Part shown: one piece after another, positions 1-64,000 of the stretch
How the letters are laid out: each line of letters starts with the position of its first letter
How positions within the stretch are numbered: position 1 is the first letter of the stretch
Source of the DNA: Natrarchaeobius oligotrophus
Lineage (GTDB): Archaea > Halobacteriota > Halobacteria > Halobacteriales > Natrialbaceae
DNA: 64,000 bases
Assembly (NCBI RefSeq): GCF_003841465.1
Contig: NZ_REFZ01000012.1
Location: 1-64,000, forward strand
Direction of reading: 5' to 3'
The notes under the pieces: model-generated
What the model saw: the letters and a program-made list of their open reading frames with translations, nothing else
The model's database searches: none
What the model was told of the DNA's origin: nothing
Program-made: the position numbers and the translations under genes

Positions 1-2
1 CC

Positions 3-338
3 GCCGACGAATCAACCGTGCGACTCCTCCTCGATAACCACGAGGAGGAGTCGCTGACAGTCTATACCGACGGATTTCGTGCCTACGACCCATTAGAGAA
101 GGACGAAACGTACCAGCGAGAAGCGGTTATTCATGGCGAATGCGAGTACGTTGATGGAGACGCACACGTGAATACGTGCGAGAGCCACGCGTCGCTGGCG
201 CGACGGTGGCTCTCGCCTCATCGAGGCATCTCGAAGAACAATCTCACTGCGTATCTCAGACTCTTCGAACTTCGTCGGGAAATCCTACGCAAACCCGGGC
301 GAGACGCCCTGAAAGAGATTATTCGAACTGTTCTCTGA
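3..338 (+). CDS. IS1595-type transposase, C-terminal part (cut by window start)
   Basis: The reading frame is open from the left edge, so the N-terminal part lies outside the window; a GTG at 18 is only an internal codon. The visible part has the pattern of the ISXO2/IS1595 DDE-type domain: an Asp in YTDGFRAY, then VNTCESHASLARRWLSPHRG, which matches the family's Asn-Thr-x-Glu...Arg-Gly segment, and a closing block (LTAYLRLFELRRE) equivalent to the family's YLxEFxFR. It ends at a TGA at 336-338, about 130 bp before the tRNA-Leu gene. Whether the element is intact cannot be judged, since its left end is missing. The family assignment rests on motif resemblance only. Confidence 0.75.
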   Translation, partial: ADESTVRLLLDNHEEESLTVYTDGFRAYDPLEKDETYQREAVIHGECEYVDGDAHVNTCESHASLARRWLSPHRGISKNNLTAYLRLFELRREILRKPGRDALKEIIRTVL

Positions 339-471
339 CTGACCAACAATGTCCTTCACAAGAGCGATCAACAATTTCCGACAGAAGTGCGTCGAACCGC
401 AGTGGGCAGTAGTTGTTTGACGCACACGTTGCTCGGACGCCTGAAAACCGCAACAGGGCGAACCCCTGGTA

Positions 472-555
472 TGCGAGGGTTGGGATTTGAACCCAAGGAC
501 CCCTACGGGAGCGGGTCTTAAGCCCACCGCCGTTGGCCTGCTTGGCTACCCTCGC
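472..555 (-). tRNA. tRNA-Leu (anticodon UAA)
   Basis: The minus strand folds as a type II tRNA. A 7-bp acceptor stem pairs 549-555 with 473-479, and position 472 supplies an A discriminator. The D-arm region reads AGCCAAGCAGGCC. The anticodon arm GUGGG-CUUAAGA-CCCGC places UAA at positions 34-36, a long variable arm (UCCCGUAGGGG) follows as expected for Leu, and the T loop is GGUUCAAAUCC. No intron and no encoded CCA are seen. It sits between the transposase tail and a ferredoxin gene. Confidence 0.95.
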
Positions 556-755
556 CGAACGGCAGTCGACCGTTGTTCGTACGGGAGGATGTGCGTTTCG
601 GTGTAACTCGAGCGCACGCTGGGTCTCTCCGGGTCGATCCACGAGCACGGAGGGTCGACGCCGATTGCGCCACCGAACGAGCGCTCTGCGAGCGAGCGGC
701 GGCAAGCGACCCGGTGCGGTCGCGGGACGAGTCACAGCCGACCGAAAAACCGCGG

Positions 756-1094
756 CTACCAGTCGACGCTCAGCGTTCCGTCGCCGTGTGGGTCCGGCGC
801 GATCTCCTCGTCCGTTCGCCGGTCGATGATGTGGATGCAGCCGTCGTCTTTTTTCGCCGGACAGACCTCCGCCGCTCGGACGTTGTGCTCGAGGTCCGCT
901 TCGTCGAAGAAGTAGGCGTTCGGTTTCGCGATGCCGGACGCGAGCGACATCTCCCAGTTGTCGCTGACCTCGGCGCACTTGCCCGCCCCGAAGCACTTGT
1001 TCGCCTCGAAGACGATCTTGTAGGGCTTTTCGGACACCGGCGGTGCGTCCGCGGAGCCGACGTCGCTCGCACGTTGTATGCCGTCGTCGCTCAT
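756..1094 (-). CDS. Single-cluster (3Fe-4S type) ferredoxin
   Basis: A small acidic electron carrier of 112 aa. Cys34 and Cys40 form a C-x5-C motif (KCFGAGKC), and Cys78 is followed by Pro (VCPAKK). This spacing is typical of single-cluster ferredoxins that donate electrons to mono-oxygenases and similar enzymes. The absence of the middle Cys of a C-x2-C-x2-C motif favours a 3Fe-4S cluster. Cys86 is an extra cysteine of unknown role. The ATG at 1094 is preferred; a GTG one codon upstream (1097) is possible. The gene stands alone, so its partner enzyme is not apparent. Confidence 0.8.
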   Translation of the reverse strand: MSDDGIQRASDVGSADAPPVSEKPYKIVFEANKCFGAGKCAEVSDNWEMSLASGIAKPNAYFFDEADLEHNVRAAEVCPAKKDDGCIHIIDRRTDEEIAPDPHGDGTLSVDW

Positions 1095-1166
1095 CACTCT
1101 CGAGTTGGTGCGAGGAGCCTTTCGCGTTACGGTCGAGCGTCGACCCGGGAATCGCCACCGCGAACC

Positions 1167-1200
1167 GTGAATCGCCTCGGGGTCAAGCCCCGGGGCATTC
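1167..1200 (-). mobile_element. Solitary IS200/IS605-like right-end hairpin (relic)
   Basis: On the minus strand an 8-bp imperfect stem (CCCCGGGG, loop CTTGA, CCCCGAGG) is followed by GCGATTCAC. The tnpB element at 27.7 kb likewise ends in TTCAC directly after a GC-rich stem, and such stems are usual at haloarchaeal IS1341-type right ends and omega-RNA 3' ends. No tnpA or tnpB lies beside it. I infer a leftover terminus; chance resemblance cannot be excluded. Confidence 0.4.
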
Positions 1201-1550
1201 CCCTATACTGCTTGTAAACGGAGTGAAATTCGAGTCGAACGGGCCGCACGGTCCCGAAACGATTCACACGGGTACGAGGGCCACGCTCACGACTTCAATC
1301 GCGGGTAACCGGCGGTCCGGATCGCCCGATTCACGACGGTCGAGAACGATTTGCCGGAATCGGTCGCCAGAACCCGGGTCGAGTTTCGCGTATCGTCGCT
1401 CGGTTCAGAGGTTGACAATACTGCTTCAGAAGCGGTTTTGAAAAGTCTACGGCGATCTAAACGGTTTTCTACGCGACGTGAAATGACGGAAAACGATCGG
1501 ATCGTGCTGAAAGTCGCGAAAACGTGTAAATCACGACTAATGATCTCTCC

Positions 1551-1557
1551 TTTATAT
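1551..1557 (+). promoter_or_regulatory. TATA box for the gene at 1595
   Basis: TTTATAT lies 38 bp before the ATG at 1595. Archaeal initiation about 25 bp downstream would fall near 1580, giving a short leader. This rules out the in-frame ATG at 1556, which is inside the box. Confidence 0.6.
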
Positions 1558-1594
1558 GGGGGTGGGGAAGGAAGGGTGTGATGAGGTAAGAGGC

Positions 1595-1840
1595 ATGCTG
1601 CCGACCCCGAACACAGATCCCCAGACGCACACCGCGGTTGGACGACTCGCGTCCGTCGTGGGTACGTCCGTCGTCTCGCCGGTTCGCGCGAGCGCCTTCT
1701 GGACGACGATCCTCCTCCCGATCGTCGCGCTCGCGCTGCTGGTCACAGGTATCGCATCGGTTTCACTGCCAACTATCGCCGGCTTTCTCGCCGCCTACGG
1801 TGCGTGCGCGATCGCCGGTCACAACCACACACCACACTAA
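1595..1840 (+). CDS. Small membrane protein, unknown function
   Basis: An 81-aa protein with a hydrophilic N-terminus and two likely membrane segments (around residues 33-50 and 54-73), ending in a His-rich tail (GHNHTPH). No family is recognised. The start is chosen because the TATA box at 1551-1557 excludes the upstream in-frame ATG. The DUF7123-like gene begins 3 bp after its stop, so the two are probably co-transcribed. Confidence 0.6.
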   Translation: MLPTPNTDPQTHTAVGRLASVVGTSVVSPVRASAFWTTILLPIVALALLVTGIASVSLPTIAGFLAAYGACAIAGHNHTPH

Positions 1841-1842
1841 TC

Positions 1843-2103
1843 ATGAGCACGAACGCGACGCCCTCCGGACAGTACGGCTCCCCGAAAGCACAGCGACTCG
1901 TCTCGTATTTCAGAGACGAACTCGAGCGCCAGTCGGGCGACCTCTACGTCAAAGGAAAGTTCATCGCCAACGACGTCGACCTCTCTCCGAAGGAGATCGG
2001 CGCGCTGATGGTGCAACTGCAGGGAGCGGTCGACGACCTCGAGATCGAAAAGTGGTCGTACACGTCCGCGACGACCTGGCGAGTGAGCGAGCGATCGAGC
2101 TAA
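1843..2103 (+). CDS. DUF7123-like small winged-helix-type protein
   Basis: An 86-aa protein. Its middle (KGKFIANDVDLSPKEIGALM) reads like the helix-turn-helix part of small haloarchaeal winged-helix proteins: a segment on preparation of the binding site, then LSPKEIG as turn and recognition helix. The closing IEKWSYTSATTWRV is a typical last strand. A DNA-binding or regulatory role is inferred from fold resemblance. ATG at 1843; the next small frame overlaps the stop codon by one base (TAATG). Confidence 0.6.
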   Translation: MSTNATPSGQYGSPKAQRLVSYFRDELERQSGDLYVKGKFIANDVDLSPKEIGALMVQLQGAVDDLEIEKWSYTSATTWRVSERSS

Positions 2104-2246
2104 TGACCGACTTTACGCCCGAAGAGCGAACTCGCGCGGCGCTCGAAGCCGTCGAACAGGTGACCGCGACCCTCGACGCTCGTCGCGGTCGCCCCGAGAC
2201 CCGTTCCGAGCGAACCGAGCAGTCGGGCGGACGCCTGAGTCGATAA
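2103..2246 (+). CDS. Possible 47-aa protein overlapping the preceding stop
   Basis: The frame starts at an ATG sharing its A with the TAA of the upstream gene (TAATG), an arrangement that suits translational coupling. The product is a short, charged, probably helical peptide (MTDFTPEERTRAALEAVEQ...) with no recognised domain. Third codon positions are GC-rich, as in neighbouring genes. It is too short to be sure. Confidence 0.4.
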   Translation: MTDFTPEERTRAALEAVEQVTATLDARRGRPETRSERTEQSGGRLSR

Positions 2247-2276
2247 CGAGTTGTCGTCCGGTCACGTCGAACTCGT

Positions 2277-3017
2277 ATGGATCGGGACCGCTATCTCGAG
2301 CGAATCGGCGTCGACGGCGATCGACTGACCGAAGACCGATTCGAACTGCTCGCTACCCTTCAGCGGCGTCACCTCCGAACCGTTCCGTTTACCAACTGCT
2401 TCGTCCTCGAGGGAACGGGAACGACGCTTCGGCCCGACCGGGCCGTCCCGCGAATCGCGTCGGGCGGCGGCGGACTCTGTTACGACCTCAACGGTGGATT
2501 CGCCTGGCTGCTCGAGGAGTTTGGCTACGACGTCGCGCTCGTCTCCGCACGGCCGGTTCGCGACGACGGCTCCTGCGGTCCGGAGTACGACCACCTCGCG
2601 CTCACGGTCGACGGCCATCTCGTCGACGTCGGATTCGGAGAGTTCGCCCGTCGGCCGCTCCCGCTCGACGGCGAGCCTCGAAGCGATCCGTCCGGAACCT
2701 ACCGCGTCGTCCGCGAGGAGGATCACGTCGTCGAGAAGCGAACGGACGACGGCTGGGAGGCGACCTATCGGTTCGATCCGACGCCGCGTGAGGCGAGCGA
2801 GTTCGAAGAGATGTGTCGCCACCACGCCAGTTCGCCCGACTCGCCGTTCACGGGCGACCTCCTCGCGACGATCGCGACCGAAACCGGCCGGATCACACTC
2901 TCGGACACCTCGCTCACCGTTCGCGAGGGAGAAACGCGGGAGAAACGAGACGTTGCGGACGGCGACGTCGCGGACGTCCTGTGCGAGCGGTTCGGGCTCG
3001 AGGTGGAACCGAACTGA
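2277..3017 (+). CDS. nat: Arylamine N-acetyltransferase
   Basis: A 246-aa cytoplasmic enzyme transferring acetyl groups from acetyl-CoA to arylamines or related amines. The thiol-protease-like triad is visible: Cys68 in GGLCYDLN, His106 in YDHLAL, Asp117 in VDVGFG. N-terminal ERIGVDG and LRTVPFTN also match family positions. The His-to-Asp gap is slightly shorter than in enterobacterial enzymes. It runs convergently with nadC, 45 bp apart, and there is no operon partner to suggest the natural substrate. The role in archaea is poorly defined. Confidence 0.85.
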   Translation: MDRDRYLERIGVDGDRLTEDRFELLATLQRRHLRTVPFTNCFVLEGTGTTLRPDRAVPRIASGGGGLCYDLNGGFAWLLEEFGYDVALVSARPVRDDGSCGPEYDHLALTVDGHLVDVGFGEFARRPLPLDGEPRSDPSGTYRVVREEDHVVEKRTDDGWEATYRFDPTPREASEFEEMCRHHASSPDSPFTGDLLATIATETGRITLSDTSLTVREGETREKRDVADGDVADVLCERFGLEVEPN

Positions 3018-3062
3018 TACGCGAGTCGGCGGCAACGACGGTCGGTGGCCCGGACGGTGGTT

Positions 3063-3929
3063 CTACTCGCCGGTTCGAAACGAGAGGTCCAGCGACGGCG
3101 CGGAGTGGGTGAGCGATCCCATCGAGATCACGTCGACGCCCGTGGCCGCGTACGAGCCGACGTTCTCGACGGTGATGCCGCCACTGGCCTCCAGGAGAAC
3201 GCCCTCGTGGGGTGCCATCGCCTCGACGGCCGCGCGCGTCTCCTCGGGCGTCATGTTGTCGAGCAAAATGACGTCCGCGCCGGCCTCGGCGGCCCGCGGT
3301 GCATCCTCGACGTCTTCGACTTCGACTTCGATTTTCGTCGCGAACGAGATCCGTTCGCGGAAGTGCGAGATCGCGCCCTCGAGACCCATCTCCGCGACGT
3401 GGTTGTCCTTGACCATCACCATGTGCGAGAGGTCCAGCCGGTGGGTGTCGCCGCCGCCCGCAACGACGGCGCGCTTTTCGAGCCCGCGGAGACCGGGCGT
3501 GGTCTTTCTGGTCGCGGCGATGCGAACCTCGTCGGAGGGGCCACGTACCCGTCGGTCCCCGTTCGTCTCGGAATCGGCGTCGCGATTCGCGGCTCGAGCG
3601 GCCTCGACGGCCGCGCGCGTTTTCGTGGCGACGCCCGAGGCGTGCCCGACGAGGTTGACGGCGAGACGTTCGCCGCGAAGCACGTCGCGCGCGGGGCCGT
3701 CGACACGAAGTAGCGTCTCGTCCGCCTCGACGCTCGCGCCGGCCTCGAGCGAATCCACGACGTCGACGCCGAGGTAGTCGAAGACGCGGCTCGCGGCGTC
3801 GAGGCCGGCGACGACGCCGGGCTCTCTCGCCACGAGGCGACCGGTCGTCTCGCCGGGGACCTGATTCGTAACGTCGTGGTGGCCGAGGTCCTCGCGGAGC
3901 CAGCGTTCGACGTCCGAGTCGGCGATCAT
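3063..3929 (-). CDS. nadC: Nicotinate-nucleotide pyrophosphorylase (quinolinate phosphoribosyltransferase)
   Basis: Converts quinolinate and PRPP to nicotinate mononucleotide, the last step of the de novo route served by nadA and nadB upstream. The 288-aa length is standard. Family motifs are present: TRKTTPGLR, GGGDTHRLDLSHMVMVKDNH for substrate binding, EVEVEDVEDA, DVILLDNM and EASGGITVENV. The ATG at 3929 overlaps the nadB stop by 4 bp (ATGA), so nadA-nadB-nadC form one operon read leftwards. Confidence 0.95.
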   Translation of the reverse strand: MIADSDVERWLREDLGHHDVTNQVPGETTGRLVAREPGVVAGLDAASRVFDYLGVDVVDSLEAGASVEADETLLRVDGPARDVLRGERLAVNLVGHASGVATKTRAAVEAARAANRDADSETNGDRRVRGPSDEVRIAATRKTTPGLRGLEKRAVVAGGGDTHRLDLSHMVMVKDNHVAEMGLEGAISHFRERISFATKIEVEVEDVEDAPRAAEAGADVILLDNMTPEETRAAVEAMAPHEGVLLEASGGITVENVGSYAATGVDVISMGSLTHSAPSLDLSFRTGE

Positions 3930-5479
3930 GGGTCGGTCGCCGCGGGCGGCTTCGGTTCGGCGTCCGTCGACTCGTCGACGAGGTAGTGACAGCCGATCGA
4001 CTCTCGATTCTCGCTGGCCGCGCGCGCGATCAACAGCGCCGTGACGCTCGCGTTACGCAGTTCGTAGAGGTCGCGAGCGGTCCGGGTGCGGACGTAGGCG
4101 TCCACCTCGCCTTTGAGGCGACGGAGGACGGCGCTCGCGCGGGCGATCTCGTCGGGGTCGCGGCGCAGGCCGAGGTACTCGTCCATCGTCCGCTGGAGGC
4201 GGACGAACTTCTCGGCGGCGAAGCGTTCGGGAAGCTCGGGATCGCGATTCGACAGCGCGGGAGCCTCGACTCGCTCGGGCTCGGCTCCGTTCGTCGCTGC
4301 GTCCTCGCCGGCCCGCAGTCCCCAGACGAGTCCCTCGAGCAGGCTGGTGCTCGCCAGCCGGTTCGCGCCGTGAACGCCCGTTCGGGCGCACTCGCCGACG
4401 GCGTAGAGGCGGTCGAGCGAGGTTCGTCCCTCCTCGTCCACGTCGATGCCGCCACAGAGGAAGTGTTCACAGGGTGCGACTGGAATCTGGTCGCCGTCGA
4501 CGCCGTGATCGCGACACGTCTCGGCGAGAGAGGGGAACTCGGACGCGAACTCGATCGGACCCACGTCGAGGACGACCCCGCCGGTGCGTTCGCGTTCGGC
4601 CGCGACCGCCCGGGCGACGACGTCACGCGGCGCGAGGTCGCCACGAGGATGGTAGTCGGTCGCGAACGCCTCGCCGTCGGCGTTGCGCAGGACGGCACCC
4701 TCGCCGCGCAGCGCCTCCGAGAGCAAGAACGTGTCGTCTCCCCCGTCGACGCCGCGATCCGACTGACCGGGATCGTAAGCCGTCGGGTGAAACTGCACGT
4801 ACTCGAGATCGGCGACGTCCGCGCCGGCGAGCGCCGCCATCGCGATGCCGTCGCCGGTGGCGTCGTCCGGATTGGTCGAGCGGGAGTAGAGCGCGCCGAC
4901 GCCGCCGGTCGCAAGGACGGTCGCGCCGGCGAAGACCGGTCGGCCGGTCGGCTCCTCGTCGGTGAGGACGCCGTGAACCCGTCCCTCGTGAGTGAGCAAC
5001 TCGAGTGCGGCGACGTCCTGGCGAACCTCGATTCGCTGGTGATCGTCGACGTAGTTCAGGAACGGCCGGAGGATGTGCGTCCCCGTCGCGGCGTCGACGT
5101 GGAGGATCCGGTGCTCGGAGTGGGCGGCTTCGCGGGCGTAGTCGAACCCGCCCTCGTCGGTCTCGTCGAAGTCGATACCGAGGGTGTCGACGAGGACGTC
5201 TTCGACGGCGTCGTCGGCGTTTTCGACCAGGACGTCGACCGCCTCGGGATCGGCGGTGCCGTCGCTGGCCTCGAGAACGTCGGCTTTGAGCGACTCCGGA
5301 TCGCCTCGGGTCGTCGAGATGCCGCCCTGGGCCCAGTCGGTGCTCGCGCCGTCGGGTCGTTCGGCTTTCGTGATGAGGACGACGTCGGCTCCCGCCCTGG
5401 CCGCGGCGAGCGCGGCCGAACAGCCCGCAATTCCGCTGCCGACGACGAGAACGTCGGTCGCGTCTGATCGCTCGGTCAT
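3926..5479 (-). CDS. nadB: L-aspartate oxidase
   Basis: FAD flavoprotein oxidising L-aspartate to iminoaspartate for quinolinate synthase. The N-terminal VVGSGIAGCSAAL is the dinucleotide-binding fold. GADVVLITKA, DGASTDWAQGGI, the FHPTAY segment, the GGIDVDEEGRTSL block, and GANRLASTSLLEGLVWG near the FAD site follow in family order, with a C-terminal helical domain. At 517 aa it is of usual length. The start at 5479 (MTERSD) lies just before the FAD motif, although the frame stays open upstream through nadA; it begins 2 bp after the nadA stop. Translationally coupled to nadC. Confidence 0.95.
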   Translation of the reverse strand: MTERSDATDVLVVGSGIAGCSAALAAARAGADVVLITKAERPDGASTDWAQGGISTTRGDPESLKADVLEASDGTADPEAVDVLVENADDAVEDVLVDTLGIDFDETDEGGFDYAREAAHSEHRILHVDAATGTHILRPFLNYVDDHQRIEVRQDVAALELLTHEGRVHGVLTDEEPTGRPVFAGATVLATGGVGALYSRSTNPDDATGDGIAMAALAGADVADLEYVQFHPTAYDPGQSDRGVDGGDDTFLLSEALRGEGAVLRNADGEAFATDYHPRGDLAPRDVVARAVAAERERTGGVVLDVGPIEFASEFPSLAETCRDHGVDGDQIPVAPCEHFLCGGIDVDEEGRTSLDRLYAVGECARTGVHGANRLASTSLLEGLVWGLRAGEDAATNGAEPERVEAPALSNRDPELPERFAAEKFVRLQRTMDEYLGLRRDPDEIARASAVLRRLKGEVDAYVRTRTARDLYELRNASVTALLIARAASENRESIGCHYLVDESTDAEPKPPAATDP

Positions 5480-5481
5480 GA

Positions 5482-6615
5482 TCAGATCTCGAGCATTCGA
5501 TCGAGTGCGACCTTCGCGAGGTCTTTCTCCTCGGGTGCGACCTCGATCACGTTGCGTTCGCGACCCTCGACGAGTTCCTCTAAGACCCAGGTGAGGTAGT
5601 TGGGATCGATCTGGCGCATGGCGTTGCAGTCCATGCAGGCGTCGCCACAGAGCGGGAGGACGTTCACCTCGGGATGCCACCGCTGGAGGTGGTTCGTGAG
5701 GTGGATCTCGGTGCCGATCGCCCAGGTGTCGCCGGGCGCTGCGTTCTCGATCGTCTCGCAGATCGTCGCCGTCGATCCCGCTTTGTCGGCGGCCTCGACG
5801 ACCTCGCGGCGGCACTCGGGGTGGACGATCACGTTCGCGTCGGGGTGATCCGCGCGAATCTGTTCGACGTGATCCACACGGAAACGCTCGTGAACCTGGC
5901 AGTAGCCGTCCCAGAGGACGACGTCGTGCTCGGCGACCTCGTCGGCGTCTTTGCCCTCGGGGTCCCACGGATCCCACTCGACGATCTGATCCTCCATGCC
6001 CATCCTGTAGGCGGTGTTCTCGCCGAGGTGTTTGTCGGGCAGAAAGAGCACTTTGTCCCCCCGTTCGAAGGCGTACTCGAAGGCTCTGTGAGCGTTCGAA
6101 GAGGTACAGACCAGCCCGCCCTGGCTCGCACAGAAGGCCTTCAGATCCGCGTAGGAGTTCATGTAGGTGATCGGAATAATGTCCGCGTCGGGCGCGGCCG
6201 CCGTGATCTCGGCCCACGCGCTGTCGACCTGGAGCGCTTCGGCCATCCCGGCCATCGGACACGACGCCTCCATGCTCGGGAGAATCACCGTCTGGTCGTC
6301 GTCGGTGATGATGTCGGCCGATTCGGCCATGAACGTCACGCCGCCGAAGACGACGTACTCGGCGTCGGCTTCCGCCGCCTGCTTCGACAGCTGGTAGGAG
6401 TCGCCGACGAAGTCGGCGTGTTCGACGATCTCCCGGCGCTGGTAGTTGTGGCCCAGGATCACCACGTCGTCGCCGAGTTCCTCGAGCGCCGCCTCGATGC
6501 GTTCGGTTCGTTCGGCACCGTCGAGGTCCCGGTATCGGGGCGGGAGCTGCTCGAGATTGTCGTATTTGAACAGACTTAAATCAGTTTCCAGCTCTGCCGT
6601 TTCCATTTTGACCAT
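5482..6615 (-). CDS. nadA: Quinolinate synthase
   Basis: Condenses iminoaspartate with dihydroxyacetone phosphate to quinolinate using an oxygen-sensitive 4Fe-4S cluster. The 377-aa product carries the family's cysteine regions: MEASCPMAGM, GGLVCTSSNAHRAF and CGDACMDCNAM. VILGHNYQRREI and FGGVTFMAESA are further family motifs. The ATG at 6615 is followed three codons later by a second Met (6606); either could be used. First gene of the nadABC operon. Its promoter region carries an inverted repeat, noted separately. Confidence 0.95.
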   Translation of the reverse strand: MVKMETAELETDLSLFKYDNLEQLPPRYRDLDGAERTERIEAALEELGDDVVILGHNYQRREIVEHADFVGDSYQLSKQAAEADAEYVVFGGVTFMAESADIITDDDQTVILPSMEASCPMAGMAEALQVDSAWAEITAAAPDADIIPITYMNSYADLKAFCASQGGLVCTSSNAHRAFEYAFERGDKVLFLPDKHLGENTAYRMGMEDQIVEWDPWDPEGKDADEVAEHDVVLWDGYCQVHERFRVDHVEQIRADHPDANVIVHPECRREVVEAADKAGSTATICETIENAAPGDTWAIGTEIHLTNHLQRWHPEVNVLPLCGDACMDCNAMRQIDPNYLTWVLEELVEGRERNVIEVAPEEKDLAKVALDRMLEI

Positions 6616-6628
6616 GTCTCGTCACCAG

Positions 6629-6663
6629 TAGGTATTCACATATCACAGGCACCTATTGAATAA
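6629..6663 (-). promoter_or_regulatory. nadA promoter region with imperfect inverted repeat
   Basis: TATTCA at 6633-6638 and TGAATA at 6657-6662 form a 6-bp inverted repeat; TAGGT (6629-6633) and ACCTA (6651-6655) form a second, shorter one. The AT-rich part next to 6657-6663 is a plausible TATA-like element about 45 bp before nadA. A repressor of NAD synthesis could bind here, but no regulator is adjacent and the arms are short. Confidence 0.35.
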
Positions 6664-6818
6664 CTTTTTCCTTCGATACCGACGATCGACGGATTCACAC
6701 TGATTGATACCGGATCGACCGAAGCGCCGGCTCCCCGTTCCGGACGAAATTCGTCCGCGCCTGTGAACGTCGGTACTGGATGGAATGATCACTTTGTGGT
6801 GGCCGTCGTACGACGGAT

Positions 6819-7889
6819 ATGGCCCTCGAGAGCGCGTTCGCGAACTTCACGCGACGGGACTGGGAGCGCGAGTCGGTGGACGGGACGGTTCGGGTGGCGA
6901 TCATCGGCGTCGGCGGATTCGCCCGTCAGCGGGCGCTCCCCGGAATCGCCGACAGCCGATACTGCGAGGCGAGCCTCCTGGTGACGCGATCACCCGACCG
7001 GACGCGATCCACCGCGGAGTCGTTCGGCGTCGACCACGTCGTCGATCACGACGCCTACCTCGCGGGCGACCACGCCGGCGCGTACGACGCGGTGTACGTC
7101 GCGACGCCGAACGCCTTACACGGCGGGTGTGTGATCGCGGCGGCCGAACGCGGAAAGCACGTCCTCTGTGAGAAACCCCTCGAGATCACCGTCGACCGGG
7201 CGCGGAACGTCGTCGACGCCTGCGACGACGCCGGCGTGACGCTCATGACCGCCTACCGGTTGCAGGCCGAGCCGGCCGTTCGTCGGACGCGCGAACTGGT
7301 CCGCGGCGGCGTCGTCGGCGACGTGGTCCAGGTCCACGGCGGCTTTTCGAATCCGCTACTCGAGCACGCGTCCGCTGGCACGTGGCGGCTCGATCCGGAT
7401 CTCGCGGGCGGCGGCGCGATGGTCGACCTCGGAATCTATCCCCTGAACACCACGCGGTTCGTCCTGGATTGCGATCCGGTCGGCGTCTACGCGACGACGC
7501 ACTCGAGCGACGACCCCTTCGCGGACGTCGACCAGCACGTCGCGTTCCAGCTCGAGTTTCCGAACGGAGCGACGGCCTCGTGTACGGCGAGTTTCGACGC
7601 CCACGCGGGCAGTCGGCTCCAGCTCGTCGGAACCGACGGGATGATCTCGATCGCGTCGCCGTTCGGCGGCATCGTTCCCCACGAGATGGTCGTCGAAAGC
7701 GGCGACGTTCGCATGGAGTACACCGGACCGCCCGTCGACGAGGTCCGCGAGGAGTTCGACTACTTCGGCTACTGCGTGCTGTCCGGAACCGATCCCGAGC
7801 CCGACGGGCGCGACGGTCTCGAGGACCTGTCCGTGATCGAGGCCGTCTACGAGTCGGCGCGAGCGGGTCGACGGATCGACCTCGAGTGA
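6819..7889 (+). CDS. Gfo/Idh/MocA-family oxidoreductase, D-xylose dehydrogenase-like
   Basis: A 356-aa NAD(P)-dependent sugar dehydrogenase-type protein. VAIIGVGGFARQRALPG is the Rossmann nucleotide-binding loop, AVYVATPNALHGG and GKHVLCEKPLE the diagnostic EKP region with its catalytic Lys, and GGGAMVDLGIYPLN the substrate-domain motif. The N-terminal FTRRDWE and overall arrangement resemble haloarchaeal Gfo6/xylose 1-dehydrogenase proteins. No xylose-degradation genes are next to it, so the substrate is uncertain. It starts divergently from nadA and is followed 61 bp later by a glycosyltransferase. Confidence 0.8.
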   Translation: MALESAFANFTRRDWERESVDGTVRVAIIGVGGFARQRALPGIADSRYCEASLLVTRSPDRTRSTAESFGVDHVVDHDAYLAGDHAGAYDAVYVATPNALHGGCVIAAAERGKHVLCEKPLEITVDRARNVVDACDDAGVTLMTAYRLQAEPAVRRTRELVRGGVVGDVVQVHGGFSNPLLEHASAGTWRLDPDLAGGGAMVDLGIYPLNTTRFVLDCDPVGVYATTHSSDDPFADVDQHVAFQLEFPNGATASCTASFDAHAGSRLQLVGTDGMISIASPFGGIVPHEMVVESGDVRMEYTGPPVDEVREEFDYFGYCVLSGTDPEPDGRDGLEDLSVIEAVYESARAGRRIDLE

Positions 7890-7950
7890 ACGGACCGGGA
7901 AGTCGTGTCAATCCGGTAATGAGATATGGACGGACGATAATCGATCGGTA

Positions 7951-9060
7951 ATGACGCGCGTCGAGAACGTCACCGCGTTCACCGACCTCTACCTGCCGAC
8001 GATCAACGGCGTCACGTACACGATCGATCTCTGGCGGCGACGCTGGTCGCGCCACCGCGATCGGATGTCGATCGTCTATCCGTCGGCGCCCGACCACGAT
8101 CCCTCCGACGACGAGTTTCCGGTGCGAAGCGTTCGCGCGCCGCTGTTTCCGCGCTATCGACTCGGCGTCCCGAAAACTCCGGACGGGCTGGCGACGCCCG
8201 ACGTCGTCCACGTCCACACGCCCTTTACCGTTGGATACGCCGGGATGCGGTTCGCTCGTCGGCACGATCTCCCCGTCGTCGCCTCCTACCACACCGTGCT
8301 CCAGGCGCGTGCGGATCGCGTCGCTCCGCCACCGCTGGTCGAGGGAGTAAAACGAGTTACGCGTTCCTACGAGCGCTGGTTCTTCGACGACGTCGACCGC
8401 GTGATCGTCCCGACGTCGTACGCGCGACGATACTTCTTCGAGACCGTGCGCGCCGACGCGGACGTCCGGATCGTCACCAACGGGATCGACACGGAGTTCT
8501 TCCACCCGGTCGCCGCCGATTCGTTCGCGGACCGTCACGCGCTTTCGGACGACCGGCCGACGATCGGCTACACGGGTCGACACGGCTACGAGAAAAATCT
8601 GGAGGAACTGCTCGAGGCGGTCGACGGCATGGACGTGACGGTCGTCCTCGCGGGTGACGGTCCCGCGCGCACGGATCTCGAGGCGCGGGCCGCCACCGCG
8701 GACACCGACGTGTGCTTTCTCGGCTTTCTCGACCGGGACGAGCTCCCCGCCTTTTACTCGGCGATCGACGTCTTCGCCTTTCCGAGCCCGGTCGAAACCC
8801 AGGGGCTGGTGGCGCTCGAGGCGGCCGCCTGCGGAACGCCCGTCGTCGCGGTCGACGCCGGTGCGCTCAGGGACTCGGTGATCGAAGGTGAGACGGGATA
8901 TCGGTATCCGGAGGGGGATCTCGAGGCGTTTCGAACCGCGCTACGGCTCGCGATCGCGGAAAACGACCGCCTCTCGAATCTCTGTCTGGGGCGGCGGTCG
9001 ATGTTCTCGGTCGAACACGCGATCGACCAGCTAACGAGCGTGTACGAGGAGATCGTCTGA
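7951..9060 (+). CDS. Glycosyltransferase family 4 (GT-B fold)
   Basis: A 369-aa protein with the N-terminal acceptor domain signature TDLYLPTINGVTYTIDLWRR, the HVHTPFTVGYAGM region, and IVTNGIDTEFFHP at the domain junction. The nucleotide-sugar site SPVETQGLVALEAAACGTP has the E-x7-E pattern, followed by VVAVDAGALRDSV. It resembles glycosyltransferases that make glycolipids or N-glycans on the cytoplasmic side of the membrane. It lacks transmembrane helices. It may be co-transcribed with the preceding oxidoreductase. Sugar donor and acceptor cannot be read from the sequence. Confidence 0.85.
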   Translation: MTRVENVTAFTDLYLPTINGVTYTIDLWRRRWSRHRDRMSIVYPSAPDHDPSDDEFPVRSVRAPLFPRYRLGVPKTPDGLATPDVVHVHTPFTVGYAGMRFARRHDLPVVASYHTVLQARADRVAPPPLVEGVKRVTRSYERWFFDDVDRVIVPTSYARRYFFETVRADADVRIVTNGIDTEFFHPVAADSFADRHALSDDRPTIGYTGRHGYEKNLEELLEAVDGMDVTVVLAGDGPARTDLEARAATADTDVCFLGFLDRDELPAFYSAIDVFAFPSPVETQGLVALEAAACGTPVVAVDAGALRDSVIEGETGYRYPEGDLEAFRTALRLAIAENDRLSNLCLGRRSMFSVEHAIDQLTSVYEEIV

Positions 9061-9129
9061 TCGCTCCCGAAACGCGGCGGCGCCCCCTCGAAAATCGAGA
9101 ATTGCCGCTCGTGGCGTGGCGCTGGCGCG

Positions 9130-9450
9130 TCACTGAACGCGTTCGTCGCCGCGTTCCTCGCGGTCGTACACGAGCACCCGTCCGTCGCCGACGATCGTCA
9201 CGTCCCAGTCGTCGACGGTGAACTCGAGGACGAGCTCCCGGTTCGAACCCGCGGCGACCGCGTGTTCGAGGAGCCGTCCGACCGCTTCGACGTCGATCGT
9301 CTCGTACAGCGGCGGTAGCTCCGTGGCGGGTTCGTCCTCGACGGTCGAAAGGGCGCTGATGATCGTACTCGCGAGTCCGTCGACGGCGGTCGGATCGAAG
9401 TGAACGCGGTGAATCGGCCCGCGATCGTGGCGTGTGAGTAGATTAGTCAT
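9130..9450 (-). CDS. HalOD1 output-domain protein
   Basis: A single-domain 106-aa protein. LPPLYETIDVEAVGRLLEHA and the following EFTVDDWDVTIVGDGRVLVYD match the haloarchaeal HalOD1 module, which elsewhere sits at the end of signal-transduction proteins. As a free-standing module its role is unknown. A HTH_10 regulator lies 134 bp upstream on the same strand. A second HalOD1 gene occurs at 27.3 kb. Confidence 0.75.
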   Translation of the reverse strand: MTNLLTRHDRGPIHRVHFDPTAVDGLASTIISALSTVEDEPATELPPLYETIDVEAVGRLLEHAVAAGSNRELVLEFTVDDWDVTIVGDGRVLVYDREERGDERVQ

Positions 9451-9584
9451 GTTGTTCCTACGAGTGCGAATGGAGTGAGTCGTTCGATGGCATATTCCGG
9501 GTTTTATAAGCCAGGTCCCCCAGTGTTCGAACTCAGTTCCACATCCAGTTCGTAAGTCGCACGAGGTTCATAACTCTGGCCATC

Positions 9585-10238
9585 TCACCGCATCGTGTTT
9601 TCGACGAGGGCGGCCATCGCCCGTCGAAGTCGTGCGCTGACCGCCGACGACGAGACGCCGAGCGTCTCGGCGAGATCCGCCACGGAGGCGTCCCGCGGAT
9701 CGTTGAAGTACCCCTCGTCGTAGGCGGCGAGCAACGTCTCGCGCTGGATCGGGGTCAGTCCGTACTTACCCGCCCGGCCCCTCTCGTCGACGTGATAGAG
9801 CCGATCCACGGCGAACGAGACGTCCATGCGCTCGCAGTGGCGACGAAACGCCTGTAGCGCTTCGCGATCCGAAACCTCGAGCGTCACGATCCAGCCGCCC
9901 CTTCCGCTTTCGGCCCGGAGAATCCGCATGCCGAGTTCCGCAGCCCGCGGCAAGACGAGGCGCTCGGCCGACGTCAATCGCATCCGATACACTCGAAAAT
10001 CGTCGCCCTCGATGACGACCGACGGCTCCGAAACCGTCCAATCCGCTTCGATCGCACGATCGAACCGTTCGAAATCGTCGTCATCGTGGACTTCGAAAAA
10101 GAGGTAGTACGACCCCGGTCCGGCGAACGTCTGGTACTCGAGTTCCGCGGTCACCTCGGGGACGGCTTCGATCGTCGGCGTCAACACGAGTTCCGGGTGA
10201 ACGAGCGTGATCTCGGCGATGAGCCTCGTGTCAGCCAT
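9585..10238 (-). CDS. Bacterio-opsin activator (HTH_10) family transcription regulator
   Basis: A 217-aa protein. Residues 1-155 form a variable sensory or ligand region with haloarchaeal Bat-type features (PGSYYLFFEVHDDDDFERFD). Residues 160-217 are the HTH_10 domain: YGLTPIQRETLLAAYDEGYF, the DLAETLGVSSSAVSARLRRA helix-turn-helix, and a basic tail. The ligand is unknown. Transcribed away from the ABC exporter genes, from an AT-rich region around 10239-10265. A related regulator is at 29.4-30.1 kb. Confidence 0.85.
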   Translation of the reverse strand: MADTRLIAEITLVHPELVLTPTIEAVPEVTAELEYQTFAGPGSYYLFFEVHDDDDFERFDRAIEADWTVSEPSVVIEGDDFRVYRMRLTSAERLVLPRAAELGMRILRAESGRGGWIVTLEVSDREALQAFRRHCERMDVSFAVDRLYHVDERGRAGKYGLTPIQRETLLAAYDEGYFNDPRDASVADLAETLGVSSSAVSARLRRAMAALVENTMR

Positions 10239-10301
10239 ACTCGACGTTCACCGCCCACGATAAAGAAGCTGACACGCCGCGTCGATCGACGGGGCGATCG
10301 C

Positions 10302-11521
10302 TCACTCGTGTCGAAGCGCCTCGATCGGATCGACGCGGGCGGCTCGCCAGGCCGGGTACAGCCCGGAGACGACGCCGACGCCGACGCCCATCGCGATGGC
10401 GATGGCGATCCAGTCGAGCGGGTACGCCATCGGCCACTCGAGGAACGTCACGCCGAGATAGCCGACGCCGAGTCCGAGCGCCACGCCGGCGGCCGCGCCG
10501 ATCACGCCGAGCACGACGGATTCGACGAGAAAGAGCTGCATGACGTCCCGCCGCGTGGCGCCAACGGCTTTCATGATACCGATCTCGCGGATCCGCTCGG
10601 TGACGCTGACGATCATGATGTTCGCGATGCCGATCGAGCCGACGACGAGCGCGATGCCGGCGACGGCGCCGATGAACACCGTGAGCTGATCGACGAGATC
10701 CATGAACTGCTCGATCGCGTCCTCGACGGTTTGCACCTCGATTTCGTCGTCGTCCTGTTTGAGTTCGGCGGCGTGCGAGTCGTTCTCGAGGTAGTCGACG
10801 ATCGACTCCTGGGCCGGCTCCACGTCGTCGAGACTCCCCGCGCGAACGTGTAGCGTGGGGTACGCGCGCTCTTCGGTTCCGTCCGGCGTCTCGACCGTCG
10901 TGGTGTAGTACGGATCGACCGGGAGGAACACCCGCGGTGGCGTCTGCTCGCCGAGTTCCGCCTCCGCGACGCCGGCGACGGTCACCGTCGCCGACTCCCC
11001 GTCGTCGAACGCGAGCGTGAGTTCGTCCCCGGCCGAGACGTTGCCCTCGAACAGCTGGCTGACGCGTTCGTTGACGATCGCCTCGTCTTCCGCGTCGAAC
11101 GTCTCGCCCTCGACGAGCGGCTCGTGTTCGAACCGGTCCGACGTCGTCGCGTGGGCGTCGACGACGCCGGTCACCTGTTCGTCGTCGGTCGACGTCTGGA
11201 CGAGATCCAGCGAACCGTCGGGCGCGACGAACTCGACGCCCTCCACCTGCTCGAGCACCTCGACGTCGGTCTCCGTGTAGATCGGCGTGTCGACCGGCAT
11301 GATACCGAAGCCGTCCTCGGGAACGGTCTGAGTGTGGACGGTCATCACCGGCTCCTGATCGGCCTCGATGTCGCCGACGATGCTCTGGGAAAAGCCCGTC
11401 CCGAGCACCATGAACGTGATCACCGCGGCGACGCCGATGATCACGCCCAGCGTCGTCAGCGCCGACCGGAGCTTGTGCGAACGAATCGACCGCCAGCTGA
11501 TCCGGAGGCTCTCCCGGAGGT

Positions 11522-11525
<4 letters not shown>
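10302..11525 (-). CDS. MacB/FtsX-type ABC transporter permease
   Basis: A 407-aa membrane protein. One N-terminal helix (LRSALTTLGVIIGVAAVITFMVLG) precedes a large extracytoplasmic domain (about residues 50-275), then three C-terminal helices including GIALVVGSIGIANIMIVSVTERIREIGIMKAVGA. That block is characteristic of MacB/LolC-like permeases that move lipids, lipoproteins or peptides mechanically. ATG at 11525 overlaps the ATPase stop by 4 bp. Partner ATPase is the upstream gene. The cargo is unknown. Confidence 0.9.
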
Positions 11526-12292
<767 letters not shown>

Positions 12293-12387
12293 CCCTGACG
12301 CGGGCTACCACGATCACCACGATAGTGTTTTGGAGCTAACACGACTGACGTCAGTCACGAGCGCTTACGAAAGAGCGAAAACCCGGA

Positions 12388-13980
12388 TCAACCGTCGCAG
12401 CCGTCGAAGACGACCGTCCCGTCGACGACCGTCATCGAGACGTCGATCGCGTCGATCCGGTCGGCGGCCGCCCACGGGGATTCCTCGAGCACGACGAGGT
12501 CCGCCCGCTTGCCGACCTCGAGCGTCCCCAAGCGTCGCTCGTCGAATCCGGCGAAGGCGGAGTCGCGGGTGTACGCCCGTAGCGCCTCGGTCACCTCGAG
12601 TCGCTGTGACTCCGTCGGTGCGTTGACCGCGTGGTGGACGCCGAACAGCGGGCCGAGCGGCATGCAATCCGAGCCGAACGCGAGCGGGACGCCGGCTTCG
12701 CGCATTCGCCGGAGCCGGTTCGTTCGTCGACGGCGTTTCTCGCCCAGACGCCGATCGTAGAGGCCGCCGTCGGCAGCCCAGCGATGAAAGTTCGGCTGCA
12801 CCGAGGCGACGATGCCCGCGTCGGCCATCCGCGCTAACTGGTCGTCCGTCGCCAATTCGACGTGTTCGATCCGGTGGCGCGACTCGCCCGGATCGGCAGT
12901 CGTCTCGAGGGCGGACAGCGCCGCCTCGATCGCCTCGTCGCCGATCGCGTGAACGGCCACCTGGAACCCGTCGTCGTCGGCCCGGTCGACCAGCGCCTCG
13001 AGTTCGGCGGGGGCGACGACCCACTCGCCGGTGGATTCGGCCCCCGACGGGGACCACTCGCCGTCGAACGCGCCGTCGCCCTCGTCGGCGGTCGCGTAGG
13101 GCGCGGAGAGTTTCGCGGTTTTCGCGCCGATGCTGCCGTCGGTGTAGCTCTTGATCGCCCCGGTGCGCACGCGGTCGCCGCCCGCGTTCGTCGCGAGGCC
13201 GACCTCGGAGACGGCCTCGACGTGGTCGGCCCAGTAGTTGATCCGCACTCGGATCGGAAGTTCGTCAGCCGCCTCGAGATCCCGGTAAACCCGCGGCGCG
13301 ACCGAGTTCCGGACCATGTCGTGGACGCCGGTGACGCCGCGTTCGACCGCGTACTCGAGGGCGGCGGCCACGAGCGTGCGCGTCTCGTCGTAGTCGGGGG
13401 CGATCCCCGCTCGAACCGCCTCCGCCGCGTCCTCGACGACGACGCCGGTCGGCTCGCCGTTGGCCCCGCGGCGGACGTCGCCGTCGGGCAGATCGTCGCC
13501 GAACCGCTCGAGCGCGACCGAGTTGAGCGACGCGGCGTGCATGTCCACCCGAAGCGCGACGACCGGCCGCTCGTCGCCGACCCGATCGAGATCCGTCCGG
13601 GTGAGGTAGTCGCGATCTTCGTCCCACTCGCTCTCGTCGTAGCCGAACCCCTGTATCCACTCGTCGTCCGTCTCCGCCGCCCGCGCCGAGAGGCGCTCGA
13701 GGCACTCGTCGGCGCTTCGAGCGTCCGAGAGGTCGGCGTGCACCAGGTGCCGACCCAGGTTCTCGAGGTGGGTGTGGGCGTCGACGAAGCCGGGGAGGAC
13801 GACCCGCCCCTCGCAGTCGATCACCTCGGTCTCGACGCCCTCGAGGAACCGGATTTCGTAGTCGCTGCCCAGCCGAGCGATCTCGCCGTCGCGGACCGCG
13901 ATCGCCTCGTAGACCCGATCGGGCTCCGTCAGCGAGTGGACCTCCGCGTTCGTGAACAGCCGGTCGGCGGCCTCGGTCAT
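12388..13980 (-). CDS. Amidohydrolase family protein (YtcJ-like)
   Basis: A 530-aa metal-dependent hydrolase. VVLPGFVDAHTHLENLG carries the first His-x-His; later metal-site regions are DGSIGAKTA, VAVHAIGDEAIEAAL, HRIEHVELA, and AFGSDCMPLGPLFGVHHAV. A C-terminal RADLVVLEESPW closes the composite beta-sandwich. This layout matches the YtcJ/NfdA branch acting on N-formyl or other C-N bonds. ATG at 13980 is chosen because the family begins shortly before the first beta strands (LFTNAEVHS); the frame is open further upstream only because of high GC. Substrate unknown. Confidence 0.85.
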   Translation of the reverse strand: MTEAADRLFTNAEVHSLTEPDRVYEAIAVRDGEIARLGSDYEIRFLEGVETEVIDCEGRVVLPGFVDAHTHLENLGRHLVHADLSDARSADECLERLSARAAETDDEWIQGFGYDESEWDEDRDYLTRTDLDRVGDERPVVALRVDMHAASLNSVALERFGDDLPDGDVRRGANGEPTGVVVEDAAEAVRAGIAPDYDETRTLVAAALEYAVERGVTGVHDMVRNSVAPRVYRDLEAADELPIRVRINYWADHVEAVSEVGLATNAGGDRVRTGAIKSYTDGSIGAKTAKLSAPYATADEGDGAFDGEWSPSGAESTGEWVVAPAELEALVDRADDDGFQVAVHAIGDEAIEAALSALETTADPGESRHRIEHVELATDDQLARMADAGIVASVQPNFHRWAADGGLYDRRLGEKRRRRTNRLRRMREAGVPLAFGSDCMPLGPLFGVHHAVNAPTESQRLEVTEALRAYTRDSAFAGFDERRLGTLEVGKRADLVVLEESPWAAADRIDAIDVSMTVVDGTVVFDGCDG

Positions 13981-14188
13981 GCGAGAGGTCGCGCGGGCGA
14001 GCGCCAAAACGATTGTGGAGGGGGCTCGAGCGGACGGGAGAGACGGGAGTCGGGGCGGCGGCCTCGAGACCGACAACGGAGCCGCCGCGAGTCGGCGTCC
14101 CGCCGGTATCGTCGAATCGCCGCCGCTCGCCCGCCCGTTTCGAATGGGCGTCGAAAACGTTACCGTCGCCGGATACGAAATCGAGACG

Positions 14189-14620
14189 ATGGTCTCTCGC
14201 GAAGATCGCGTCATCGCCGGCTCGGTCGTCCTTCTCCTCGCAGTCGCCACAGGACTCGTCGTCTTGAACGCCGCGACGGGCGTCATGCCGACCGAGCAAC
14301 CGCTCGTCGCGTACCTCCTCGTCACCGGACTCGCGATCGTCGGACCGCAACTGTATCTCGCCGCGACCGACGACGACGTCTCGCCGCGGACCCGCGTTCG
14401 GTTCGCGGCCATCGCACTCGGCGCGTTCGCGCTCCTGTTCGCCGACGTCTCCGCGGTCGAGCGCGGGCTGGCGACCGGCTCGATCGTCGAACGCGAGGCG
14501 CTCCAGCACCTGGCGATCGCCGCGATCGGCGGCGGGGGGTTCGTCGCGCTCGTCTGCTACGAGTTCGTCGCCGGCTACCGGTCGCACGCCGACGGTGGGT
14601 CGACGATCGTCTCCCGCTGA
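14189..14620 (+). CDS. Four-helix membrane protein, unknown function
   Basis: A 143-aa protein with four predicted membrane segments (VIAGSVVLLLAVATGLVV, LVAYLLVTGLAIVGPQLYLA, FAAIALGAFALLFADV, LAIAAIGGGGFVALVCYEFV) separated by short charged loops. No domain is recognised. An in-frame ATG at 14144 would add 15 residues and is an alternative. It lies between the divergent amidohydrolase and hmgA, 86 bp before the latter. Confidence 0.6.
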   Translation: MVSREDRVIAGSVVLLLAVATGLVVLNAATGVMPTEQPLVAYLLVTGLAIVGPQLYLAATDDDVSPRTRVRFAAIALGAFALLFADVSAVERGLATGSIVEREALQHLAIAAIGGGGFVALVCYEFVAGYRSHADGGSTIVSR

Positions 14621-14706
14621 TCGGTTCGAGCGCGGACGACCGCGCATTCGACGCCAACGCGAGCGAATCAGCAACCCTTAGGGCGGCCCGACGTCTGCAC
14701 TGAGCC

Positions 14707-15930
14707 ATGACCAGCGCCGAGGACCTCGCCGACCGCGTTCGCGAGGGCGAGCTTCGAATTCACGAACTCGAAGAGCACGTCGACCACGACACCGCCGCCG
14801 CGGCCCGGCGGCTGCTCGTCGAGCGCGAGACGGGGGCCGACCTCGAGACGATCGGCGACTACGCCTTCCCGGCCGAGCGCGCGGAGCCGAACGTCGAGAA
14901 CATGATCGGCGCGGCCCAGGTGCCCCTGGGCGTCGTCGGTCCGGTCGCAGTCTCGGGCGGCGCGGCCGACGGCGAACACTACCTGCCGCTCGCCACGACC
15001 GAGGGCGCGTTGCTCGCGTCGGTCAACCGCGGCCTCTCCGTTATCGACGCCGCGGGAGGCGCGGACGCCCGAGTGACGAAAACGGGGATGACTCGCGCGC
15101 CGGTGTTCCGGGTCGACGGCGTCGTCGAGGCCGCCGAGACGGTCGAGTGGGTCGGGGAGAACGTCGACGCCCTGGCCGAGGCCGCCGAGTCGACGACGAG
15201 CCACGGCGAGTTACTCGGCGTCGAACCCTACGTGGTCGGCGACGCGGTCTACCTGCGCTTTGCCTACGACACCAAGGACGCGATGGGGATGAACATGGCC
15301 ACCATCGCGACGGGCGAGGCCTGCTCGGTCGTCGAGCGCGAGACGCCGGCCTCCCTCGTCGCGCTCTCGGGGAATCTCTGTTCGGACAAGAAACCCGCCG
15401 CCGTCAACGCCGTCGAGGGACGCGGACGGTCGGTGACCGCCGACGTCGTGATCCCCGGCGAAATCGTCGAAAAACGCCTCCACACGACTCCGGAGGCGAT
15501 CGCGGAGGCGAACACGCGAAAGAACCTGATCGGCAGCGCGAAAGCCGGTAGCCTCGGCTTCAACGCCCACGCCGCCAACGTGGTCGGCGCTGCCTTCCTC
15601 GCGACCGGCCAGGACGAAGCCCAGGTCGTCGAGGGGGCGAACGCGATCACGACGATGGACGTCCGCGACTCCGACGACCCGTCCGATCTGTACGCCTCGA
15701 TCTCGCTGGCCTCGCTCGAGGTCGGGACCGTCGGCGGCGGCACGAAGCTGCCGACGCAGGCTGAAGCGCTCGAGATTCTCGGCGTTCGCGGCGGCGGCGA
15801 TCCGCCGGGGTCGAACGCCGACGCGCTGGCGGAGATCGTCGCGGTCGGCGCGCTCGCCGGCGAACTCTCGCTGCTGGCGGCGCTCGCGTCGCGCCACCTC
15901 GCGAGCGCACACGAGGACCTCGGGCGGTGA
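14707..15930 (+). CDS. hmgA: 3-hydroxy-3-methylglutaryl-CoA reductase (class I)
   Basis: NADPH-dependent reduction of HMG-CoA to mevalonate, the committed step of archaeal isoprenoid lipid synthesis and the target of statins in haloarchaea. The 407-aa soluble enzyme shows the catalytic Glu region NVENMIGAAQVPLGVVGP, the dinucleotide-binding DAMGMNMAT, catalytic Lys in LCSDKKPAAVN, Asp in ATGQDEAQVVEG, GTVGGGTKLPTQ, and the C-terminal His in HLASAHEDLG. No membrane anchor is present, as expected for archaea. Start at 14707 follows an AT-richer leader. Confidence 0.97.
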   Translation: MTSAEDLADRVREGELRIHELEEHVDHDTAAAARRLLVERETGADLETIGDYAFPAERAEPNVENMIGAAQVPLGVVGPVAVSGGAADGEHYLPLATTEGALLASVNRGLSVIDAAGGADARVTKTGMTRAPVFRVDGVVEAAETVEWVGENVDALAEAAESTTSHGELLGVEPYVVGDAVYLRFAYDTKDAMGMNMATIATGEACSVVERETPASLVALSGNLCSDKKPAAVNAVEGRGRSVTADVVIPGEIVEKRLHTTPEAIAEANTRKNLIGSAKAGSLGFNAHAANVVGAAFLATGQDEAQVVEGANAITTMDVRDSDDPSDLYASISLASLEVGTVGGGTKLPTQAEALEILGVRGGGDPPGSNADALAEIVAVGALAGELSLLAALASRHLASAHEDLGR

Positions 15931-16272
15931 TCGACGACGCGCCGGAAGACCGCGAACCGGATAGTAGCCGCTGAGAGTCGGTGTACGCCCGATCGCACCG
16001 CTATCGTGCGATCGGCGTGTGAACGGGTTCGGTCGGTACGATAACTCGAGCGGGGGCCGGCGAGTTCCGGGGACCGAGGAATGCCAGTCGGGGGCGATTC
16101 GTCGGACTACTCCCGGAAAGGAGATCGTATCGATCTCGGAGACACACCGTACGAGTGTCACGCGCCGATTACTGTAACGATAAACGTGTTTAATTTCCCA
16201 CAGTAATCGAGTTCGGCTTGCTCTCTCAGGTGACAGCTATACGAACGCACAGGTGTTATTTCCGACTCGCCC
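15931..16272. other. Intergenic region between hmgA and the GNAT gene
   Basis: No gene is seen. The last third is AT-rich and carries the 10-bp inverted repeat at 16166-16209 around a TATA-like element. The first part has GC-rich palindromic text that could end hmgA transcription, but no T-run is obvious. Confidence 0.5.
16166..16209 (+). promoter_or_regulatory. 10-bp perfect inverted repeat framing a TATA-like box
   Basis: CGATTACTGT at 16166-16175 is matched exactly by ACAGTAATCG at 16200-16209. The 24-bp centre contains GTTTAATTT, a TATA-like element about 80 bp before the GNAT start codon. Two half-sites bracketing a TATA box suit a dimeric repressor, or the RNA could form a hairpin. Confidence 0.5.
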
Positions 16273-17394
16273 GTGAGTCAATATATCTCTCAGACGCCGA
16301 AGCAGTACGGAATTCGGCACTTTCGAGCGGGTGATAGAGGGCAGTTACTCGCGTTACACGACGAGGTATTCGGACACGGCTGGGGGCCCGAGTGGTTCGA
16401 GTGGAAGTACGAGCGAAACCCGTACGTCGATCACGTTTCGATCATCGTGGCGACGAGAGACGACCGAATCGTCGGCTGTCGGGCGTTTTTCGCACTCGAG
16501 ATGCGAGTTGGCGACGTAACGCGCGTCGGGTTACAGCCGTGCGATACGATGGTCCACCCCGACCACCGGCGACAGGGGCTCTTTAGCCGGATGAACGAAC
16601 GCGCGCTCGAGTACTACGCGGATCGTCGTCCCGACTTCTTCTTCAATTTCCCCAACGAACACTCGAAGCGGGGAAATCTCAAACACGGCTGGCAGGAGGT
16701 TCGAACCGTACCGATGTACTATCGGTTGCACAACCCCGCTCCGCTCGTCGAGCGGTGGATCGAAACCGGTCGTTCGAAAGCGGTCGCTACCGAGTACGTG
16801 GACGTGACGGAGGCCGTGTCCGCGATCGCGACCGTACTCGCGCGATCCGCCTCGCAGTCCGAGCGCTGGCTCGCGAACTCGAGTGCGGGCGACGTTCGGA
16901 TCGAACGGTACGAAACGCCGCCCGACGAACTGCTGGCGTCGGTACACGATCGGCGGTCCGACAGCATCCACGCGAATCGGTCGGCCGAATTCTATCGCTG
17001 GCGACTCGACAATCCGCTGTACGAGTACGGCACCTACGTCGCGAGACGCGATGGAACCGCGGTCGCGGCGCTCGTCGTATCGTGCGTCGACGGTTGCGTC
17101 CGAATCGTCGAGGTCGAGCCGCGCGAGTTCGACGTCAGCCGAACGGCGATCGAGCACCTCCTCAGGAGCGTGGTCGCCGAGTATTCGGACAGGAGTTACG
17201 TCACGGCGTTCGGAATCGGAGTGCCGAATCCAGTCCGAAATCGGTTCTATCCCGACACCCGGCTGCCGCTGTCGCTTTTCGCCAACCCGACGTCGCGAAC
17301 GCTGTTGGCACGCGACATCGGTGACGCGACCGTCGTTGAGGAAAGCTCGCCGTCGGACTGGCGGTTCACCCGACTCGATCTAGACACGACGTGA
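16273..17394 (+). CDS. GNAT-fold N-acyltransferase, surface-glycan-cluster type
   Basis: A 373-aa protein with an N-terminal GNAT domain: FRAGDRGQLLALHDEVFG, then PCDTMVHPDHRRQGLFSRMNERAL with the R-x-x-G-x acetyl-CoA loop (HRRQGLF), then a second half resembling a degenerate repeat. Such long GNAT proteins recur in archaeal glycan biosynthesis clusters. A GTG start at 16273 is used; no better in-frame ATG is nearby. It converges with an ATP-grasp gene 154 bp away. The transferred group is unknown; see the paired locus at 40-44 kb. Confidence 0.75.
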   Translation: MSQYISQTPKQYGIRHFRAGDRGQLLALHDEVFGHGWGPEWFEWKYERNPYVDHVSIIVATRDDRIVGCRAFFALEMRVGDVTRVGLQPCDTMVHPDHRRQGLFSRMNERALEYYADRRPDFFFNFPNEHSKRGNLKHGWQEVRTVPMYYRLHNPAPLVERWIETGRSKAVATEYVDVTEAVSAIATVLARSASQSERWLANSSAGDVRIERYETPPDELLASVHDRRSDSIHANRSAEFYRWRLDNPLYEYGTYVARRDGTAVAALVVSCVDGCVRIVEVEPREFDVSRTAIEHLLRSVVAEYSDRSYVTAFGIGVPNPVRNRFYPDTRLPLSLFANPTSRTLLARDIGDATVVEESSPSDWRFTRLDLDTT

Positions 17395-17548
17395 GCGCGG
17401 GAGGCGGGCGCGTCCGGAAACTACGGTAGAGCGAACGTGTATTCGACGGCGTCCGCACTCGGTGGCCGAACGCGGTGCGACGGTCCACTCGCGAACGGAA
17501 CGTCGAATACTGCGACGCGACGGCCCGACCGAGGATGTCGGGAGACGA

Positions 17549-18820
17549 TCAGGGCTCGACCGTCCGTCGTTCGTACTGCTCGGGGCGGTGGTCTCTCCCC
17601 CCTCCCGACTCGGCCTCGCGGGACCGAAGCTCGCCGATCAGGTTCCGGCTGTCCCGGAGAAACGGCCCGGGATCGTCCGGGTCGAGGTAATCGAAGCGCG
17701 GATGGCGAACCAGCGACGCGGCGACGTCGATCACGGTTTTCACACGGGACGGCCGCTCGACGGCCGGGTACGTTTCGCTGAAAACGCTGTGGAGGTGGAG
17801 AAGTTCCCCCCGGAGCAGGTGACCGCCGATGCCGACTTCGAAGGTCGGCTCTCGAGGGATCGAGTAGCCGGTGGCCTGCTGCCAGTACAGGTACGGAAAG
17901 TCGACGCCCGCCTGGACGGTGAACGGAAGCGACGTCCAAAAGCGCGGGTTGACTTCCATCAGTTTGAACTCGCCGGTGGTCGGATCGCGGAGGAACTCCA
18001 CCATCGCCAGTCCGTGCCACTCGAGTTCGTCCAGCAGGCGGCGACCCGCGGCGTCCAGCTCCGGGATGTCGACCGATTCGCGGTAGGCGCTCGGCCCGCC
18101 GGCGTACTTCCAGGCACGTCGTTGTCGGTGCTGGAACGTCGCGACCGCCTCCCCGTCGCGGTACAGCGCGAAAAACGCGTACTCGTCGGAGGTGGGGACG
18201 TACTCCTGGACGAGCGGGGCGTGTCCGAAGTCGTCGACGAGGGCGTCTCGGTCGGGTTCGATCCCCGCGGGAACGTACCGAGCGGATTGCTCCTGGGGGC
18301 GGAAGTCCGAAAAGTCGCTCCCGTACTCCGGCGCGTGAACCGTATAGCGGGGTTTGACGACCAGGTCGTCGGTCCAGTCGGACCAGTCATCGAGGGCCGT
18401 CGTCTCCGGAATCGAGACGTTCGCCGCCCGCGCAGCGTCGAACAGTCGAACGCGATCCTGGACGGAGCCGAGCGTCGGTATGGACGGCCATACGGTGGCC
18501 ACGTGGTCGGTTAGGGCGTCCGTATTCCGCGCCAGCACGTAGACGTCGGCCTCGCGAACGGGGATGACCGTACAGACGTCGTCCCGCCGGGCGAGCCCAC
18601 AGAGCGCCTCCTCGTACGCACCCAACTCGCTCGCGGGATCGGGAACCCCGTGAGATTCGGTACAGAATTTGGATTCGAAACCGGGTGGAGACGGTTGCTC
18701 GGAGATCGCGATCGTTCGAATACCCCGTTTTCCCAGCGAACGCATGCAAGCGACGCTACTCGCCGCATCGATCGCCGGAACGACGACGTTTTGCGCTGAT
18801 TCCTGCAGATCGCCGCACAT
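17549..18820 (-). CDS. ATP-grasp carboxylate-amine ligase-like protein (locus 1)
   Basis: A 423-aa protein. The N-terminal pre-ATP-grasp part (VVPAIDAASSVACMRSLGKR) resembles a nucleotide-binding-like fold. The ATP-grasp core has VVKPRYTVHAP (Lys), PLVQEYVPTSDEYAF, and the Mg-binding LMEVNPRFWTSLPF. Ligases of this type form amide bonds between a carboxylate and an amine through an acyl-phosphate. WHGLAMVEFLRDPTTGEFKLMEVNP parallels the ATP-grasp at 42.9 kb, so they are paralogues. Promoter elements (TATA at 18846-18854, palindrome at 18828-18841) imply a nearly leaderless transcript. Confidence 0.75.
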   Translation of the reverse strand: MCGDLQESAQNVVVPAIDAASSVACMRSLGKRGIRTIAISEQPSPPGFESKFCTESHGVPDPASELGAYEEALCGLARRDDVCTVIPVREADVYVLARNTDALTDHVATVWPSIPTLGSVQDRVRLFDAARAANVSIPETTALDDWSDWTDDLVVKPRYTVHAPEYGSDFSDFRPQEQSARYVPAGIEPDRDALVDDFGHAPLVQEYVPTSDEYAFFALYRDGEAVATFQHRQRRAWKYAGGPSAYRESVDIPELDAAGRRLLDELEWHGLAMVEFLRDPTTGEFKLMEVNPRFWTSLPFTVQAGVDFPYLYWQQATGYSIPREPTFEVGIGGHLLRGELLHLHSVFSETYPAVERPSRVKTVIDVAASLVRHPRFDYLDPDDPGPFLRDSRNLIGELRSREAESGGGRDHRPEQYERRTVEP

Positions 18821-18827
18821 GTATCCT

Positions 18828-18841
18828 GTTACGCACGTAAC
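18828..18841 (-). promoter_or_regulatory. Palindrome GTTACG-CA-CGTAAC at the ATP-grasp start site
   Basis: A 6-bp inverted repeat with a 2-bp centre lies between a TATA-like TTAACTAAA (minus strand, 18846-18854) and the ATG at 18820. It would cover the expected transcription start, so binding there would repress. Confidence 0.4.
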
Positions 18842-18980
18842 GGAGTTTAGTTAAGGGTGTGTGAATCAGGTGTCGAGGTTCGAGTAACTCCAGTAGGTGT
18901 CAATTCTGTTTCTTTTGGACGCGACCGAATCGAAACCGCGGCGTCGAAGGCGGATCGAACGACGCCGATCGCGAAGACGA

Positions 18981-19337
18981 TTAGCCGGCCGCGTCGGCAC
19001 CCTCCCGCCGGGCGCGTACCGTCTCGACCGCGACGTACGCACCGCCCACAGCGAGCAGCAGAATACCGATCAGCACCTGGAGCCCGCTCGAGGCGACCGC
19101 CACGAACACCAGCCCGAGCCCCGCAGCGGCGTGTGCGAGCGCGAAGTCTCGACGACCGTACGCGCCGTGAAGCGCCGCGACGGCGAGGAACGTGCCGGCG
19201 AACGAAAGCACCGCGAGGTCGGTGGTCTCGACGCCGAAAACGGTCTCGCTGACGAACCTCCCGTACCCGTAGAGGACGAACGCGAGAACCGTCCCGACGC
19301 CGATCGTGAGTTCCTGGACGTCCACCTGCTCGGTCAT
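18981..19337 (-). CDS. Four-helix membrane protein, unknown function
   Basis: A 118-aa protein with four predicted helices (TIGVGTVLAFVLYGYGRFV, LAVLSFAGTFLAVAALHG, FALAHAAAGLGLVFVAVA, LQVLIGILLLAVGGAYVAV) and a short basic tail (RARREGADAAG). No domain is recognised. It is transcribed towards the ATP-grasp promoter region and follows the Zn-ribbon gene with a 100-bp gap on the same strand. Confidence 0.6.
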   Translation of the reverse strand: MTEQVDVQELTIGVGTVLAFVLYGYGRFVSETVFGVETTDLAVLSFAGTFLAVAALHGAYGRRDFALAHAAAGLGLVFVAVASSGLQVLIGILLLAVGGAYVAVETVRARREGADAAG

Positions 19338-19437
19338 CGACTCGAGATTTCGGCGCTCGATTCAAAGTCCTGCCGTTCCGGGTCGGAACGAACCGCTTCG
19401 GGTCGGTACGACACCGGCGTTCACGCCAGAAAAGGCG

Positions 19438-19962
19438 TCACAGCTTTCGATATCGACCGCGACTCTCGCTGACCGCCCCGCGACGAACCAGTTTCTCGAG
19501 CGCGTCGCGGACGTACGACGCCGAAACGTCTCGATCGCTCGCGTAGGCGACGATTTCGTCTTCGGTCGGCGTCTCGAGGTCGTCGAGCGCTCGCTCGACG
19601 ATCGCTTTCTTGCTCCCGGTTCGGCTCGGTCCGCGCGGGTCGCGCTCGCCCGCGGCGTCGATCTCCTCGGCGTCGAGGCCCGCTCCCTCGAGGTACTCCG
19701 CGTCGTCGACGACGCCGTCGGCGACGTCCGCCTCGAGGTCGGCGAAGGAATCGATCGCCGCGAACGCGTCGCCCTCGCCCTGTCGGTTCGCGAGCATCGA
19801 CGCGCGAACCTCGCGGGCGTGGTCCGCGTCGTCCGTCTCGACGAACTTCTTTCGGCGCTCGTAGGGACGACGCGAGCCACAGCGGGGACACCGAGTCGTC
19901 TCCGACCGGCCCTCGATGATCCAGAGGTTCGAACACTCGCTACAGCCGACGACCGCGTACAT
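19438..19962 (-). CDS. Zn-ribbon and winged-helix protein (DUF5817-like)
   Basis: A 174-aa protein. Residues 1-40 form a zinc ribbon with two knuckles, CSEC and CPRC, as in VVGCSECSNLWIIEG and TRCPRCGSRRPY. A charged linker leads to a C-terminal winged-helix segment (EDEIVAYASDRDVSASYVRDALEKLVRRGAV). I recognise the arrangement as the haloarchaeal DUF5817 type, sometimes labelled replicase-like. The combination suggests nucleic-acid binding; the actual function is unknown. The ATG at 19962 begins directly before the ribbon, which supports the start. Confidence 0.7.
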   Translation of the reverse strand: MYAVVGCSECSNLWIIEGRSETTRCPRCGSRRPYERRKKFVETDDADHAREVRASMLANRQGEGDAFAAIDSFADLEADVADGVVDDAEYLEGAGLDAEEIDAAGERDPRGPSRTGSKKAIVERALDDLETPTEDEIVAYASDRDVSASYVRDALEKLVRRGAVSESRGRYRKL

Positions 19963-20013
19963 GTCTCGAGGTGATCGCTCACGGTAGTTGAAGCTTCGCC
20001 CCGTGTCAGTTAT

Positions 20014-20031
20014 CCACGACTGAAATCGTGG
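20014..20031. mobile_element. Solitary IS200/IS605-like subterminal hairpin (relic)
   Basis: CCACGA-CTGAAA-TCGTGG is a perfect 6-bp stem with a 6-nt loop, followed by GTTTCC. Stems of the form CCACGACTnAAGTCGTGG are recurrent at haloarchaeal IS200/IS605 ends. No transposase gene is attached. I infer a leftover end; the assignment rests on resemblance. Confidence 0.4.
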
Positions 20032-20191
20032 GTTTCCTCCTCGCATCGCTGCGACGAACGTGGTCGGCGACGCCGCAGTACCGTGGCCGGGGGTGGTTCG
20101 AACCGATCGGCACCGGGCGACGCGTCCGGTCCGCGGGCGAGGGCTCGTCCGAACGCTCGAGGTCGACCGTAGCACTCGAGAATACCACGCA

Positions 20192-20199
20192 GTTATATG
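20192..20199 (+). promoter_or_regulatory. TATA box of the Nramp-like gene
   Basis: GTTATATG is centred about 27 bp before the ATG at 20222, so the transcript is probably leaderless. No obvious metal-regulator palindrome accompanies it. Confidence 0.6.
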
Positions 20200-20221
20200 T
20201 TGGCGCTCGTACGGGATCCCA

Positions 20222-21592
20222 ATGAAGACATCGCACGAAGTGGAGGGCAGGACGGTCGGACGTATCGGCGGGTTCGTCAGACGACTTGGGCCCACCTGGC
20301 TCGCCGGCGCGATTGCCGCGGGACCGGCGACCATGGTCAGCCTGCTGGTCGCTGGCGCGAGCTTCGGTTACGCGCTGTTGTGGGTCGTCGTGCTCTCCGC
20401 GATCCTCGGCACGGTCGGACAGTACCTCGCGATGCGACTCGGATTGCTGACCGAAGCCGGAATCGTGGCCGTCGTCGAGGAACACCTCGGCTCGTTCTGG
20501 GCGTGGGTGCTCGTCGTGGACGTGGTCCTCGCCGCGGGACTCGCACAGCTCGTCATCATGAAGACGCTGGCGGAGGTCAGCGCGACGATCGTCGGCGGAG
20601 CCGTCGTCGAGATCGCGGCGCTGTCCGATCCGCGACTCTGGGGGATCGCGTGGGCGGTCATCCTCGCGCTCGGGTTGGCCGGCGGCGGCTACCGCGTCGC
20701 GGAGATCGGCGCGAAGCTGCTCGTCTCGCTGGTCGTGCTGGCGTTCGTCGTCTCGGCGTTCGTCGTTCCGATCGATCCGACCGCCGCGGCGACGGGACTC
20801 GTCCCGACGATACCGGCGGGCGTCGGCGGCGCGGTCGTCGCGGCCGGCGTCCTCGGCGGCGCGGTCCACATCACGCTGTTGACGATGCAAAGCTACACCA
20901 TGCGCGCCCGCGGGTGGACCGACCGCGACGCCGACATCGCGGCGTTCGACGTGGTGAGTTCGATGCTCGTCGCCTTCGGCGTCTTCAGTCTGGCCGTCTT
21001 CCTCGTCGCGGCGAGCGTCCTTCCCGGTGCCGGCGTCGATCCGGGCTCGATCGACGAGATTCAGGCGGCGGCCGCGCTCGGTCCCGTCGCCGGCGAGTAC
21101 GCCGTCTGGGTGTTCCTGCTCGGTCTCTGGGGCGCGGCGGTGTCGACGCTCGGCGGGAACACGATCGTCCCGCCGTACCTCGTCGCGGACAAACTCGGCT
21201 GGGAGCGGTCCGTCGAGGATCCGCGCTACCGCGGTGCGATCGTCGTCGTCGCGCTCGTCTCGGCCGTCGGCGCGTTTCTCGAGGGCGCGTTCTTCGAGTT
21301 GCTCGTTCTCGTGCTGGCGTTCGGTCTCGTCGGGACGCCGTTCGCACTGGTGGTGATCCTCTACCTGCTGAACGATCCGGCGGTGGTCCCCGAGACGAAC
21401 TCCCACCTCGCGAACCTCGGCGGTCTCGTCCTCGTCGCGATCGCGACCGTCCTCGCGGCCGAGTTCGTCCTCGAGGAACTCGAGACGGTGACGGAGCCGC
21501 TGTCGGCGTTCGTCGTCGCGTTCGCGGCCGCGATGGCGCTCGCGATCGTCGGGCTCGCGGTCAGATACGGCCGCGAACGACTAAACGAGTAG
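20222..21592 (+). CDS. Nramp-family transporter with altered metal-binding motifs
   Basis: A 456-aa, roughly 11-helix membrane protein of the Nramp (SLC11) fold: LGPTWLAGAIAAG...ASFGYALLWVVVL follows the family helix-1 pattern. The canonical helix-1 DPGN is replaced by GPAT, and the helix-6 MPH region reads AVHITLLTMQSY, so the Asp, Asn and Met ligands for Mn/Fe are absent. The protein is otherwise complete with no frameshift. It may carry another substrate than divalent transition metals. ATG chosen by the TATA distance. Monocistronic. Confidence 0.75.
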   Translation: MKTSHEVEGRTVGRIGGFVRRLGPTWLAGAIAAGPATMVSLLVAGASFGYALLWVVVLSAILGTVGQYLAMRLGLLTEAGIVAVVEEHLGSFWAWVLVVDVVLAAGLAQLVIMKTLAEVSATIVGGAVVEIAALSDPRLWGIAWAVILALGLAGGGYRVAEIGAKLLVSLVVLAFVVSAFVVPIDPTAAATGLVPTIPAGVGGAVVAAGVLGGAVHITLLTMQSYTMRARGWTDRDADIAAFDVVSSMLVAFGVFSLAVFLVAASVLPGAGVDPGSIDEIQAAAALGPVAGEYAVWVFLLGLWGAAVSTLGGNTIVPPYLVADKLGWERSVEDPRYRGAIVVVALVSAVGAFLEGAFFELLVLVLAFGLVGTPFALVVILYLLNDPAVVPETNSHLANLGGLVLVAIATVLAAEFVLEELETVTEPLSAFVVAFAAAMALAIVGLAVRYGRERLNE

Positions 21593-21677
21593 TTCGGCGC
21601 TCTCTTCCGGTCGTCGACGGCCGTCGGCGGGTCCGGGGAGATCGATCGGGGTTCGGCAGGCGGTGGAGCGAGACACC

Positions 21678-21977
21678 TCAACCGAAGAACGCCCCGCCCA
21701 TCCGTCCGGGACCCTGCGGTGACTCGTCGTCCTCGTCGTCTCGCTCTTCGCGTTCCTCGAGGTGCGTCGCGAGTTCGGCGGCGTAGACGGCGACGACGGT
21801 TCGCGTCTCCTCGTTCTGGATCGCGAACGCCTGGACGACGTACTCCGGCACGTCGAGCGACGGGTCGAGCGATTCGGCGTACTCGACGATCGTTCGAAGC
21901 TCCGCCGGCGAGTGGTCCTCGAACCGATCGACGATGAACTCGGGAACGCTGTCGTGGGGAGTCGGCCGAGAAGACAT
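21678..21977 (-). CDS. Conserved-type 99-aa acidic protein, unknown function
   Basis: A soluble helical protein (VPEFIVDRFEDHSPAELRTIVEYAE, PEYVVQAFAIQNEETRTVVAVYAAELATHL) with a disordered acidic C-terminal tail ending in a Gly-Arg-Met-Gly-Gly-rich stretch. No catalytic motif or known domain is recognised. Its high GC third positions, clear ATG and isolated position between an Nramp-like gene (convergent) and a GNAT gene support it as real. Confidence 0.6.
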   Translation of the reverse strand: MSSRPTPHDSVPEFIVDRFEDHSPAELRTIVEYAESLDPSLDVPEYVVQAFAIQNEETRTVVAVYAAELATHLEEREERDDEDDESPQGPGRMGGAFFG

Positions 21978-22120
21978 GCTCGTTCGCTCGCACGCGGTAC
22001 AGAAAAAAGATTACTAATGGAAATTGACAGTACTGTCGGAAAATTCGACGGGACGCGGACGCTCGAGCGGAATGGATCCGAGTACGGTCGCCGCGCCGGC
22101 CGGGAGTCACGACGACCCCG

Positions 22121-22555
22121 TCAGCCGTTCAGTCGTTTTCGCATCTCGACGTGCGGGATACCGGCCTCCTCGAACGCGGGTCCGTGGCGTTCGTATCCGA
22201 GCCGGTCGTAGAACCCGGCGGCGTGGGTCTGGGAGTGCAATACGAGCGTCGAGAGACCCAGCGACTCGGCCCGCCGCTCGAGTTCGTCCATCAGCAGTCG
22301 GCCGATCCCCTCGCCGCGGCGCTCGTTGCGCACCGCGACGCGTTCGACCTTGCCGCGGTCGTCCGCGAGTTCCCGCAGTCTGGCGGCACCCACGGGCTCG
22401 TCGCCGTCGTAGGCGACGAAGTGAACGGCGTCGCCGTCGTGGTCGTCGTACTCGAGGTCCGCGTCGACGCCCTGTTCCTCGACGAACACCTCGTGTCGGA
22501 CCGCCAGCGCGTCAGCACGTTCGGTTTCGTCCGCGACGAGCCGTACGTCGACCAT
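22121..22555 (-). CDS. GNAT family N-acetyltransferase (ElaA/YjcF-like)
   Basis: A 144-aa single-domain acetyltransferase. ALAVRHEVFVEEQGVDADLEYDD is the ElaA-type N-terminal signature. VERVAVRNERRGEGIGRLLMDEL is the acetyl-CoA binding motif (R-x-G-x-G), and LHSQTHAAGFYDRLGYERHG is the last catalytic block. Small-molecule or protein substrate unknown. It follows icd on the same strand, 224 bp downstream, with no gene in the gap. Confidence 0.85.
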   Translation of the reverse strand: MVDVRLVADETERADALAVRHEVFVEEQGVDADLEYDDHDGDAVHFVAYDGDEPVGAARLRELADDRGKVERVAVRNERRGEGIGRLLMDELERRAESLGLSTLVLHSQTHAAGFYDRLGYERHGPAFEEAGIPHVEMRKRLNG

Positions 22556-22779
22556 CGTCGGGCGGCTACGGGACGCGCGACCGAGAACGTTACGAGTCTA
22601 CGACCGGCGATACCGAACCGCGGGCGACCAGCAACGGTTCGACCGGAGAGCTGCGATCCGCTCGTCGAAGTCGTCGACCGCTGGCGGTACCGATCGCGTT
22701 GCCGGTACGGACTCGAGAGCGCATCGAATCGAGGTTCGAGAAAGGAAATCGCGTCGCAGACGACGCGGTTGCGAACGCG

Positions 22780-24039
22780 TTACGACAGCTTCTCGACGTT
22801 CTCGACGACGGCGTCGGCGTACTCGCTCGTGGCGAGCTTCTCCGCGTCGTCGAGCTGTCGCTCGAGGTCGTAGGTGACCTTGCCCGACGAAATCGTCTCC
22901 TCGACGGCGTCGCGGACGAGGTCGGCGGCGTCGTCCCAGCCGAGGTACTCGAGCATGATGCGACCCGAGAGGATCATCGCGGTCGGATTGACCTTGTCCT
23001 GGCCCTCGTACTTGGGTGCGGAGCCGTGGACGGGTTCGGCGAGCAGTCGACCGTCGCCGAAGTTGGCACCGGGTGCGATGCCGAGACCGCCGATCTGTGC
23101 GCCGGCGGCGTCCGAGAGGTAGTCGCCGTTTAAGTTCATCGTCGCGATGACGTCGTAGTTCTCGGTGCGGGTGAGCAACTGCTGGAGCATGTTGTCCGCG
23201 ATGCGGTCGTTGACTACGACGGCGTCCGCTGGCTGTTCGCCGTCGCGTTCCTCCCAGAGGGTGTCCTCGGTGATGACCTCGTCGCCGTACTCCTCTTCGG
23301 CGACCTCGTAGCCCCAGTCGCGGAACTGACCCTCGGTGAACTTCATGATGTTACCCTTGTGGACCAGCGTGACGGAGTCGCGGTCGTGCTCCAGGGCGTA
23401 GTCGATCGCGCGGCGGACGAGGCGCTTGGTGCCGAACTCCGTAATCGGCTTGACGCCGATGCCGACGGGGCCGTCGTGGATGACGTCGTCGAAGCCCATG
23501 TCCTCCTCGACGAACTCCTTGACCTGCTGGACCTCGTCGGTGCCGTGTTCCCACTCGATGCCGGCGTAGACGTCCTCCGTATTCTCGCGGAACGTGACCA
23601 TGTCCATCTTCTCGGGTTCGGAGACGGGGGACGGCACGCCGTCGAGGTGGTAGGTGGGTCGAACGTTCGCATAGAGGTCGAGCAGCTTCCGGAGACCGAC
23701 GTTCAGCGAGCGGAAGCCGGCACCGACCGGCGTCGTCAGCGGTCCCTTGATCGCGACGCGGTGTTCCTTGATCGCTTCGACGGTCTCCTCGGGCAGGTTC
23801 TCGTCGTAGCGCTCGCGGGCGGATTCGCCGGCGTAGACGCGCATCCAGTTGATCTCGCGGCCGGTCGCCTTCGCGGCGGCCTCGAGGACCTGTTGTGCCG
23901 CGGGGCCGACGTCGCTGCCGACGCCGTCGCCGTAGATGATCGGGATAATCGGATCGTCAGGAACCTCGAGTTCGCCGGTATCTTCGTTCAGCGTGATCTT
24001 CTCCCCGTCTTCGGGGACGTCGATCTTCTCGTAGCTCAT
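22780..24039 (-). CDS. icd: Isocitrate dehydrogenase (NADP-type)
   Basis: TCA-cycle enzyme oxidising isocitrate to 2-oxoglutarate. Family blocks are complete: IPIIYGDGVGSDVGPAAQQV, KGPLTTPVGAGFRSLNVGLR (isocitrate binding Ser and Arg residues), DMVTFRENTEDVYAGIEW, the HKGNIMKFTEG region, NGDYLSDAAGAQIGGLGIAPG with the metal-binding Asp residues, and HGSAPKYEGQDKVNPTAMIL. At 419 aa it has the length of the bacterial/haloarchaeal NADP enzyme. Start at 24039 (MSYEKIDVP) fits a TATA-like CTTTTACC at 24065-24072, i.e. a nearly leaderless mRNA. Confidence 0.96.
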   Translation of the reverse strand: MSYEKIDVPEDGEKITLNEDTGELEVPDDPIIPIIYGDGVGSDVGPAAQQVLEAAAKATGREINWMRVYAGESARERYDENLPEETVEAIKEHRVAIKGPLTTPVGAGFRSLNVGLRKLLDLYANVRPTYHLDGVPSPVSEPEKMDMVTFRENTEDVYAGIEWEHGTDEVQQVKEFVEEDMGFDDVIHDGPVGIGVKPITEFGTKRLVRRAIDYALEHDRDSVTLVHKGNIMKFTEGQFRDWGYEVAEEEYGDEVITEDTLWEERDGEQPADAVVVNDRIADNMLQQLLTRTENYDVIATMNLNGDYLSDAAGAQIGGLGIAPGANFGDGRLLAEPVHGSAPKYEGQDKVNPTAMILSGRIMLEYLGWDDAADLVRDAVEETISSGKVTYDLERQLDDAEKLATSEYADAVVENVEKLS

Positions 24040-24205
24040 CTCGTCTGTACGGTGCTTCGATGGGGGTAAAAGACCTCCCATTTCTCTCGAGTGTGTCACC
24101 CTCTGAAATCGATCGACGTGCCATCGTACCGGGACAGAGCCGGGGAACGGACTCGTCGGATGGCGAGGCGAACGCCTTCGCGAGAGATAGCCGGTCGGGA
24201 TCGCA

Positions 24206-24556
24206 TCACGGTCGTTCTAGCCGTTCGCGGTCGGGGTCGGAACTCCGATCGGCGTCGCCGGATACGTCCGGTCGCCGCTCGAGCGCGGAGCCGGTCGGCT
24301 CCGTCCAGTAGTGGACGACGAGAAACGTGCCGACGCCGAAGAGTACGAGAGCACCGACCGCGGCCAGCGTCCGTTCGTCCGCGGACAGCCACGGCTCGTC
24401 GCGCGTGACCCACCACGTCGCCGTGAGCGTGAGCGCGAACACGAGCAGCGTCGTTCCGACGTCGACCGGATCGCGCTCGTCGGCGTGGACGAGCCGTCCG
24501 ACGGCGAGCAACGCCATGATCGCACAGAAGCCAACGAGCAACGCAGCCGGCGTCAT
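24206..24556 (-). CDS. Three-helix membrane protein, unknown function
   Basis: A 116-aa protein. Helices are at about residues 3-20 (PAALLVGFCAIMALLAVG), 35-50 (TTLLVFALTLTATWWV) and 64-81 (LAAVGALVLFGVGTFLVV), followed by a long charged cytoplasmic or disordered tail rich in Arg, Asp and Ser. No domain is recognised. It lies between icd and the aldehyde ferredoxin oxidoreductase, all on the same strand, but with gaps above 110 bp on both sides. Confidence 0.55.
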   Translation of the reverse strand: MTPAALLVGFCAIMALLAVGRLVHADERDPVDVGTTLLVFALTLTATWWVTRDEPWLSADERTLAAVGALVLFGVGTFLVVHYWTEPTGSALERRPDVSGDADRSSDPDRERLERP

Positions 24557-24671
24557 CGTCGCCGTTGGTTCTCAACCCCTCGTCGTAAGTGTAGGGGTTT
24601 CGTCGGCGAATCGATCGATATCCGCGTCGAACGGCGGACGGACCGCGACTCGATAATCGGGACCAAGGGCC

Positions 24672-26354
24672 TCAGTCGTCGGCCGGAACGCCGCCGGTCT
24701 CGGGCCGTTCGTCGGGAACCGTCCCGTCGTCGTTCCAGTCGCGTTCCTCGTAGTACTCCTCGAGACCCTGCTCGAAGTCCGGAAGCTCGTACGGGAGGGC
24801 GTCGTCGTCGCGGTCGAACCCGCGCTGGTTGTTGAAGTGACGCTCGAGCGTGACGATCTCGCCGCCGATCTCGATTAGTTCGTCGTAACTCGCATCGAGC
24901 AGCGTCGAGAGGCGGTCCTCGTCGACGAAGTCCCGCGAGAACTTACAGAGGACGGCGCTGTCTTTGATCGCGTTCGCGTTCTCGAGTTCGACGATCTTCG
25001 GCGGCTTGCCCTCGAGTCCCTCCTTGTCGAACGCTTTGTCGGCGTCGACGAGCGGGTACTCGTAGGGGTAAAACTCCGCGTACATGTGATCTGCACCCCG
25101 GTTCGACGTGGCGAACGCGAGTCCCTGTCCGTTCAGCGTTCGGCCGTCGTGGGCGGAGAACTCCATTCCCTTCACCGACCAGTTCTCGACGCCGAGTTCG
25201 TCGTGGATGCGGTCGATTCCCTCCGCGAGCGTGTCGCCGATCCCCTCGCGGTAGGCGATCTTCTCGACGGTCTCGTGGATCAACTCGGCGTTGCCGAACT
25301 CGTCTTCGCTCGCGAGGTAGCCGGCGACGACGTCGCCGGCCGAGATCGTATCGAGGCCGAACTCGTCGCAGAGTTTGTTCGCTTTCATCACGTCGACGAT
25401 GTCGTCGACGCCCGAGTTCGGACCGAACGCCATCAGCGTCTCGTACTCGGGGCCTTCGGTCTCGAGACCCGTCTCCTCGTCTCTCGTCGGAAGCTTGCAG
25501 GCGAACGCGCAGGCCGAGCACGTCCCCTTCTTGTACTTTTTCTCCTCGACGCGGTCGCCGCTGACGGAGTCGATGTGTTCGAACGACAGCTCCGAGAAGT
25601 AGTACGTCGGCAGCGCCTCGACCATGTTCGCGTACTCCGCGACCGAGGTCGTCCCCTGAGCTTTCATCGGGTGGTCGGCCTGTGCCGCCTCGCCGTGGAC
25701 CTCCATCTGGAGCGGCGGGATCTCGACCTCGCGGGTGGAGTCGCCGTCGAACGTGATCGCCTTGACGTTCTTCGAGCCGAGGACCGCGCCGAGACCGCCG
25801 CGGCCGAACGCCCGCTCTTTCGAGGTCATGATCGAGGCGAATCGGACCTCGTTCTCGCCGGCCGGGCCGGCGACGACGGTGTGTTCCGACGCGAGCCCGT
25901 GTTCGTCCTCGATGTACTCGCAGGTCTCGGAGACTGTCGCCTCCTCGAGGTCGGGGACGGCCTCGAACTCGACGCCCTCGTCGGTGAGGTGGACGATGAC
26001 GAGCTCGTCGCTCGCGCCGGCCACCTCGACGGCGCTGTAGCCGGTGGCGGTGAAGTTTCGAGAGAGGAACCCGCCCGCGTTCGACGAGAGCAGCCCGTCG
26101 GTCAGCGGCGAGACGCCGGTCGCCGACATCCGGCCGGTGAAGCTCATCGTCGAGTGCTGGAGCGGACCGGTCGCGAAGTAGAGTCGGTTCTCCGGGCCCA
26201 GCGGATCGGCGTCGAACGGAATCCGCTCGTGAGCGAGCCTGGTGCCGAGCGCGCGCCCGCCGATCGACGACTCGAGCACGTCATCGATCGATTCGGTTTC
26301 GATCGTCCGGTCCTCGACGTCGACCGTACACAACGGTCCCCGTACGTGTTTCAT
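24672..26354 (-). CDS. aor: Aldehyde ferredoxin oxidoreductase (tungsten/molybdenum pterin enzyme)
   Basis: Oxidises aldehydes to carboxylates with ferredoxin as acceptor. The 560-aa protein shows the AOR N-terminal domain (IGGRALGTRLAHERIPF, GPLQHSTMSFTGRM, MTSKERAFGRGGLGAVLGSK). The cluster motif C-x2-C-x3-C (GTCSACAFACKLP) and a distant fourth Cys in DSAVLCKFSRDF are present, as are pterin-site blocks such as EFGLDTISAGDVVAGY. ATG at 26354 is preferred to a GTG at 26363. The single-cluster ferredoxin at 0.8 kb could be an acceptor, which is speculation. Substrate range unknown. Confidence 0.92.
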   Translation of the reverse strand: MKHVRGPLCTVDVEDRTIETESIDDVLESSIGGRALGTRLAHERIPFDADPLGPENRLYFATGPLQHSTMSFTGRMSATGVSPLTDGLLSSNAGGFLSRNFTATGYSAVEVAGASDELVIVHLTDEGVEFEAVPDLEEATVSETCEYIEDEHGLASEHTVVAGPAGENEVRFASIMTSKERAFGRGGLGAVLGSKNVKAITFDGDSTREVEIPPLQMEVHGEAAQADHPMKAQGTTSVAEYANMVEALPTYYFSELSFEHIDSVSGDRVEEKKYKKGTCSACAFACKLPTRDEETGLETEGPEYETLMAFGPNSGVDDIVDVMKANKLCDEFGLDTISAGDVVAGYLASEDEFGNAELIHETVEKIAYREGIGDTLAEGIDRIHDELGVENWSVKGMEFSAHDGRTLNGQGLAFATSNRGADHMYAEFYPYEYPLVDADKAFDKEGLEGKPPKIVELENANAIKDSAVLCKFSRDFVDEDRLSTLLDASYDELIEIGGEIVTLERHFNNQRGFDRDDDALPYELPDFEQGLEEYYEERDWNDDGTVPDERPETGGVPADD

Positions 26355-26499
26355 ACGCCACACACTGGCACGCCCGTCCGCAAAACGGTACCGGTTTCGG
26401 ACGTTCTATCGTGTTATTTCGGCACATTGTTTATTTTTCGACGACGAGCTAGCGATCGAGTAGTCGACGGTGTTTACTTTTCGGCTACAAAGAGAGCGT

Positions 26500-27060
26500 A
26501 TGGATGGATCGAGCAACGACGCCACGATCGACGATCTCTACGAGCAACTCGAGACCCTGGAGGAGACGGTCGACGATCCGGACGAGCGGACGGAGGTTAG
26601 ACGGACGAAGACGCTGGTCGGCCGACTCTCCCGGAACGGAACCGTCAACCGCGTCATTACCGAGTTCACCGGGAAGGACAAAGCCGAGGCGTTTCTGGGG
26701 AGCGTCGTCATCGGGATGCCCCTGCTCGTGGAGGACGGCGTCATCGAAATCGGGGAGTTTCTGGCGGAGACGCCGGCCTTCTTCGCGGGCAACGTCGCCC
26801 TGGCCGTCGCGCTGGTCGTCGGCATCCTCTACGTGGCGGACTTTCGCGACGTCAGGATCACCGATCCGTACTTCGGGGTGGTGCCGCGCCGGCCGCTCTG
26901 GGTGCTCGCCATCGCGTTCGTGACCGCGGCGGGGATGATGACGCTGTGGGGTCGGGTCACCTGGGACGAGCCGTGGGTCAACCTCTGTCAGGTGTCGGTG
27001 ATCTTCACCGCGATGGCGATCGGCGGCTCGATCAGCGACATCCTTTCCGGCGAGCGCTGA
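26500..27060 (+). CDS. DUF2391 integral membrane protein
   Basis: A 186-aa protein. A cytoplasmic coiled N-terminus (DLYEQLETLEETVDDPDERTEV) is followed by four predicted helices. VITEFTGKDKAEAFLGSVVIGMPLLVE, the GILYVADFRDVRITDPYFGVVPRR loop, and AAGMMTLWGRVTWDEPWVNLCQ are blocks I know from haloarchaeal DUF2391 proteins. Function unknown; the acidic conserved loop suggests ion or regulatory contacts. ATG at 26500 is used because the upstream extension is AT-rich leader with a TTTACTTTTC element. Divergent from the aor gene. Confidence 0.8.
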   Translation: MDGSSNDATIDDLYEQLETLEETVDDPDERTEVRRTKTLVGRLSRNGTVNRVITEFTGKDKAEAFLGSVVIGMPLLVEDGVIEIGEFLAETPAFFAGNVALAVALVVGILYVADFRDVRITDPYFGVVPRRPLWVLAIAFVTAAGMMTLWGRVTWDEPWVNLCQVSVIFTAMAIGGSISDILSGER

Positions 27061-27118
27061 TCCGGAAGCCGTCCGAACGAAGCGCCGGTGATTCGTCGCG
27101 GAGGACGCGACGCGTCGT

Positions 27119-27250
27119 TCACTCGAGAACGCGCCGTTCGTCCGACGGGAGGTGCGCTTCGTCGCCGGATCGGTAGCGATACCGGACGGTGGTTCCGGGG
27201 CGGAGCGCGTCGGCGGTCGTGCGGAGGGAGTTCCGTCGGTGGAGGGTCAT
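27119..27250 (-). CDS. Possible 43-aa basic protein
   Basis: ATG at 27250 to TGA at 27119, product MTLHRRNSLRTTADALRPG and on to RRVLE. Codon third positions are strongly GC, like its neighbours, and it lies 82 bp downstream of a HalOD1 gene on the same strand, so the two could share a transcript. No family is recognised. Confidence 0.35.
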   Translation of the reverse strand: MTLHRRNSLRTTADALRPGTTVRYRYRSGDEAHLPSDERRVLE

Positions 27251-27332
27251 ACCGGGTCCTCCGCCGAGATCGGGATAGCTTTTCTGCTCTTTCCGTGACG
27301 CAGTTCGGAAGCTCCGACGTCCGCCGACTCGA

Positions 27333-27635
27333 TTACGACGTCGCGTCCGGCGGTCGCTCCGTGAGTTCGACGTACTCGCCGTCGACGACGCGTATCTCGT
27401 AGTCGTCGACGGAAAACGCGACGACTCCCCGCCGGATCGTCGAGTTCGTCTCGGCGAACAGCCGATCGAGCGATTCGGGTGCGACGGATTCGTACAGCGG
27501 ACGTATCTCGGTCGCGTCCTCGTCGGACGCCCGTTCGATCGCCCGTACGACGACCGTCGATGGCCGTTCGTGATCGGCTACCTCGAGTCGGACCGTACAC
27601 TCCTCGCTCGAGCGTTCGTAACGACGCCTGTTCAT
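27333..27635 (-). CDS. HalOD1 output-domain protein (second copy)
   Basis: A 100-aa single-domain protein with the HalOD1 core IRPLYESVAPESLDRLFAET, then VVAFSVDDYEIRVVDGEYVEL, corresponding to LPPLYETIDVEAVGRLLEH and FTVDDWDVTIVGDG of the protein at 9.1 kb. ATG at 27635 is taken; an in-frame start at 27671 would add 12 residues of less typical sequence. Free-standing HalOD1 modules are numerous in haloarchaea and their target is unknown. It lies 84 bp from the tnpB element end. Confidence 0.7.
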   Translation of the reverse strand: MNRRRYERSSEECTVRLEVADHERPSTVVVRAIERASDEDATEIRPLYESVAPESLDRLFAETNSTIRRGVVAFSVDDYEIRVVDGEYVELTERPPDATS

Positions 27636-27718
27636 CGAATCCCTCGGGAGACGGTCGGGAACACGGGACACGTACTCGGTGAGACGCCCTCAACTGTGCC
27701 GTTAGCAGACTTGGGTGC

Positions 27719-27880
27719 GTGAACTACCCTACCCTACTCGCTCACGGTTGACGCCGTTCGCTCCTTGAGGGTAGGGCTTCCTGCTTCCACGACGCGCTTT
27801 GCAGATACAGGCGTATCCACAGGGAGCGCAGTCTCCACAGGCGGTGATTCGGAGTATCCCACTCCTACATCTTCGAGGCC
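27719..27880 (-). ncRNA. Probable omega-RNA (reRNA) scaffold overlapping the tnpB 3' end
   Basis: IS1341-type tnpB genes produce a sense RNA from their 3' end that serves as scaffold and guide for TnpB; haloarchaeal sense-overlapping transcripts of this kind are documented. Here the 8-bp stem 27727-27734/27769-27776 and an inner stem ACGG/CCGT are followed by TTCAC. The guide would then read on from 27718 towards 27700 on the minus strand (GCACCCAAGTCTGCTAAC). The 5' limit is a guess. Confidence 0.45.
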
Positions 27881-29032
27881 GCGAGAAAGAATGTTCCACG
27901 CCGCGTTCGCGTCCCTGTCCGCCTCAAACCCGCAGGCGGGACAGGAGTGTTCACGGACCCACAACGGCTTCTCCGTCGAGACGCCGCAGGACGCACACTC
28001 CTTGGTCGTCTCTCTCGGGTTGACCGCCACGAAGTACGTCCCCTCGCGTTCACACTTGTATTCGAGCAACGAGAGGAACGTTCGCCACGCGGCAGACGCT
28101 GTGTTGCGGCTGTTCGACGGCGACTCCATCATCCCCTTCACATTCAGGTCTTCGACCGCTACGAGGTCGTACTCCCGAGCGTAGTAGTTCGAGAGCTTGT
28201 GGAGGAAGTCCCGGCGCTTCCGTCGGAGGTCGGTGTGACACTCCGCGACCCGACGGCGTTGCTTCTCGTAGTTGTTCGATCCATGTTCCTTCCGCGAGAG
28301 CTTCCGTTGCTCGCGCTCCAAGCGTTCACGCTCGTCGGAAAGGTCAAGCGACCCGACCGCCGTGCCGTCGGTGTCGTGGGCGTACTTGAGAATCCCCACG
28401 TCGATGCCGACGCACTTCTCGGGGGTTTCGGGTAGTTCAGGAGGTTCACGGTCCATTTTGACACCGAACGTGGCGAACCACTCGCCCGTCGGTTCCTTCT
28501 TGAGCGTGACCTGCTTGAGAGTGGCGTCGTCCTCAGAAATCGGAGATTTCTGATGGGCTGCACGAGAGCTGTCGCTCTCGTGAACGTCGGGGATGGCGCG
28601 GTGGAGTCGAATCGGTATGTCCGCGAGTTTCGAGAGGGACAGCACGGTCTGACCGCCCTTCTTGTCGAGCTCGAAGCCAGACTGACTGTACGTGAAACTG
28701 CGGAACTCCCGTGGTGGCTTCCACTTGAGCTGACCGACGCCGTAGCCGTTCTTCTTGAGTTTGGAGAGTCCTTTGAGGTTGTCGAACAGCCGTTCGACGA
28801 CGGTCTGGAGAACTTTCGAGTACACGTCTGAGAGACCGTCCCACCACTTCTTGAGGTCGGGTAGCTCCGATCGGAGCGTGGTCATGGACGGAATTTCGCC
28901 GTGTTCGTCTTGGTACTCGTTGAGGCGGTAGAGTGTATGGTTGTACAGTTGCCTACAAATATCGCGGTGACGGTCCAACTCCTCGCGGTGGGCGTCGGAC
29001 GGTTTGAGGCGGTATTTGTAGGCGTAGTACAT
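27734..29032 (-). CDS. tnpB: TnpB, RNA-guided endonuclease of IS1341 type
   Basis: A 432-aa protein: an N-terminal OrfB helix-turn-helix block (MYYAYKYRLKPSDAHREELD), a wedge/OB part (VTLKKEPTGEWFATFGVK), and a RuvC-like nuclease with Asp in CVGIDVGILKYA, Glu in VAVEDLNVKGM and Asp in ADRDANAAWNI. A zinc ribbon (ECASCGVSTEKPLWVREHSCPACG) sits inside the nuclease. All catalytic residues are present, so it is probably active. About 19 codons around residues 148-166 derive from a hairpin insertion. The TAG stop lies in the right-end stem. It starts 3 bp after the RHH gene ends. Confidence 0.9.
   Translation of the reverse strand: MYYAYKYRLKPSDAHREELDRHRDICRQLYNHTLYRLNEYQDEHGEIPSMTTLRSELPDLKKWWDGLSDVYSKVLQTVVERLFDNLKGLSKLKKNGYGVGQLKWKPPREFRSFTYSQSGFELDKKGGQTVLSLSKLADIPIRLHRAIPDVHESDSSRAAHQKSPISEDDATLKQVTLKKEPTGEWFATFGVKMDREPPELPETPEKCVGIDVGILKYAHDTDGTAVGSLDLSDERERLEREQRKLSRKEHGSNNYEKQRRRVAECHTDLRRKRRDFLHKLSNYYAREYDLVAVEDLNVKGMMESPSNSRNTASAAWRTFLSLLEYKCEREGTYFVAVNPRETTKECASCGVSTEKPLWVREHSCPACGFEADRDANAAWNILSRGLEDVGVGYSESPPVETALPVDTPVSAKRVVEAGSPTLKERTASTVSE
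28526..28582 (-). repeat. Two-hairpin in-frame insertion inside tnpB
   Basis: Two perfect 9-bp stem-loops lie back to back: TCAGAAATC/GATTTCTGA (28533-28541 with 28545-28553) and CACGAGAGC/GCTCTCGTG (28561-28569 with 28574-28582), 7 bp apart. They encode HESDSSRAAHQKSPISED, which interrupts what reads elsewhere in the family as IPD-DATLKQ. The borders are approximate. Confidence 0.6.
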
Positions 29033-29035
29033 CCG

Positions 29036-29155
29036 TTACTCTCGTTCCTCAATCAGTTCGTCCAACTGCTCGCGGACGAACGACGAGAGGTTGAGGTGTT
29101 GGTCCTCAATCCACTCGTCTTGGTCCTCTCGAATCGTGATTGTCTTCCGTTTCAC
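29036..29155 (-). CDS. Small ribbon-helix-helix protein upstream of tnpB
   Basis: A 39-aa protein starting at GTG 29155: VKRKTITIREDQDEWIEDQH... then NLSSFVREQLDELIEERE. The short N-terminal strand (KTITI), then helix 1, the LNLSSFVR turn, and helix 2 form a minimal ribbon-helix-helix fold as in CopG/Arc repressors. Its stop is 3 bp before the tnpB ATG, so the pair is co-transcribed. Direct repeats at 29158-29182 just before the gene are a likely operator, implying autorepression of the operon. It is too short for most gene finders. Confidence 0.75.
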   Translation of the reverse strand: MKRKTITIREDQDEWIEDQHLNLSSFVREQLDELIEERE

Positions 29156-29157
29156 CG

Positions 29158-29190
29158 TAATGCACGGTATGCACGTTACACGTATAATGG
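29158..29190 (-). promoter_or_regulatory. Repeated operator-like motif and TATA box of the RHH-tnpB operon
   Basis: On the plus strand TAATGCACG, GTATGCACG and TTACACG follow one another at 29158-29182, a period of 7-9 bp, then TATAATGG. Read on the minus strand, the TATA element (CATTATA) is directly followed by three CGTG(C/T)A units ending at the GTG start. Closely spaced short repeats are the usual binding sites of RHH dimers arranged side by side. Confidence 0.5.
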
Positions 29191-29420
29191 TTTTGGCAAG
29201 ACGTTGGCCTGTGGGCCGAGCGTCGAACGTGTATGAAAACTGAGCGGCGCTGTATCCCCTCCCTGCTCGCGCCTTCCCTTCGGTCGGCGCTCGCTGAGGA
29301 AGGGGGCTTAGCGCCTCAATTCAGCTAATACGGGGCGAACGTCCATCCGATCGCGTTCGGTGGGAAAGCCACACTGTGGTGACTATGGCCGCCCCTCAAA
29401 TCTCGCCGTATGACCGACCC

Positions 29421-30080
29421 TCAAATCTCGCCTTCGCGGCGCATTACCGTCCGCGAGAGCAGCGTCGACAGCCCGCGCCGCAGTCGGCCGATCGCCGCCG
29501 CGTCCGAAACGCCGAGTTCGTCGCCGAGTTCCTCGAACGTCGTTCGTTTGGGGTGCTCGAAGAATCCCGTCTCGAAGGCGGCGACCAGCGTCTCGTACTG
29601 TTTGTCCGTCAGCCCGTACTCCATTCCGGAATCGGCCTCGAGTTCGGTCGAAAGCCGCTCGAGTTCCAGGTCGATCCCGTACTCCTCGAGCAGTTCCCGA
29701 AATCGTTCGATTCGGTCCTGATCGCGAAATCGGATCTCGAACGTCCAGCGACCGTCGACGCCGACCGTCTCGAGTAGCGTCGCGTCCAATTCGCGAAGGG
29801 CGGCAGCGACCCCTTCGACGGAGTCGCTCCAGACGATCCGGTAGAGTCGACCGTCGTCGAAGCGATCGACCGCTTCGATCCGGTCGACGACGGGTTCCGC
29901 CCGAATCTCCGCTTCGATCTCGGCGTACTCGCCGCCGTTCCAGATGAAGACGAACGGCAGCAATCCGCGGTGGGTCGGGACGACGCTCTCGAACTCGATC
30001 AGGAGATCGTCGTGGTTCTCGAGCACCGATCCGAACGAAAATTCGGCGGCCGGGAGCGTGAACTCGGCGATGAACGTCAT
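29421..30080 (-). CDS. Bacterio-opsin activator (HTH_10) family transcription regulator
   Basis: A 219-aa protein: an N-terminal sensory region (PAAEFSFGSVLENHDDLLIEFESVVPTH is the usual opening) and a C-terminal HTH_10 domain (YGLTDKQYETLVAAFETGFFEHPK, FEELGDELGVSDAAAIGRLRRGLSTLL). Same architecture as the protein at 9.6 kb. The target is unknown. Its last codons are part of a 14-bp direct repeat, CCTCAAATCTCGCC at 29394-29407 and 29419-29432, i.e. a short tail duplication next to the tnpB element. Confidence 0.85.
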   Translation of the reverse strand: MTFIAEFTLPAAEFSFGSVLENHDDLLIEFESVVPTHRGLLPFVFIWNGGEYAEIEAEIRAEPVVDRIEAVDRFDDGRLYRIVWSDSVEGVAAALRELDATLLETVGVDGRWTFEIRFRDQDRIERFRELLEEYGIDLELERLSTELEADSGMEYGLTDKQYETLVAAFETGFFEHPKRTTFEELGDELGVSDAAAIGRLRRGLSTLLSRTVMRREGEI

Positions 30081-30264
30081 TCGCGCCCGCTACGAGTCCG
30101 GGAGAGATATACTGACGGCAGGATATCGGCGGTCGGGCCGGGTTCGAGCGACCACGACCGAGATGGCACACGTCGGTCGATCGCGTCCGATCCGCCGTCC
30201 GTCGCTGCCGGCCAAACCCCGAACCACCCCGCGATTGCACCGGCGATCGGGACGGGGAGCCGTC

Positions 30265-32217
30265 TCAGGCGTCGGCGTAGATCCGATCGAGCCGGTCTTC
30301 GAACCGCTCGAGGATGACGCGGCGCTTTTTCTTCATCGTCGGCGTGAGCATCTCGTTTTCCTCGGTGAACTCCCGTGGAACGAGTTCGAACCGCTTGATC
30401 GTCTCGTGGCTCTCGAAGTCCGCGTTGATCCGGTCGACCTCCCGGCCGACGTACTCGCGAACGCGCTCGTCGTCGCACAGCGCCTCCGGATCGTCGGGGA
30501 GATCGATCCCCTCCTCGTCGGCCCACTCGCGGACGTGTTTCGTATTCGGCACCAGTAGCGCGCCGACGAACTTCTCGCCGTCGCCGACGACCAGACACTG
30601 CTCGACGACCTCGCTGGCCGCGAACCGATCTTCGATCGGCGCCGGCGCGACGTTCTTTCCCGTCGAGAGAACGATGATCTGCTTGGCACGCTCGCGAAAC
30701 TCGAGGTAGCCGTCCGGTCGCCGGTGGACGATGTCGCCCGTGCGAAACCAGCGGCCGTCGCCGTCGCTCGTGAACGAGCGATCGGTCGCGCCGGGTCGCT
30801 CCCAGTAGCCGTCGGCGACGTTCGGACCGGAGACGAGCAGTTCGCCGACCTCGCCCGGATCGTCGAAGGCGTCCTGGTCGCCCACGCTCTCGTCGATTCG
30901 CAGTTCGTTGCCGGGCAAGGCTGGACCGATCGTCCCGATCATCGGCTCCTCGGGCGGATTGACCGTGACGACCGGCGACGTCTCGGTCAGCCCGTACCCC
31001 TCGTAGATCGGCAGCCCCATCGCGAAGTAGAGCCGACAGAGTTCCGGCGAGAGACTCCCGCCGCCGCTGATCAGGAGGTCGATGTTCCCGCCGAGCGCCT
31101 CTCGAACCGTCGAGAACACCAGTTTGTCCGCGACCGCCTGCTTCGCCGAGAGGACCGGGCCGGGCGAATCGGCCCGCTGGTACTCGACGCCGACGTCGGT
31201 CGCCCACTCGAAGATGCGCTGTTTGACGGCGGATTCGCTCGCCTGCTCGCGGATGGCGTCGTAGATCTTCTCGTAGACGCGCGGGACGCTCGTCGCCGTG
31301 TTCGGCTGTACCGCGGCGAAGTCCTCCTGCAGCGTGTCCGGGTCCTCCGCGTAGGCGACGCACGCGCCGCTTGCGAACAGGGTGAAGTGGCCGGCCGTGC
31401 GTTCGAACACGTGCGCAAGCGGGAGGTACGACACCGAACGGACGTTCTCGTCGATGACGGGGAGATCCTCGTCCTTGTCCGGCCGGGGTCCGTACCGTTT
31501 GCGGATCTGGTTGACGTTCGACCTGAAGTTGCGGTGGGTCAGCCGGACGCCCTTCGGTTTCCCCGTCGTTCCGCTCGTGTAGATCAGGCTCGCGAGGTCG
31601 TCCATCGCCGGCTCGTCGACCCACTCCTGGTAGCTCTCGAGGTCGAACGCCGCCGCCCCACGCTCGTGGAGTTCGCCCAGCGTGAAGGTGTCCTCGCGCT
31701 CGCCACCGGCGTCGAGGTCGTCCATCGAGACGACGAACTCGAGGTCGAGTTCGTCCTCGACGGCACGCACCCGCTCGAGGAGCTCCTCGTTTTCGACGAC
31801 GACGCCGGACGCGCCGGGATCGTCGAGGAGGTACCTGACCTGGTCGGTGGACGAACCCGGGTAGACCGTCGTCACGACCGCCCCCGCCGCGAGGAGCGCG
31901 AAGTCACACTGGGCCCACTCCATCCGGGTGTTCGCGAAGATGGCGACCCGGTCTCCCTGTTCGACGCCGAGGTCGCGGAATCCGGCCGACAGCGAGCGAA
32001 CGATCCCTCGTAATTCGGCGTACGAGAGCGTCCCGAACTCGCCGGGAGCCGCGGCGGGAACCACGTCGCCGGTCAACGAGCGATCGTAGACGCCGCCTTT
32101 GTACCGCTGTGCGGGTCGGTTGGCGTTTCGTTCGGCCGACTCCTCGAACAGTCGTCCGAGCGTCGTCTCGCCGATCACCTCGTCGTCGTACTCTCGTTCG
32201 GCCTCCCGCCAGTCCAT
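30265..32217 (-). CDS. Long-chain acyl-CoA ligase (AMP-forming)
   Basis: A 650-aa adenylating enzyme activating fatty acids to acyl-CoA. The AMP-binding loop LIYTSGTTGKPKGVRLTHRN, the ISGGGSLSPELC region, YEGYGLTETSPVVTVN, the Asp in WFRTGDIVHRRPDGYLEF, and the C-terminal Lys region NEMLTPTMKKKRR identify the long FadD15/bubblegum-like branch. The start at 32217 (MDWREAEREY) is supported by GTTTTATC on the minus strand (32243-32250), about 28 bp upstream, which implies a leaderless mRNA. Upstream in-frame codons are therefore excluded. Confidence 0.92.
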   Translation of the reverse strand: MDWREAEREYDDEVIGETTLGRLFEESAERNANRPAQRYKGGVYDRSLTGDVVPAAAPGEFGTLSYAELRGIVRSLSAGFRDLGVEQGDRVAIFANTRMEWAQCDFALLAAGAVVTTVYPGSSTDQVRYLLDDPGASGVVVENEELLERVRAVEDELDLEFVVSMDDLDAGGEREDTFTLGELHERGAAAFDLESYQEWVDEPAMDDLASLIYTSGTTGKPKGVRLTHRNFRSNVNQIRKRYGPRPDKDEDLPVIDENVRSVSYLPLAHVFERTAGHFTLFASGACVAYAEDPDTLQEDFAAVQPNTATSVPRVYEKIYDAIREQASESAVKQRIFEWATDVGVEYQRADSPGPVLSAKQAVADKLVFSTVREALGGNIDLLISGGGSLSPELCRLYFAMGLPIYEGYGLTETSPVVTVNPPEEPMIGTIGPALPGNELRIDESVGDQDAFDDPGEVGELLVSGPNVADGYWERPGATDRSFTSDGDGRWFRTGDIVHRRPDGYLEFRERAKQIIVLSTGKNVAPAPIEDRFAASEVVEQCLVVGDGEKFVGALLVPNTKHVREWADEEGIDLPDDPEALCDDERVREYVGREVDRINADFESHETIKRFELVPREFTEENEMLTPTMKKKRRVILERFEDRLDRIYADA

Positions 32218-32242
32218 GTTCGCATGGTAATATGTCGCAGAC

Positions 32243-32250
32243 GATAAAAC
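32243..32250 (-). promoter_or_regulatory. TATA box of the acyl-CoA ligase gene
   Basis: GTTTTATC (minus strand) centred about 28 bp from the ATG at 32217. Confidence 0.55.
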
Positions 32251-32332
32251 GTGATGGAACTCGTCCCATCGGCGAGGTCGTTTATTCACGATCGAGCGCC
32301 GTCGCGGTGCAAAGCGGCGACGGTCCGACCCG

Positions 32333-33253
32333 TCAGCGGTGCTCGTCCAGGTAGCCGAGCACGCCGCGAACGTTCATCGCCGCCTCGGCGCTGGCTTTGC
32401 GCTCGCCCCAGACGTCCGCCACCTCCGCCGACTCGGCGAAGTGGTCGATCACCGCCTCGTCGTCTCCGAGTTCCGCCCGCTTCGCCTCGACGGCGTCGAC
32501 CCACTCCTCGAGGACCGTCGCGTACTCCGCGAGCGCCTCTCGCGCGTCGTCACCGACCTCGCGGGGGCCGAAGTGCGTGTAGAGGAGAACGTCGGGGTCG
32601 ATCGACTGGAGGCGCTCGACGTCGTCGAGGCACTCCTCGAGGTGGAAATCCGACGGCGGGGAGGTCTCGACGATCTCGTCGCGGACGGGAACCCAGATTC
32701 CGGCGGCGTCGCCGGTGAACACCGCGTCATTCTCGGGGTCTTCGAAGACGACCTGGTGGAACGCGTGGCCCGGCGCACCGTGGACGCGCAGCGTTCGGTC
32801 CCCGAGGTCGATCCCGTCCCCGTCTTCGACGCCGACGATGCGGGCTTCCGGAACCGGCTCGGGTTCGGTGTAGAACTCCCACTGATCGCCGACTGCGGCT
32901 TTCGTTCCGGCGACGAGCGCCGACGGATCGGCCAGGTGATCCGCGCCGACCGCGGACACGTAAACGTCTGCGTTCGGACACGCCTCCGCGAGAAAGCCCG
33001 CGCCCCCGGCGTGGTCGAGGTGAATGTGGGTTACGGCGATCGCGGCGAGGTCGTCGCGAGCGACGTCGACCTCCTCGAGCGCTTCGAGGATCAGGTCGAC
33101 GTTCGTTCCGATACCGATCTCGACGACGGCGGGTCGATCGCCGTCGAGGACGTACGCGGCACCGTACTCGCTCGTGTCGTACATGCCCGTGTCGACGTAG
33201 TAGATGTCCGAACAGTCTCCGGCCGTCACTTCGTGGACGTCTCCGACTCCCAT
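32333..33253 (-). CDS. Metallo-beta-lactamase-fold hydrolase
   Basis: A 306-aa MBL-fold protein. AIAVTHIHLDHAGGAGFLA supplies H-x-H-x-D-H; further ligands are His in GAPGHAFHQVVF, Asp in AVFTGDAAGI and His in LLYTHFGPRE. The mid-region and extended C-terminal helix (residues 220-306) fit the glyoxalase II-like hydrolases of archaea. Substrate unknown. It is 115 bp from the acyl-CoA ligase gene on the same strand, so a thioester substrate is conceivable but unproven. Confidence 0.85.
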   Translation of the reverse strand: MGVGDVHEVTAGDCSDIYYVDTGMYDTSEYGAAYVLDGDRPAVVEIGIGTNVDLILEALEEVDVARDDLAAIAVTHIHLDHAGGAGFLAEACPNADVYVSAVGADHLADPSALVAGTKAAVGDQWEFYTEPEPVPEARIVGVEDGDGIDLGDRTLRVHGAPGHAFHQVVFEDPENDAVFTGDAAGIWVPVRDEIVETSPPSDFHLEECLDDVERLQSIDPDVLLYTHFGPREVGDDAREALAEYATVLEEWVDAVEAKRAELGDDEAVIDHFAESAEVADVWGERKASAEAAMNVRGVLGYLDEHR

Positions 33254-33461
33254 ACCACTACGGTGGGCCGCCGGAGTAAAAATTCTCGCCACCGACTCCT
33301 CGCTCGAAGTCGGTTCGACGCGTCCGCTACCGACCGCCATCGTCGTAGCGAGGAGCGCCGAAAAGTGACAGTTCCAGTACGGTGACGGCCGTTACGCTCT
33401 TTGTCGTTCGACGGATTGGTAGCGACGGACCAACCGTACACCGGTGGTCTCCCATCGAACT

Positions 33462-34643
33462 ATGCTGGGTGACGCACAACCGACGGACGCTCACCCGATC
33501 GCGACACCGTGGACCGTAAGCGCGTTCGGCGCTCTCTCGGCGATCGCGCTGTTCGTCTGGAAGGCCCTGTTTCTCTCGCTAGACGACGCCGTGTCGCTAG
33601 CGCTCGGGTTCGCGGTGATCGTCGTCCCGTCGCTCGCGCTGGTGTGGGCGGGGTACCGTCTCGAGCGCGGCGACGTCCCCCCCGAACGCTACCGGCGTAT
33701 CGTCGCGTGGACGGCCGGCTGTAGCGTCGGTTTTCTCGCAGTCAACGTGCCTCCGATGGTGCTGTTTCCGTGGTACGGTATCGAGGGGACGTTGGGCTGG
33801 GTGCACTTTTCGATCGTGATGGGCGCGGTCGCCGGGTTCGCGATCGGATACGTCGAGGCGCGATCAATCCAGCAGGAGGTCGAGGCGACGGCCGCAGCCG
33901 TCCGCGCGGAACAGCTCGAGTACGAACGCGAGATGCTCCGGTACCTGAACGACCTCCTTCGTCACGAGGTGCTAAACAGCGCCCAGATCGTCGGCGGCCA
34001 CGCATCGTTGCTCCTCGCTGAGGAGCCAGACGACCGAACGCGCTCTCACCTCGAGACGATCCAACGCCGGAGCGAATCGCTCGAGGACGTGATCGACGAC
34101 GTGCGGACGATGCTCGACGCAAACGAGTGTCCGACGGAGAACGGAGCCGTCGACCTCTCGGATCTCGTCGCGGAGACGGTGGCGTCGTTTCGCTCGACGT
34201 ACGACCGAGCGACGGTCGACGCCACCGTTCCGGCGTCGGCCGTCGTGGTCGGAAACGCCGGCGTGCGACGGATCGTCTGGAATCTGCTCGAAAACGCCGT
34301 CGAACACCACGACGGCGAGCGGCCGAGGATCGACCTTCGGGTGGAGGCGACCGCCGACGCCGTCGTCCTCAGGGTGACCGACGACGGTCCGGGGATTCCC
34401 GAAGAGCGACGGGGGTCGCTGTTCCAGCGCAAGTCGCGCAACCACGGGCTCGGACTGTACCTCGTCCGTATCCTAGCGAACAGGTACGGCGGGGACGTCG
34501 AACTCGTCGAGACGGGTCCCGACGGCACCACCGTCGCGGTGACGCTGCCGCGGGCCGACGACGATTTCGAATCGGCGAACCGACCGGACGATTCCGAATC
34601 GAAGCGAGACGTCCCGGCCACCTCGGAACCTGATGCGGATTGA
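33462..34643 (+). CDS. Membrane sensor histidine kinase
   Basis: A 393-aa protein. Four predicted membrane helices (about residues 17-130: ALSAIALFVWKALFL, LALGFAVIVVPSLALVWAG, CSVGFLAVNVPPMVLF, IVMGAVAGFAIGYV) form a 4TM-type sensor. They lead to a dimerisation helix with the phospho-acceptor His in DLLRHEVLNSAQIVGGHAS, then the ATPase: N box NLLENAVEHH, G1 DDGPGIPE, G2 HGLGLYLVR. ATG at 33462 is chosen over an in-frame GTG at 33444. No response regulator is adjacent, so its partner is elsewhere. Confidence 0.88.
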   Translation: MLGDAQPTDAHPIATPWTVSAFGALSAIALFVWKALFLSLDDAVSLALGFAVIVVPSLALVWAGYRLERGDVPPERYRRIVAWTAGCSVGFLAVNVPPMVLFPWYGIEGTLGWVHFSIVMGAVAGFAIGYVEARSIQQEVEATAAAVRAEQLEYEREMLRYLNDLLRHEVLNSAQIVGGHASLLLAEEPDDRTRSHLETIQRRSESLEDVIDDVRTMLDANECPTENGAVDLSDLVAETVASFRSTYDRATVDATVPASAVVVGNAGVRRIVWNLLENAVEHHDGERPRIDLRVEATADAVVLRVTDDGPGIPEERRGSLFQRKSRNHGLGLYLVRILANRYGGDVELVETGPDGTTVAVTLPRADDDFESANRPDDSESKRDVPATSEPDAD

Positions 34644-34992
34644 TCCGAGTGTAGGTACAATCGCAGGGACGGCTCGCGGTTGCGCCGGCAGCGGCGGACG
34701 GCAGGCCGTCCGTCCTGGGAGTCGGTCGAATCGGTGGGGACGAACCGGCGACCCCGGGCACCTCGAAGCCTGCGGGACGACCGGTCGCTCGTCTCCGTCG
34801 GTCAGCCGGTCGCCCGTCGACCGACGTCCTCCCGCTCCTGACCATCAGGCTCGTCCCCTTCGTTCTCGGTCCCGCTCGTCGCCCAGATCGTCGCTCTACG
34901 GCCACAGCAGGCCGAGCGCCGCGAGACGCTCGAGATTCGAAACGGCACGGCGGAACCAGCGCGAAAGCCCACGACCGAACTCGCGGGAGAAG
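34644..34992. other. Gene-free gap with a GC-rich hairpin
   Basis: About 350 bp between two convergent genes. GGACGG/CCGTCC palindromes near 34698-34713 could act as a terminator-like structure. No credible start codon and frame combination was found; one minus-strand peptide-like stretch at about 34900-34985 lacks a start. Confidence 0.5.
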
Positions 34993-35895
34993 TCAGTACG
35001 TCTCGTCCCGATCTTTCCACTCGCCGATCCCCGACGGATCGAGGTGAACGTGCGCGTCGCCGACGTCGTCGATCCGCCGCAGGCTGGCGACGAGATCCGA
35101 CTCCACGTCGTGTGCCTGCCTGAACGGCATGTCGCCGTCGACCTCGACGTGGACCTCGACCTCGAGTACGGTGCCGTCGTAGAAGACGGTCAGATCGTGG
35201 ACGCCTTCGACGTCCGGGTGACTCCGCAGCGCGTCCGTGATCTGCTCGCGCTTTTCCGTCCCGGGTGCCGCACCGACGAGGTAGTCGACGTTCTCGCGAG
35301 CGATCTCGACCCCCTGGTAGACGACCAGGATGCTAACCAGTCCGCCCGCGATGGGATCGAGCAGCGACTGCCCCAGCAGAACCCCGACGACGCCGACGAC
35401 CGCGGCCAGCGAGGTGAAGATGTCGTTGAGACAGTCCGTCGCGAGCGCCTCGAGCGCCGTCGACTCGAGCGTCTCGTTGACGTACTCGGTGTAGCGGTAG
35501 ACGAGGTACATGTCGACGATCGCGAACGCGAGCGCGCCGAGCAACAGCGGGCTGAACGTGACTTCGACGCCGTGGCGAACGCCCTGAACCGATTCGTACA
35601 GCAGGTTCAGCCCCAGCAACACGATGATCGCGCCGACGAACAGGGCGGTCAGGGGTTCGATCCGATCGTGTCCGTGCGGATGGGTCGCATCGGGTTCCTC
35701 GAGCGCGCTTCGTCCCCAGACCAGGACCACGACGCTCGCGACGAGGTCCGCGATGGAGTGGGCGGCGTCGGCGAGCAGCGCGACGCTCCCGAACGCGAGA
35801 CCGACGGCCCCCTCGACGACGATCTTGGCCGCGTTCCCGACGACGTTCACCGCCGACGCTCGCGTGAACCCGGCTCGCTCGTCGGCGGTGGCCAT
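34993..35895 (-). CDS. Cation diffusion facilitator (CDF) metal exporter
   Basis: A 300-aa transporter exporting divalent metals such as Zn or Mn in exchange for protons. Helix-2 site in LLADAAHSIADLVAS (Asp, His, Asp) and helix-5 site in ALATDCLNDIFTS (Asp, Asp). A His-rich loop (THPHGHDRIEP) and the C-terminal cytoplasmic ferredoxin-like domain (EGVHDLTVFYDGTVLEVEVHVEVD...DVGDAHVHLDP) are typical. A 17-bp DtxR-like palindrome 8 bp before the ATG suggests metal-dependent repression. Confidence 0.9.
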   Translation of the reverse strand: MATADERAGFTRASAVNVVGNAAKIVVEGAVGLAFGSVALLADAAHSIADLVASVVVLVWGRSALEEPDATHPHGHDRIEPLTALFVGAIIVLLGLNLLYESVQGVRHGVEVTFSPLLLGALAFAIVDMYLVYRYTEYVNETLESTALEALATDCLNDIFTSLAAVVGVVGVLLGQSLLDPIAGGLVSILVVYQGVEIARENVDYLVGAAPGTEKREQITDALRSHPDVEGVHDLTVFYDGTVLEVEVHVEVDGDMPFRQAHDVESDLVASLRRIDDVGDAHVHLDPSGIGEWKDRDETY

Positions 35896-35902
35896 GACGT
35901 GA

Positions 35903-35919
35903 TTTAGACCCAGTCTAAA
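35903..35919 (-). promoter_or_regulatory. DtxR/MntR-like palindrome TTTAGAC-CCA-GTCTAAA
   Basis: A perfect 7-bp inverted repeat with a 3-bp centre, 8 bp upstream of the CDF start codon. It resembles the operators of haloarchaeal DtxR-family metal regulators (SirR, Idr; TTAGGnTnACCTAA-like). It would overlap the expected transcription start and so repress the exporter gene. Confidence 0.55.
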
Positions 35920-36191
35920 CTTGGATCTTTTCCTTTCGGCCGGACGAGAGGTGGGGTCGATCTGGCGTCCGCGAGCGGGTTTCCGAAAACGTCATCATGA
36001 TTCCTTGAGAATTCTCGTCGAGTGCGGCGGGAGAACGGGCGTCTCGACCGGTCGGTCGTCGGCTCGGCCGGCGGAGCCGGTCGAGGTACCGACGCGTCGG
36101 CTGTCCGCGAGCCGGCGCGTCCGTCGGTTCCGGGCCGCCGCGTCCGGTCCGCCTCGAGCACGCGACCGACACCAGCATCGATCACCACGCC

Positions 36192-36614
36192 ATGGCACCC
36201 GACCATCCCCTCGTTCGACTCGAGACGCTCGCCCTGATCGCGATCGGCGGATTCGCCGGTGCGAACCTTCGGTTCTTCGCGCTCGGCCTGTTTTCGGATG
36301 TCGTGGCGGTACTGCTCGTCAACGTCGTGGGCAGCTTCCTGCTCGGTTTTCTCGTCTACGAGGCCGAGTACCTGGACGTCGTCGGGCGGAAGTCCCGACT
36401 GCTCTTTACCACCGGGTTCCTCTCGTCGCTGACGACCTACAGCACGTTCGCCGTCCACACCGCGATCGAGGCGGGGCCGGGAGAGCCGCTGTTGCTCGCC
36501 GCGGTCGTCGCGGGCAACTACGGGCTCGGGTTCGCGGGCGTCCTCGCGAGCCGGTCGCTCGCACGGTGGGTCGCAGACGACGCACGGCTTCCCTCCGGAG
36601 GTGAAACGGCGTGA
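36192..36614 (+). CDS. crcB: Fluoride channel subunit CrcB (first of pair)
   Basis: A 140-aa, four-helix Fluc/CrcB protein exporting fluoride passively. GGFAGANLRFFALGL, LLVNVVGSFLLGFLVYE (the Asn of the pore), and TTGFLSSLTTYSTFAVHT (Phe-box and central sodium site region) are family motifs. Its TGA is overlapped by the GTG start of a second CrcB gene, so the two are translated together. Such pairs form an obligate antiparallel heterodimer when the single genes have evolved fixed orientations. No fluoride riboswitch was recognised upstream. Confidence 0.9.
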   Translation: MAPDHPLVRLETLALIAIGGFAGANLRFFALGLFSDVVAVLLVNVVGSFLLGFLVYEAEYLDVVGRKSRLLFTTGFLSSLTTYSTFAVHTAIEAGPGEPLLLAAVVAGNYGLGFAGVLASRSLARWVADDARLPSGGETA

Positions 36615-37042
36615 TCGCTCCCGGGGGCTCGCTCGAGGGCGGACTCGCCGCGATCGTTCTTCTCGCGGACTGGATCACGTTCGATCCCGAACCGGCGCAC
36701 CTGGTCGGAGCCGGCGGTGCGATCGGGGCTCTCCTTCGCTACGGCGTCTACCGGGGACTCTCGAGCGAGCGGTTCCCGTGGCCGACGCTGGCCGTGAACG
36801 TGATCGGAAGCTTCCTCTTCGGGCTCGCGATCTTCGCCGGTGCGGGCGAGTCGACGATCCAGTTCGTCGGCATCGGAATCTGCGGCGCGTTCACGACGTT
36901 CTCGTCGTTCTCGGTCGAGACGGTTCAGCTGTACGAACGCGGCGATCGAACGCTCGCGGTCGCGAACGCGGCGGGCAACCTCGTCCTCTCGGTCGCCGGA
37001 ATCGGGCTCGCGTGGGTACTGGTAGCGGTCGGACCGTTCTAG
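36611..37042 (+). CDS. crcB: Fluoride channel subunit CrcB (second of pair)
   Basis: A 143-aa CrcB paralogue. GAGGAIGALLRYGVYRGL, LAVNVIGSFLFGLAIF and GICGAFTTFSSFSVETVQLYE carry the expected pore residues. It starts at GTG 36611, with GTGA sharing three bases with the stop of the preceding gene. An extra N-terminal 30 residues (LLADWITFDPEPAHL) precede the first motif. Presumed to make the reverse-oriented half of the heterodimer. Confidence 0.9.
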   Translation: MIAPGGSLEGGLAAIVLLADWITFDPEPAHLVGAGGAIGALLRYGVYRGLSSERFPWPTLAVNVIGSFLFGLAIFAGAGESTIQFVGIGICGAFTTFSSFSVETVQLYERGDRTLAVANAAGNLVLSVAGIGLAWVLVAVGPF

Positions 37043-37128
37043 GGTGGGTCGTCGAAAAGCATCGAGATGCCGCGTGGTCGCCGTATCGATCGAACGCGGC
37101 GTACCGATCCACCCGGGGCGGTTCGGCG

Positions 37129-37560
37129 TTAGTCGGAGCCGCGGACGACGGTGACCGGAACGTCGGCCCGGCGAACGACCAGTTCGGCGACGCTCCCGAG
37201 CAGGTATCGCGCTGCGCCATCGCGGCTGTGATTGTCGACGACGATTCCGTCGGCGTCGTGGTCCTCCGCGTAGGCGACGATCGTTCGTCCGGGCTTGCCG
37301 ACCTCGAGTACCGTCTCGAACGAGTCGTCGGAGATCCGCTCTCGGAGCGAGTCGAGGATCGCCTCCCCTTTCTCGCGTTCGTTCAAGTACTCGTCGTCGG
37401 CCGTGTAGCCGGGAAACGCGCGCTGGCGACTGTAGTCCGCCATCGGATCCACGACGTACAACGCCGTCAGCCGTCCGTCGGGAAAGCGATCGAGCGTGTA
37501 CTCGAGCGCCGCCCGCGACGGAGCCGAGCCGTCGACCGGAACCAGTACGTGTTCGGACAT
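37129..37560 (-). CDS. Universal stress protein (UspA family)
   Basis: A 143-aa single-domain protein. HVLVPVDGSAPSRAALEYTL is the N-terminal strand and helix with the nucleotide-contacting Asp. The C-terminal ATP-binding loop is imperfect: VVDNHSRDGAARYLLGSVAEL retains G-S-V but has DNHSRDG instead of the usual MGTHGRSG, so ATP binding is doubtful. The end RRADVPVTVVR is standard. Role in stress response is inferred from the family only. Confidence 0.85.
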   Translation of the reverse strand: MSEHVLVPVDGSAPSRAALEYTLDRFPDGRLTALYVVDPMADYSRQRAFPGYTADDEYLNEREKGEAILDSLRERISDDSFETVLEVGKPGRTIVAYAEDHDADGIVVDNHSRDGAARYLLGSVAELVVRRADVPVTVVRGSD

Positions 37561-37864
37561 ACTCGCTCCACGGCGTCCGTCCTCAAATATCGCCCGACGA
37601 CACGGGTTCAGCGACGGTTTGGGACGTCGAGTCAACCGACGGCTGGCGTGGCGAGTTACTGGCCGTCTCGAGTCGGAGTCCGCCCGCGATCGGTCGGCGT
37701 CGATCGTCGCACACAGGTCACCGATCGAACAGTACGCCCGTCGTCTCGGAAGTAAAAATCGTTTTTCGCGTCGACGACGTCGAAGCGGTGGGGCGATCGA
37801 TCCGGACCGATCACGCCTCGTTCAGTCCCGGTAAGCTTAACAACCGACTGAGTGATTCACGTGT
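37561..37864. other. Intergenic region with the promoter of the MgtE-type pair
   Basis: No gene is seen. A T/A-rich island at 37750-37775 (AAAAATCGTTTTT) may terminate or promote transcription. GCTTAACAA at 37835-37843 is a TATA-like box about 26 bp before the ATG at 37865. Confidence 0.45.
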
Positions 37865-38434
37865 ATGAGCGTTCGGCGTGAGTTCTGGTCGATCTACCGC
37901 GAGACGCTTCCGATCCTGTTGATCGCACTCGGCGGCGGTCTCTTCGCCGGACTGGTTCTCGAGGGGATCGTCGAAAGCGTCCAGCGATTCCCCGGTCTCC
38001 TCGTGATGGTTCCAGTCTTTCTGGCGACGCGAGGGAACGTCTACGGGGCACTCGGCGGTCGAATCTCGAGCGGGCTCCACCAGGGGTTGATCGAACCCCG
38101 ATTTAGTAGGGACGATCGGCTCGTCAACGCGGTGCTCGCGTCGTTCGTCAACGGAATCGGCATCTCCATCGTCATCGGCGTGCTCACCTGGATCGCGCTG
38201 TTACTGCTGGGCTGGGAGGTCGCGGCGCTGTACGAACTCGTCGGGATCATGCTGATCGCCGGCGTGTTGACGTCGGTCGTCCTCATCTTCGGCCTCCTCG
38301 CGCTGATCTTCGCCGGTTACAAGTACGGCTACGATCCGGACAACCTCGTCGGCCCGATCGTCACCACGCTCGGCGACATCTTCGGCATGCTGTTCATGCT
38401 GCTTTCGATCACGCTCGTCGAGGTGGTGGTCTGA
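37865..38434 (+). CDS. MgtE/SLC41-type divalent cation transporter, half-protein A
   Basis: A 189-aa protein with about five helices equal to one MgtE membrane domain (Pfam MgtE): GLLVMVPVFLATRGNVYGALGGRISSGL carries the P-x-x-x-x-x-x-G-N signature of the pore helix, and DPDNLVGPIVTTLGDIFG the last helix. No N-terminal Mg-sensing N and CBS domains are present. Its stop overlaps the start of half B (TGATG). Mg2+ or Co2+ transport is inferred. Confidence 0.85.
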   Translation: MSVRREFWSIYRETLPILLIALGGGLFAGLVLEGIVESVQRFPGLLVMVPVFLATRGNVYGALGGRISSGLHQGLIEPRFSRDDRLVNAVLASFVNGIGISIVIGVLTWIALLLLGWEVAALYELVGIMLIAGVLTSVVLIFGLLALIFAGYKYGYDPDNLVGPIVTTLGDIFGMLFMLLSITLVEVVV

Positions 38435-39018
38435 TGGTCGTTCCGAGCGCGGCGGGCTCGCTCGGAACCTGGAACTGGAAGCGGATCGTCGGGAACATGT
38501 TCCCGCTGCTCGTCGTGCTCTCGATCATCGTCCTCTGGGCGGGGATCACCCTCGAGAACGCCGAGGAGATGCTTGAGCAGTACGCTATCCTCGCAGTGAT
38601 GGTGCCCACGATGGTCGACATGGGCGGGAATCTCGGCGCGATCTTGAGTTCGCGACTCTCGACCCGGTTTCACCTGGGAACGACGGAACTCGATCCGAGC
38701 GACCGCGAGCTGTGGGCGAACGTCGGGGCCGTTCTCGCGCTCGCGGTAACTATCTTCACGGCGCTCGCCTTCGGCGCGTACCTGCTCGGAATGCTCATCG
38801 GATCGGTCATTCCGCTGCCGACGCTGCTTCTCATCTCGCTGGTCAGCGGGATGTCCGTCGCGGTGATCGCGGTCGTCTTCAGCTTCGCCGCGACCTACGG
38901 CTCCTACCGCCTCGGGATCGACCCCGACGACACCACGATTCCGATCGTCACGAACGTCGTCGACGTCTTCGGCATGGTGATCTTCATCGGCGTCTCGGCG
39001 ATCGTTCTCGGACTCTAG
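38434..39018 (+). CDS. MgtE/SLC41-type divalent cation transporter, half-protein B
   Basis: A 194-aa paralogue of half A: AILAVMVPTMVDMGGNLGAILSSRLSTRF is the matching pore motif and DPDDTTIPIVTNVVDVFGMVIF the final helix with conserved Asp residues. Eukaryotic SLC41 proteins fuse two such domains, and bacterial MgtE forms homodimers. Here two separate genes, overlapping by one base, most likely give a heterodimer. The ATG at 38434 shares its A with the TGA of half A. Confidence 0.85.
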   Translation: MVVPSAAGSLGTWNWKRIVGNMFPLLVVLSIIVLWAGITLENAEEMLEQYAILAVMVPTMVDMGGNLGAILSSRLSTRFHLGTTELDPSDRELWANVGAVLALAVTIFTALAFGAYLLGMLIGSVIPLPTLLLISLVSGMSVAVIAVVFSFAATYGSYRLGIDPDDTTIPIVTNVVDVFGMVIFIGVSAIVLGL

Positions 39019-39133
39019 GCGAGAACTCCCCGCTCGTCGTCGGCCTCCCGTCGTCCGTTTCGGAACGCGTTCCACTCCCGGACGCCGCCGAAGTGACATC
39101 CTAACTAACACCGGACCGATCGTCGACCGTCGT

Positions 39134-40006
39134 ATGCTGCCGCCCGTCGCGAATCGGTTCGTCGCCGGCGAGACGCCGGCCGAAGCGATCGAGTACGCTC
39201 GTCGCCGGTCCGGCGACGGCCCAAACGCGATGCTCAACCGGCTCGGCTCGCACCACCGGGACCTCTCGAGCGTGCGCGCCGACGCCGACGAGTACGTCAT
39301 GCTCGTCGAGGAGCTCGCACGTCTCGACGGCGATCCCGCGGTCTCGGTCAAGCCGACGCAGCTCGGCCTCGAGATCGGCGAGCCGCTCTTTCGAACTTCG
39401 CTCGAGCACATCTGTGAACGCGCAGCCGGCCGGGACGTCGCGGTCTGGCTCGACATGGAAGAACACTGGACCGTCGAGCCGACGCTCGAGGTCGCGGTCG
39501 ACCTCGCGCGCGAGTACGGCGGCGTCGGCGTCTGCATCCAGGCCGACCTGAAGCGAAGCCGGGCGGACCTGCGGAGACTGGCGGACGAACCCGTCCGCGT
39601 TCGCCTCGTCAAAGGCGGCGCGTACGATCGTCCCGACCCCATCGCGTACACGGATCCCGACCGTCGCGACCGGGCGTACCGAGCCCTGCTGTCGGAGGCG
39701 TTCGATCGCCTGGACGGCGGAATCGCGGTCGCGACGCACGACCCGGCGATGCTCGAGCACGCGGTGGAACTGGGCGACCGCCACGAGACGGCGTTCGAGA
39801 TTCAGATGCTGATGGGCGTTCGACCGACGGCACAGCGGACGCTCGCCGACGAGTACGAGGTCCGGGAGTTCGTCCCCTACGGCCCACGCTGGAAGCGGTG
39901 GGCGTTCAACCGCGCCCGACGTAACCTCGGCTTCGCCGCTCGAGCCGTCGGCGAGACGCTGGTACCGACGAACCGGGCGGCGTCGGGAATCGCTGCCCGG
40001 CGGTGA
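39134..40006 (+). CDS. Proline dehydrogenase
   Basis: A 290-aa FAD enzyme with the PutA-type TIM barrel, oxidising proline to pyrroline-5-carboxylate. AVSVKPTQLGLE opens the barrel, VAVWLDMEEHWTVEPTLEV is the metal-free Asp-Met-Glu block, RVRLVKGGAYDRPDPI the family's RLVKGAY motif, IAVATHDPAML the next strand, and FEIQMLMGVRPTAQ then VPYGPRWKRWAFNRARRN the C-terminal substrate block. The P5C dehydrogenase partner is not adjacent. Confidence 0.9.
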   Translation: MLPPVANRFVAGETPAEAIEYARRRSGDGPNAMLNRLGSHHRDLSSVRADADEYVMLVEELARLDGDPAVSVKPTQLGLEIGEPLFRTSLEHICERAAGRDVAVWLDMEEHWTVEPTLEVAVDLAREYGGVGVCIQADLKRSRADLRRLADEPVRVRLVKGGAYDRPDPIAYTDPDRRDRAYRALLSEAFDRLDGGIAVATHDPAMLEHAVELGDRHETAFEIQMLMGVRPTAQRTLADEYEVREFVPYGPRWKRWAFNRARRNLGFAARAVGETLVPTNRAASGIAARR

Positions 40007-40109
40007 GCGCGAGAACGAAGCGCCCGCTTCGGGCCCGATCGAAATCGCTCACGGTCCACGCAGAACGTGCCAGCTACGCCCTTTTACTGACGAAGACCCT
40101 CTCGTCGGT

Positions 40110-40271
40110 ATGGCGACGAGACCACCCGTCGAATGTCCAGTCTGTCACGAGCCGATGACCCAGGGGAAACCGCTCGAGCGCCACCTCCTTCGAGATCACG
40201 GAAAGCGAACGCTCGCGAGCTTCGTCGTCGCGGAAGCGGAGGCGATCGAAAACGAAGACGTCGCGGAGTGA
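40110..40271 (+). CDS. 53-aa C2H2-type zinc-finger protein
   Basis: MATRPPVECPVCHEPM and following residues carry Cys9, Cys12, His25 and His30, a C-x2-C-x12-H-x4-H finger resembling the classical fold. A short acidic tail follows. Small archaeal single-finger proteins like this often bind nucleic acid or act as hubs; the actual role is unknown. Clean ATG start and GC-rich third positions. Its stop is 10 bp before the convergent FemAB-like gene. Confidence 0.7.
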   Translation: MATRPPVECPVCHEPMTQGKPLERHLLRDHGKRTLASFVVAEAEAIENEDVAE

Positions 40272-40281
40272 ACGCCCCGAG

Positions 40282-41298
40282 TTACGACTCGAGCCGACGC
40301 GAGATCGACCGGCCGGCGTTCAACACCGGCAGCGCGGGCGAGGGGAAACCCCGTTCGTAAACCAGCAGCGGGATCGTCTCCGCGCCGAAGTACTCCTTGA
40401 ACCGGAAGACGCCGTTTCTGAAATCCGGCGGCGATCCCCTGAGTTCGTACGTCTCGTACCCCTCGTCGATCCCCCACTTGATGGCGTGTTCGTGGAGGAG
40501 CTCGGGCGCGTGATACTCGAAGTGATCCTCCGTGACGGCCGTAAAGAGGTGCTGAAGCGTCGACTGCTCCTCGTCGCGGAGGTACATGTACATTCCTCGC
40601 GTCTCACCGTTCACCCGCAGCGAAAACACGGTTACGCGGTCGCTAAACTCCCGCAGTTCGTCGAAAAACGACCGCGGGAGCGTCGGGAGACCGACCCGAT
40701 CGGTCACCGTCGCGTAATCCGCGTAGAACGTCTCGAGGGTCCCGTCGGTGAGCGACTCCTCGACGACCTCGAAGTCGTACTCGTGGCCCCGCCGGATTCC
40801 GCGGCGTCGTTCGCCGTCCATCTCCGCGAACAGTTCGTCCCAGCCCAGAGAGAGGTCGAGCGTGAATCGACACGAGAGGATCGTCGGCCGGTACCCCCGC
40901 TGCTCGAGGAGCTCGTGGTAGCGGACGTAGTTCTGGTCGTACGTCCGAAGCTCGTTGAACAGGATCCGTCCGGTACAGAGATCACCGACAGCGTCGAGGA
41001 GCAACTCGAGTGAGGTCTCCTCGTCGGTCATGGCGATCGGTCCGCCGTATCCCGGTCTGATCGAACTCAGACGATTGATCCGGCCGAGTTCGGTCACGAA
41101 GTTGGGAAACGCCGCGATCGGATTGCCGCTCTTTTCGACGAGCAGGTGTCTGGGTTCGTGTGAAAGCGCCTCCTCGACGGCGCGAAGCCACTCGTATCGG
41201 TGGTAGACGCAGCTGAGATCGGACTGGTCTACGACGTTGTTCCACTGGTTCCGGTTCACGTCCTGGATGCTCTCTACGTGACGAACGTCGGGCCCCAT
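40282..41298 (-). CDS. FemAB/GNAT-fold peptidyl- or acyl-transferase
   Basis: A 338-aa protein with tandem GNAT-like halves, as in FemX/FemAB lipid II aminoacyltransferases and archaeal BioF2-like proteins: SCVYHRYEWLRAVEEAL at the start, MDGERRRGIRRGHEYDFEV as the substrate-binding link, and VNGETRGMYMYLRDEEQSTL then HAIKWGIDEGYETYELRGS in the second half. FemAB enzymes add amino acids from aminoacyl-tRNA to amines; here there is no peptidoglycan, so a glycan or lipid acceptor is more likely. It lies downstream of the toroid and ATP-grasp genes. Confidence 0.75.
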   Translation of the reverse strand: MGPDVRHVESIQDVNRNQWNNVVDQSDLSCVYHRYEWLRAVEEALSHEPRHLLVEKSGNPIAAFPNFVTELGRINRLSSIRPGYGGPIAMTDEETSLELLLDAVGDLCTGRILFNELRTYDQNYVRYHELLEQRGYRPTILSCRFTLDLSLGWDELFAEMDGERRRGIRRGHEYDFEVVEESLTDGTLETFYADYATVTDRVGLPTLPRSFFDELREFSDRVTVFSLRVNGETRGMYMYLRDEEQSTLQHLFTAVTEDHFEYHAPELLHEHAIKWGIDEGYETYELRGSPPDFRNGVFRFKEYFGAETIPLLVYERGFPSPALPVLNAGRSISRRLES

Positions 41299-41627
41299 CT
41301 ACACCTCGGTTCGATATCGCCGTACATAATTACGAACTGGCTTCGAGAGGTACAACGAACGTACCGGACAGAAAGCGGCCGAACACCGCCCGGCCCAGGT
41401 GCGTTCCGGCGCATCGAATGACGTTCGCTCGGAAACCGAGCGGCACTCTCGAGCAACCGGTCTCGAGGGACTCGACGAATGGACAGCGACGGACGACTCG
41501 AGCAACCTGATCGAACGCCGGCTCGAGCGACCACACTCGGACGGCCGATTCGCGTCCCAGCGCCGGACGATCGGCCTCCAGTGGGCGTCCACCGAAGCTC
41601 GCGGCGAATCGCCGCGGCGGCTCGCGC
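41299..41627. other. Gap between the toroid gene and the FemAB-like gene
   Basis: No gene is seen. An AT-rich stretch at 41315-41335 (CGTACATAATTACG) gives a TATA-like element on the minus strand, so the FemAB-like gene can have its own promoter. Confidence 0.5.
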
Positions 41628-42866
41628 TCACTCCGTGGACGGAACTCGCGGGCGAGCGGCCGCCTCTCCCGACGCGCCGAGCCGCCGGCAGCGCAGATAC
41701 CGCGAGAGCGCGTAGGACATCCACGCCTGGCACCACCGCATCAGCGTGAACCGCTTCGTGTACCACCGGCGCTGCTGGTAGTAAAACTGTCCGCCGCCCG
41801 CGTAGAGTGCGTCCCTCGTCCACTCGATGATTCGTCGAGCGAAGGCGAGATCACCCAGCTCGGCGAAGACGACGATCCCCTGGGCGGCGGCGTGGACGTC
41901 ACGCGGGTACGCGCTCGACTCGTCCCACCGCGGCGCGCCGTCGTCGTCGAACAGTCGCTCGCGGTAGAACGTCGCAGCGCGCTCGAGCGTCGGTTCGAAC
42001 CGATCGTCTCCGGTGACGTCCCGGTGTCGCAGGAACGATTCGACGATGAAGCCGTTGTGGAAGTTGTCCATCGAGAGGTGCGACGCCGTCGGCGGATCGG
42101 CGTACATCCAGCCACCCGAAGCCGTCTGCTTGCTGGCCACGTACTCGAGGATGGCCGTCGCCGCTTCGCGCAACCGTCGGTCGCCAAACCGATCGAACAG
42201 ATCGAGCAGCAATCGCGCGCCCAGCGCGTTCGCGTTGAGCGTGTACGCCTCGCGGTCGGTCGACCCGTCCCTCGAGGCGGTGTAGTTGATCCGCGCGCCC
42301 TCGTCGACCTCCTCGTACGCGAGGTCCTCGAAGAGGAAGTCGCTGGCAGTGCGCGCGACGTCCGCGTACCGCGGCTCCGAGAGGGCGTCGCTTCCCCGGA
42401 GCAGCGCCCTGACCGCGTACGACGTCGAGACCACGCCCGACACCTCCCCCGGCGTCGACGCGCCGTCGCTCGAGAGGTCCTGCAGGGGATGGCGATGACC
42501 GCCGCCACCGAAGCCGGCACACCAGTCGTTTTGGGCCTCGAGCAGCCACTCGAGTAGCGATCGGCCCTCCCGCGCGTACCGATCCTCGCCCGATCGCTCG
42601 TACAGGTCGAGGGTGGCGAGGGCGAACAGCGCGGCTCCCTTGTAGTTGCGGCGCTGCTCGACGAGAAACAGCGGTCGGAGGTTGACGGGAGCCCGTTTGA
42701 TCGTCTCCTGGACGGCGAGGTTGACGAGTTTGCTCTCGATCGGCAGCGAACGGACGAACGCGCTGCTGAGTCCGTCGGCGTAGTCCCAGCCGGTGTACTC
42801 GCGCTCGCTCGCGTACGCGAGGGTACTCCGACGGAGTCGATCGATCGATTCGTCGTCCAGAGTCAT
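41628..42866 (-). CDS. Alpha/alpha-toroid (six-hairpin) glycan-modifying-like protein
   Basis: A 412-aa soluble helical protein. Repeating helix pairs (ALFALATLDLYERSGEDRYA, LLEWLLEAQNDWCAGFGG, VVSTSYAVRALLRGSDAL, ANALGARLLLDLFDRFGD, ILEYVASKQTASGGWMYADP, HLSMDNFHNGFIVESFLRH) form an alpha/alpha barrel as in glycoside hydrolases, polysaccharide lyases and C5-epimerases. Database labels such as antibiotic transporter permease are not supported, because there are no membrane helices. ATGA overlap with the ATP-grasp gene shows co-expression. The catalytic role is not readable. Confidence 0.65.
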   Translation of the reverse strand: MTLDDESIDRLRRSTLAYASEREYTGWDYADGLSSAFVRSLPIESKLVNLAVQETIKRAPVNLRPLFLVEQRRNYKGAALFALATLDLYERSGEDRYAREGRSLLEWLLEAQNDWCAGFGGGGHRHPLQDLSSDGASTPGEVSGVVSTSYAVRALLRGSDALSEPRYADVARTASDFLFEDLAYEEVDEGARINYTASRDGSTDREAYTLNANALGARLLLDLFDRFGDRRLREAATAILEYVASKQTASGGWMYADPPTASHLSMDNFHNGFIVESFLRHRDVTGDDRFEPTLERAATFYRERLFDDDGAPRWDESSAYPRDVHAAAQGIVVFAELGDLAFARRIIEWTRDALYAGGGQFYYQQRRWYTKRFTLMRWCQAWMSYALSRYLRCRRLGASGEAAARPRVPSTE

Positions 42867-44074
42867 CCGTGCGTTCCACCCCCCGAGGGAGCGTTCACGC
42901 GCGAGTCTCCGGTCTCGATCGCCGGGAGCTTCTCGACGACGGCGGGCGGGGGCGTCAACCAGGCCCCGACGTCGCGCGGATCGACGTCCCACGCGACGCC
43001 GGGGTTGCAGACGGTCGCGAGGTACTCCGGCAGCGAATCACGGTCTCGATTCTCGAGCCGGAACTTCAGCTCCCGCAGGGGAAAGACCATCTCGCGGCCG
43101 GATTCGGGCGAGCCGACGGGGACGTCCACCTCGAGATCGAGCCGGTCGGCGACGATCGTCGAGGCGAACCGGTGGCCGAACCTGCTCGCGAGCGCGTAGG
43201 ACGCCCAGAACTTGGGATTGATCTCCATCAGAACGAACGTGCCGTCGGGCCGGCGTTTGAACTCCACCAGCGCGACTCCGTGCCAGCCGACCTCCCGAAG
43301 CAACCGTGTCGCGTGGCGCTGGAGCCGCGGCTGGTCACACAGACGGAGGTGGGTACCGCTTCCGCCGTGACGGGGAACGGAGCGAAGCTCCTCGTGGACG
43401 CACGCGAGTGCGACCTCGTTGTCGAAACAGAGGAGCCCACAGCCGTAGGTCGAGCGAGAGCCGTCGACGTACTCCTGAACCAGCACGTCGTTCTCCGGGG
43501 CGATGGCCGCGATGCGGTCGTACGCAGACCAGAACGCCGCGGGATCGTCGACCGGTGCCGTCGTCGCCGCGCCGTTTTCCTTGCGCGCCTTGAGAAACAC
43601 CGGAAACGGCAGGTGGTCGCCGACGTCGGGTCGACCGTCGGCCTCGAGGTCGGCGACCAGTCCGGTGTAGTCCGTCGGGACGTCGATGTCGAGTTCTCGG
43701 GCCCGCTGGAGGGTCGCGCGTTTGTCGACCGCCACCCGAAACGACGGCGACGGCGGGAGACACAGCGAGACGTCGGCCGGAACGGCCGACCGAATCGAGT
43801 CGACGCTGGCCATCGATTCGTAGCCGACCGGGAGGACGACCCCCGGACGACACGAACGGATCACCTCGAGCACGGCGTCGGCGTGGGCCGGATCGTCCGG
43901 CGGAGGCACGACGGCGGTGTAATCACAGTACGTCGAACGCAACAGCCTGCTGTGGCGCATCGTTCCGGCTCCGACGATGGTCGCCTCGAGGTCCTCGGTG
44001 AGTTCCCTCGCGATCACGAGGGACGTATCGTAATCGCCGTCGAGCACCAGCACCGTCGGCGGCTCCGGGTCCAT
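42863..44074 (-). CDS. ATP-grasp carboxylate-amine ligase-like protein (locus 2)
   Basis: A 403-aa ligase. VLVLDGDYDTSLVIARELTE starts the pre-ATP-grasp fold. The ATP-grasp core includes PFPVFLKARKENGAATTA, DVLVQEYVDGSRSTYGCG and VLMEINPKFWASYALA (Mg ligands). WHGVALVEFKRRPDGTFVLMEINPKFW lines up with the protein at 17.5-18.8 kb, a paralogue. It is the first gene of a cluster with the toroid protein (4-bp overlap) and the FemAB-like gene. TATA box ATTTTATAC (minus strand) at 44104-44112, about 33 bp upstream. Confidence 0.78.
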   Translation of the reverse strand: MDPEPPTVLVLDGDYDTSLVIARELTEDLEATIVGAGTMRHSRLLRSTYCDYTAVVPPPDDPAHADAVLEVIRSCRPGVVLPVGYESMASVDSIRSAVPADVSLCLPPSPSFRVAVDKRATLQRARELDIDVPTDYTGLVADLEADGRPDVGDHLPFPVFLKARKENGAATTAPVDDPAAFWSAYDRIAAIAPENDVLVQEYVDGSRSTYGCGLLCFDNEVALACVHEELRSVPRHGGSGTHLRLCDQPRLQRHATRLLREVGWHGVALVEFKRRPDGTFVLMEINPKFWASYALASRFGHRFASTIVADRLDLEVDVPVGSPESGREMVFPLRELKFRLENRDRDSLPEYLATVCNPGVAWDVDPRDVGAWLTPPPAVVEKLPAIETGDSRVNAPSGGGTHG

Positions 44075-44103
44075 AGCGACGACGCCATCGACCGAACCTA
44101 AAA

Positions 44104-44112
44104 GTATAAAAT
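44104..44112 (-). promoter_or_regulatory. TATA box of the ATP-grasp/toroid operon
   Basis: ATTTTATAC on the minus strand, about 33 bp before the ATG at 44074; it is the only AT-rich element nearby. Confidence 0.6.
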
Positions 44113-44281
44113 CGCTATGGGTTCACGGCGACCGGTAACTGCGTCTTATTCCGACCGCCGCCGTTCGGCGGGCGAGATCGATCGGGACCCGTCCGAGTCG
44201 GCGCGGCGAGCCACAGCGGAGCGGTACGTAATTGATCGCCTGTGGCGTGCGAACCTCACGTTACCGAGCGAAACTAACGCG

Positions 44282-45493
44282 TTACGACGATGTCGAGAGC
44301 GCGTCGAACGCCTCCGCGGCGGTTCGGGTCCCCTTCGAGATGAGGACGTCGCCGGCTCGCAACTCGGCGTCGGCGGTTCCGACCAGGATCCAGCCCTCGT
44401 CGGGACGCCGGATCGCGATCACCGACATCGTCGAGTCGACGTCAGGTACGCCGCCGGTCATCGTCGTGCCGTCGAGTTCGCTCCCGGGCTCGATTTCGAC
44501 GCGGGTGATGATCTCGTCGCTCTCCTGGACCGCGAGTTGAACGACCGGGTGGACGTCGAAGTCCCGAAGTACGCCTTCGCTGATGTCGATCGCCGCGTCG
44601 CTTATCACCTCCGTACTGACGCCCAGCCGGATGAGCCCGCGGAGAGCGATCGGCTCCTCGGCGTCGGCGGCCGCCCGAAGCGTCCACGCCTCGAAGCGCG
44701 ACTGCATGGCGTCGACTTCGACCTCGAGGTTTCGGACCTCCTCGGCCAGGGCCGCGCTGTCGAACAGGACGCTGCTGTAGGCCAGATCGACCGCCAGTTC
44801 CGAGAGGTTCTTCATGTGAATGATCGTGTCGACCGCGCGCTCGAGATCCGGAACGCCGGGCGAGTCGATCGACGGCGACTCGTATGGCTCGCCGGTGAGC
44901 GTCTCGCAGACGTCGCCGATCGCGGCTTCGGGGCCGCGCAAGAGCGCGACGTCGTCGCTCGTGACCGTCGTCTCCGGACCGGGGTTGAGCAACCACTCGT
45001 CGCCGCGGCGCAGCGCGATCACGCGGACGCCGGTCTCGGACTCGAGGTCGATGTCGGCGAGGGTGCGGTCGGCGTACGACGAGTCCGGATCGACGACGAC
45101 GCGGACGAGCGTTTCGGCCGCCTCCGGAAGCGCCGCCCGCATCGCGTCCGGAAGCCCCATCTCCTCGAGGACGATCTTCGCGATGTCGCCGGCGGCGTCG
45201 CTGATGTCGTCGGCCGCCGCGACGATCCCCAACACCGGCGCGAGCTGTTCTGCGTCGGCCGGGTTGCGCGCGGCCAGCATCAGGCTCATCCGGGCGCGAA
45301 GCTCGAGGACGTTCATCCGTTCCTCGAGGCGAAGCACCTCCTGTGCGAGATCCTCGTTACGGTGTAACACGGCGGAGTACGAGAGATCGATCAACAGCTC
45401 CGCGGTGTCTTTCATCTCGACGAGCACGTCCTTGACGCTGACCGGCTCGTACTCGACCGATGCAGACGACGCTTCACCCTCGAGCGGGTCCAT
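44282..45493 (-). CDS. PhoU-like/TrkA-C double-repeat regulator of ion transport
   Basis: A 403-aa protein built as two PhoU-TrkA_C units. Each has a helical PhoU-like part (DTAELLIDLSYSAVLHRNEDLAQEV; KNLSELAVDLAYSSVLFDSAALAEEV) then an RCK_C domain (ADRTLADIDLESETGVRVIALRRGDEW; ELDGTTMTGGVPDVDSTMSVIAIRRPDEGW). Such proteins sense ligands or nucleotides on K+ and Mg2+ transporters in the cytoplasm. In other haloarchaea I recall this type near MgtE-half genes; here the MgtE halves are 5 kb away with the glycan-type cluster between. Start 45493. Confidence 0.85.
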   Translation of the reverse strand: MDPLEGEASSASVEYEPVSVKDVLVEMKDTAELLIDLSYSAVLHRNEDLAQEVLRLEERMNVLELRARMSLMLAARNPADAEQLAPVLGIVAAADDISDAAGDIAKIVLEEMGLPDAMRAALPEAAETLVRVVVDPDSSYADRTLADIDLESETGVRVIALRRGDEWLLNPGPETTVTSDDVALLRGPEAAIGDVCETLTGEPYESPSIDSPGVPDLERAVDTIIHMKNLSELAVDLAYSSVLFDSAALAEEVRNLEVEVDAMQSRFEAWTLRAAADAEEPIALRGLIRLGVSTEVISDAAIDISEGVLRDFDVHPVVQLAVQESDEIITRVEIEPGSELDGTTMTGGVPDVDSTMSVIAIRRPDEGWILVGTADAELRAGDVLISKGTRTAAEAFDALSTSS

Positions 45494-45628
45494 ACTCGGA
45501 AAGAGTGCGCCCCGGTGAAAAAAGCGTTTCCCGCGCGGCGCGAGAATCGACGGCGGGCGAGCCCGCCGAGTCGCGCTGAACGACGGCTTCCGACACGGTT
45601 TTGGCCGGGCGCAAAGAAGCCACGGCCA

Positions 45629-47008
45629 ATGCTCGACCGGACCTACTTGCGAGAGAATCCCGACGAGGTACGCGACGCCCTCGAGAACCGGGGGGCGGAC
45701 GTCGACCTCGACGAAATTCTCGCGATCGACGAGCGGTGGCGGGAGCTGAAAGCCCGCGGCGACGAACTGCGCCACGAACGCAACCAGATCACCCAGCAGA
45801 TCGGCACGTACGTCGCCGAAGGAAACGAGGAAAAGCGCGAGCAAGCGATCGAGCAATCGCGGGAGCTCAAAGGCGAGATCGAGGAGGTCGAAGCCGAAGC
45901 GGACGACCTCCAGGAGGAGCTTCAGGAGCGACTGCTCGAGGTGCCCCAGGTACCCCACGAGAGCGTTCCTCTGGGGCTCGACGAGCGCCACAACGTCGAA
46001 GACCGGCGCTGGGGGTTCGACGACCTGCGCGAGCTTCCCGGCGAAGTCGTCCCCCACTACGAGCTCGGCGAGGAGATGGACATCATCGACGAGGAACGGG
46101 GCGCGAAGACGACCGGCGCGGGCTTTTACTTCCTCAAGGGCGATGGCGCGCGCCTCGAGCACGCCTTGATCCAGTTCATGATGGACGTCCACCGCGAGCA
46201 GGGCTACGTCGACCTCTTCCCGCCGGTTCCGGTCAAGAGCGCGTCCATGCGGGGCACCGGACAGCTGCCGAAGTTCGCCGACGACGCCTACCGCCTCGGC
46301 GACAGCAACGACGAGGACTACGACGACGAGGACCTCTGGCTCTGTCCCACGGCCGAGGTTCCCGTCACCAACATGTACGCGGGCGACATCCTCCTCGACG
46401 ACGACCTGCCGCTGAAACACCAGGCCTACACGCCGAACTTCCGCCGCGAGGCCGGCGAGCACGGCACCGAAACCCGCGGCATCGTCCGCGTCCACCAGTT
46501 CAACAAGGTCGAACTCGTCAACTTCGTTCGCCCCGAGGAGAGCTACGACCGCCTCGAGGGACTGCTCGACGAAGCCGAGGAAGTTCTCCGGCGACTCGGC
46601 CTTCCCTACCGTATCCTCGAACTCTGCACCGGCGACCTCACCTTCGCCTCCGCCAAGACGTACGACATCGAGGTCTGGGCCCCGGCAGACGACATGGACG
46701 ACGGTCCCGAGGAGGGCGGACGCTGGCTCGAGGTCTCTTCCGCCTCGAACTTCGAGGAGTTCCAGGCCCGCCGCGCCGGCCTGCGCTACCGACCCGAGCG
46801 CCACGAGTCCGCCGAGTACCTCCACACCCTGAACGCCTCCGGGCTCGCGCTCCCCCGGGTGATGGTCGCGATCCTCGAGTACTACCAGAACGAGGACGGC
46901 ACGGTGACGATCCCAGAGGCGCTACGGCCGTACATGGACGACCAGGAGCTCATCGAGGGCCACGAGAAGGTCGGCGAGAGCGCGCTGGGTGCCGGCAAGC
47001 GGGAGTAA
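45629..47008 (+). CDS. serS: Seryl-tRNA synthetase
   Basis: A 459-aa class II synthetase charging tRNA-Ser. It has an N-terminal tRNA-binding antiparallel coiled coil (residues about 25-110), then motif 1 region (HALIQFMMDVHREQGYVDLFPP), motif 2 (YTPNFRREAGEHGTETRGIVRVHQF) and motif 3 (NASGLALPRVMVAILEYYQN). Complete and of typical length. Its final 128 bp (46881-47008, TAA stop) are duplicated at 48506-48633, so the present 3' end may have been supplied by the inserted element. ATG at 45629 fits the family start (MLDRTYLREN). Confidence 0.97.
   Translation: MLDRTYLRENPDEVRDALENRGADVDLDEILAIDERWRELKARGDELRHERNQITQQIGTYVAEGNEEKREQAIEQSRELKGEIEEVEAEADDLQEELQERLLEVPQVPHESVPLGLDERHNVEDRRWGFDDLRELPGEVVPHYELGEEMDIIDEERGAKTTGAGFYFLKGDGARLEHALIQFMMDVHREQGYVDLFPPVPVKSASMRGTGQLPKFADDAYRLGDSNDEDYDDEDLWLCPTAEVPVTNMYAGDILLDDDLPLKHQAYTPNFRREAGEHGTETRGIVRVHQFNKVELVNFVRPEESYDRLEGLLDEAEEVLRRLGLPYRILELCTGDLTFASAKTYDIEVWAPADDMDDGPEEGGRWLEVSSASNFEEFQARRAGLRYRPERHESAEYLHTLNASGLALPRVMVAILEYYQNEDGTVTIPEALRPYMDDQELIEGHEKVGESALGAGKRE
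46881..47008 (+). repeat. 128-bp direct repeat, copy A (functional serS tail)
   Basis: Aligns without gaps to 48506-48633 at an offset of 1,625 bp. Four substitutions were counted by eye, at 46915, 46991, 46997 and 47007, the last changing the stop codon from TAA to TGA. About 8 of the next 11 bases after the stop also match. It starts sharply at ACTACCAG. Confidence 0.95.
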
Positions 47009-47361
47009 CCTCGAGCGGGTTGGTACTACCAATTTCCGTAATCAAACGGTAGCGTGTATAGCAGCCAACCAGATCTCTTGTATATCCACGATCGTGTGAT
47101 AATAGATTAAAAATTTGACATTTTCGACTTGTGTAACTAATCTAATATATGAATAATGATTGTATATCTAACAACTATCAGCCGCTTGTGGTGCTATTAG
47201 TCGACGTGAGTTGACGCCGGTGAAGACGGCAACGTCGTATCTGTTACGTCAGATTGACTAATCAGATGGAAGTCACTTGTATGATGGGATTCCACCAGAT
47301 ATGAGGAGAAGACGATCGCCAGAAGGAGAAATTTTAACATCAATAAGGCATTAAAACAGGT

Positions 47362-47622
47362 ATGAACAGCTATCTAGTAGCGTTCACTGCAATATTAGCG
47401 GTAGTAGTTCTTTTACTGTTCTTAGAAAAGAAAGAAGTTCTTTCGATAGAGCTTCCACAGTGGGTACTCGCACCACTATTAGTTTCCGGAATCGTTGGAA
47501 TCGGTCAATTTTTAGCTGTGCCACCACCGGAGAGAGCACTTGTTACTATTGCAGCGACATTGTGTTTTTTTATCGGCGTTCTGTGGCCACTTCCAAGAGA
47601 AGAAAGCAAACGACGAAGCTAG
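47362..47622 (+). CDS. Small three-helix membrane protein of the island
   Basis: An 86-aa protein with helices at about 3-21 (SYLVAFTAILAVVVLLLFL), 33-51 (QWVLAPLLVSGIVGIGQFL) and 59-77 (ALVTIAATLCFFIGVLWPL), and a basic tail. No family is recognised. Its size and topology suit an immunity protein for a secreted bacteriocin-like product of the convergent gene, but that is inference from context. AT-rich codon use. A TATA-like element about 25 bp upstream indicates a leaderless mRNA. Confidence 0.7.
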   Translation: MNSYLVAFTAILAVVVLLLFLEKKEVLSIELPQWVLAPLLVSGIVGIGQFLAVPPPERALVTIAATLCFFIGVLWPLPREESKRRS

Positions 47623-47628
47623 ACGTGT

Positions 47629-48423
47629 TTATGGGCTTCCGATATGACCAGGCGCGAATGATTCAACAGGCAATGGTCCTGTCGGATACGGTGGCTCATT
47701 GGTGGTAAGCGTATCAAACTCATTCCAGTCCGGATTTTTCACGCTTCCATCTCCCCAACGAGGTTCAATGGTTCTAAACCCACAGCGATCAGAAATACAT
47801 CCTCTATCAACATCCATGTTACCAACGTAATACCTTGGTCCGCTAAGCGCAATCCAGACACCCACAATAACCGCTGCTGATACCGTCACTGGCCAACTAA
47901 GCCCCGCTGCCCCTAGGAGCGCTGCTACTGCAGCGCTCGCAGCCGTTGATCCGATACCTTCAATTGATCTGGTAAACAGTACGTCAACCCCCTCTAATCT
48001 GTGATTGTAGTCCTCCCAATCACTATCACCGACATACCTGCATTGCGGACCCGTCGTCTGTATCACGTTGTAGTCCTCTATCACTTCCATTGACTGTGCA
48101 TTATGCTTGACAACATCGTCAATATCAACTTCATCTTTGTGGACATACACCTTCCCTTTAGAAAATCCCTCTTGGGTGGAACTATCATGACCAACAACGC
48201 GCGCGATTAAACTTTCATTTTCAAATTCGACTTCGAAGAGCTGCTCATTTTGGGACAGCTTCTTATCACCTTGAACCTCAACCTGCGATGAGCTTACTTC
48301 TTCAATCGATATCACTTCTGGAATGTCGTTATTTTCGCCATTACCAGCACTAGCCGCTGCGGGGAATGTACTACCTGCTACACCCATCGAAACAATACTC
48401 TTGAGCGCACTTCTTCTCTTCAT
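47629..48423 (-). CDS. Tat-type secreted protein with Gly/Ala-rich hydrophobic core, halocin-like architecture
   Basis: A 264-aa protein. The N-terminus MKRRSALKSIVSMGVAGS with the cleavage-like PAAASAG is a twin-arginine signal. Residues 30-125 are soluble and acidic. Residues 155-195 are a Gly/Ala-rich double hydrophobic hairpin (GIGSTAASAAVAALLGAAG, then VTVSAAVIVGVWIALSG), and Cys128, Cys209 and Cys214 could form disulfides. The C-terminus is Pro-rich. No homologue is recognised. ATG at 48423 follows an SD-like GGGAGAAGG, rare in this window; an upstream TTG is less likely. Confidence 0.75.
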   Translation of the reverse strand: MKRRSALKSIVSMGVAGSTFPAAASAGNGENNDIPEVISIEEVSSSQVEVQGDKKLSQNEQLFEVEFENESLIARVVGHDSSTQEGFSKGKVYVHKDEVDIDDVVKHNAQSMEVIEDYNVIQTTGPQCRYVGDSDWEDYNHRLEGVDVLFTRSIEGIGSTAASAAVAALLGAAGLSWPVTVSAAVIVGVWIALSGPRYYVGNMDVDRGCISDRCGFRTIEPRWGDGSVKNPDWNEFDTLTTNEPPYPTGPLPVESFAPGHIGSP

Positions 48424-48505
48424 GCCTTCTCCCAACAATATTCGAAATAAGTGAATAAATATTTCCGTTATAGTATTAGGTTTAATTTTATTTTTGTGTC
48501 TGGGA

Positions 48506-48633
48506 ACTACCAGAACGAGGACGGCACGGTGACGATCCCCGAGGCGCTACGGCCGTACATGGACGACCAGGAGCTCATCGAGGGCCACGAGAAGGTCGGC
48601 GAGAGCGCGCTGGGTTCCGGCGAGCGGGAGTGA
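48506..48633 (+). pseudogene. Orphan serS 3' end (direct repeat copy B)
   Basis: The last 42 codons of seryl-tRNA synthetase plus a TGA, without promoter or start, in the same orientation as serS. Differences from copy A change two residues near the end (SALGAGKRE in ser[10 protein letters not shown] here). It is followed by ordinary high-GC chromosome, so it is probably the original chromosomal tail left behind when the island joined serS. Confidence 0.9.
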
Positions 48634-48864
48634 CGTCGAACGAGAGTAGTTGCGAACAGTTCTCGTTATCAGAACGCGATACACCCGGTATTTTCATTTT
48701 CACGTAGTTGGAAGTTTGTGCCGTGCTGGCCCCCTTTACCGTACGAAAGATCACACGTCCTCGAGGAAGAGTCGCCGAAATCCGGGCCCACGTTTGCGCT
48801 GGCTCCGGTTGGTCGTGTCGCTGGAACACCGAGAACGATAGTTCGGTATAAGACGAAAGACCTC

Positions 48865-48876
48865 AATATATATTAA
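48865..48876 (+). promoter_or_regulatory. TATA box of the HTH/TumE-like pair
   Basis: AATATATATTAA, centred about 28 bp before the ATG at 48899, hence a leaderless mRNA. Its AT palindrome (AATATATATT) could also be bound by the operon's own HTH protein. Confidence 0.65.
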
Positions 48877-48898
48877 GTGAGAGTGCGAACTGAAGCGT

Positions 48899-49441
48899 AT
48901 GACCGGAGACGAATCGACCGCCGACGAGGGCTGTCGGGAACGCCAGACCACCGGCGAAGATCGCGTGCGAATGGTCGCCCGGCAGCTGTCGGAGCCACGA
49001 ACGGCAAACTGGATCGCCTCCGAAGCGGGCTGGTCACACGAACCGACCAGGCGCGTTCTCGAACGGCTCGTCGACGACGGGATTCTCCATCGTGACGACA
49101 GCGGCACTCACACCACGTACTACCCCGATTACCGTCGACAAGCGTTGCAGGAGGCGATGCGTCTGCGGGACGGTGGGTACACCGTCGAGGAACTCACGGA
49201 TCGCCTCGCCGAGATGAAGGCTCAGATCCGGGAGTGGAAAGGCGCGTTCGACGTCGAGTCGCCGAATCAACTTCGCGGGACGCTCACCGACGATACCCTC
49301 GACGCCACCGAAGAAGATCGTCGTCGTGAGGTCGCACGCGAGTGGGAGCAGCTTCAGCGGCGAATCCGGATCGTCGGATTCGCCATCCGCGAATGGGACT
49401 TCCTCGCTCCAACGACAGAGCCCGCTGAGGCCAGCAGCTAA
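48899..49441 (+). CDS. Winged-helix regulator (DUF7342-like), antitoxin candidate
   Basis: A 180-aa protein with a winged HTH at residues 20-75: RMVARQLSEPRTANWIASEAGWSHEPTRRVLERLVDDGIL then HTTYYPDYRRQALQEA. A long helical C-terminus (VEELTDRLAEMKAQIREW...EEDRRREVAREWEQLQRRIRIV) looks like a dimerisation arm. I know this layout as a recurrent haloarchaeal protein paired with a gene like the next one. It precedes that gene by 3 bp. Antitoxin/autorepressor role inferred from gene order. Confidence 0.7.
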   Translation: MTGDESTADEGCRERQTTGEDRVRMVARQLSEPRTANWIASEAGWSHEPTRRVLERLVDDGILHRDDSGTHTTYYPDYRRQALQEAMRLRDGGYTVEELTDRLAEMKAQIREWKGAFDVESPNQLRGTLTDDTLDATEEDRRREVAREWEQLQRRIRIVGFAIREWDFLAPTTEPAEASS

Positions 49442-49444
49442 CGG

Positions 49445-49903
49445 ATGTCCGTTCCGCACCCGGGTGGCGATCCGAACGCGAATCTTTACGCGCAACTGAA
49501 GCGGGACGTCCTCGACCGTGTGCCACAGATCACGGCGGTCGAGTACGTCCCGGACGATATTGAGGCCCGGCACCTTCGAGCGATGTTCGATCCGGATCGG
49601 CTTGACCCACCAACAGGACCGAATTCACCGGAACTGACCGTCAAGTGGTATCGACAGGAACCGCACGACTGGTTCCGTATCAACTACACCGACCCAAACA
49701 CGGGCTTTCACGCTGGCTGGCACCAGGACGACGACCATCCCGATCTCGGACGAGCGCATTTTCAGTACTCGGTCGCCGATGAAGCGGACCGATGGGGTAT
49801 CACAGTCGAACACGAGACTCCTTCTCTGATACTCTGGGAAATCGTCGAGGATCTCCTCGAGAACGTTCGGCCGACGTACCAGTGCTCGAGCCTCGAAGAG
49901 TAG
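49445..49903 (+). CDS. TumE/DUF6516-like protein, toxin candidate
   Basis: A 152-aa protein. VKWYRQEPHDWFRINYTDPNTGFHAGWHQDDDHPDLGRAHFQYSV then LILWEIVEDLLE gives a beta-sheet with conserved Trp, His and Asp residues, like the TumE toxin fold where a beta-sheet is followed by HxH and a final helix. Co-transcribed with the HTH protein (3-bp gap), an order common to type II toxin-antitoxin operons. Assignment to TumE rests on remembered pattern; function unproven. Confidence 0.6.
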   Translation: MSVPHPGGDPNANLYAQLKRDVLDRVPQITAVEYVPDDIEARHLRAMFDPDRLDPPTGPNSPELTVKWYRQEPHDWFRINYTDPNTGFHAGWHQDDDHPDLGRAHFQYSVADEADRWGITVEHETPSLILWEIVEDLLENVRPTYQCSSLEE

Positions 49904-49917
49904 CTCGTACGGATGCG

Positions 49918-50457
49918 CTACCGATCGCCGACCGGAACGCCGTCGGAATCGGCGGACTCCCGCGTGCCGACGACGTCGACGATCGACGCAGCCTCCGCGT
50001 CGTCGTACGCCGCACCGAGCGCGATGAGGAAGCCGACGATCGCGGTCACGACCGCGACCGCGCCGACGGCGACGACGGCGATCGAGAAGATCGCCCCCGA
50101 GAGCACCTGCGCCGACGTCAGGAGCGCGATGGCCGTCACGGCGGCGACGAGCGCAAGCAGGCGACCGAATCGGCCGGCGTCGAACCCGCCGTCGTGACCG
50201 GCGTCCGTTTCGAGCAGTTCGTTGATCACGCCCCGGTACTCGGCGTCGGGGCCGACGTTTCCGAGCGAGTGGATCGAGTGGGCGACCCACAGACCGGCCG
50301 TGAAGTTGAGCAAGGCGACGAACGAGACGAGGCCGAGTTCTCCCGCGACGAAGAGACCGGCCAGAACCGCGTTCGCGAACGCGACGACCATGATACCGTG
50401 GACGACGAGCGAGCGCGTTCCGAACTCCTCGAGCGACTGGAGGTGTGCGAGTTTCAT
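49918..50457 (-). CDS. Four-helix membrane protein, unknown function
   Basis: A 179-aa protein with helices GIMVVAFANAVLAGLFVAG, LVSFVALLNFTAGLWVAHS, RLLALVAAVTAIALLTSAQVL, and FSIAVVAVGAVAVVTAIVGFLIALG, plus an acidic C-terminal tail. No domain is recognised. It converges on the TumE-like gene (14 bp). Its upstream region holds a tandem repeat array (50540-50663), 83-206 bp before the ATG. Confidence 0.6.
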   Translation of the reverse strand: MKLAHLQSLEEFGTRSLVVHGIMVVAFANAVLAGLFVAGELGLVSFVALLNFTAGLWVAHSIHSLGNVGPDAEYRGVINELLETDAGHDGGFDAGRFGRLLALVAAVTAIALLTSAQVLSGAIFSIAVVAVGAVAVVTAIVGFLIALGAAYDDAEAASIVDVVGTRESADSDGVPVGDR

Positions 50458-50539
50458 AGAAGAACTTGGTTCCCAACGGGGATAGCGACGGTCCCTAACG
50501 AGTGGGGGCGAAAAGCGGACGGCGAGCGAATATCACCTC

Positions 50540-50663
50540 GAGAGGGCCGTCTCGCCCGGTTACGAGACTGAGGGCGACCGTCTCAATCGAGTCACGATAC
50601 CGGAGACGACTGTCTCGACCGGTTACGATACCTGAGACGGCCATCTCGACCTACCCGATGCCG
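50540..50663. repeat. Four degenerate tandem repeats, 30-33 bp, of a palindromic motif
   Basis: Units start at 50540, 50570, 50603 and 50634, close to GAGACGGCCGTCTCG(A/C)CC followed by GGTTACGATACC. Each unit contains the near-palindrome GAGACG-n-n-CGTCTC, perfect in its consensus. The array lies between cofG and the divergently placed membrane-protein gene. It resembles a multi-site operator or a decayed satellite. Confidence 0.75.
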
Positions 50664-50703
50664 GTCTCGACGGGCGTCCCTCGATTCGGCGACGCGGTTC
50701 GGA

Positions 50704-51888
50704 TCAGACACCTCGCTCGGTCGACTCGAGCACGCGCCGGTACCGTCGCCCCGCGTCGTCGTCGGCCGAGAGCGCCTCGCGAATCGGCGGCGAGATCCAC
50801 TCGCGCTCGCCGGCCGCAGCGTCGTCCGGTTCGTCGCTACCCGCCCCGTCGGCCGGGACGCCGTCGAAGTCATCGGGACGCAGATCGGGCGGAAGGAACC
50901 GCTCGTAGACGGGCAGCCGCTCGCGCAGGGGCAGGCCGGCCGAGGCGGCGATCTCCTCGAGTTCCCGCAGGGCGGGCCAGGCGTACTCGGGATTGACGTG
51001 GTCGTCGGTGACGGGAGAGACGCCGCCCAGGTCGTCCACCCCGCAGTCGATGAGCTCTCGAGCGGGCGCGAGGTTGGGGGGAACCTGCACCGACACCTCC
51101 TCGGGGAGGGCGACGCGGGCCATCGCCGTCACGCGGCGCATCGTCTCGAGGTCGGGCGAACCGCCGGACCAGCGCTCGTTGTTCACCACCGGCTGGACGA
51201 TCACCTCCTGGACGTGATCGTAGCGGTCGTGCATCTCGGCGATGGCGAGCAGGCTCTCTGCTCTGTCGCGCCAGGTCTCCCCGATGCCGACGAGGATGCC
51301 GGTGGTGAACGCGACGTCGAGTTCGCCCGCGGTCCGGATCGTGCGCAGGCGCTGGCCCGGCTCCTTCCTGCGCGGGCCGGCGTGGGCGTCGACCTCGGCG
51401 GTCGTCTCGAGCATCACGCCCATACTGGCGTTGACGTCCGCGACGGCGGCCATCTGCTCGCGAGTCTGATCGCCGGGATTGGCGTGGGGGAGCAGCCCCT
51501 CCGCCAGGGCGACCTCGCAGGCCTCGCGCAGGTAGGTGTGAATCGAGTCGTGGCCCCACTCCGCGAGCTGTACGTTGATCTCGGCGTAGCGGTCGTCGGG
51601 ATCGTCGCCGAACGTAAACAGCGCCTCCGTACAGCCGGCGTCGGCTCCGCGGCGGCAGATCTCGCGAACCTCCTCGAGCGAGAGCAGCGAGGCCCGCCCC
51701 GGCGGGTCGAAGTAGGTGCAGTAGGTGCAGGTGTACCGACACGCCGTCGTCAGGGGAACGAACACGTTGCGCGCGAACGTCAGCGACGGCGGCGCGTCGA
51801 CGTCGTCGGGGTCGACCGACAGCAGCGCTTCGACGTCGGCCTCGTCGATCGCGATCTCGACGCCGTACTCGTCGGCCCCGGGGATCAT
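50704..51888 (-). CDS. cofG: FO synthase subunit 1 (7,8-didemethyl-8-hydroxy-5-deazariboflavin synthase CofG)
   Basis: A 394-aa radical SAM enzyme of coenzyme F420 biosynthesis, working with CofH. The cluster motif C-x3-C-x2-C is TACRYTCTYCTYF. GCTEALFTFGDDPDDRY, the ASMGVMLETTAEVD segment, AFTTGILVGIGETWRDR and VIVQPVVNN are CofG features, and EYAWPALRELEEIA follows. A 50-aa acidic extension closes the protein. ATG at 51888 gives the usual N-terminus. cofH is not in the window. The start at 51888 is backed by the family's onset shortly before SLTFARNVFVPLT. Confidence 0.93.
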   Translation of the reverse strand: MIPGADEYGVEIAIDEADVEALLSVDPDDVDAPPSLTFARNVFVPLTTACRYTCTYCTYFDPPGRASLLSLEEVREICRRGADAGCTEALFTFGDDPDDRYAEINVQLAEWGHDSIHTYLREACEVALAEGLLPHANPGDQTREQMAAVADVNASMGVMLETTAEVDAHAGPRRKEPGQRLRTIRTAGELDVAFTTGILVGIGETWRDRAESLLAIAEMHDRYDHVQEVIVQPVVNNERWSGGSPDLETMRRVTAMARVALPEEVSVQVPPNLAPARELIDCGVDDLGGVSPVTDDHVNPEYAWPALRELEEIAASAGLPLRERLPVYERFLPPDLRPDDFDGVPADGAGSDEPDDAAAGEREWISPPIREALSADDDAGRRYRRVLESTERGV

Positions 51889-52017
51889 ACCTCGGAGTGT
51901 CGCCCCTCCGCACATAAGGGCTTCACTTCGGTCCGAGCGGAGGTCGCGACGCGGAGCCGACGCCCCTCCTCGCGACGTCACCGGGGGTTTACAACGATCG
52001 TCGGTGTGGGACGCCTG

Positions 52018-53049
52018 ATGCACGAAGACGACGACAGTTCGAGGCTCTCCCGTCGACGTCTGCTGCGCGCGTCGGCGGCGGCGACCACCCTCTCGGTCGT
52101 CGGCACCGGGCAGGCGAGCGCGGGTCGCTGGAGCGATCTCGAGGTCGGACCCTCGAGCGACCGTCGCTGTCCGGACGCGACGACCCAACCGAGCATGGGC
52201 CACTGCGCGGGCTCGAGCGTGGAGGGATGCGCGGACGATCACCCGGTCACGCGGGAGTTGCGCGCCGCGGTCGACGAGACGCTGACCGAACGCTACCCCG
52301 ACGCCGGCGCGCTGATCGACGCGGGGTTCAAGCCGTACTTCGACGCGTTCGACGTCGCCGACGAGGACGGCTGGTCCCACTGGCTGAGCCCCGAGTACAT
52401 CGGCGACGGAGAGGTGCTCGACCCGGATCGTCCCGAGTCGGTGCTGGTCGACAACGCCACCTGGCGGTCGATCGGCGTGATGTTCATCGCGACGCGAGGC
52501 GGCGAACCGGTCGAGCCGCCGCCGGTGTACGACGACGGCGATGGGAGCGAATGGAACGACGACGGCGACCGGAGCGAGGACGGTCCCGACGACGAATCCG
52601 GCGACGCCGGCGAGGACGAACTCGACGTCGCGTACGCGACCGACATGGAGGAGGGAGAACACCACTCCGACGACCACCACGACGGTCCGGACCACGACCA
52701 TCCTCCTGGCGACGCGGACCGCTGCTCGCCGTGGCACTACCACGCCGGCTTTCCGGGACGGTTCGCGTGGTGGTACTATCGACAGGTGTACGAGCGCGAC
52801 TTCGAAGAGCGCGACCTCGAGTTCCCGTGTCGGACGCCCTGCATGATGCACGTCTGGACGGTCGACCACCCGGAGGGCGTCTACGCCCACGGCGGACCGC
52901 CGGCCGAGTTCCGCCCGGACGCGCCCGCCGACGACCCCGGCTTCGACACCGACGCAACGCCCGGCGAGGACGACCTCGAGTGGACCGTCCTGCCGGAGGA
53001 TGCGAGACCGGATCGGACGCCCGACGAGCTCTCGCTGCTCGGACCGTAG
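52018..53049 (+). CDS. Tat-exported His/Asp-rich protein, unknown function
   Basis: A 343-aa protein with a twin-arginine signal (SRRRLLRASAAATTLSVVG) and six or more Cys in the mature part (RRCPDATTQPSMGHCAG, EGCADDH, RCSPWHYHAG, FPCRTPCMMHVWT). An Asp/Glu/Gly-rich linker and a His run (EEGEHHSDDHHDGPDHDHPP), around residues 215-235, could bind metal. The well-ordered C-terminal part has conserved-looking aromatic blocks (GRFAWWYYRQVYERDFEER). No known domain is recognised. ATG at 52018, divergent from cofG. Confidence 0.7.
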   Translation: MHEDDDSSRLSRRRLLRASAAATTLSVVGTGQASAGRWSDLEVGPSSDRRCPDATTQPSMGHCAGSSVEGCADDHPVTRELRAAVDETLTERYPDAGALIDAGFKPYFDAFDVADEDGWSHWLSPEYIGDGEVLDPDRPESVLVDNATWRSIGVMFIATRGGEPVEPPPVYDDGDGSEWNDDGDRSEDGPDDESGDAGEDELDVAYATDMEEGEHHSDDHHDGPDHDHPPGDADRCSPWHYHAGFPGRFAWWYYRQVYERDFEERDLEFPCRTPCMMHVWTVDHPEGVYAHGGPPAEFRPDAPADDPGFDTDATPGEDDLEWTVLPEDARPDRTPDELSLLGP

Positions 53050-53070
53050 CTCCGGCGAGCCGAGAGCGAA

Positions 53071-53517
53071 CTACTCGCCCCACTCCTCGAGCGCGCGCTC
53101 GAAGCGGTCCGTGGCCGCTTCGACGGAGAGATCGTCCGTATCGAGGACGAGGTCCGCCGCGGGCGGTTCGAACTCGCGGTGAACCACGTGGACGCCCTGG
53201 GTTTCGATGGGATCCTCCCGGGTTCGATTACGCTCGAGGCAGGTCTCGAGCGAGGCGACGACGCGAACGAAGCGGACGTCGGGCAGGTCGCGAAACCGCC
53301 GCTGCCACTCCCGGCGGTAGAAGGTGCCGTCGACCAACACGAGCGCGTCCGCCGGCGCCGTCCGGACCGCCTCGTACAGCTGCTCGTAGGTCCGACTCGA
53401 GAACGAGTCGGAGTGAACGCTCCGGACGACGACCCCACGGTCCTCGAGCCGCCGTCGAACGGCTCCCGTGAGGGTGGTTTTGCCGACGCCGGGCGGACCG
53501 CAGATGACGACGATCAC
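53071..53517 (-). CDS. P-loop AAA-type small kinase
   Basis: A 148-aa nucleotide-binding protein: Walker A CGPPGVGKTTLTGAV, ALVLVDGTFYRREWQRRF as Walker B and lid, and VRFVRVVASLETCLERNR with the usual Arg region. It resembles zeta-toxin, adenylylsulfate kinase or PSTK-like kinases; length and missing C-terminal domain argue against PSTK. GTG at 53517 places it three codons before the P-loop strand; an upstream in-frame start is possible. Substrate unknown. Divergent from the next gene. Confidence 0.75.
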   Translation of the reverse strand: MIVVICGPPGVGKTTLTGAVRRRLEDRGVVVRSVHSDSFSSRTYEQLYEAVRTAPADALVLVDGTFYRREWQRRFRDLPDVRFVRVVASLETCLERNRTREDPIETQGVHVVHREFEPPAADLVLDTDDLSVEAATDRFERALEEWGE

Positions 53518-53669
53518 GGGACTAGTCTGCCGAAGAAGCCGATCGTATAACAGTCGTCGGATTTCGATTTCACGGCGACGGGAAAGAGCGCGACGGACCG
53601 GAGACAAACCGATCCACCAGGAACATGTTCGGGGCGATTCCCATTCCCCGCGGCGTCCACCGATCGAGT

Positions 53670-54407
53670 ATGCAATCGACCGCAATCGATCCCGACGCCG
53701 AACTCGCGACGCTCGTCGAAACCGACCTCGCGTACGCTCGGGCGTTCGAGTCCCTCGGGCTCGATTACTGTTGCGGCGGCGACCGTTCGCTCGCCGACGC
53801 TTGCGACGAGGCCGACCTCGACCTCGAGTTCGTCCTCGAACGGCTCGAGCGCGCGAGGGGGGACGGCGGAGTCGCTGGCGAGCTCTCGGCTGAGAACGCG
53901 GCGAGCCGCGATCCGGACTGGAACTCGCTCACCGAGCTCGCGAACCTGATCGTCCGGGATCACCACGGATACCTCCGCGACGAGTTGCCGGAGCTTCGGG
54001 CGCTCGTCGAGAAGGTCGCCCGGGTCCACGGCGAGAGTCACCCCGAGCTTCGGGATCTCGAAACGACGGTCGACGACCTCGCCGCGGAGCTGTCGGAACA
54101 CATCGTCGACGAGGAGGTCGACGCGTTCCCGCTGATAAAGAAGGTCGACGCCGGCCGCCCGCTGACCGACGCGGAGGAGTCTCGCCTCCGCGGAGAGATC
54201 GACGCCCTCGAGACCGACCACGACGAGACGGCGGCCGCGCTCGAGCGCATCGTCGACCTGACCGACGGCTACGCGGTTCCCGAGGGTGCCTGCGGGAGCT
54301 ACCGCAGCATGCTCGAGCGACTCGAACGGCTCGAGCGCAACACGCACCTGCACGTCCACCGGGAGAACAACGTGCTCTTCCCGCGCGCGGAGGCGCTGCT
54401 CGACTGA
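53670..54407 (+). CDS. RIC/ScdA-type di-iron protein (iron-sulfur cluster repair)
   Basis: A 245-aa protein of two domains. The N-terminal ScdA_N domain has the paired Cys motif GLDYCCGGDRSLADAC (residues about 33-48). The hemerythrin-like domain offers His residues for a di-iron site: RDHHGYL, VHGESHPEL, EHIVDEE, ETDHDE and HLHVHRENN. RIC proteins repair Fe-S clusters damaged by nitric oxide or oxidants. ATG at 53670 (MQSTAIDP) fits; the earlier ATG at 53625 is less likely. Confidence 0.88.
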   Translation: MQSTAIDPDAELATLVETDLAYARAFESLGLDYCCGGDRSLADACDEADLDLEFVLERLERARGDGGVAGELSAENAASRDPDWNSLTELANLIVRDHHGYLRDELPELRALVEKVARVHGESHPELRDLETTVDDLAAELSEHIVDEEVDAFPLIKKVDAGRPLTDAEESRLRGEIDALETDHDETAAALERIVDLTDGYAVPEGACGSYRSMLERLERLERNTHLHVHRENNVLFPRAEALLD

Positions 54408-54446
54408 CCGTCGGTCGTTCGGTCGTTCGAGTCCGACGAGAACGAA

Positions 54447-55484
54447 TCATTCCCAGTCGATCTCTTCGCCACGGCTCGAGTCGCGGAGGATGAACGGCCC
54501 GATCGCGAGCGTCCGTTTGGCCATCGTGGCGATCCGCAGGACGAACGCGATCAACAGGAGAAACGGGGCGACGGCGACCGTCGACGCCAGCACGACGATC
54601 CAGACGACGGCGTCGATGCCGAGGACCGTTCCGGAAACGGCGTCCGCGTCGAAAAACAGCAGCATCGACGTCGTGACCACCAGTGCGGGCACGGCGACGT
54701 ACATCATCGCCCGCGAGAGGTTGATCAGCTCCCACTGGAAGTACAGCGTCTTGAAGTGCTCGCGGGCGAGGCCGAACAGCTTCAGCGACTCGAGCAGTTG
54801 GTCGTAGGCCTCGCGGGTCTCGTCGGTGAACGAGTCCGCGTGCGCGTTCTCGATCCGGCGGGCGCGGAAGATCTTCCAGGAGTAATTGTAGTCCAGCGCG
54901 GCCTTGACGACGTCGTAGGTGCCGAACTGGGCGTCTTCCAGATCGTCGCGGATCGAGTCGGCGTGGGTCGTGAGGTTGTCGACGAAGTCGTCGACGCGCT
55001 CTTCGAACTCCTCGTCGTGACCGTCGGAGACGGCCTCGCGAAAGTCGTGTGCCCGCTCTTCGGAAGCGGCGATGATCGCCTGAACGAACGAGGATGGCTC
55101 CGGCGGGCTGATCGGCGCGTCGATCGACGACTCGACGGTCTCGCGGAACTCGAGTGCGCCCTCGAGGCGCTCGCGCTGGTCCTCGACGGCACCCAGTTCC
55201 TGGGAAAGCACCAGCGAGTTGATCGTGACGACGAGCGTGACGCCGGTGATCAACGCGGTCACGAGCGCCTGAAAGAGGGTGTGGACGGGCTCTTTTTCGT
55301 CCATCAACGCGAGCAACGAGACGGGGCTGAGCTGGCTCACGACCAGAAGGCCGACGGCGACGAACCCCATCAACCCGACGGTGACGAGCCAGCGGTTCGC
55401 GTTCAACAGGAGTTCGTGCTTCCAGGTCGGGTCCTCGCTGCGCTCGGCCATCGTGTCGCGTGGCTGGGAGCCGTCGCCGCTCAT
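54447..55484 (-). CDS. Tandem-paralogue membrane protein 1
   Basis: A 345-aa protein, unknown function. Two N-terminal helices (WLVTVGLMGFVAVGLLVV; LVTALITGVTLVVTINSLVL), then a cytoplasmic middle with QELGAVEDQRERL and LEGALEFRETVE, a long acidic helical part, the motif REHFKTLYFQWELINLSR, and two C-terminal helices with a basic tail (MAKRTLAIGPFILRD). Same layout and many of the same residues as the next two genes. The frame runs on into the upstream gene, but a clear start and 68-bp gap separate them. Confidence 0.75.
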   Translation of the reverse strand: MSGDGSQPRDTMAERSEDPTWKHELLLNANRWLVTVGLMGFVAVGLLVVSQLSPVSLLALMDEKEPVHTLFQALVTALITGVTLVVTINSLVLSQELGAVEDQRERLEGALEFRETVESSIDAPISPPEPSSFVQAIIAASEERAHDFREAVSDGHDEEFEERVDDFVDNLTTHADSIRDDLEDAQFGTYDVVKAALDYNYSWKIFRARRIENAHADSFTDETREAYDQLLESLKLFGLAREHFKTLYFQWELINLSRAMMYVAVPALVVTTSMLLFFDADAVSGTVLGIDAVVWIVVLASTVAVAPFLLLIAFVLRIATMAKRTLAIGPFILRDSSRGEEIDWE

Positions 55485-55552
55485 CGCTCGAACCGAAAGG
55501 TACCACGGTGGGCCGGAAATAGGTATGGCAGGATTGCGGACGGAGAAGCCGT

Positions 55553-56578
55553 TCAGCCCAGGTCCTCGTCGCGTTTGGACTCCCGGAGGATGAACGGTCC
55601 CATCGCTAACGTCCGTTTGGCGACCGTCGCGATGCGGAGGATGTAGGTGATGAAGACGACGAACGGCGAGATGCCGACGACGAACCCGGCGCTGGTGATC
55701 CAGACCAGGTTGTCGACGCCGAGGGTCGAGCCGGGGAGCGCGCTCCCGTCGACGTACATGATCATGATCGCCATCACGGTCAACGCGGGCACGGAGATGT
55801 ACAACAGCGCCCGCGAGAGGTTGATCAGCTCCCACTGGAAGTACAGCGTCTTGAAGTGTTCGCGGGCCGGGCCGAACAGCTGTAACGTGTCGATCGTGTG
55901 GTCGATCTTCTCGCTTGCCTCCTCGGAAAGCGAGTCGCCGTGATCCGCCCGGATCTTGCGGGCGTCGTAGATCTTCCGCGAGTAGTTGAAGTTCAGCGCG
56001 TTCCAGATCACCTCGAACGTGCCGAACTGGGCGTCCTGAAGGTCGTCTTTGACGCTCCGTGCGTTTTCGGTGGCGTCGTCGACGTAGTCGGCGATCTTCT
56101 CGCGCAGCTCCTCGTCGCGTTCGTCTTCCATCTCGGCCTCGAGTTCCTTTGCACGTTCCTCGACGCCGTCGACGAGTTCGAAGAGGAAGGCCGCGGGTTC
56201 GGGCGGGCTCGCGTCCTCGGTGATGGTACTCTCGACGTCCCGTCGGAACTCCATCGCGTCCTGCATCCGGTCTCGCTGCTGGCCGACCGCGCCGAGTTCC
56301 TGGGATAGCACCAGCTGGTTGATCGTGACGACGATCGAGGTGCCGGTGATGATCGCTCCGATGAACGCCGAAAAGAGGAACTCGATACCGTCCTGATTCT
56401 CGACGATCTCCCGAAGCGGCGTCAGTTCGAGAAAGCTCGTAGCCACGAGGATCGCGAAGACGGCGAACAGGATGGTAGCCGTGAACAGCCAGCGGTTTAC
56501 CTGGAGCAACACCCACAACCGCGGTCCCTCGAGCCGCTCCTGGTCGTCCGATCCGTCGCTCGAGTCCGAGTCGCTCAT
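55553..56578 (-). CDS. Tandem-paralogue membrane protein 2
   Basis: A 341-aa paralogue of the gene before it: shared blocks are VVTINQLVLSQELGAVGQQR, DAMEFRRDVEST, DDLQDAQFGTFEV, REHFKTLYFQWELINLSR and ATVAKRTLAMGPFILRES. The sequence between them is more variable. The N-terminus is Ser/Asp-rich. Two pairs of membrane helices enclose about 200 cytoplasmic residues with coiled-coil character. Function unknown; a channel or mechanosensor is possible by topology. Its upstream gap carries 20-bp-period repeats. Confidence 0.75.
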   Translation of the reverse strand: MSDSDSSDGSDDQERLEGPRLWVLLQVNRWLFTATILFAVFAILVATSFLELTPLREIVENQDGIEFLFSAFIGAIITGTSIVVTINQLVLSQELGAVGQQRDRMQDAMEFRRDVESTITEDASPPEPAAFLFELVDGVEERAKELEAEMEDERDEELREKIADYVDDATENARSVKDDLQDAQFGTFEVIWNALNFNYSRKIYDARKIRADHGDSLSEEASEKIDHTIDTLQLFGPAREHFKTLYFQWELINLSRALLYISVPALTVMAIMIMYVDGSALPGSTLGVDNLVWITSAGFVVGISPFVVFITYILRIATVAKRTLAMGPFILRESKRDEDLG

Positions 56579-56688
56579 CGACGGGAAACACAACGACGCT
56601 CACGGGTAAAATACCACAGCCGGTGATCGACGGGTACGGGGGCGACGGTCGCGACGTGCAATCCGACGGGGAACACGAATCAGGGGTG

Positions 56689-56785
56689 GATACCGCGAGA
56701 TCAGACGGAGAAACGGGAGATCCGATGGGATACCGTGGAATCCGACGAGATACCACGAAGTTCGGCGGATACTGCGGCTCCGGGC
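56689..56785. repeat. 20-bp-period degenerate repeats (GATACCG...)
   Basis: GATAC occurs at 56689, 56729, 56749 and 56768, with GAAAC at 56710 in the missing phase. The consensus is close to GATACCGCGAGATCCGACGG. The array lies in the 228-bp gap between paralogue genes 3 and 2, about 110-200 bp upstream of gene 2. Roughly two helical turns per unit would put sites on one DNA face. Confidence 0.65.
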
Positions 56786-56806
56786 GACGCGAGTCCCGAC
56801 CGGCGA

Positions 56807-57883
56807 TCAGTCGGATCCGGCCGGCGTCGGCGACTCGGATTCCTCGCCGTAGGTGACGTCGAACGGTCCCTCGTCGGGGTCCTTCTGAGGGAGCATCGGG
56901 CCGACGGATGCGGTCCGGCGCGTCACGGTCGCGGTCCGGAGGATGTACGACGTGAGCAACGCGAGCGGCGAGACGACGACGGCGATGAGCGCGCTGACCA
57001 CGAACGGCAGATAATCGGCGCTGATCGCCGGCCCGCCCAGATCGGCGTACAGAAAGCCGACGAGCATCGCCGACAGGATCGCCGGCACGCCGCAGTAGAT
57101 CGTCAGCTGCGAGAAGCGGGTGAGTTCGCGCTGGAGGTACGTCGTCTTGAAGTGCTCGCGGGCGACGCTGAACGACTCGAGCGCGTCGATCAGTCCGTCG
57201 AGGGCCTCGCGTGCCTCGTCGGACAACTGGTCGCCGTACCGACCTCGAAGGTGTTTGGCGGCGTACAGCTGCCAGGCGTCGTCGTAGCCGATCGCCGCGG
57301 AGACGGCCCGGAACGTGCCGAACTTCGTGTGCTCGAGCGTCTCGTCGATCCGTTCAGTGCTGTTCGTGACGCCGTTCGTGTACCGTCTCACCCGCGTCGC
57401 GAGTTCGTCGTCGTGATCGCTCGTCGCGTCGGCGAGCGTCCTGGCGCGGTCGTCGATCGCTTCGACGAGCAACTCGAGCAATCGCGTGGGCGAGGCGGGG
57501 ACCGCCGGCACGCCCGTCGTCTCGGTGACGTCCTCGCGAAAAGAGAGGACGCCCTCGAGCTGGTCCTGGGACTCGCCGGCCGCGGCGAACTCTCGAGAGA
57601 GGATGAGCTGGTTGATCGAGACGACGAGCGTCACCAGCGAGAAGGTGCCGGCGATCATGCCGCCGGCCAGGCGGGTGATCGAGTCGTCGTTGACGAACGA
57701 GATGACGCCGAGCGCGTTCAGGACGAGAAAGAGGAGAAACGTCACGACCGAGATGAGCGCGGCGACGAACAGTCGGTCGGCTTCCACGAGAAACCAGTCG
57801 CGAAATCGCGCCCACGAGGTCATCCGCTCACCGATGTCAGCGCCGTACGACTCGTACGCCTCGTCGGCGTCGGACGAACTCAT
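56807..57883 (-). CDS. Tandem-paralogue membrane protein 3
   Basis: A 358-aa protein, the most divergent of the three. Kept blocks are LVTLVVSINQLILSREFAAAG, GVLSFREDV, ETLEHTKFGTFRAVSAAIGY, AREHFKTTYLQRELTRFSQL and TATVTRRTASVGPML. Same 2+2 helix topology with a cytoplasmic middle of about 200 residues. It opens the tandem (direction of transcription is leftwards) and has its own start at 57883. Function unknown. Confidence 0.75.
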   Translation of the reverse strand: MSSSDADEAYESYGADIGERMTSWARFRDWFLVEADRLFVAALISVVTFLLFLVLNALGVISFVNDDSITRLAGGMIAGTFSLVTLVVSINQLILSREFAAAGESQDQLEGVLSFREDVTETTGVPAVPASPTRLLELLVEAIDDRARTLADATSDHDDELATRVRRYTNGVTNSTERIDETLEHTKFGTFRAVSAAIGYDDAWQLYAAKHLRGRYGDQLSDEAREALDGLIDALESFSVAREHFKTTYLQRELTRFSQLTIYCGVPAILSAMLVGFLYADLGGPAISADYLPFVVSALIAVVVSPLALLTSYILRTATVTRRTASVGPMLPQKDPDEGPFDVTYGEESESPTPAGSD

Positions 57884-58055
57884 ACCCCCGGCTTCACCGT
57901 CGGCGACGATAAGATTCCGCGTTGCACATCCCGAGATTCGGTCGGTCACGTCGCCCCCGCCGGCTCGAGTGCAGGGTCCAGACTCAAATGGCCCGGAGCC
58001 GTTCGACCCGTATGATCGAGTACGGCGAACGCTCCGTGGACCGACGGTCGCGGCG

Positions 58056-58574
58056 ATGACCCGAGGAGGTTTCGATCCGACTCGCTGCGATCGACCGGAC
58101 CGTCGCCGCGTGCTCGCCGGCGTCGGAACGGTTGCCGCCGTCGCGCTCGCCGGGTGCAACGCCGTCGGCGGGGACGACTCGCCGACCTACGAGAGCGGCG
58201 AGGTCGGTCCGATCGACGGCGACGACCGCACCCCCGAAGAGACCGCCGCGGCGGCGGCGCTCGCAGAAACCGAGCTCAACGAGAGCGTCACGCCGCTGGA
58301 TTCGCTGGCGATCGACGACCACGGGTTCGTCCTCGAGCAGGACTTCAGGGGCCCGACGGTCCAGGGGACGGTCGAGAACGCGGGCGACGACCGGGTTCAA
58401 CTCGTCGAGGTCCGCGTTCGAACGTACGACGAAACCGGCGACCAACTCGGACGCTACCTCGACACGACGGGCGACCTCGACGGCGGCGCGTCCTGGGCGT
58501 TCGAGGTGATCCTCCTCGAGTCGATCGACGACCTCGAGGGGTACGACGTGACGGTGCTCGGGACCCCGACGTGA
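58056..58574 (+). CDS. Tat lipoprotein with FxLYD-like domain
   Basis: A 172-aa lipoprotein. RPDRRRVLAGVGTVAAVALAGCN contains a twin-arginine motif and the lipobox LAGC, so the Cys is lipidated and the protein anchored outside the membrane. The mature part has a beta-rich domain (VQGTVENAGDDRVQLVEVRVRTYDETGDQLGRY, then GGASWAFEVIL), the arrangement of FxLYD domains. Binding role unknown. Divergent from the tandem paralogues. Confidence 0.8.
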   Translation: MTRGGFDPTRCDRPDRRRVLAGVGTVAAVALAGCNAVGGDDSPTYESGEVGPIDGDDRTPEETAAAAALAETELNESVTPLDSLAIDDHGFVLEQDFRGPTVQGTVENAGDDRVQLVEVRVRTYDETGDQLGRYLDTTGDLDGGASWAFEVILLESIDDLEGYDVTVLGTPT

Positions 58575-58726
58575 ACGCAGACCGTATCAGAGCACGCCGG
58601 CTTTCGACGTCGGTTTTGGACGTACTGACCGACGTTCGGACTGCACCGCTCCCGGCCCGGCGGCTACAGGGACGGATCGAAGCTGCGACGCCCACCGTCT
58701 CCAGTCGATCCACGCCTTCCCGAGAA

Positions 58727-59191
58727 TCAACCGGCGAGGTAGTCGTTCAGCGTGGCGAATTCGTCGGGCGTGAGGACGACGTGAGTCGAAACGCCGTCGA
58801 CAGCCTCGAAGTCGTCGTCGAGCGTCAAAATCGTGCCGACGCCCTCGCTGAGCGCGACCCGAGCGTAGTAGCCGTCCCACCCGTCGATGTTCAGGGCTCC
58901 GGAGAGCGAGAATCCCGATCGAACGACGGGCTCGGGGAGTTCGTCGTACCAGTGGATCCGTTTGGCATCCATCAGGTTCTCCATGAGTTCGGACGCCCGC
59001 TCGTTCGAAAATCCGTAGTAGGACGTCAGCACGTGGTGAGCGCCGACGAGCGCAGAGTAAGGGATCACGCCGTCGATATCGCCCGTGATCGCATCTCGAA
59101 GAGACGAGAGCGCGGGCTCGCTTACGGGAGTCCCCGCGTGAGCGAGAGCGACGACGCCGACGTCGAAAAGATACGGTCCGTCACTCGTCAT
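58727..59191 (-). CDS. vapC: PIN-domain ribonuclease, VapC-type toxin
   Basis: A 154-aa protein with PIN-like acidic residues: Asp in YLFDVGVVALAHAG, Asp/Glu in the middle helix (ERASELMENLMDAKRIHW), Asp in IDGWDGYYARVA and Asp in ILTLDDDFEAV. It forms the second gene of a pair, overlapping vapB by 11 bp. It cleaves RNA by family knowledge; target unknown. Slightly longer than the usual 130-140 aa. Confidence 0.82.
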   Translation of the reverse strand: MTSDGPYLFDVGVVALAHAGTPVSEPALSSLRDAITGDIDGVIPYSALVGAHHVLTSYYGFSNERASELMENLMDAKRIHWYDELPEPVVRSGFSLSGALNIDGWDGYYARVALSEGVGTILTLDDDFEAVDGVSTHVVLTPDEFATLNDYLAG

Positions 59192-59459
59192 CTGCGCGTC
59201 GAGCCCGTCTTCGGATGGTCTCGGCGTGATCTCGAGCGTACGCGTCGAGGTCGTCTTCCCGCCGGCTCGTCGGATCGGGACTCGCTCGTTCGACGAGCGA
59301 CTCCATTCGCTCGATGATGCGCTCAGGATCCGTCTCGGGCTCGACGACGGCCTTGCCGTCTTTTTCGCGAACGTCTACCTCCGTGCCGACGTCCAGGCCG
59401 AGTTGCTCGCGTACTTCTTTCGGGAGAACGATCCTCCCCTTGGAATCCACGGTCGGCAT
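59181..59459 (-). CDS. vapB: AbrB/SpoVT-type antitoxin VapB
   Basis: A 92-aa antitoxin. MPTVDSKGRIVLPKEVREQLGLDVGTEVDV is the AbrB swapped-hairpin DNA-binding domain; the C-terminal helical half (PERIIERMESLVERAS...YARDHAETIRRRAR) would neutralise the toxin. First gene of the pair and probable autorepressor. Sequence before 59459 contains TATTCCCACGTTCGGTGGGAATTC-like inverted text (arms ATTCCCAC/GTGGGAAT at 59460-59480), a good operator candidate. Confidence 0.85.
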   Translation of the reverse strand: MPTVDSKGRIVLPKEVREQLGLDVGTEVDVREKDGKAVVEPETDPERIIERMESLVERASPDPTSRREDDLDAYARDHAETIRRRARRADDE

Positions 59460-59460
59460 A

Positions 59461-59481
59461 TTCCCACGTTCGGTGGGAATT
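59461..59481 (-). promoter_or_regulatory. Inverted repeat at the vapB start, operator candidate
   Basis: ATTCCCAC and GTGGGAAT flank a 4-6 bp centre (CGTTCG) immediately upstream of the vapB ATG. AbrB-type antitoxins commonly bind such palindromes over their own start. Confidence 0.5.
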
Positions 59482-59557
59482 CGGATAGTCGTTTCGGTGC
59501 CGAGCGACGAAAGCGTTCGGGCCGGCACAGCGGATACGCCGGTCGCCGCGACGATCG

Positions 59558-60133
59558 TTATCGGTGTGCGTCCTCGAGAAACGCCCGAACCCGGTCGTTC
59601 AGGCGCTCGAGTTCCTCGACCGCAGCGGGCGGATACGACTCGGACGGGGACTCGAGCGCCGGCTGATCGTCGGGGTCCGGCCAGCCGACGACGATCGTTC
59701 CGACCATCCCCACCGCTTCGTGGCGCGTACAGACGTAGTCGTAGACTCCCTCGTCGTCGAACGTTCGGTCGAAGGAATCGCCGTCGTCCAGCACGTCGCT
59801 CGCCCACGGTTCGGCGGCGTCGGGGATCCGTCGCTGGTCGCCGTGAGTCGCCGGATGGTACGCGGTCGTATCGTGGCGTCCGTCGCCGCCGACCCACTCG
59901 ATCGTTCCGCCGTCGACGAGGTGGACCGCCGATGGGTCGACCCGCTCGCCGTTCGGCGCAGTCGTCAGTTCGATCTCGACGAACGGCTCCGGATCGCCAA
60001 GTTGCGGATCGTCCGCGCCCGGCGACTCCTCGAGACAGCCGGCGAATCCCGACGCGAGCAGCGTGCTTCCGGCGGCGAACAGCGTGCTCCCGGCCGAAAG
60101 CAGTTCCCGACGCGAGCGCCGTCGCCTGCCCAT
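59558..60133 (-). CDS. Halocyanin/plastocyanin-like blue copper lipoprotein
   Basis: A 191-aa protein. RRELLSAGSTLFAAGSTLLASGFAGC provides a twin-arginine signal and lipobox. The cupredoxin domain has the copper ligands: His in GGDGRHDTTAYHP and C-x4-H-x4-M in YVCTRHEAVGMVG. It would carry electrons at the outer face of the membrane. A C-terminal 40 aa helical extension (AAVEELERLNDRVRAFLEDAHR) is unusual. Divergent from the HPP gene. Confidence 0.88.
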   Translation of the reverse strand: MGRRRRSRRELLSAGSTLFAAGSTLLASGFAGCLEESPGADDPQLGDPEPFVEIELTTAPNGERVDPSAVHLVDGGTIEWVGGDGRHDTTAYHPATHGDQRRIPDAAEPWASDVLDDGDSFDRTFDDEGVYDYVCTRHEAVGMVGTIVVGWPDPDDQPALESPSESYPPAAVEELERLNDRVRAFLEDAHR

Positions 60134-60251
60134 ACTCGTTCCTCGAGTCATCGGAAGTAAAAACGCGCGACTCGAGGCAGGGAGAGAGAACGATCGACTC
60201 GGGCCGCCGGGAGAACGCCCAACCGATCCCGACGTCGAGATGGAGGAGTGA

Positions 60252-60893
60252 GTGCCGCCGTCGGGACGGGCGGTTGCAGCGCGAGCGCTTTTGCCGGATC
60301 GGGCCGTTTCCCCACCCACGTTGGTCGACGTCGAACTCCCCTTCGAAGATCCCGACCGCGAACTCAACGTCAGAGACGAGTACAGCGCGACGATCAACGT
60401 CTTCTTGCACTTTACGGTTCTCGGACTGATCACGCTGGTGACGGGACGACCGTTTCTGTTTCCGAGTCTCGGGCCCTCGGCGTACCTGATGGCGACCGGC
60501 GAACAGCCGCGAGCCGAGGGCGGCTACCACGTCATCGGCGGTCACGCCATCGCCGTCGTCGCCGGGCTGATCGCCTACGCGCTGCTTGGAAACGAGGTCA
60601 GCGCGTACGTCGTCTTCGATCAACCCGACCCCGCGCTCTCGTGGGACCTCATCTACCTGTCCGCGAGCGCGACGCTCGCGATGATGTTGACGACCACGAC
60701 CATGTTACTGACGAAGACGAACCACGCGGCGGCGTGCGCGACGACGCTGATCGTCGCGTTGGGACTGATGGGCGGCCTCGAGGACGGGCTCATCATCGTG
60801 GCGGCGGTCGCCATCCTCTGGTACCTCCACGACCGCGTCATCTCGACGCTCGCGGAACGGTTCGGATTCAAACCGAGAGACGCTCGAGAGTGA
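60252..60893 (+). CDS. HPP-family integral membrane protein
   Basis: A 213-aa protein with about five helices. PFLFPSLGPSAYLMATGEQP includes the family's SLGPSA motif; GGHAIAVVAGLIAYAL and TKTNHAAACATTLIVALGLM are further blocks (HPP motif replaced by NHA). HPP proteins include a chloroplast nitrite transporter; substrate here unknown. GTG at 60252 is used; a TTG at 60320 closer to the first helix is possible. Confidence 0.75.
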   Translation: MPPSGRAVAARALLPDRAVSPPTLVDVELPFEDPDRELNVRDEYSATINVFLHFTVLGLITLVTGRPFLFPSLGPSAYLMATGEQPRAEGGYHVIGGHAIAVVAGLIAYALLGNEVSAYVVFDQPDPALSWDLIYLSASATLAMMLTTTTMLLTKTNHAAACATTLIVALGLMGGLEDGLIIVAAVAILWYLHDRVISTLAERFGFKPRDARE

Positions 60894-60932
60894 CGGTCGA
60901 AAATGAAAACGGAACTGAGCCGATACGCGGCG

Positions 60933-61763
60933 CTACTGATTCTCCTCTTCCTGTAGCTCCGCGAGTTCCGCTTCGACCTCCTCGTCGTCGACGTCCGCCT
61001 CGAGGTCCTCGAGTTCGGAGTCGTCGACGTCCGCCGCCTCGACGTCGGAGTCGGGTTCGGACTCCCCGCCGCCGACGTCTGATTTCAGCGTCTCGAGTTC
61101 GGCCTCGACGCCGCTGCCGGTCGACAGCTCCTCGAGTTCGCGGTCGATCGAATCCTTGTCCGAGAGGACGTCGTCGAACGCGCCGCTCTCGTGGAGTTCG
61201 TCCAGGGCGGCGGCGCGGGCTTCCATGTCCTCGGTCTGTTCTTCGGCCCGTTCGATCGCGCGACCCACGTCCTCGAACTCCTCGCCCGTCGCCGTCATCG
61301 CCTCCGACACCGTCGAACTCGCCTCGGCGGCCTCGTAGCGGGCTTTCATCGTCTCCTTTTTCGTCCGGAACTCCTCGATGCGCGTCTGGAGTTCGTCTTT
61401 CTGCTCGATCAGACTGTCCTGCTGGCTCTGGAGGTCCGAAATCTGGCGCTCGAGGTCCTCGATCTGGTTCATCTTCGTCTTCTTCTTCTCGAGGGCGCGC
61501 CGCGCCAGGTCCTCTCGGTCCTGCTGGACCGCCGTTCGGGCCTGCTCGTTGTGCTTCTCGACGTTTTCCTCGAGCCGGCGCTTTTGCATCTCGAGGCGCT
61601 TTTTCTGGGTGGTGAGATCGGCGATACCGCGTTTGACCTCCTGAAGCTGGTCGCGCATCTGCTCGTAGGAGTAATCGAGCGTCTGGGTCGGGTCCTCGGC
61701 TCGGTTGAGCAGCGAGTTGATCTTCGACCGGATGACGTAGGAGGTCCGAGAGAGGATGCCCAT
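60933..61763 (-). CDS. pspA: PspA/IM30 (ESCRT-III-like) family protein
   Basis: A 276-aa helical protein. MGILSRTSYVIRSKINSLLNRAEDPTQTLDYSYEQMRDQL is the amphipathic N-terminal helix and first hairpin; residues 40-185 form the long coiled-coil hairpin of the family (TQKKRLEMQKRRLEENVEKH, then REDLARRALEKKK). It stabilises membranes under stress as large oligomers. The very acidic C-terminal 70 residues are a halophile-type extension. Start clear; own promoter. Confidence 0.9.
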   Translation of the reverse strand: MGILSRTSYVIRSKINSLLNRAEDPTQTLDYSYEQMRDQLQEVKRGIADLTTQKKRLEMQKRRLEENVEKHNEQARTAVQQDREDLARRALEKKKTKMNQIEDLERQISDLQSQQDSLIEQKDELQTRIEEFRTKKETMKARYEAAEASSTVSEAMTATGEEFEDVGRAIERAEEQTEDMEARAAALDELHESGAFDDVLSDKDSIDRELEELSTGSGVEAELETLKSDVGGGESEPDSDVEAADVDDSELEDLEADVDDEEVEAELAELQEEENQ

Positions 61764-61937
61764 ACTCGTACGTATCGCTCGTCACCCTTAAAAACATCAC
61801 ATCAACGACAGTCGGCGACGAACGCACGGTCGGTGAGCGAGCGCGACGAGTGAGGACGGATCGGGCGGCCCGCCACGGCGTCGCCGGGGTCGAACGCGAC
61901 CCGTGGCTTCAATACCGGGCGGGCGATACCCCCGAGC

Positions 61938-62546
61938 ATGAGCGACGTGGTGATCCCCGGCGGACGCGACGTTCGCGGAACGCTCGAGCAGCCGGCGGGC
62001 GAGCCGTCGGCGATCGTCGTCGCCTGTCCGCCCCATCCCCGGTACGGCGGTTCGCGAAGCGACAGGCGGCTCGTCGCGATCTCGAGTGCGCTCGCGGAGG
62101 CGGGAATCGACTGCCTGCGATTCGACTACGGGACGTGGGACGAAGGCTACGGCGAGCGCGAGGACGTGCGAAACGCCGTCCGGTGGGCACGCGAACGCTA
62201 CGCTCGGGTCGGCCTGTTCGGCTACAGCTTCGGCGCGACGCAGGCGCTGCTCGCGAGCGCGGACGTGGCGGTCGACGCCGTCGCCGTCCTCGCGCCGTCG
62301 GCGCGAATCGACGCGAACGCGGATCTCGACGCCGTCGACGCCCTCGGCGCGCTCGAGTCGCCGGCCAGAGTGCTCTACGGCGAGCGAGACGAGACGGTGG
62401 AGTGGGGTCCGGTCGTCGAGCGCGCAGACGAGCGGGGTCCCGACGTGACGACCGTGGCCCTGTCGGCGGACCACTTCTTCGTCGGACAGGACGACGCGAT
62501 CGCCGAGTCGGTCCGCGAGTTCTTCGAACGCACGCTGCTCGAGTAG
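61938..62546 (+). CDS. Alpha/beta hydrolase (dienelactone hydrolase-like)
   Basis: A 202-aa enzyme. Nucleophile Ser in LFGYSFGATQALL (G-x-S-x-G), Asp in VLYGERDETVEWG and His in ALSADHFFVGQ complete the triad. N-terminal VVACPPHPRYGGSRSD is an oxyanion-region typical for short prolyl-oligopeptidase/CocE-like family members in archaea. Substrate unknown. It converges on the HerA-like gene with an 85-bp gap. Confidence 0.85.
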   Translation: MSDVVIPGGRDVRGTLEQPAGEPSAIVVACPPHPRYGGSRSDRRLVAISSALAEAGIDCLRFDYGTWDEGYGEREDVRNAVRWARERYARVGLFGYSFGATQALLASADVAVDAVAVLAPSARIDANADLDAVDALGALESPARVLYGERDETVEWGPVVERADERGPDVTTVALSADHFFVGQDDAIAESVREFFERTLLE

Positions 62547-62631
62547 CGACCGACGATCGAGTCGACGGAACGGGGATCGCGGTCGGTTTCGACGTGACTG
62601 TGCGAGCGTCGAACCGTTGGAAAAGACGGGA

Positions 62632-64000
62632 TCAGTCCCGGCCGTGGCGGGTCAGACACTTCGGCAGCCCGATCAGTTCGACCGGCTCCGAATTGTCGGG
62701 CGAGTAGACGACCATCTGTCCCTTCTCCATGTAGGGGACCTTCGACTCGAGGTTCGAGGGGATGTTGACGCTCTTGATGGCGTCTTCGTCGCCCAGATTG
62801 AGGACGACCGTGGTGTTGATCTGTTTGAAGACGGCGTCGTCGATGTCCTGGGGGTCCTGCGTGATCAGAAAGAGGCCGAGTCGTTCCTTGCGGCCCTGCT
62901 TGGCCGCTTCGGTGAACTTCGTGATGACTTTGCCCGCCTGGACGCTGTCGGCGTCGGTGAGGAAGTTGTGGGCTTCGTCCATGCCGAGGATCAGCGGCGT
63001 CTCCTTGATGCGGTCGTAGGTCGGATCGTTCGAGAGCTTCTCGTCGATCAGCAGCGACGAGAGTGCGAGCACGACGGCCTCGGTCGCTCGCGTATCGTTG
63101 ATGTGGTACGTCGGAACGACGCTCAATCCGCCGGGGCGGACGAACTCGGAGATCAGCTCGGTGATCGGTCGGGCGTCCTGGTCGAAGACGTGACCGAAGC
63201 CGAGAACGCGCCGGCGAACGGCGTCGAAGGTCGCCTCGTGGACGCGGCCGGACTCGTCGAGTTCCTCTCTGAGCGCGGGGTCGTCGAGAAACGTCGTGAA
63301 CTCGTCGTAGGTTGCTCCCATCCCGTACTGCTCGCGAAATCGCGGCAGGAGAACGCTCACGAGCGCGCCGTACTGGTTGTCGTTCAGTCCGCTGCCGGCG
63401 ACGAGCCACGGATTCTCGTGGACCATCGAGAACGGAATCGTGAACTCGACCTGCTGTGCGCGGTGGTGTCCCGCCGAGTACGACGCGGAGCCGATTTTCG
63501 GGACGAACGCCGTCGTCTCGGAAACGCCGCCGTGGGCGATCCCCTCGCGCTCGAGACGGCGGGCGAACTCGTCGTCGAGGTCGGGGTTGTCGTCGTGCAT
63601 CTGGGCGTACTCGTCCTGCGGGTCGAACTGGACGACGGCGGGACGGACGCTGCGCCCGTCTTCCATCGGGTACGTCCGGTTGTCGGCGAGAAACTGTCGG
63701 AGAACGTTCTTCGCGCCGTGGGTCTTTCCGGAACCGGTGCCGCCGGCGATCAGGGTGTGTCGGAAGACGAGCGGATCGCCCGCCTCGTAGTCGTCTTTCA
63801 ACCGGTAGTCGATCGTCGGCGGTGACGCCGCGGTCCTGACCTTCTCGCCGCCGACGGAGAGGTGACCGAGGAAGACGCCGTCGTCGGGAATCTTCAGCCC
63901 GGTCTTGATGGCCTCGGTGTCGTCGGCCTGCGCGATCACGGTCTGGGGTTTGGGTACGCGGTCGGTCATCCGGCGTTTGAGTTCGCCCTCGTCCTGGTAC
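62632..64000 (-). CDS. HerA/DUF87-type ATPase (5' end outside the window)
   Basis: The frame stays open past an internal Met (63969) to the window edge (YQDEGELKRR-MTDRVP), and I recall relatives with a longer N-terminus, so the true start probably lies beyond 64000. Visible: Walker A LIAGGTGSGKTHGAKN, Walker B PLILGMDEAHNFL, and FLITQDPQDIDDAVFKQINT with the arginine-finger region. It is a hexameric HerA-like translocase, often partnered by NurA and Mre11-Rad50 in end resection, but none is visible here. Confidence 0.85.
   Translation of the reverse strand, partial: YQDEGELKRRMTDRVPKPQTVIAQADDTEAIKTGLKIPDDGVFLGHLSVGGEKVRTAASPPTIDYRLKDDYEAGDPLVFRHTLIAGGTGSGKTHGAKNVLRQFLADNRTYPMEDGRSVRPAVVQFDPQDEYAQMHDDNPDLDDEFARRLEREGIAHGGVSETTAFVPKIGSASYSAGHHRAQQVEFTIPFSMVHENPWLVAGSGLNDNQYGALVSVLLPRFREQYGMGATYDEFTTFLDDPALREELDESGRVHEATFDAVRRRVLGFGHVFDQDARPITELISEFVRPGGLSVVPTYHINDTRATEAVVLALSSLLIDEKLSNDPTYDRIKETPLILGMDEAHNFLTDADSVQAGKVITKFTEAAKQGRKERLGLFLITQDPQDIDDAVFKQINTTVVLNLGDEDAIKSVNIPSNLESKVPYMEKGQMVVYSPDNSEPVELIGLPKCLTRHGRD

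Follow-up and report, generated by a model that had tools for sequence, protein, structure and literature searches.

A candidate haloarchaeal gene module for amino-acid decoration of an amino-uronic-acid surface polysaccharide

What would a FemAB-like transferase do in a haloarchaeon, in the vicinity of an ATP-grasp ligase and an alpha/alpha-toroid protein? The question is raised by a stretch of 64,000 nucleotides from Natrarchaeobius oligotrophus (NCBI RefSeq assembly GCF_003841465.1, contig NZ_REFZ01000012.1, positions 1 to 64,000), hereafter referred to as the window. An earlier note had proposed that this trio attaches amino acids or peptides to a surface glycan or lipid. The reading that we favor, with a probability of about 60%, is that the module adds or modifies amino acids on an amino-uronic-acid polysaccharide of the cell surface, in a manner resembling the bacterial Wbp/VimE/VimA pathway with further enzymes added.

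Gene products of the module

All three genes of the earlier description were found where it had placed them, on the minus strand, and their families had been named correctly as judged by Pfam, profiles and folds. The ATP-grasp carboxylate-amine ligase (42863..44074, minus strand; 403 aa, PRK12767/CarB-like) was recognized from its open reading frame, from Pfam (CPSase_L_D2, 22.6 bits, cut-off 19.8), from a further profile match (PRK12767-type, E 1e-14) and from PDB matches to the large chain of carbamoyl phosphate synthetase (E 8e-18) and to 2pn1 (E 3.5e-15). Residues of the ATP-grasp type, E271, E284 and N286 among them, are invariant in the subfamily alignment of ten sequences. Upstream of the start codon, a TATA-like stretch, tttatactttta (44099..44110, minus strand), was read directly from the sequence, and may represent the promoter of the ATP-grasp gene.

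The toroid gene (41628..42866, minus strand; 412 aa) was identified by open reading frame, AlphaFold2 model (mean pLDDT 92.7) and fold search. Its start codon sits within the stop of the ATP-grasp gene, the 4-bp overlap claimed earlier being directly visible as ATGA (42863..42866, minus strand). The nearest folds are cellobiose 2-epimerase and relatives of N-acylglucosamine 2-epimerase (Z 33), followed by GH76 mannanases (Z 30); the match to cellobiose 2-epimerase covers 345 residues, with other toroid families scoring close behind. As candidate catalytic residues, D267, H270, D323 and R377 are invariant and H325 is near-invariant. No epimerase family of Pfam was detected above cut-off, and the identity of a pectate lyase was rejected since the Pec_lyase match is under cut-off and spans only about 50 residues. 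By this evidence, the annotation 'antibiotic ABC transporter permease' that some toroid proteins carry would be a misnomer for a sugar enzyme.

The gene for a predicted FemX-like double-GNAT aminoacyltransferase (40282..41298, minus strand; 338 aa; Pfam, TIGR03019, PDB and fold search) lies downstream, as claimed, 329 bp beyond the toroid stop, and the tight coupling is therefore limited to the ATP-grasp and toroid genes. Acetyltransf_6 (the strongest Pfam match), FemAB and FemAB_like all scored above cut-off. The best NCBIfam match was TIGR03019 (E 8e-16); the score of 57.9 bits, with the cut-off at 260, marks the protein as a relative of this family and not its equivalog. In the PDB it matched FemX (E 7e-12), with K301, invariant in 26 relatives, aligning with FemX Lys305, a residue of catalytic role (PMC12945691). 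A Foldseek search placed first the aminoacyl-tRNA-dependent Sba18/Sbb17 with streptothrisamine, FemX, FemA and MprF, the acyl-CoA GNATs following well below; two of these best matches act on streptothrisamine, an amino-sugar antibiotic. The query model was moderate (pLDDT 74, pTM 0.62) because its alignment consisted mostly of a 20%-identical subfamily. From sequence and model together we propose that aminoacyl-tRNA would be the donor. A dedicated SerRS serving this enzyme was considered and rejected, since SerRS is single-copy in 12 of 12 genomes, and outside Natrarchaeobius, g4 and g9 it does not adjoin the module.

A fourth member had been overlooked by the earlier note: a dedicated proline-dehydrogenase paralogue, ProDH' (39134..40006, plus strand), convergent with the FemAB gene and traveling with it. 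The assignment is based on Pfam (Pro_dh, 69.7 bits), tree and motif; the protein matches T. thermophilus ProDH at E 3e-55, and the catalytic lysine, K73, is kept and invariant. The FemAB-adjacent copies, 16 out of 16, form one clade (support 100/100), to which none of 19 other ProDH copies belongs, the second copy of the same genome (C3:17713) being among the latter. All FemAB-linked copies aligned carry N-R in place of the R-R found in all other copies, and an extra glycine (VKGGAY, VK(R)GGAY). The Arg555/Arg556 pair is known to bind the proline carboxylate (PMC10651016), and because the first of these arginines is Asn, we do not file ProDH' as a proline catabolic enzyme. The separate clade and the motif change also contradict its being a mere housekeeping gene. 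Judging from this altered site, ProDH' probably oxidizes an amino acid with a blocked carboxyl.

Conserved linkage and surroundings

Seven sampled genomes, from 3 genera of Natrialbaceae, share the order ATP-grasp, toroid, FemAB, and the FemAB gene lies within 15 kb of the ATP-grasp gene in 21 of the 24 family genomes that carry this ATP-grasp, across several genera and varying gene orders, so that the linkage is beyond chance. The earlier note had regarded unlinked genes in conserved neighborhoods as evidence against its proposal: the ATP-grasp and FemAB genes proved to be linked, but the toroid gene is missing from most of their loci, and in the other direction Halostella-type genomes carry the ATP-grasp/toroid pair with no adjacent FemAB. 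The conserved core is thus ATP-grasp plus FemAB, and the toroid, rejected as a core member, is optional. The ATP-grasp/toroid adjacency occurs also in Halapricum and MAG loci. ProDH' and the FemAB clade are each present in 15 of 16 genomes having the other; since genera g7 and g2 lack ProDH' at their ATP-grasp/FemAB loci, as does genome G218, it is not required everywhere.

In the window's own lineage the module is flanked by housekeeping genes, outside any polysaccharide cluster. In Natronococcus and others, the ATP-grasp/FemAB genes reside inside exopolysaccharide clusters with a flippase, a 13-TM protein, a polysaccharide lyase and a VimE-like deacetylase, the last lying within 5 kb of the ATP-grasp gene in 11 loci. 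In a Halapricum locus (L091), the ATP-grasp/toroid pair follows genes for an acyltransferase, a DegT aminotransferase, UDP-GlcNAc 3-dehydrogenase, an NDP-sugar 6-dehydrogenase, GT2, WecB and a VimE-like protein; Wbp-type UDP-diacetamido-uronate genes stand here in the module locus itself, with individual enzymes below equivalog cut-offs. The genome of the window carries Wbp-type families, also below these cut-offs, together with a VimE-like gene and two ATP-grasps on a separate contig (C27, locus L072). The VimE model NF053580 matched at E 8e-18 in this genome and 4.5e-19 in Halapricum, scoring 64-68 bits where 440 are required; the FemX, TIGR03019 and VimE model scores are all far under NCBI's equivalog cut-offs.

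The fold matches and these clusters support the part of the earlier proposal that placed amino acids on a surface glycan. Its gene set needs correction, in that the toroid drops out of the conserved core and the dedicated ProDH paralogue joins it. As to the target, an S-layer glycan or glycolipid had been suggested; an amino-uronic-acid exopolysaccharide or wall polymer appears likely instead, and no AglB-type linkage, as expected for S-layer N-glycans, was seen in the loci read, non-systematically. The notion that FemAB is out of place in archaea did not hold, for the polysaccharide loci of haloarchaea frequently encode proteins of this type.

Proposed reactions and alternative explanations

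What the analysis shows directly is the identity of the genes, their conserved linkage, the structure of the clades and the altered motifs; all reactions and substrates of the following scheme we infer. Wbp-type enzymes, encoded elsewhere in the genome, would make UDP-2,3-diacetamido-uronic acid, of which the VimE-like deacetylase would free one amine. The FemX-like protein would then move an amino acid from aminoacyl-tRNA onto this amine, and the ATP-grasp ligase, with ATP, may form a further amide at the uronic acid C6 carboxylate or at the attached amino acid. Where present, the toroid protein, with its fold like sugar 2-epimerases, might epimerize or trim the sugar, and the ProDH-like flavoenzyme, having lost one of two proline-carboxylate arginines, might oxidize a carboxyl-blocked amino acid. 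Flippase and polymerase-like genes would serve to export and join the units. It is a tentative and rather improbable extension that ProDH' was neofunctionalized to oxidize an amino acid, for instance proline, once its carboxyl has been joined to an amino sugar by the FemX-like enzyme. If true, a ProDH-fold enzyme would modify a glycan-borne amino acid, and the surface polysaccharide would carry an oxidized, possibly imine- or aldehyde-reactive, amino-acid side group.

Instead of transferring an amino acid, the FemX-like protein could use acyl-CoA to restore N-acyl groups on deacetylated amino sugars of the exopolysaccharide, the activity suggested for Caulobacter HfsK, a double-GNAT protein termed N-acetyltransferase, with FemX as its closest solved relative and the deacetylase HfsH as its partner (PMC5362036). 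The rank of Acetyltransf_6 among the Pfam matches and the nearby VimE-like deacetylases would fit as well, but the Foldseek order (at model pLDDT 74) and the invariant equivalent of Lys305 point the other way, and the activity of HfsK itself is indirectly supported; we consider this explanation unlikely. Still less probable is a role in building or capping a polyamino-acid wall like the Natronococcus glutaminylglycan, with the ATP-grasp enzyme making peptide bonds between amino acids, as ATP-grasp enzymes do in several wall systems (PMC2922099), and ProDH' feeding glutamate metabolism. The wall of N. occultus is indeed a glycosylated gamma-linked polyglutamine (PMC4243693), and the ATP-grasp is found in 8 of 9 sampled Natronococcus species, with linked FemAB in 7 of 9; the pair occurs, however, also in other genera, in loci where flippase, lyase and sugar-nucleotide genes are found, and the altered arginine pair of ProDH' argues against ordinary proline catabolism.

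We give equally little credence to the view that the genes are neighbors merely through shared ancestry of a chromosome region and act separately, with ProDH' in ordinary proline catabolism and the toroid a polysaccharide enzyme in trans. The full trio is limited to three genera, in most with the same housekeeping flanks, polysaccharide clusters that lack this ATP-grasp often contain the toroid by itself, and ProDH', being convergent with FemAB, is not co-transcribed with it. Against this, the ATP-grasp/FemAB and FemAB/ProDH' pairs are linked in other genera despite different surroundings and orders, FemAB and ProDH' being adjacent even in another family (G006), and the latter two coincide in the genomes counted above. 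Decoration of an amino-uronic-acid polysaccharide remains our preferred reading.

Comparison with known systems

Surface polymers bearing amino acids were reported in haloarchaea decades ago, namely N-glycyl-glucosamine in Halococcus and glutaminylglycan in Natronococcus, and no paper that we found names the genes for these bonds. The present set supplies candidates, tied to a bacterial pathway whose chemistry is established in part, that can be tested gene by gene; the altered substrate site of the linked ProDH paralogue points to an unexpected oxidation step. For these archaea there appears to be no earlier account of the decoration chemistry, which is known from bacteria: no paper combining FemAB with archaea or haloarchaea was found in the open literature, weak evidence of novelty as most subscription journals lay outside the search, and the Vim pathway paper (PMC7468200) makes no mention of archaea.

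ProDH' resembles PutA/ProDH in family, T. thermophilus match and catalytic lysine, but differs in the Asn for the first carboxylate Arg and in the extra Gly. With the FemABX enzymes (FemX Wv, Sba18/Sbb17, MprF) the FemX-like protein shares the double-GNAT fold, the Lys305 equivalent K301 and the best structural matches, whereas haloarchaea are without peptidoglycan and the sequence identity in fold alignments is 16-20%. The wall of Halococcus morrhuae contains N-glycyl-glucosamine bridges and gulosaminuronic acid (PMC4187196), and polysaccharide clusters of Halococcus (L112, L162) likewise contain genes for toroid and FemAB-like proteins, although its FemAB-like proteins belong to subfamily c1, not that of the window, and no biosynthetic gene is known for the bonds of the wall. 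A plasmid cluster of Haloferax mediterranei (L085) also has toroid and FemAB-like genes. In Vibrio cholerae VPS, GulNAcA is amide-linked to glycine (PMC3901696), and a toroid relative, only about 30% identical, lies in a vps-like Pseudoalteromonas cluster with wecB, wecC, VpsD and VpsF family genes; the glycine-adding enzyme of VPS is not identified.

The seryl- or glycyl-amino-uronic sugars of Porphyromonas gingivalis and Tannerella forsythia are the product of Wbp/VimE/VimA, and it is VimA, itself a TIGR03019 match, that decides between Ser and Gly (PMC7468200). The archaeal module differs in its scores below equivalog cut-offs, in a linked ATP-grasp against the WbpS amidotransferase of bacteria, and in the toroid and ProDH', for which no bacterial counterpart is described. 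Common to both systems, in polysaccharide loci, are UDP-diacetamido-uronate genes, a deacetylase that in the archaea is putatively VimE-like, and a FemAB-like transferase of TIGR03019 type.

Gene content and linkage of the module

The earlier note had described a trio of an ATP-grasp ligase, an alpha/alpha-toroid protein and a FemAB-like transferase, and all three open reading frames were found on the minus strand (ATP-grasp, 44074-42863; toroid, 42866-41628; FemAB, 41298-40282). The first two overlap by 4 bp as described, the ATGA at the 3' end of the ATP-grasp gene including the ATG start codon of the toroid gene, and 329 bp separate the toroid from the FemAB gene. Pfam matches above the cut-offs confirmed the ATP-grasp and FemAB/GNAT assignments; the toroid gave no family above cut-off. 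A fourth gene, ProDH' (39134-40006, plus strand), which the earlier note had overlooked, encodes a proline dehydrogenase paralogue and is convergent with the FemAB gene. A predicted exported protein (47629-48438, minus strand) likewise gave no family above cut-off. The host genome (4.6 Mb; contig C12 carries the module) is from the same genus as Natrarchaeobius chitinivorans.

In a survey of 125 family genomes, one per species, the window-type ATP-grasp was present in 24. Of these, 21 have their best FemAB match no more than 15 kb away; the assemblies of the other three (G174, G221 and G248) are fragmented or incomplete. Seven genomes of three genera share the order ATP-grasp, toroid, FemAB (the window's own, G177, G178, G179, G063, G112 and G214). 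Linkage holds for the ATP-grasp/FemAB core but only in part for the toroid. The ATP-grasp/toroid pair occurs without FemAB in Halostella-type genomes (G006, G035 and G046), Halapricum and one MAG. In G006, FemAB is on a separate contig, adjoining ProDH'.

A single-copy seryl-tRNA synthetase (45629-47008, plus strand) lies one gene from the module in Natrarchaeobius and genera g4 and g9, and at other places in the remaining carriers. Elsewhere in the window, a GNAT gene (Acetyltransf_9; 16273-17394, plus strand) is convergent with a second ATP-grasp (17549-18820, minus strand), whose family was found again in polysaccharide clusters; Halostella-type genomes carry an operon with a GNAT of the former family ahead of ATP-grasp and toroid.

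The ProDH' paralogue

The FemAB-adjacent ProDH copies (8 groups, one from another family, G006) form one clade with support 100/100, and the second copy of the window's genome and all other ProDH copies fall outside it. The ProDH'-linked FemAB members likewise form one clade (98/96) with a single loss (G218). Within the family the two clades occur together in 15 of the 16 genomes carrying each (hypergeometric value 3e-17, phylogeny ignored). In the aligned FemAB-linked copies, N-R replaces R-R at the second-last conserved Arg pair, and the motif is VKGGAY or VRGGAY against VKGAY in other ProDH, both changes being confined to FemAB-linked ProDH among the copies read; the catalytic Lys is retained. 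PutA Arg 555 and 556 bind the carboxylate of proline (PMC10651016). As judged from alignment with haloarchaeal and T. thermophilus ProDH rather than from structure, N259 of ProDH' probably corresponds to Arg555.

Predicted folds and polysaccharide setting

The confident toroid model (pLDDT 92.7) has its best matches (Z 33) in cellobiose 2-epimerase and other enzymes of the AGE fold, with GH76 mannanases next (Z 30). Conservation of the polar residues D267, H270, D323, H325 and R377 suggests that the protein is enzymatically active. Many haloarchaeal records label such proteins 'antibiotic ABC transporter permease', for instance at 15088-16302 of a Halobaculum halobium plasmid (locus L083), a function contradicted by the predicted fold. 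The FemAB model is of moderate confidence (pLDDT 74); its top 17 fold matches are aa-tRNA-dependent transferases or MprF-type domains, led by Sba18 and Sbb17, both streptothrisamine-acting, and K301 aligned to FemX Lys305.

Among some 96 toroid genes at about 90 loci, nearly all those outside module loci lie within polysaccharide clusters, most commonly beside FemAB-like GNAT, VimE-like deacetylase, DUF354, WecB and glycosyltransferases. Annotated plasmids agree with this setting, Haloferax mediterranei pHME505 having the order acyltransferase, DegT, Gfo/Idh, sugar dehydrogenase, wecB, deacetylase, toroid, GNAT, GNAT. A toroid paralogue (56%) in the window's own genome (C6:1-14000, L073) accompanies DUF354, FemAB-like GNAT, sulfatase, GT4 and flippase.

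In g7, g2, g59 and seven sampled Natronococcus genomes (G219 being Natronococcus occultus SP4), the neighbours of the ATP-grasp/FemAB core include a Polysacc_synt flippase, a polysaccharide lyase and a 13-TM protein of no assigned family; a VimE-like deacetylase lies within 5 kb in 11 loci. Family c141 (L167-L173), a regular ATP-grasp neighbour of about 620 aa with 13 predicted membrane segments and no Pfam family, is perhaps the polysaccharide polymerase. In Halapricum hydrolyticum, Wbp-type pathway genes are directly followed by ATP-grasp and toroid; contig C27 of the window's genome carries the same pathway families, a VimE-like gene and two further ATP-grasps, one 44% identical to that of the window. 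This compact cluster (C27:4001-24000, L072) also contains DUF354 and a 14-TM protein.

Proposed chemistry and known systems

The earlier note had the trio perhaps attaching amino acids or peptides to a surface glycan or lipid. The closest worked-out chemistry is the bacterial Wbp/Vim pathway, in which a diacetamido-uronate is the product of WbpA/B/E/D. Its C2 is presumably deacetylated by VimE, and VimA decides between serine and glycine attachment (PMC7468200). Because of this closeness, and because VimA and the window FemAB both match TIGR03019 (the latter below the equivalog cut-off, as cut-offs were missed for the FemX, TIGR03019 and VimE models), we propose from sequence, structure prediction and neighbourhood that FemAB would aminoacylate a sugar amine, ATP-grasp would form a second amide and the toroid would edit the sugar. 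Least certain, ProDH' may act after FemAB has blocked the carboxyl, which would fit an enzyme for which holding a free carboxylate is no longer necessary. Polymers of the type that this scheme calls for are known from haloarchaea (PMC4187196; PMC4243693). Vibrio VPS contains a uronic acid-glycine amide (PMC3901696), and a toroid relative was found in a vps-like cluster of Pseudoalteromonas.
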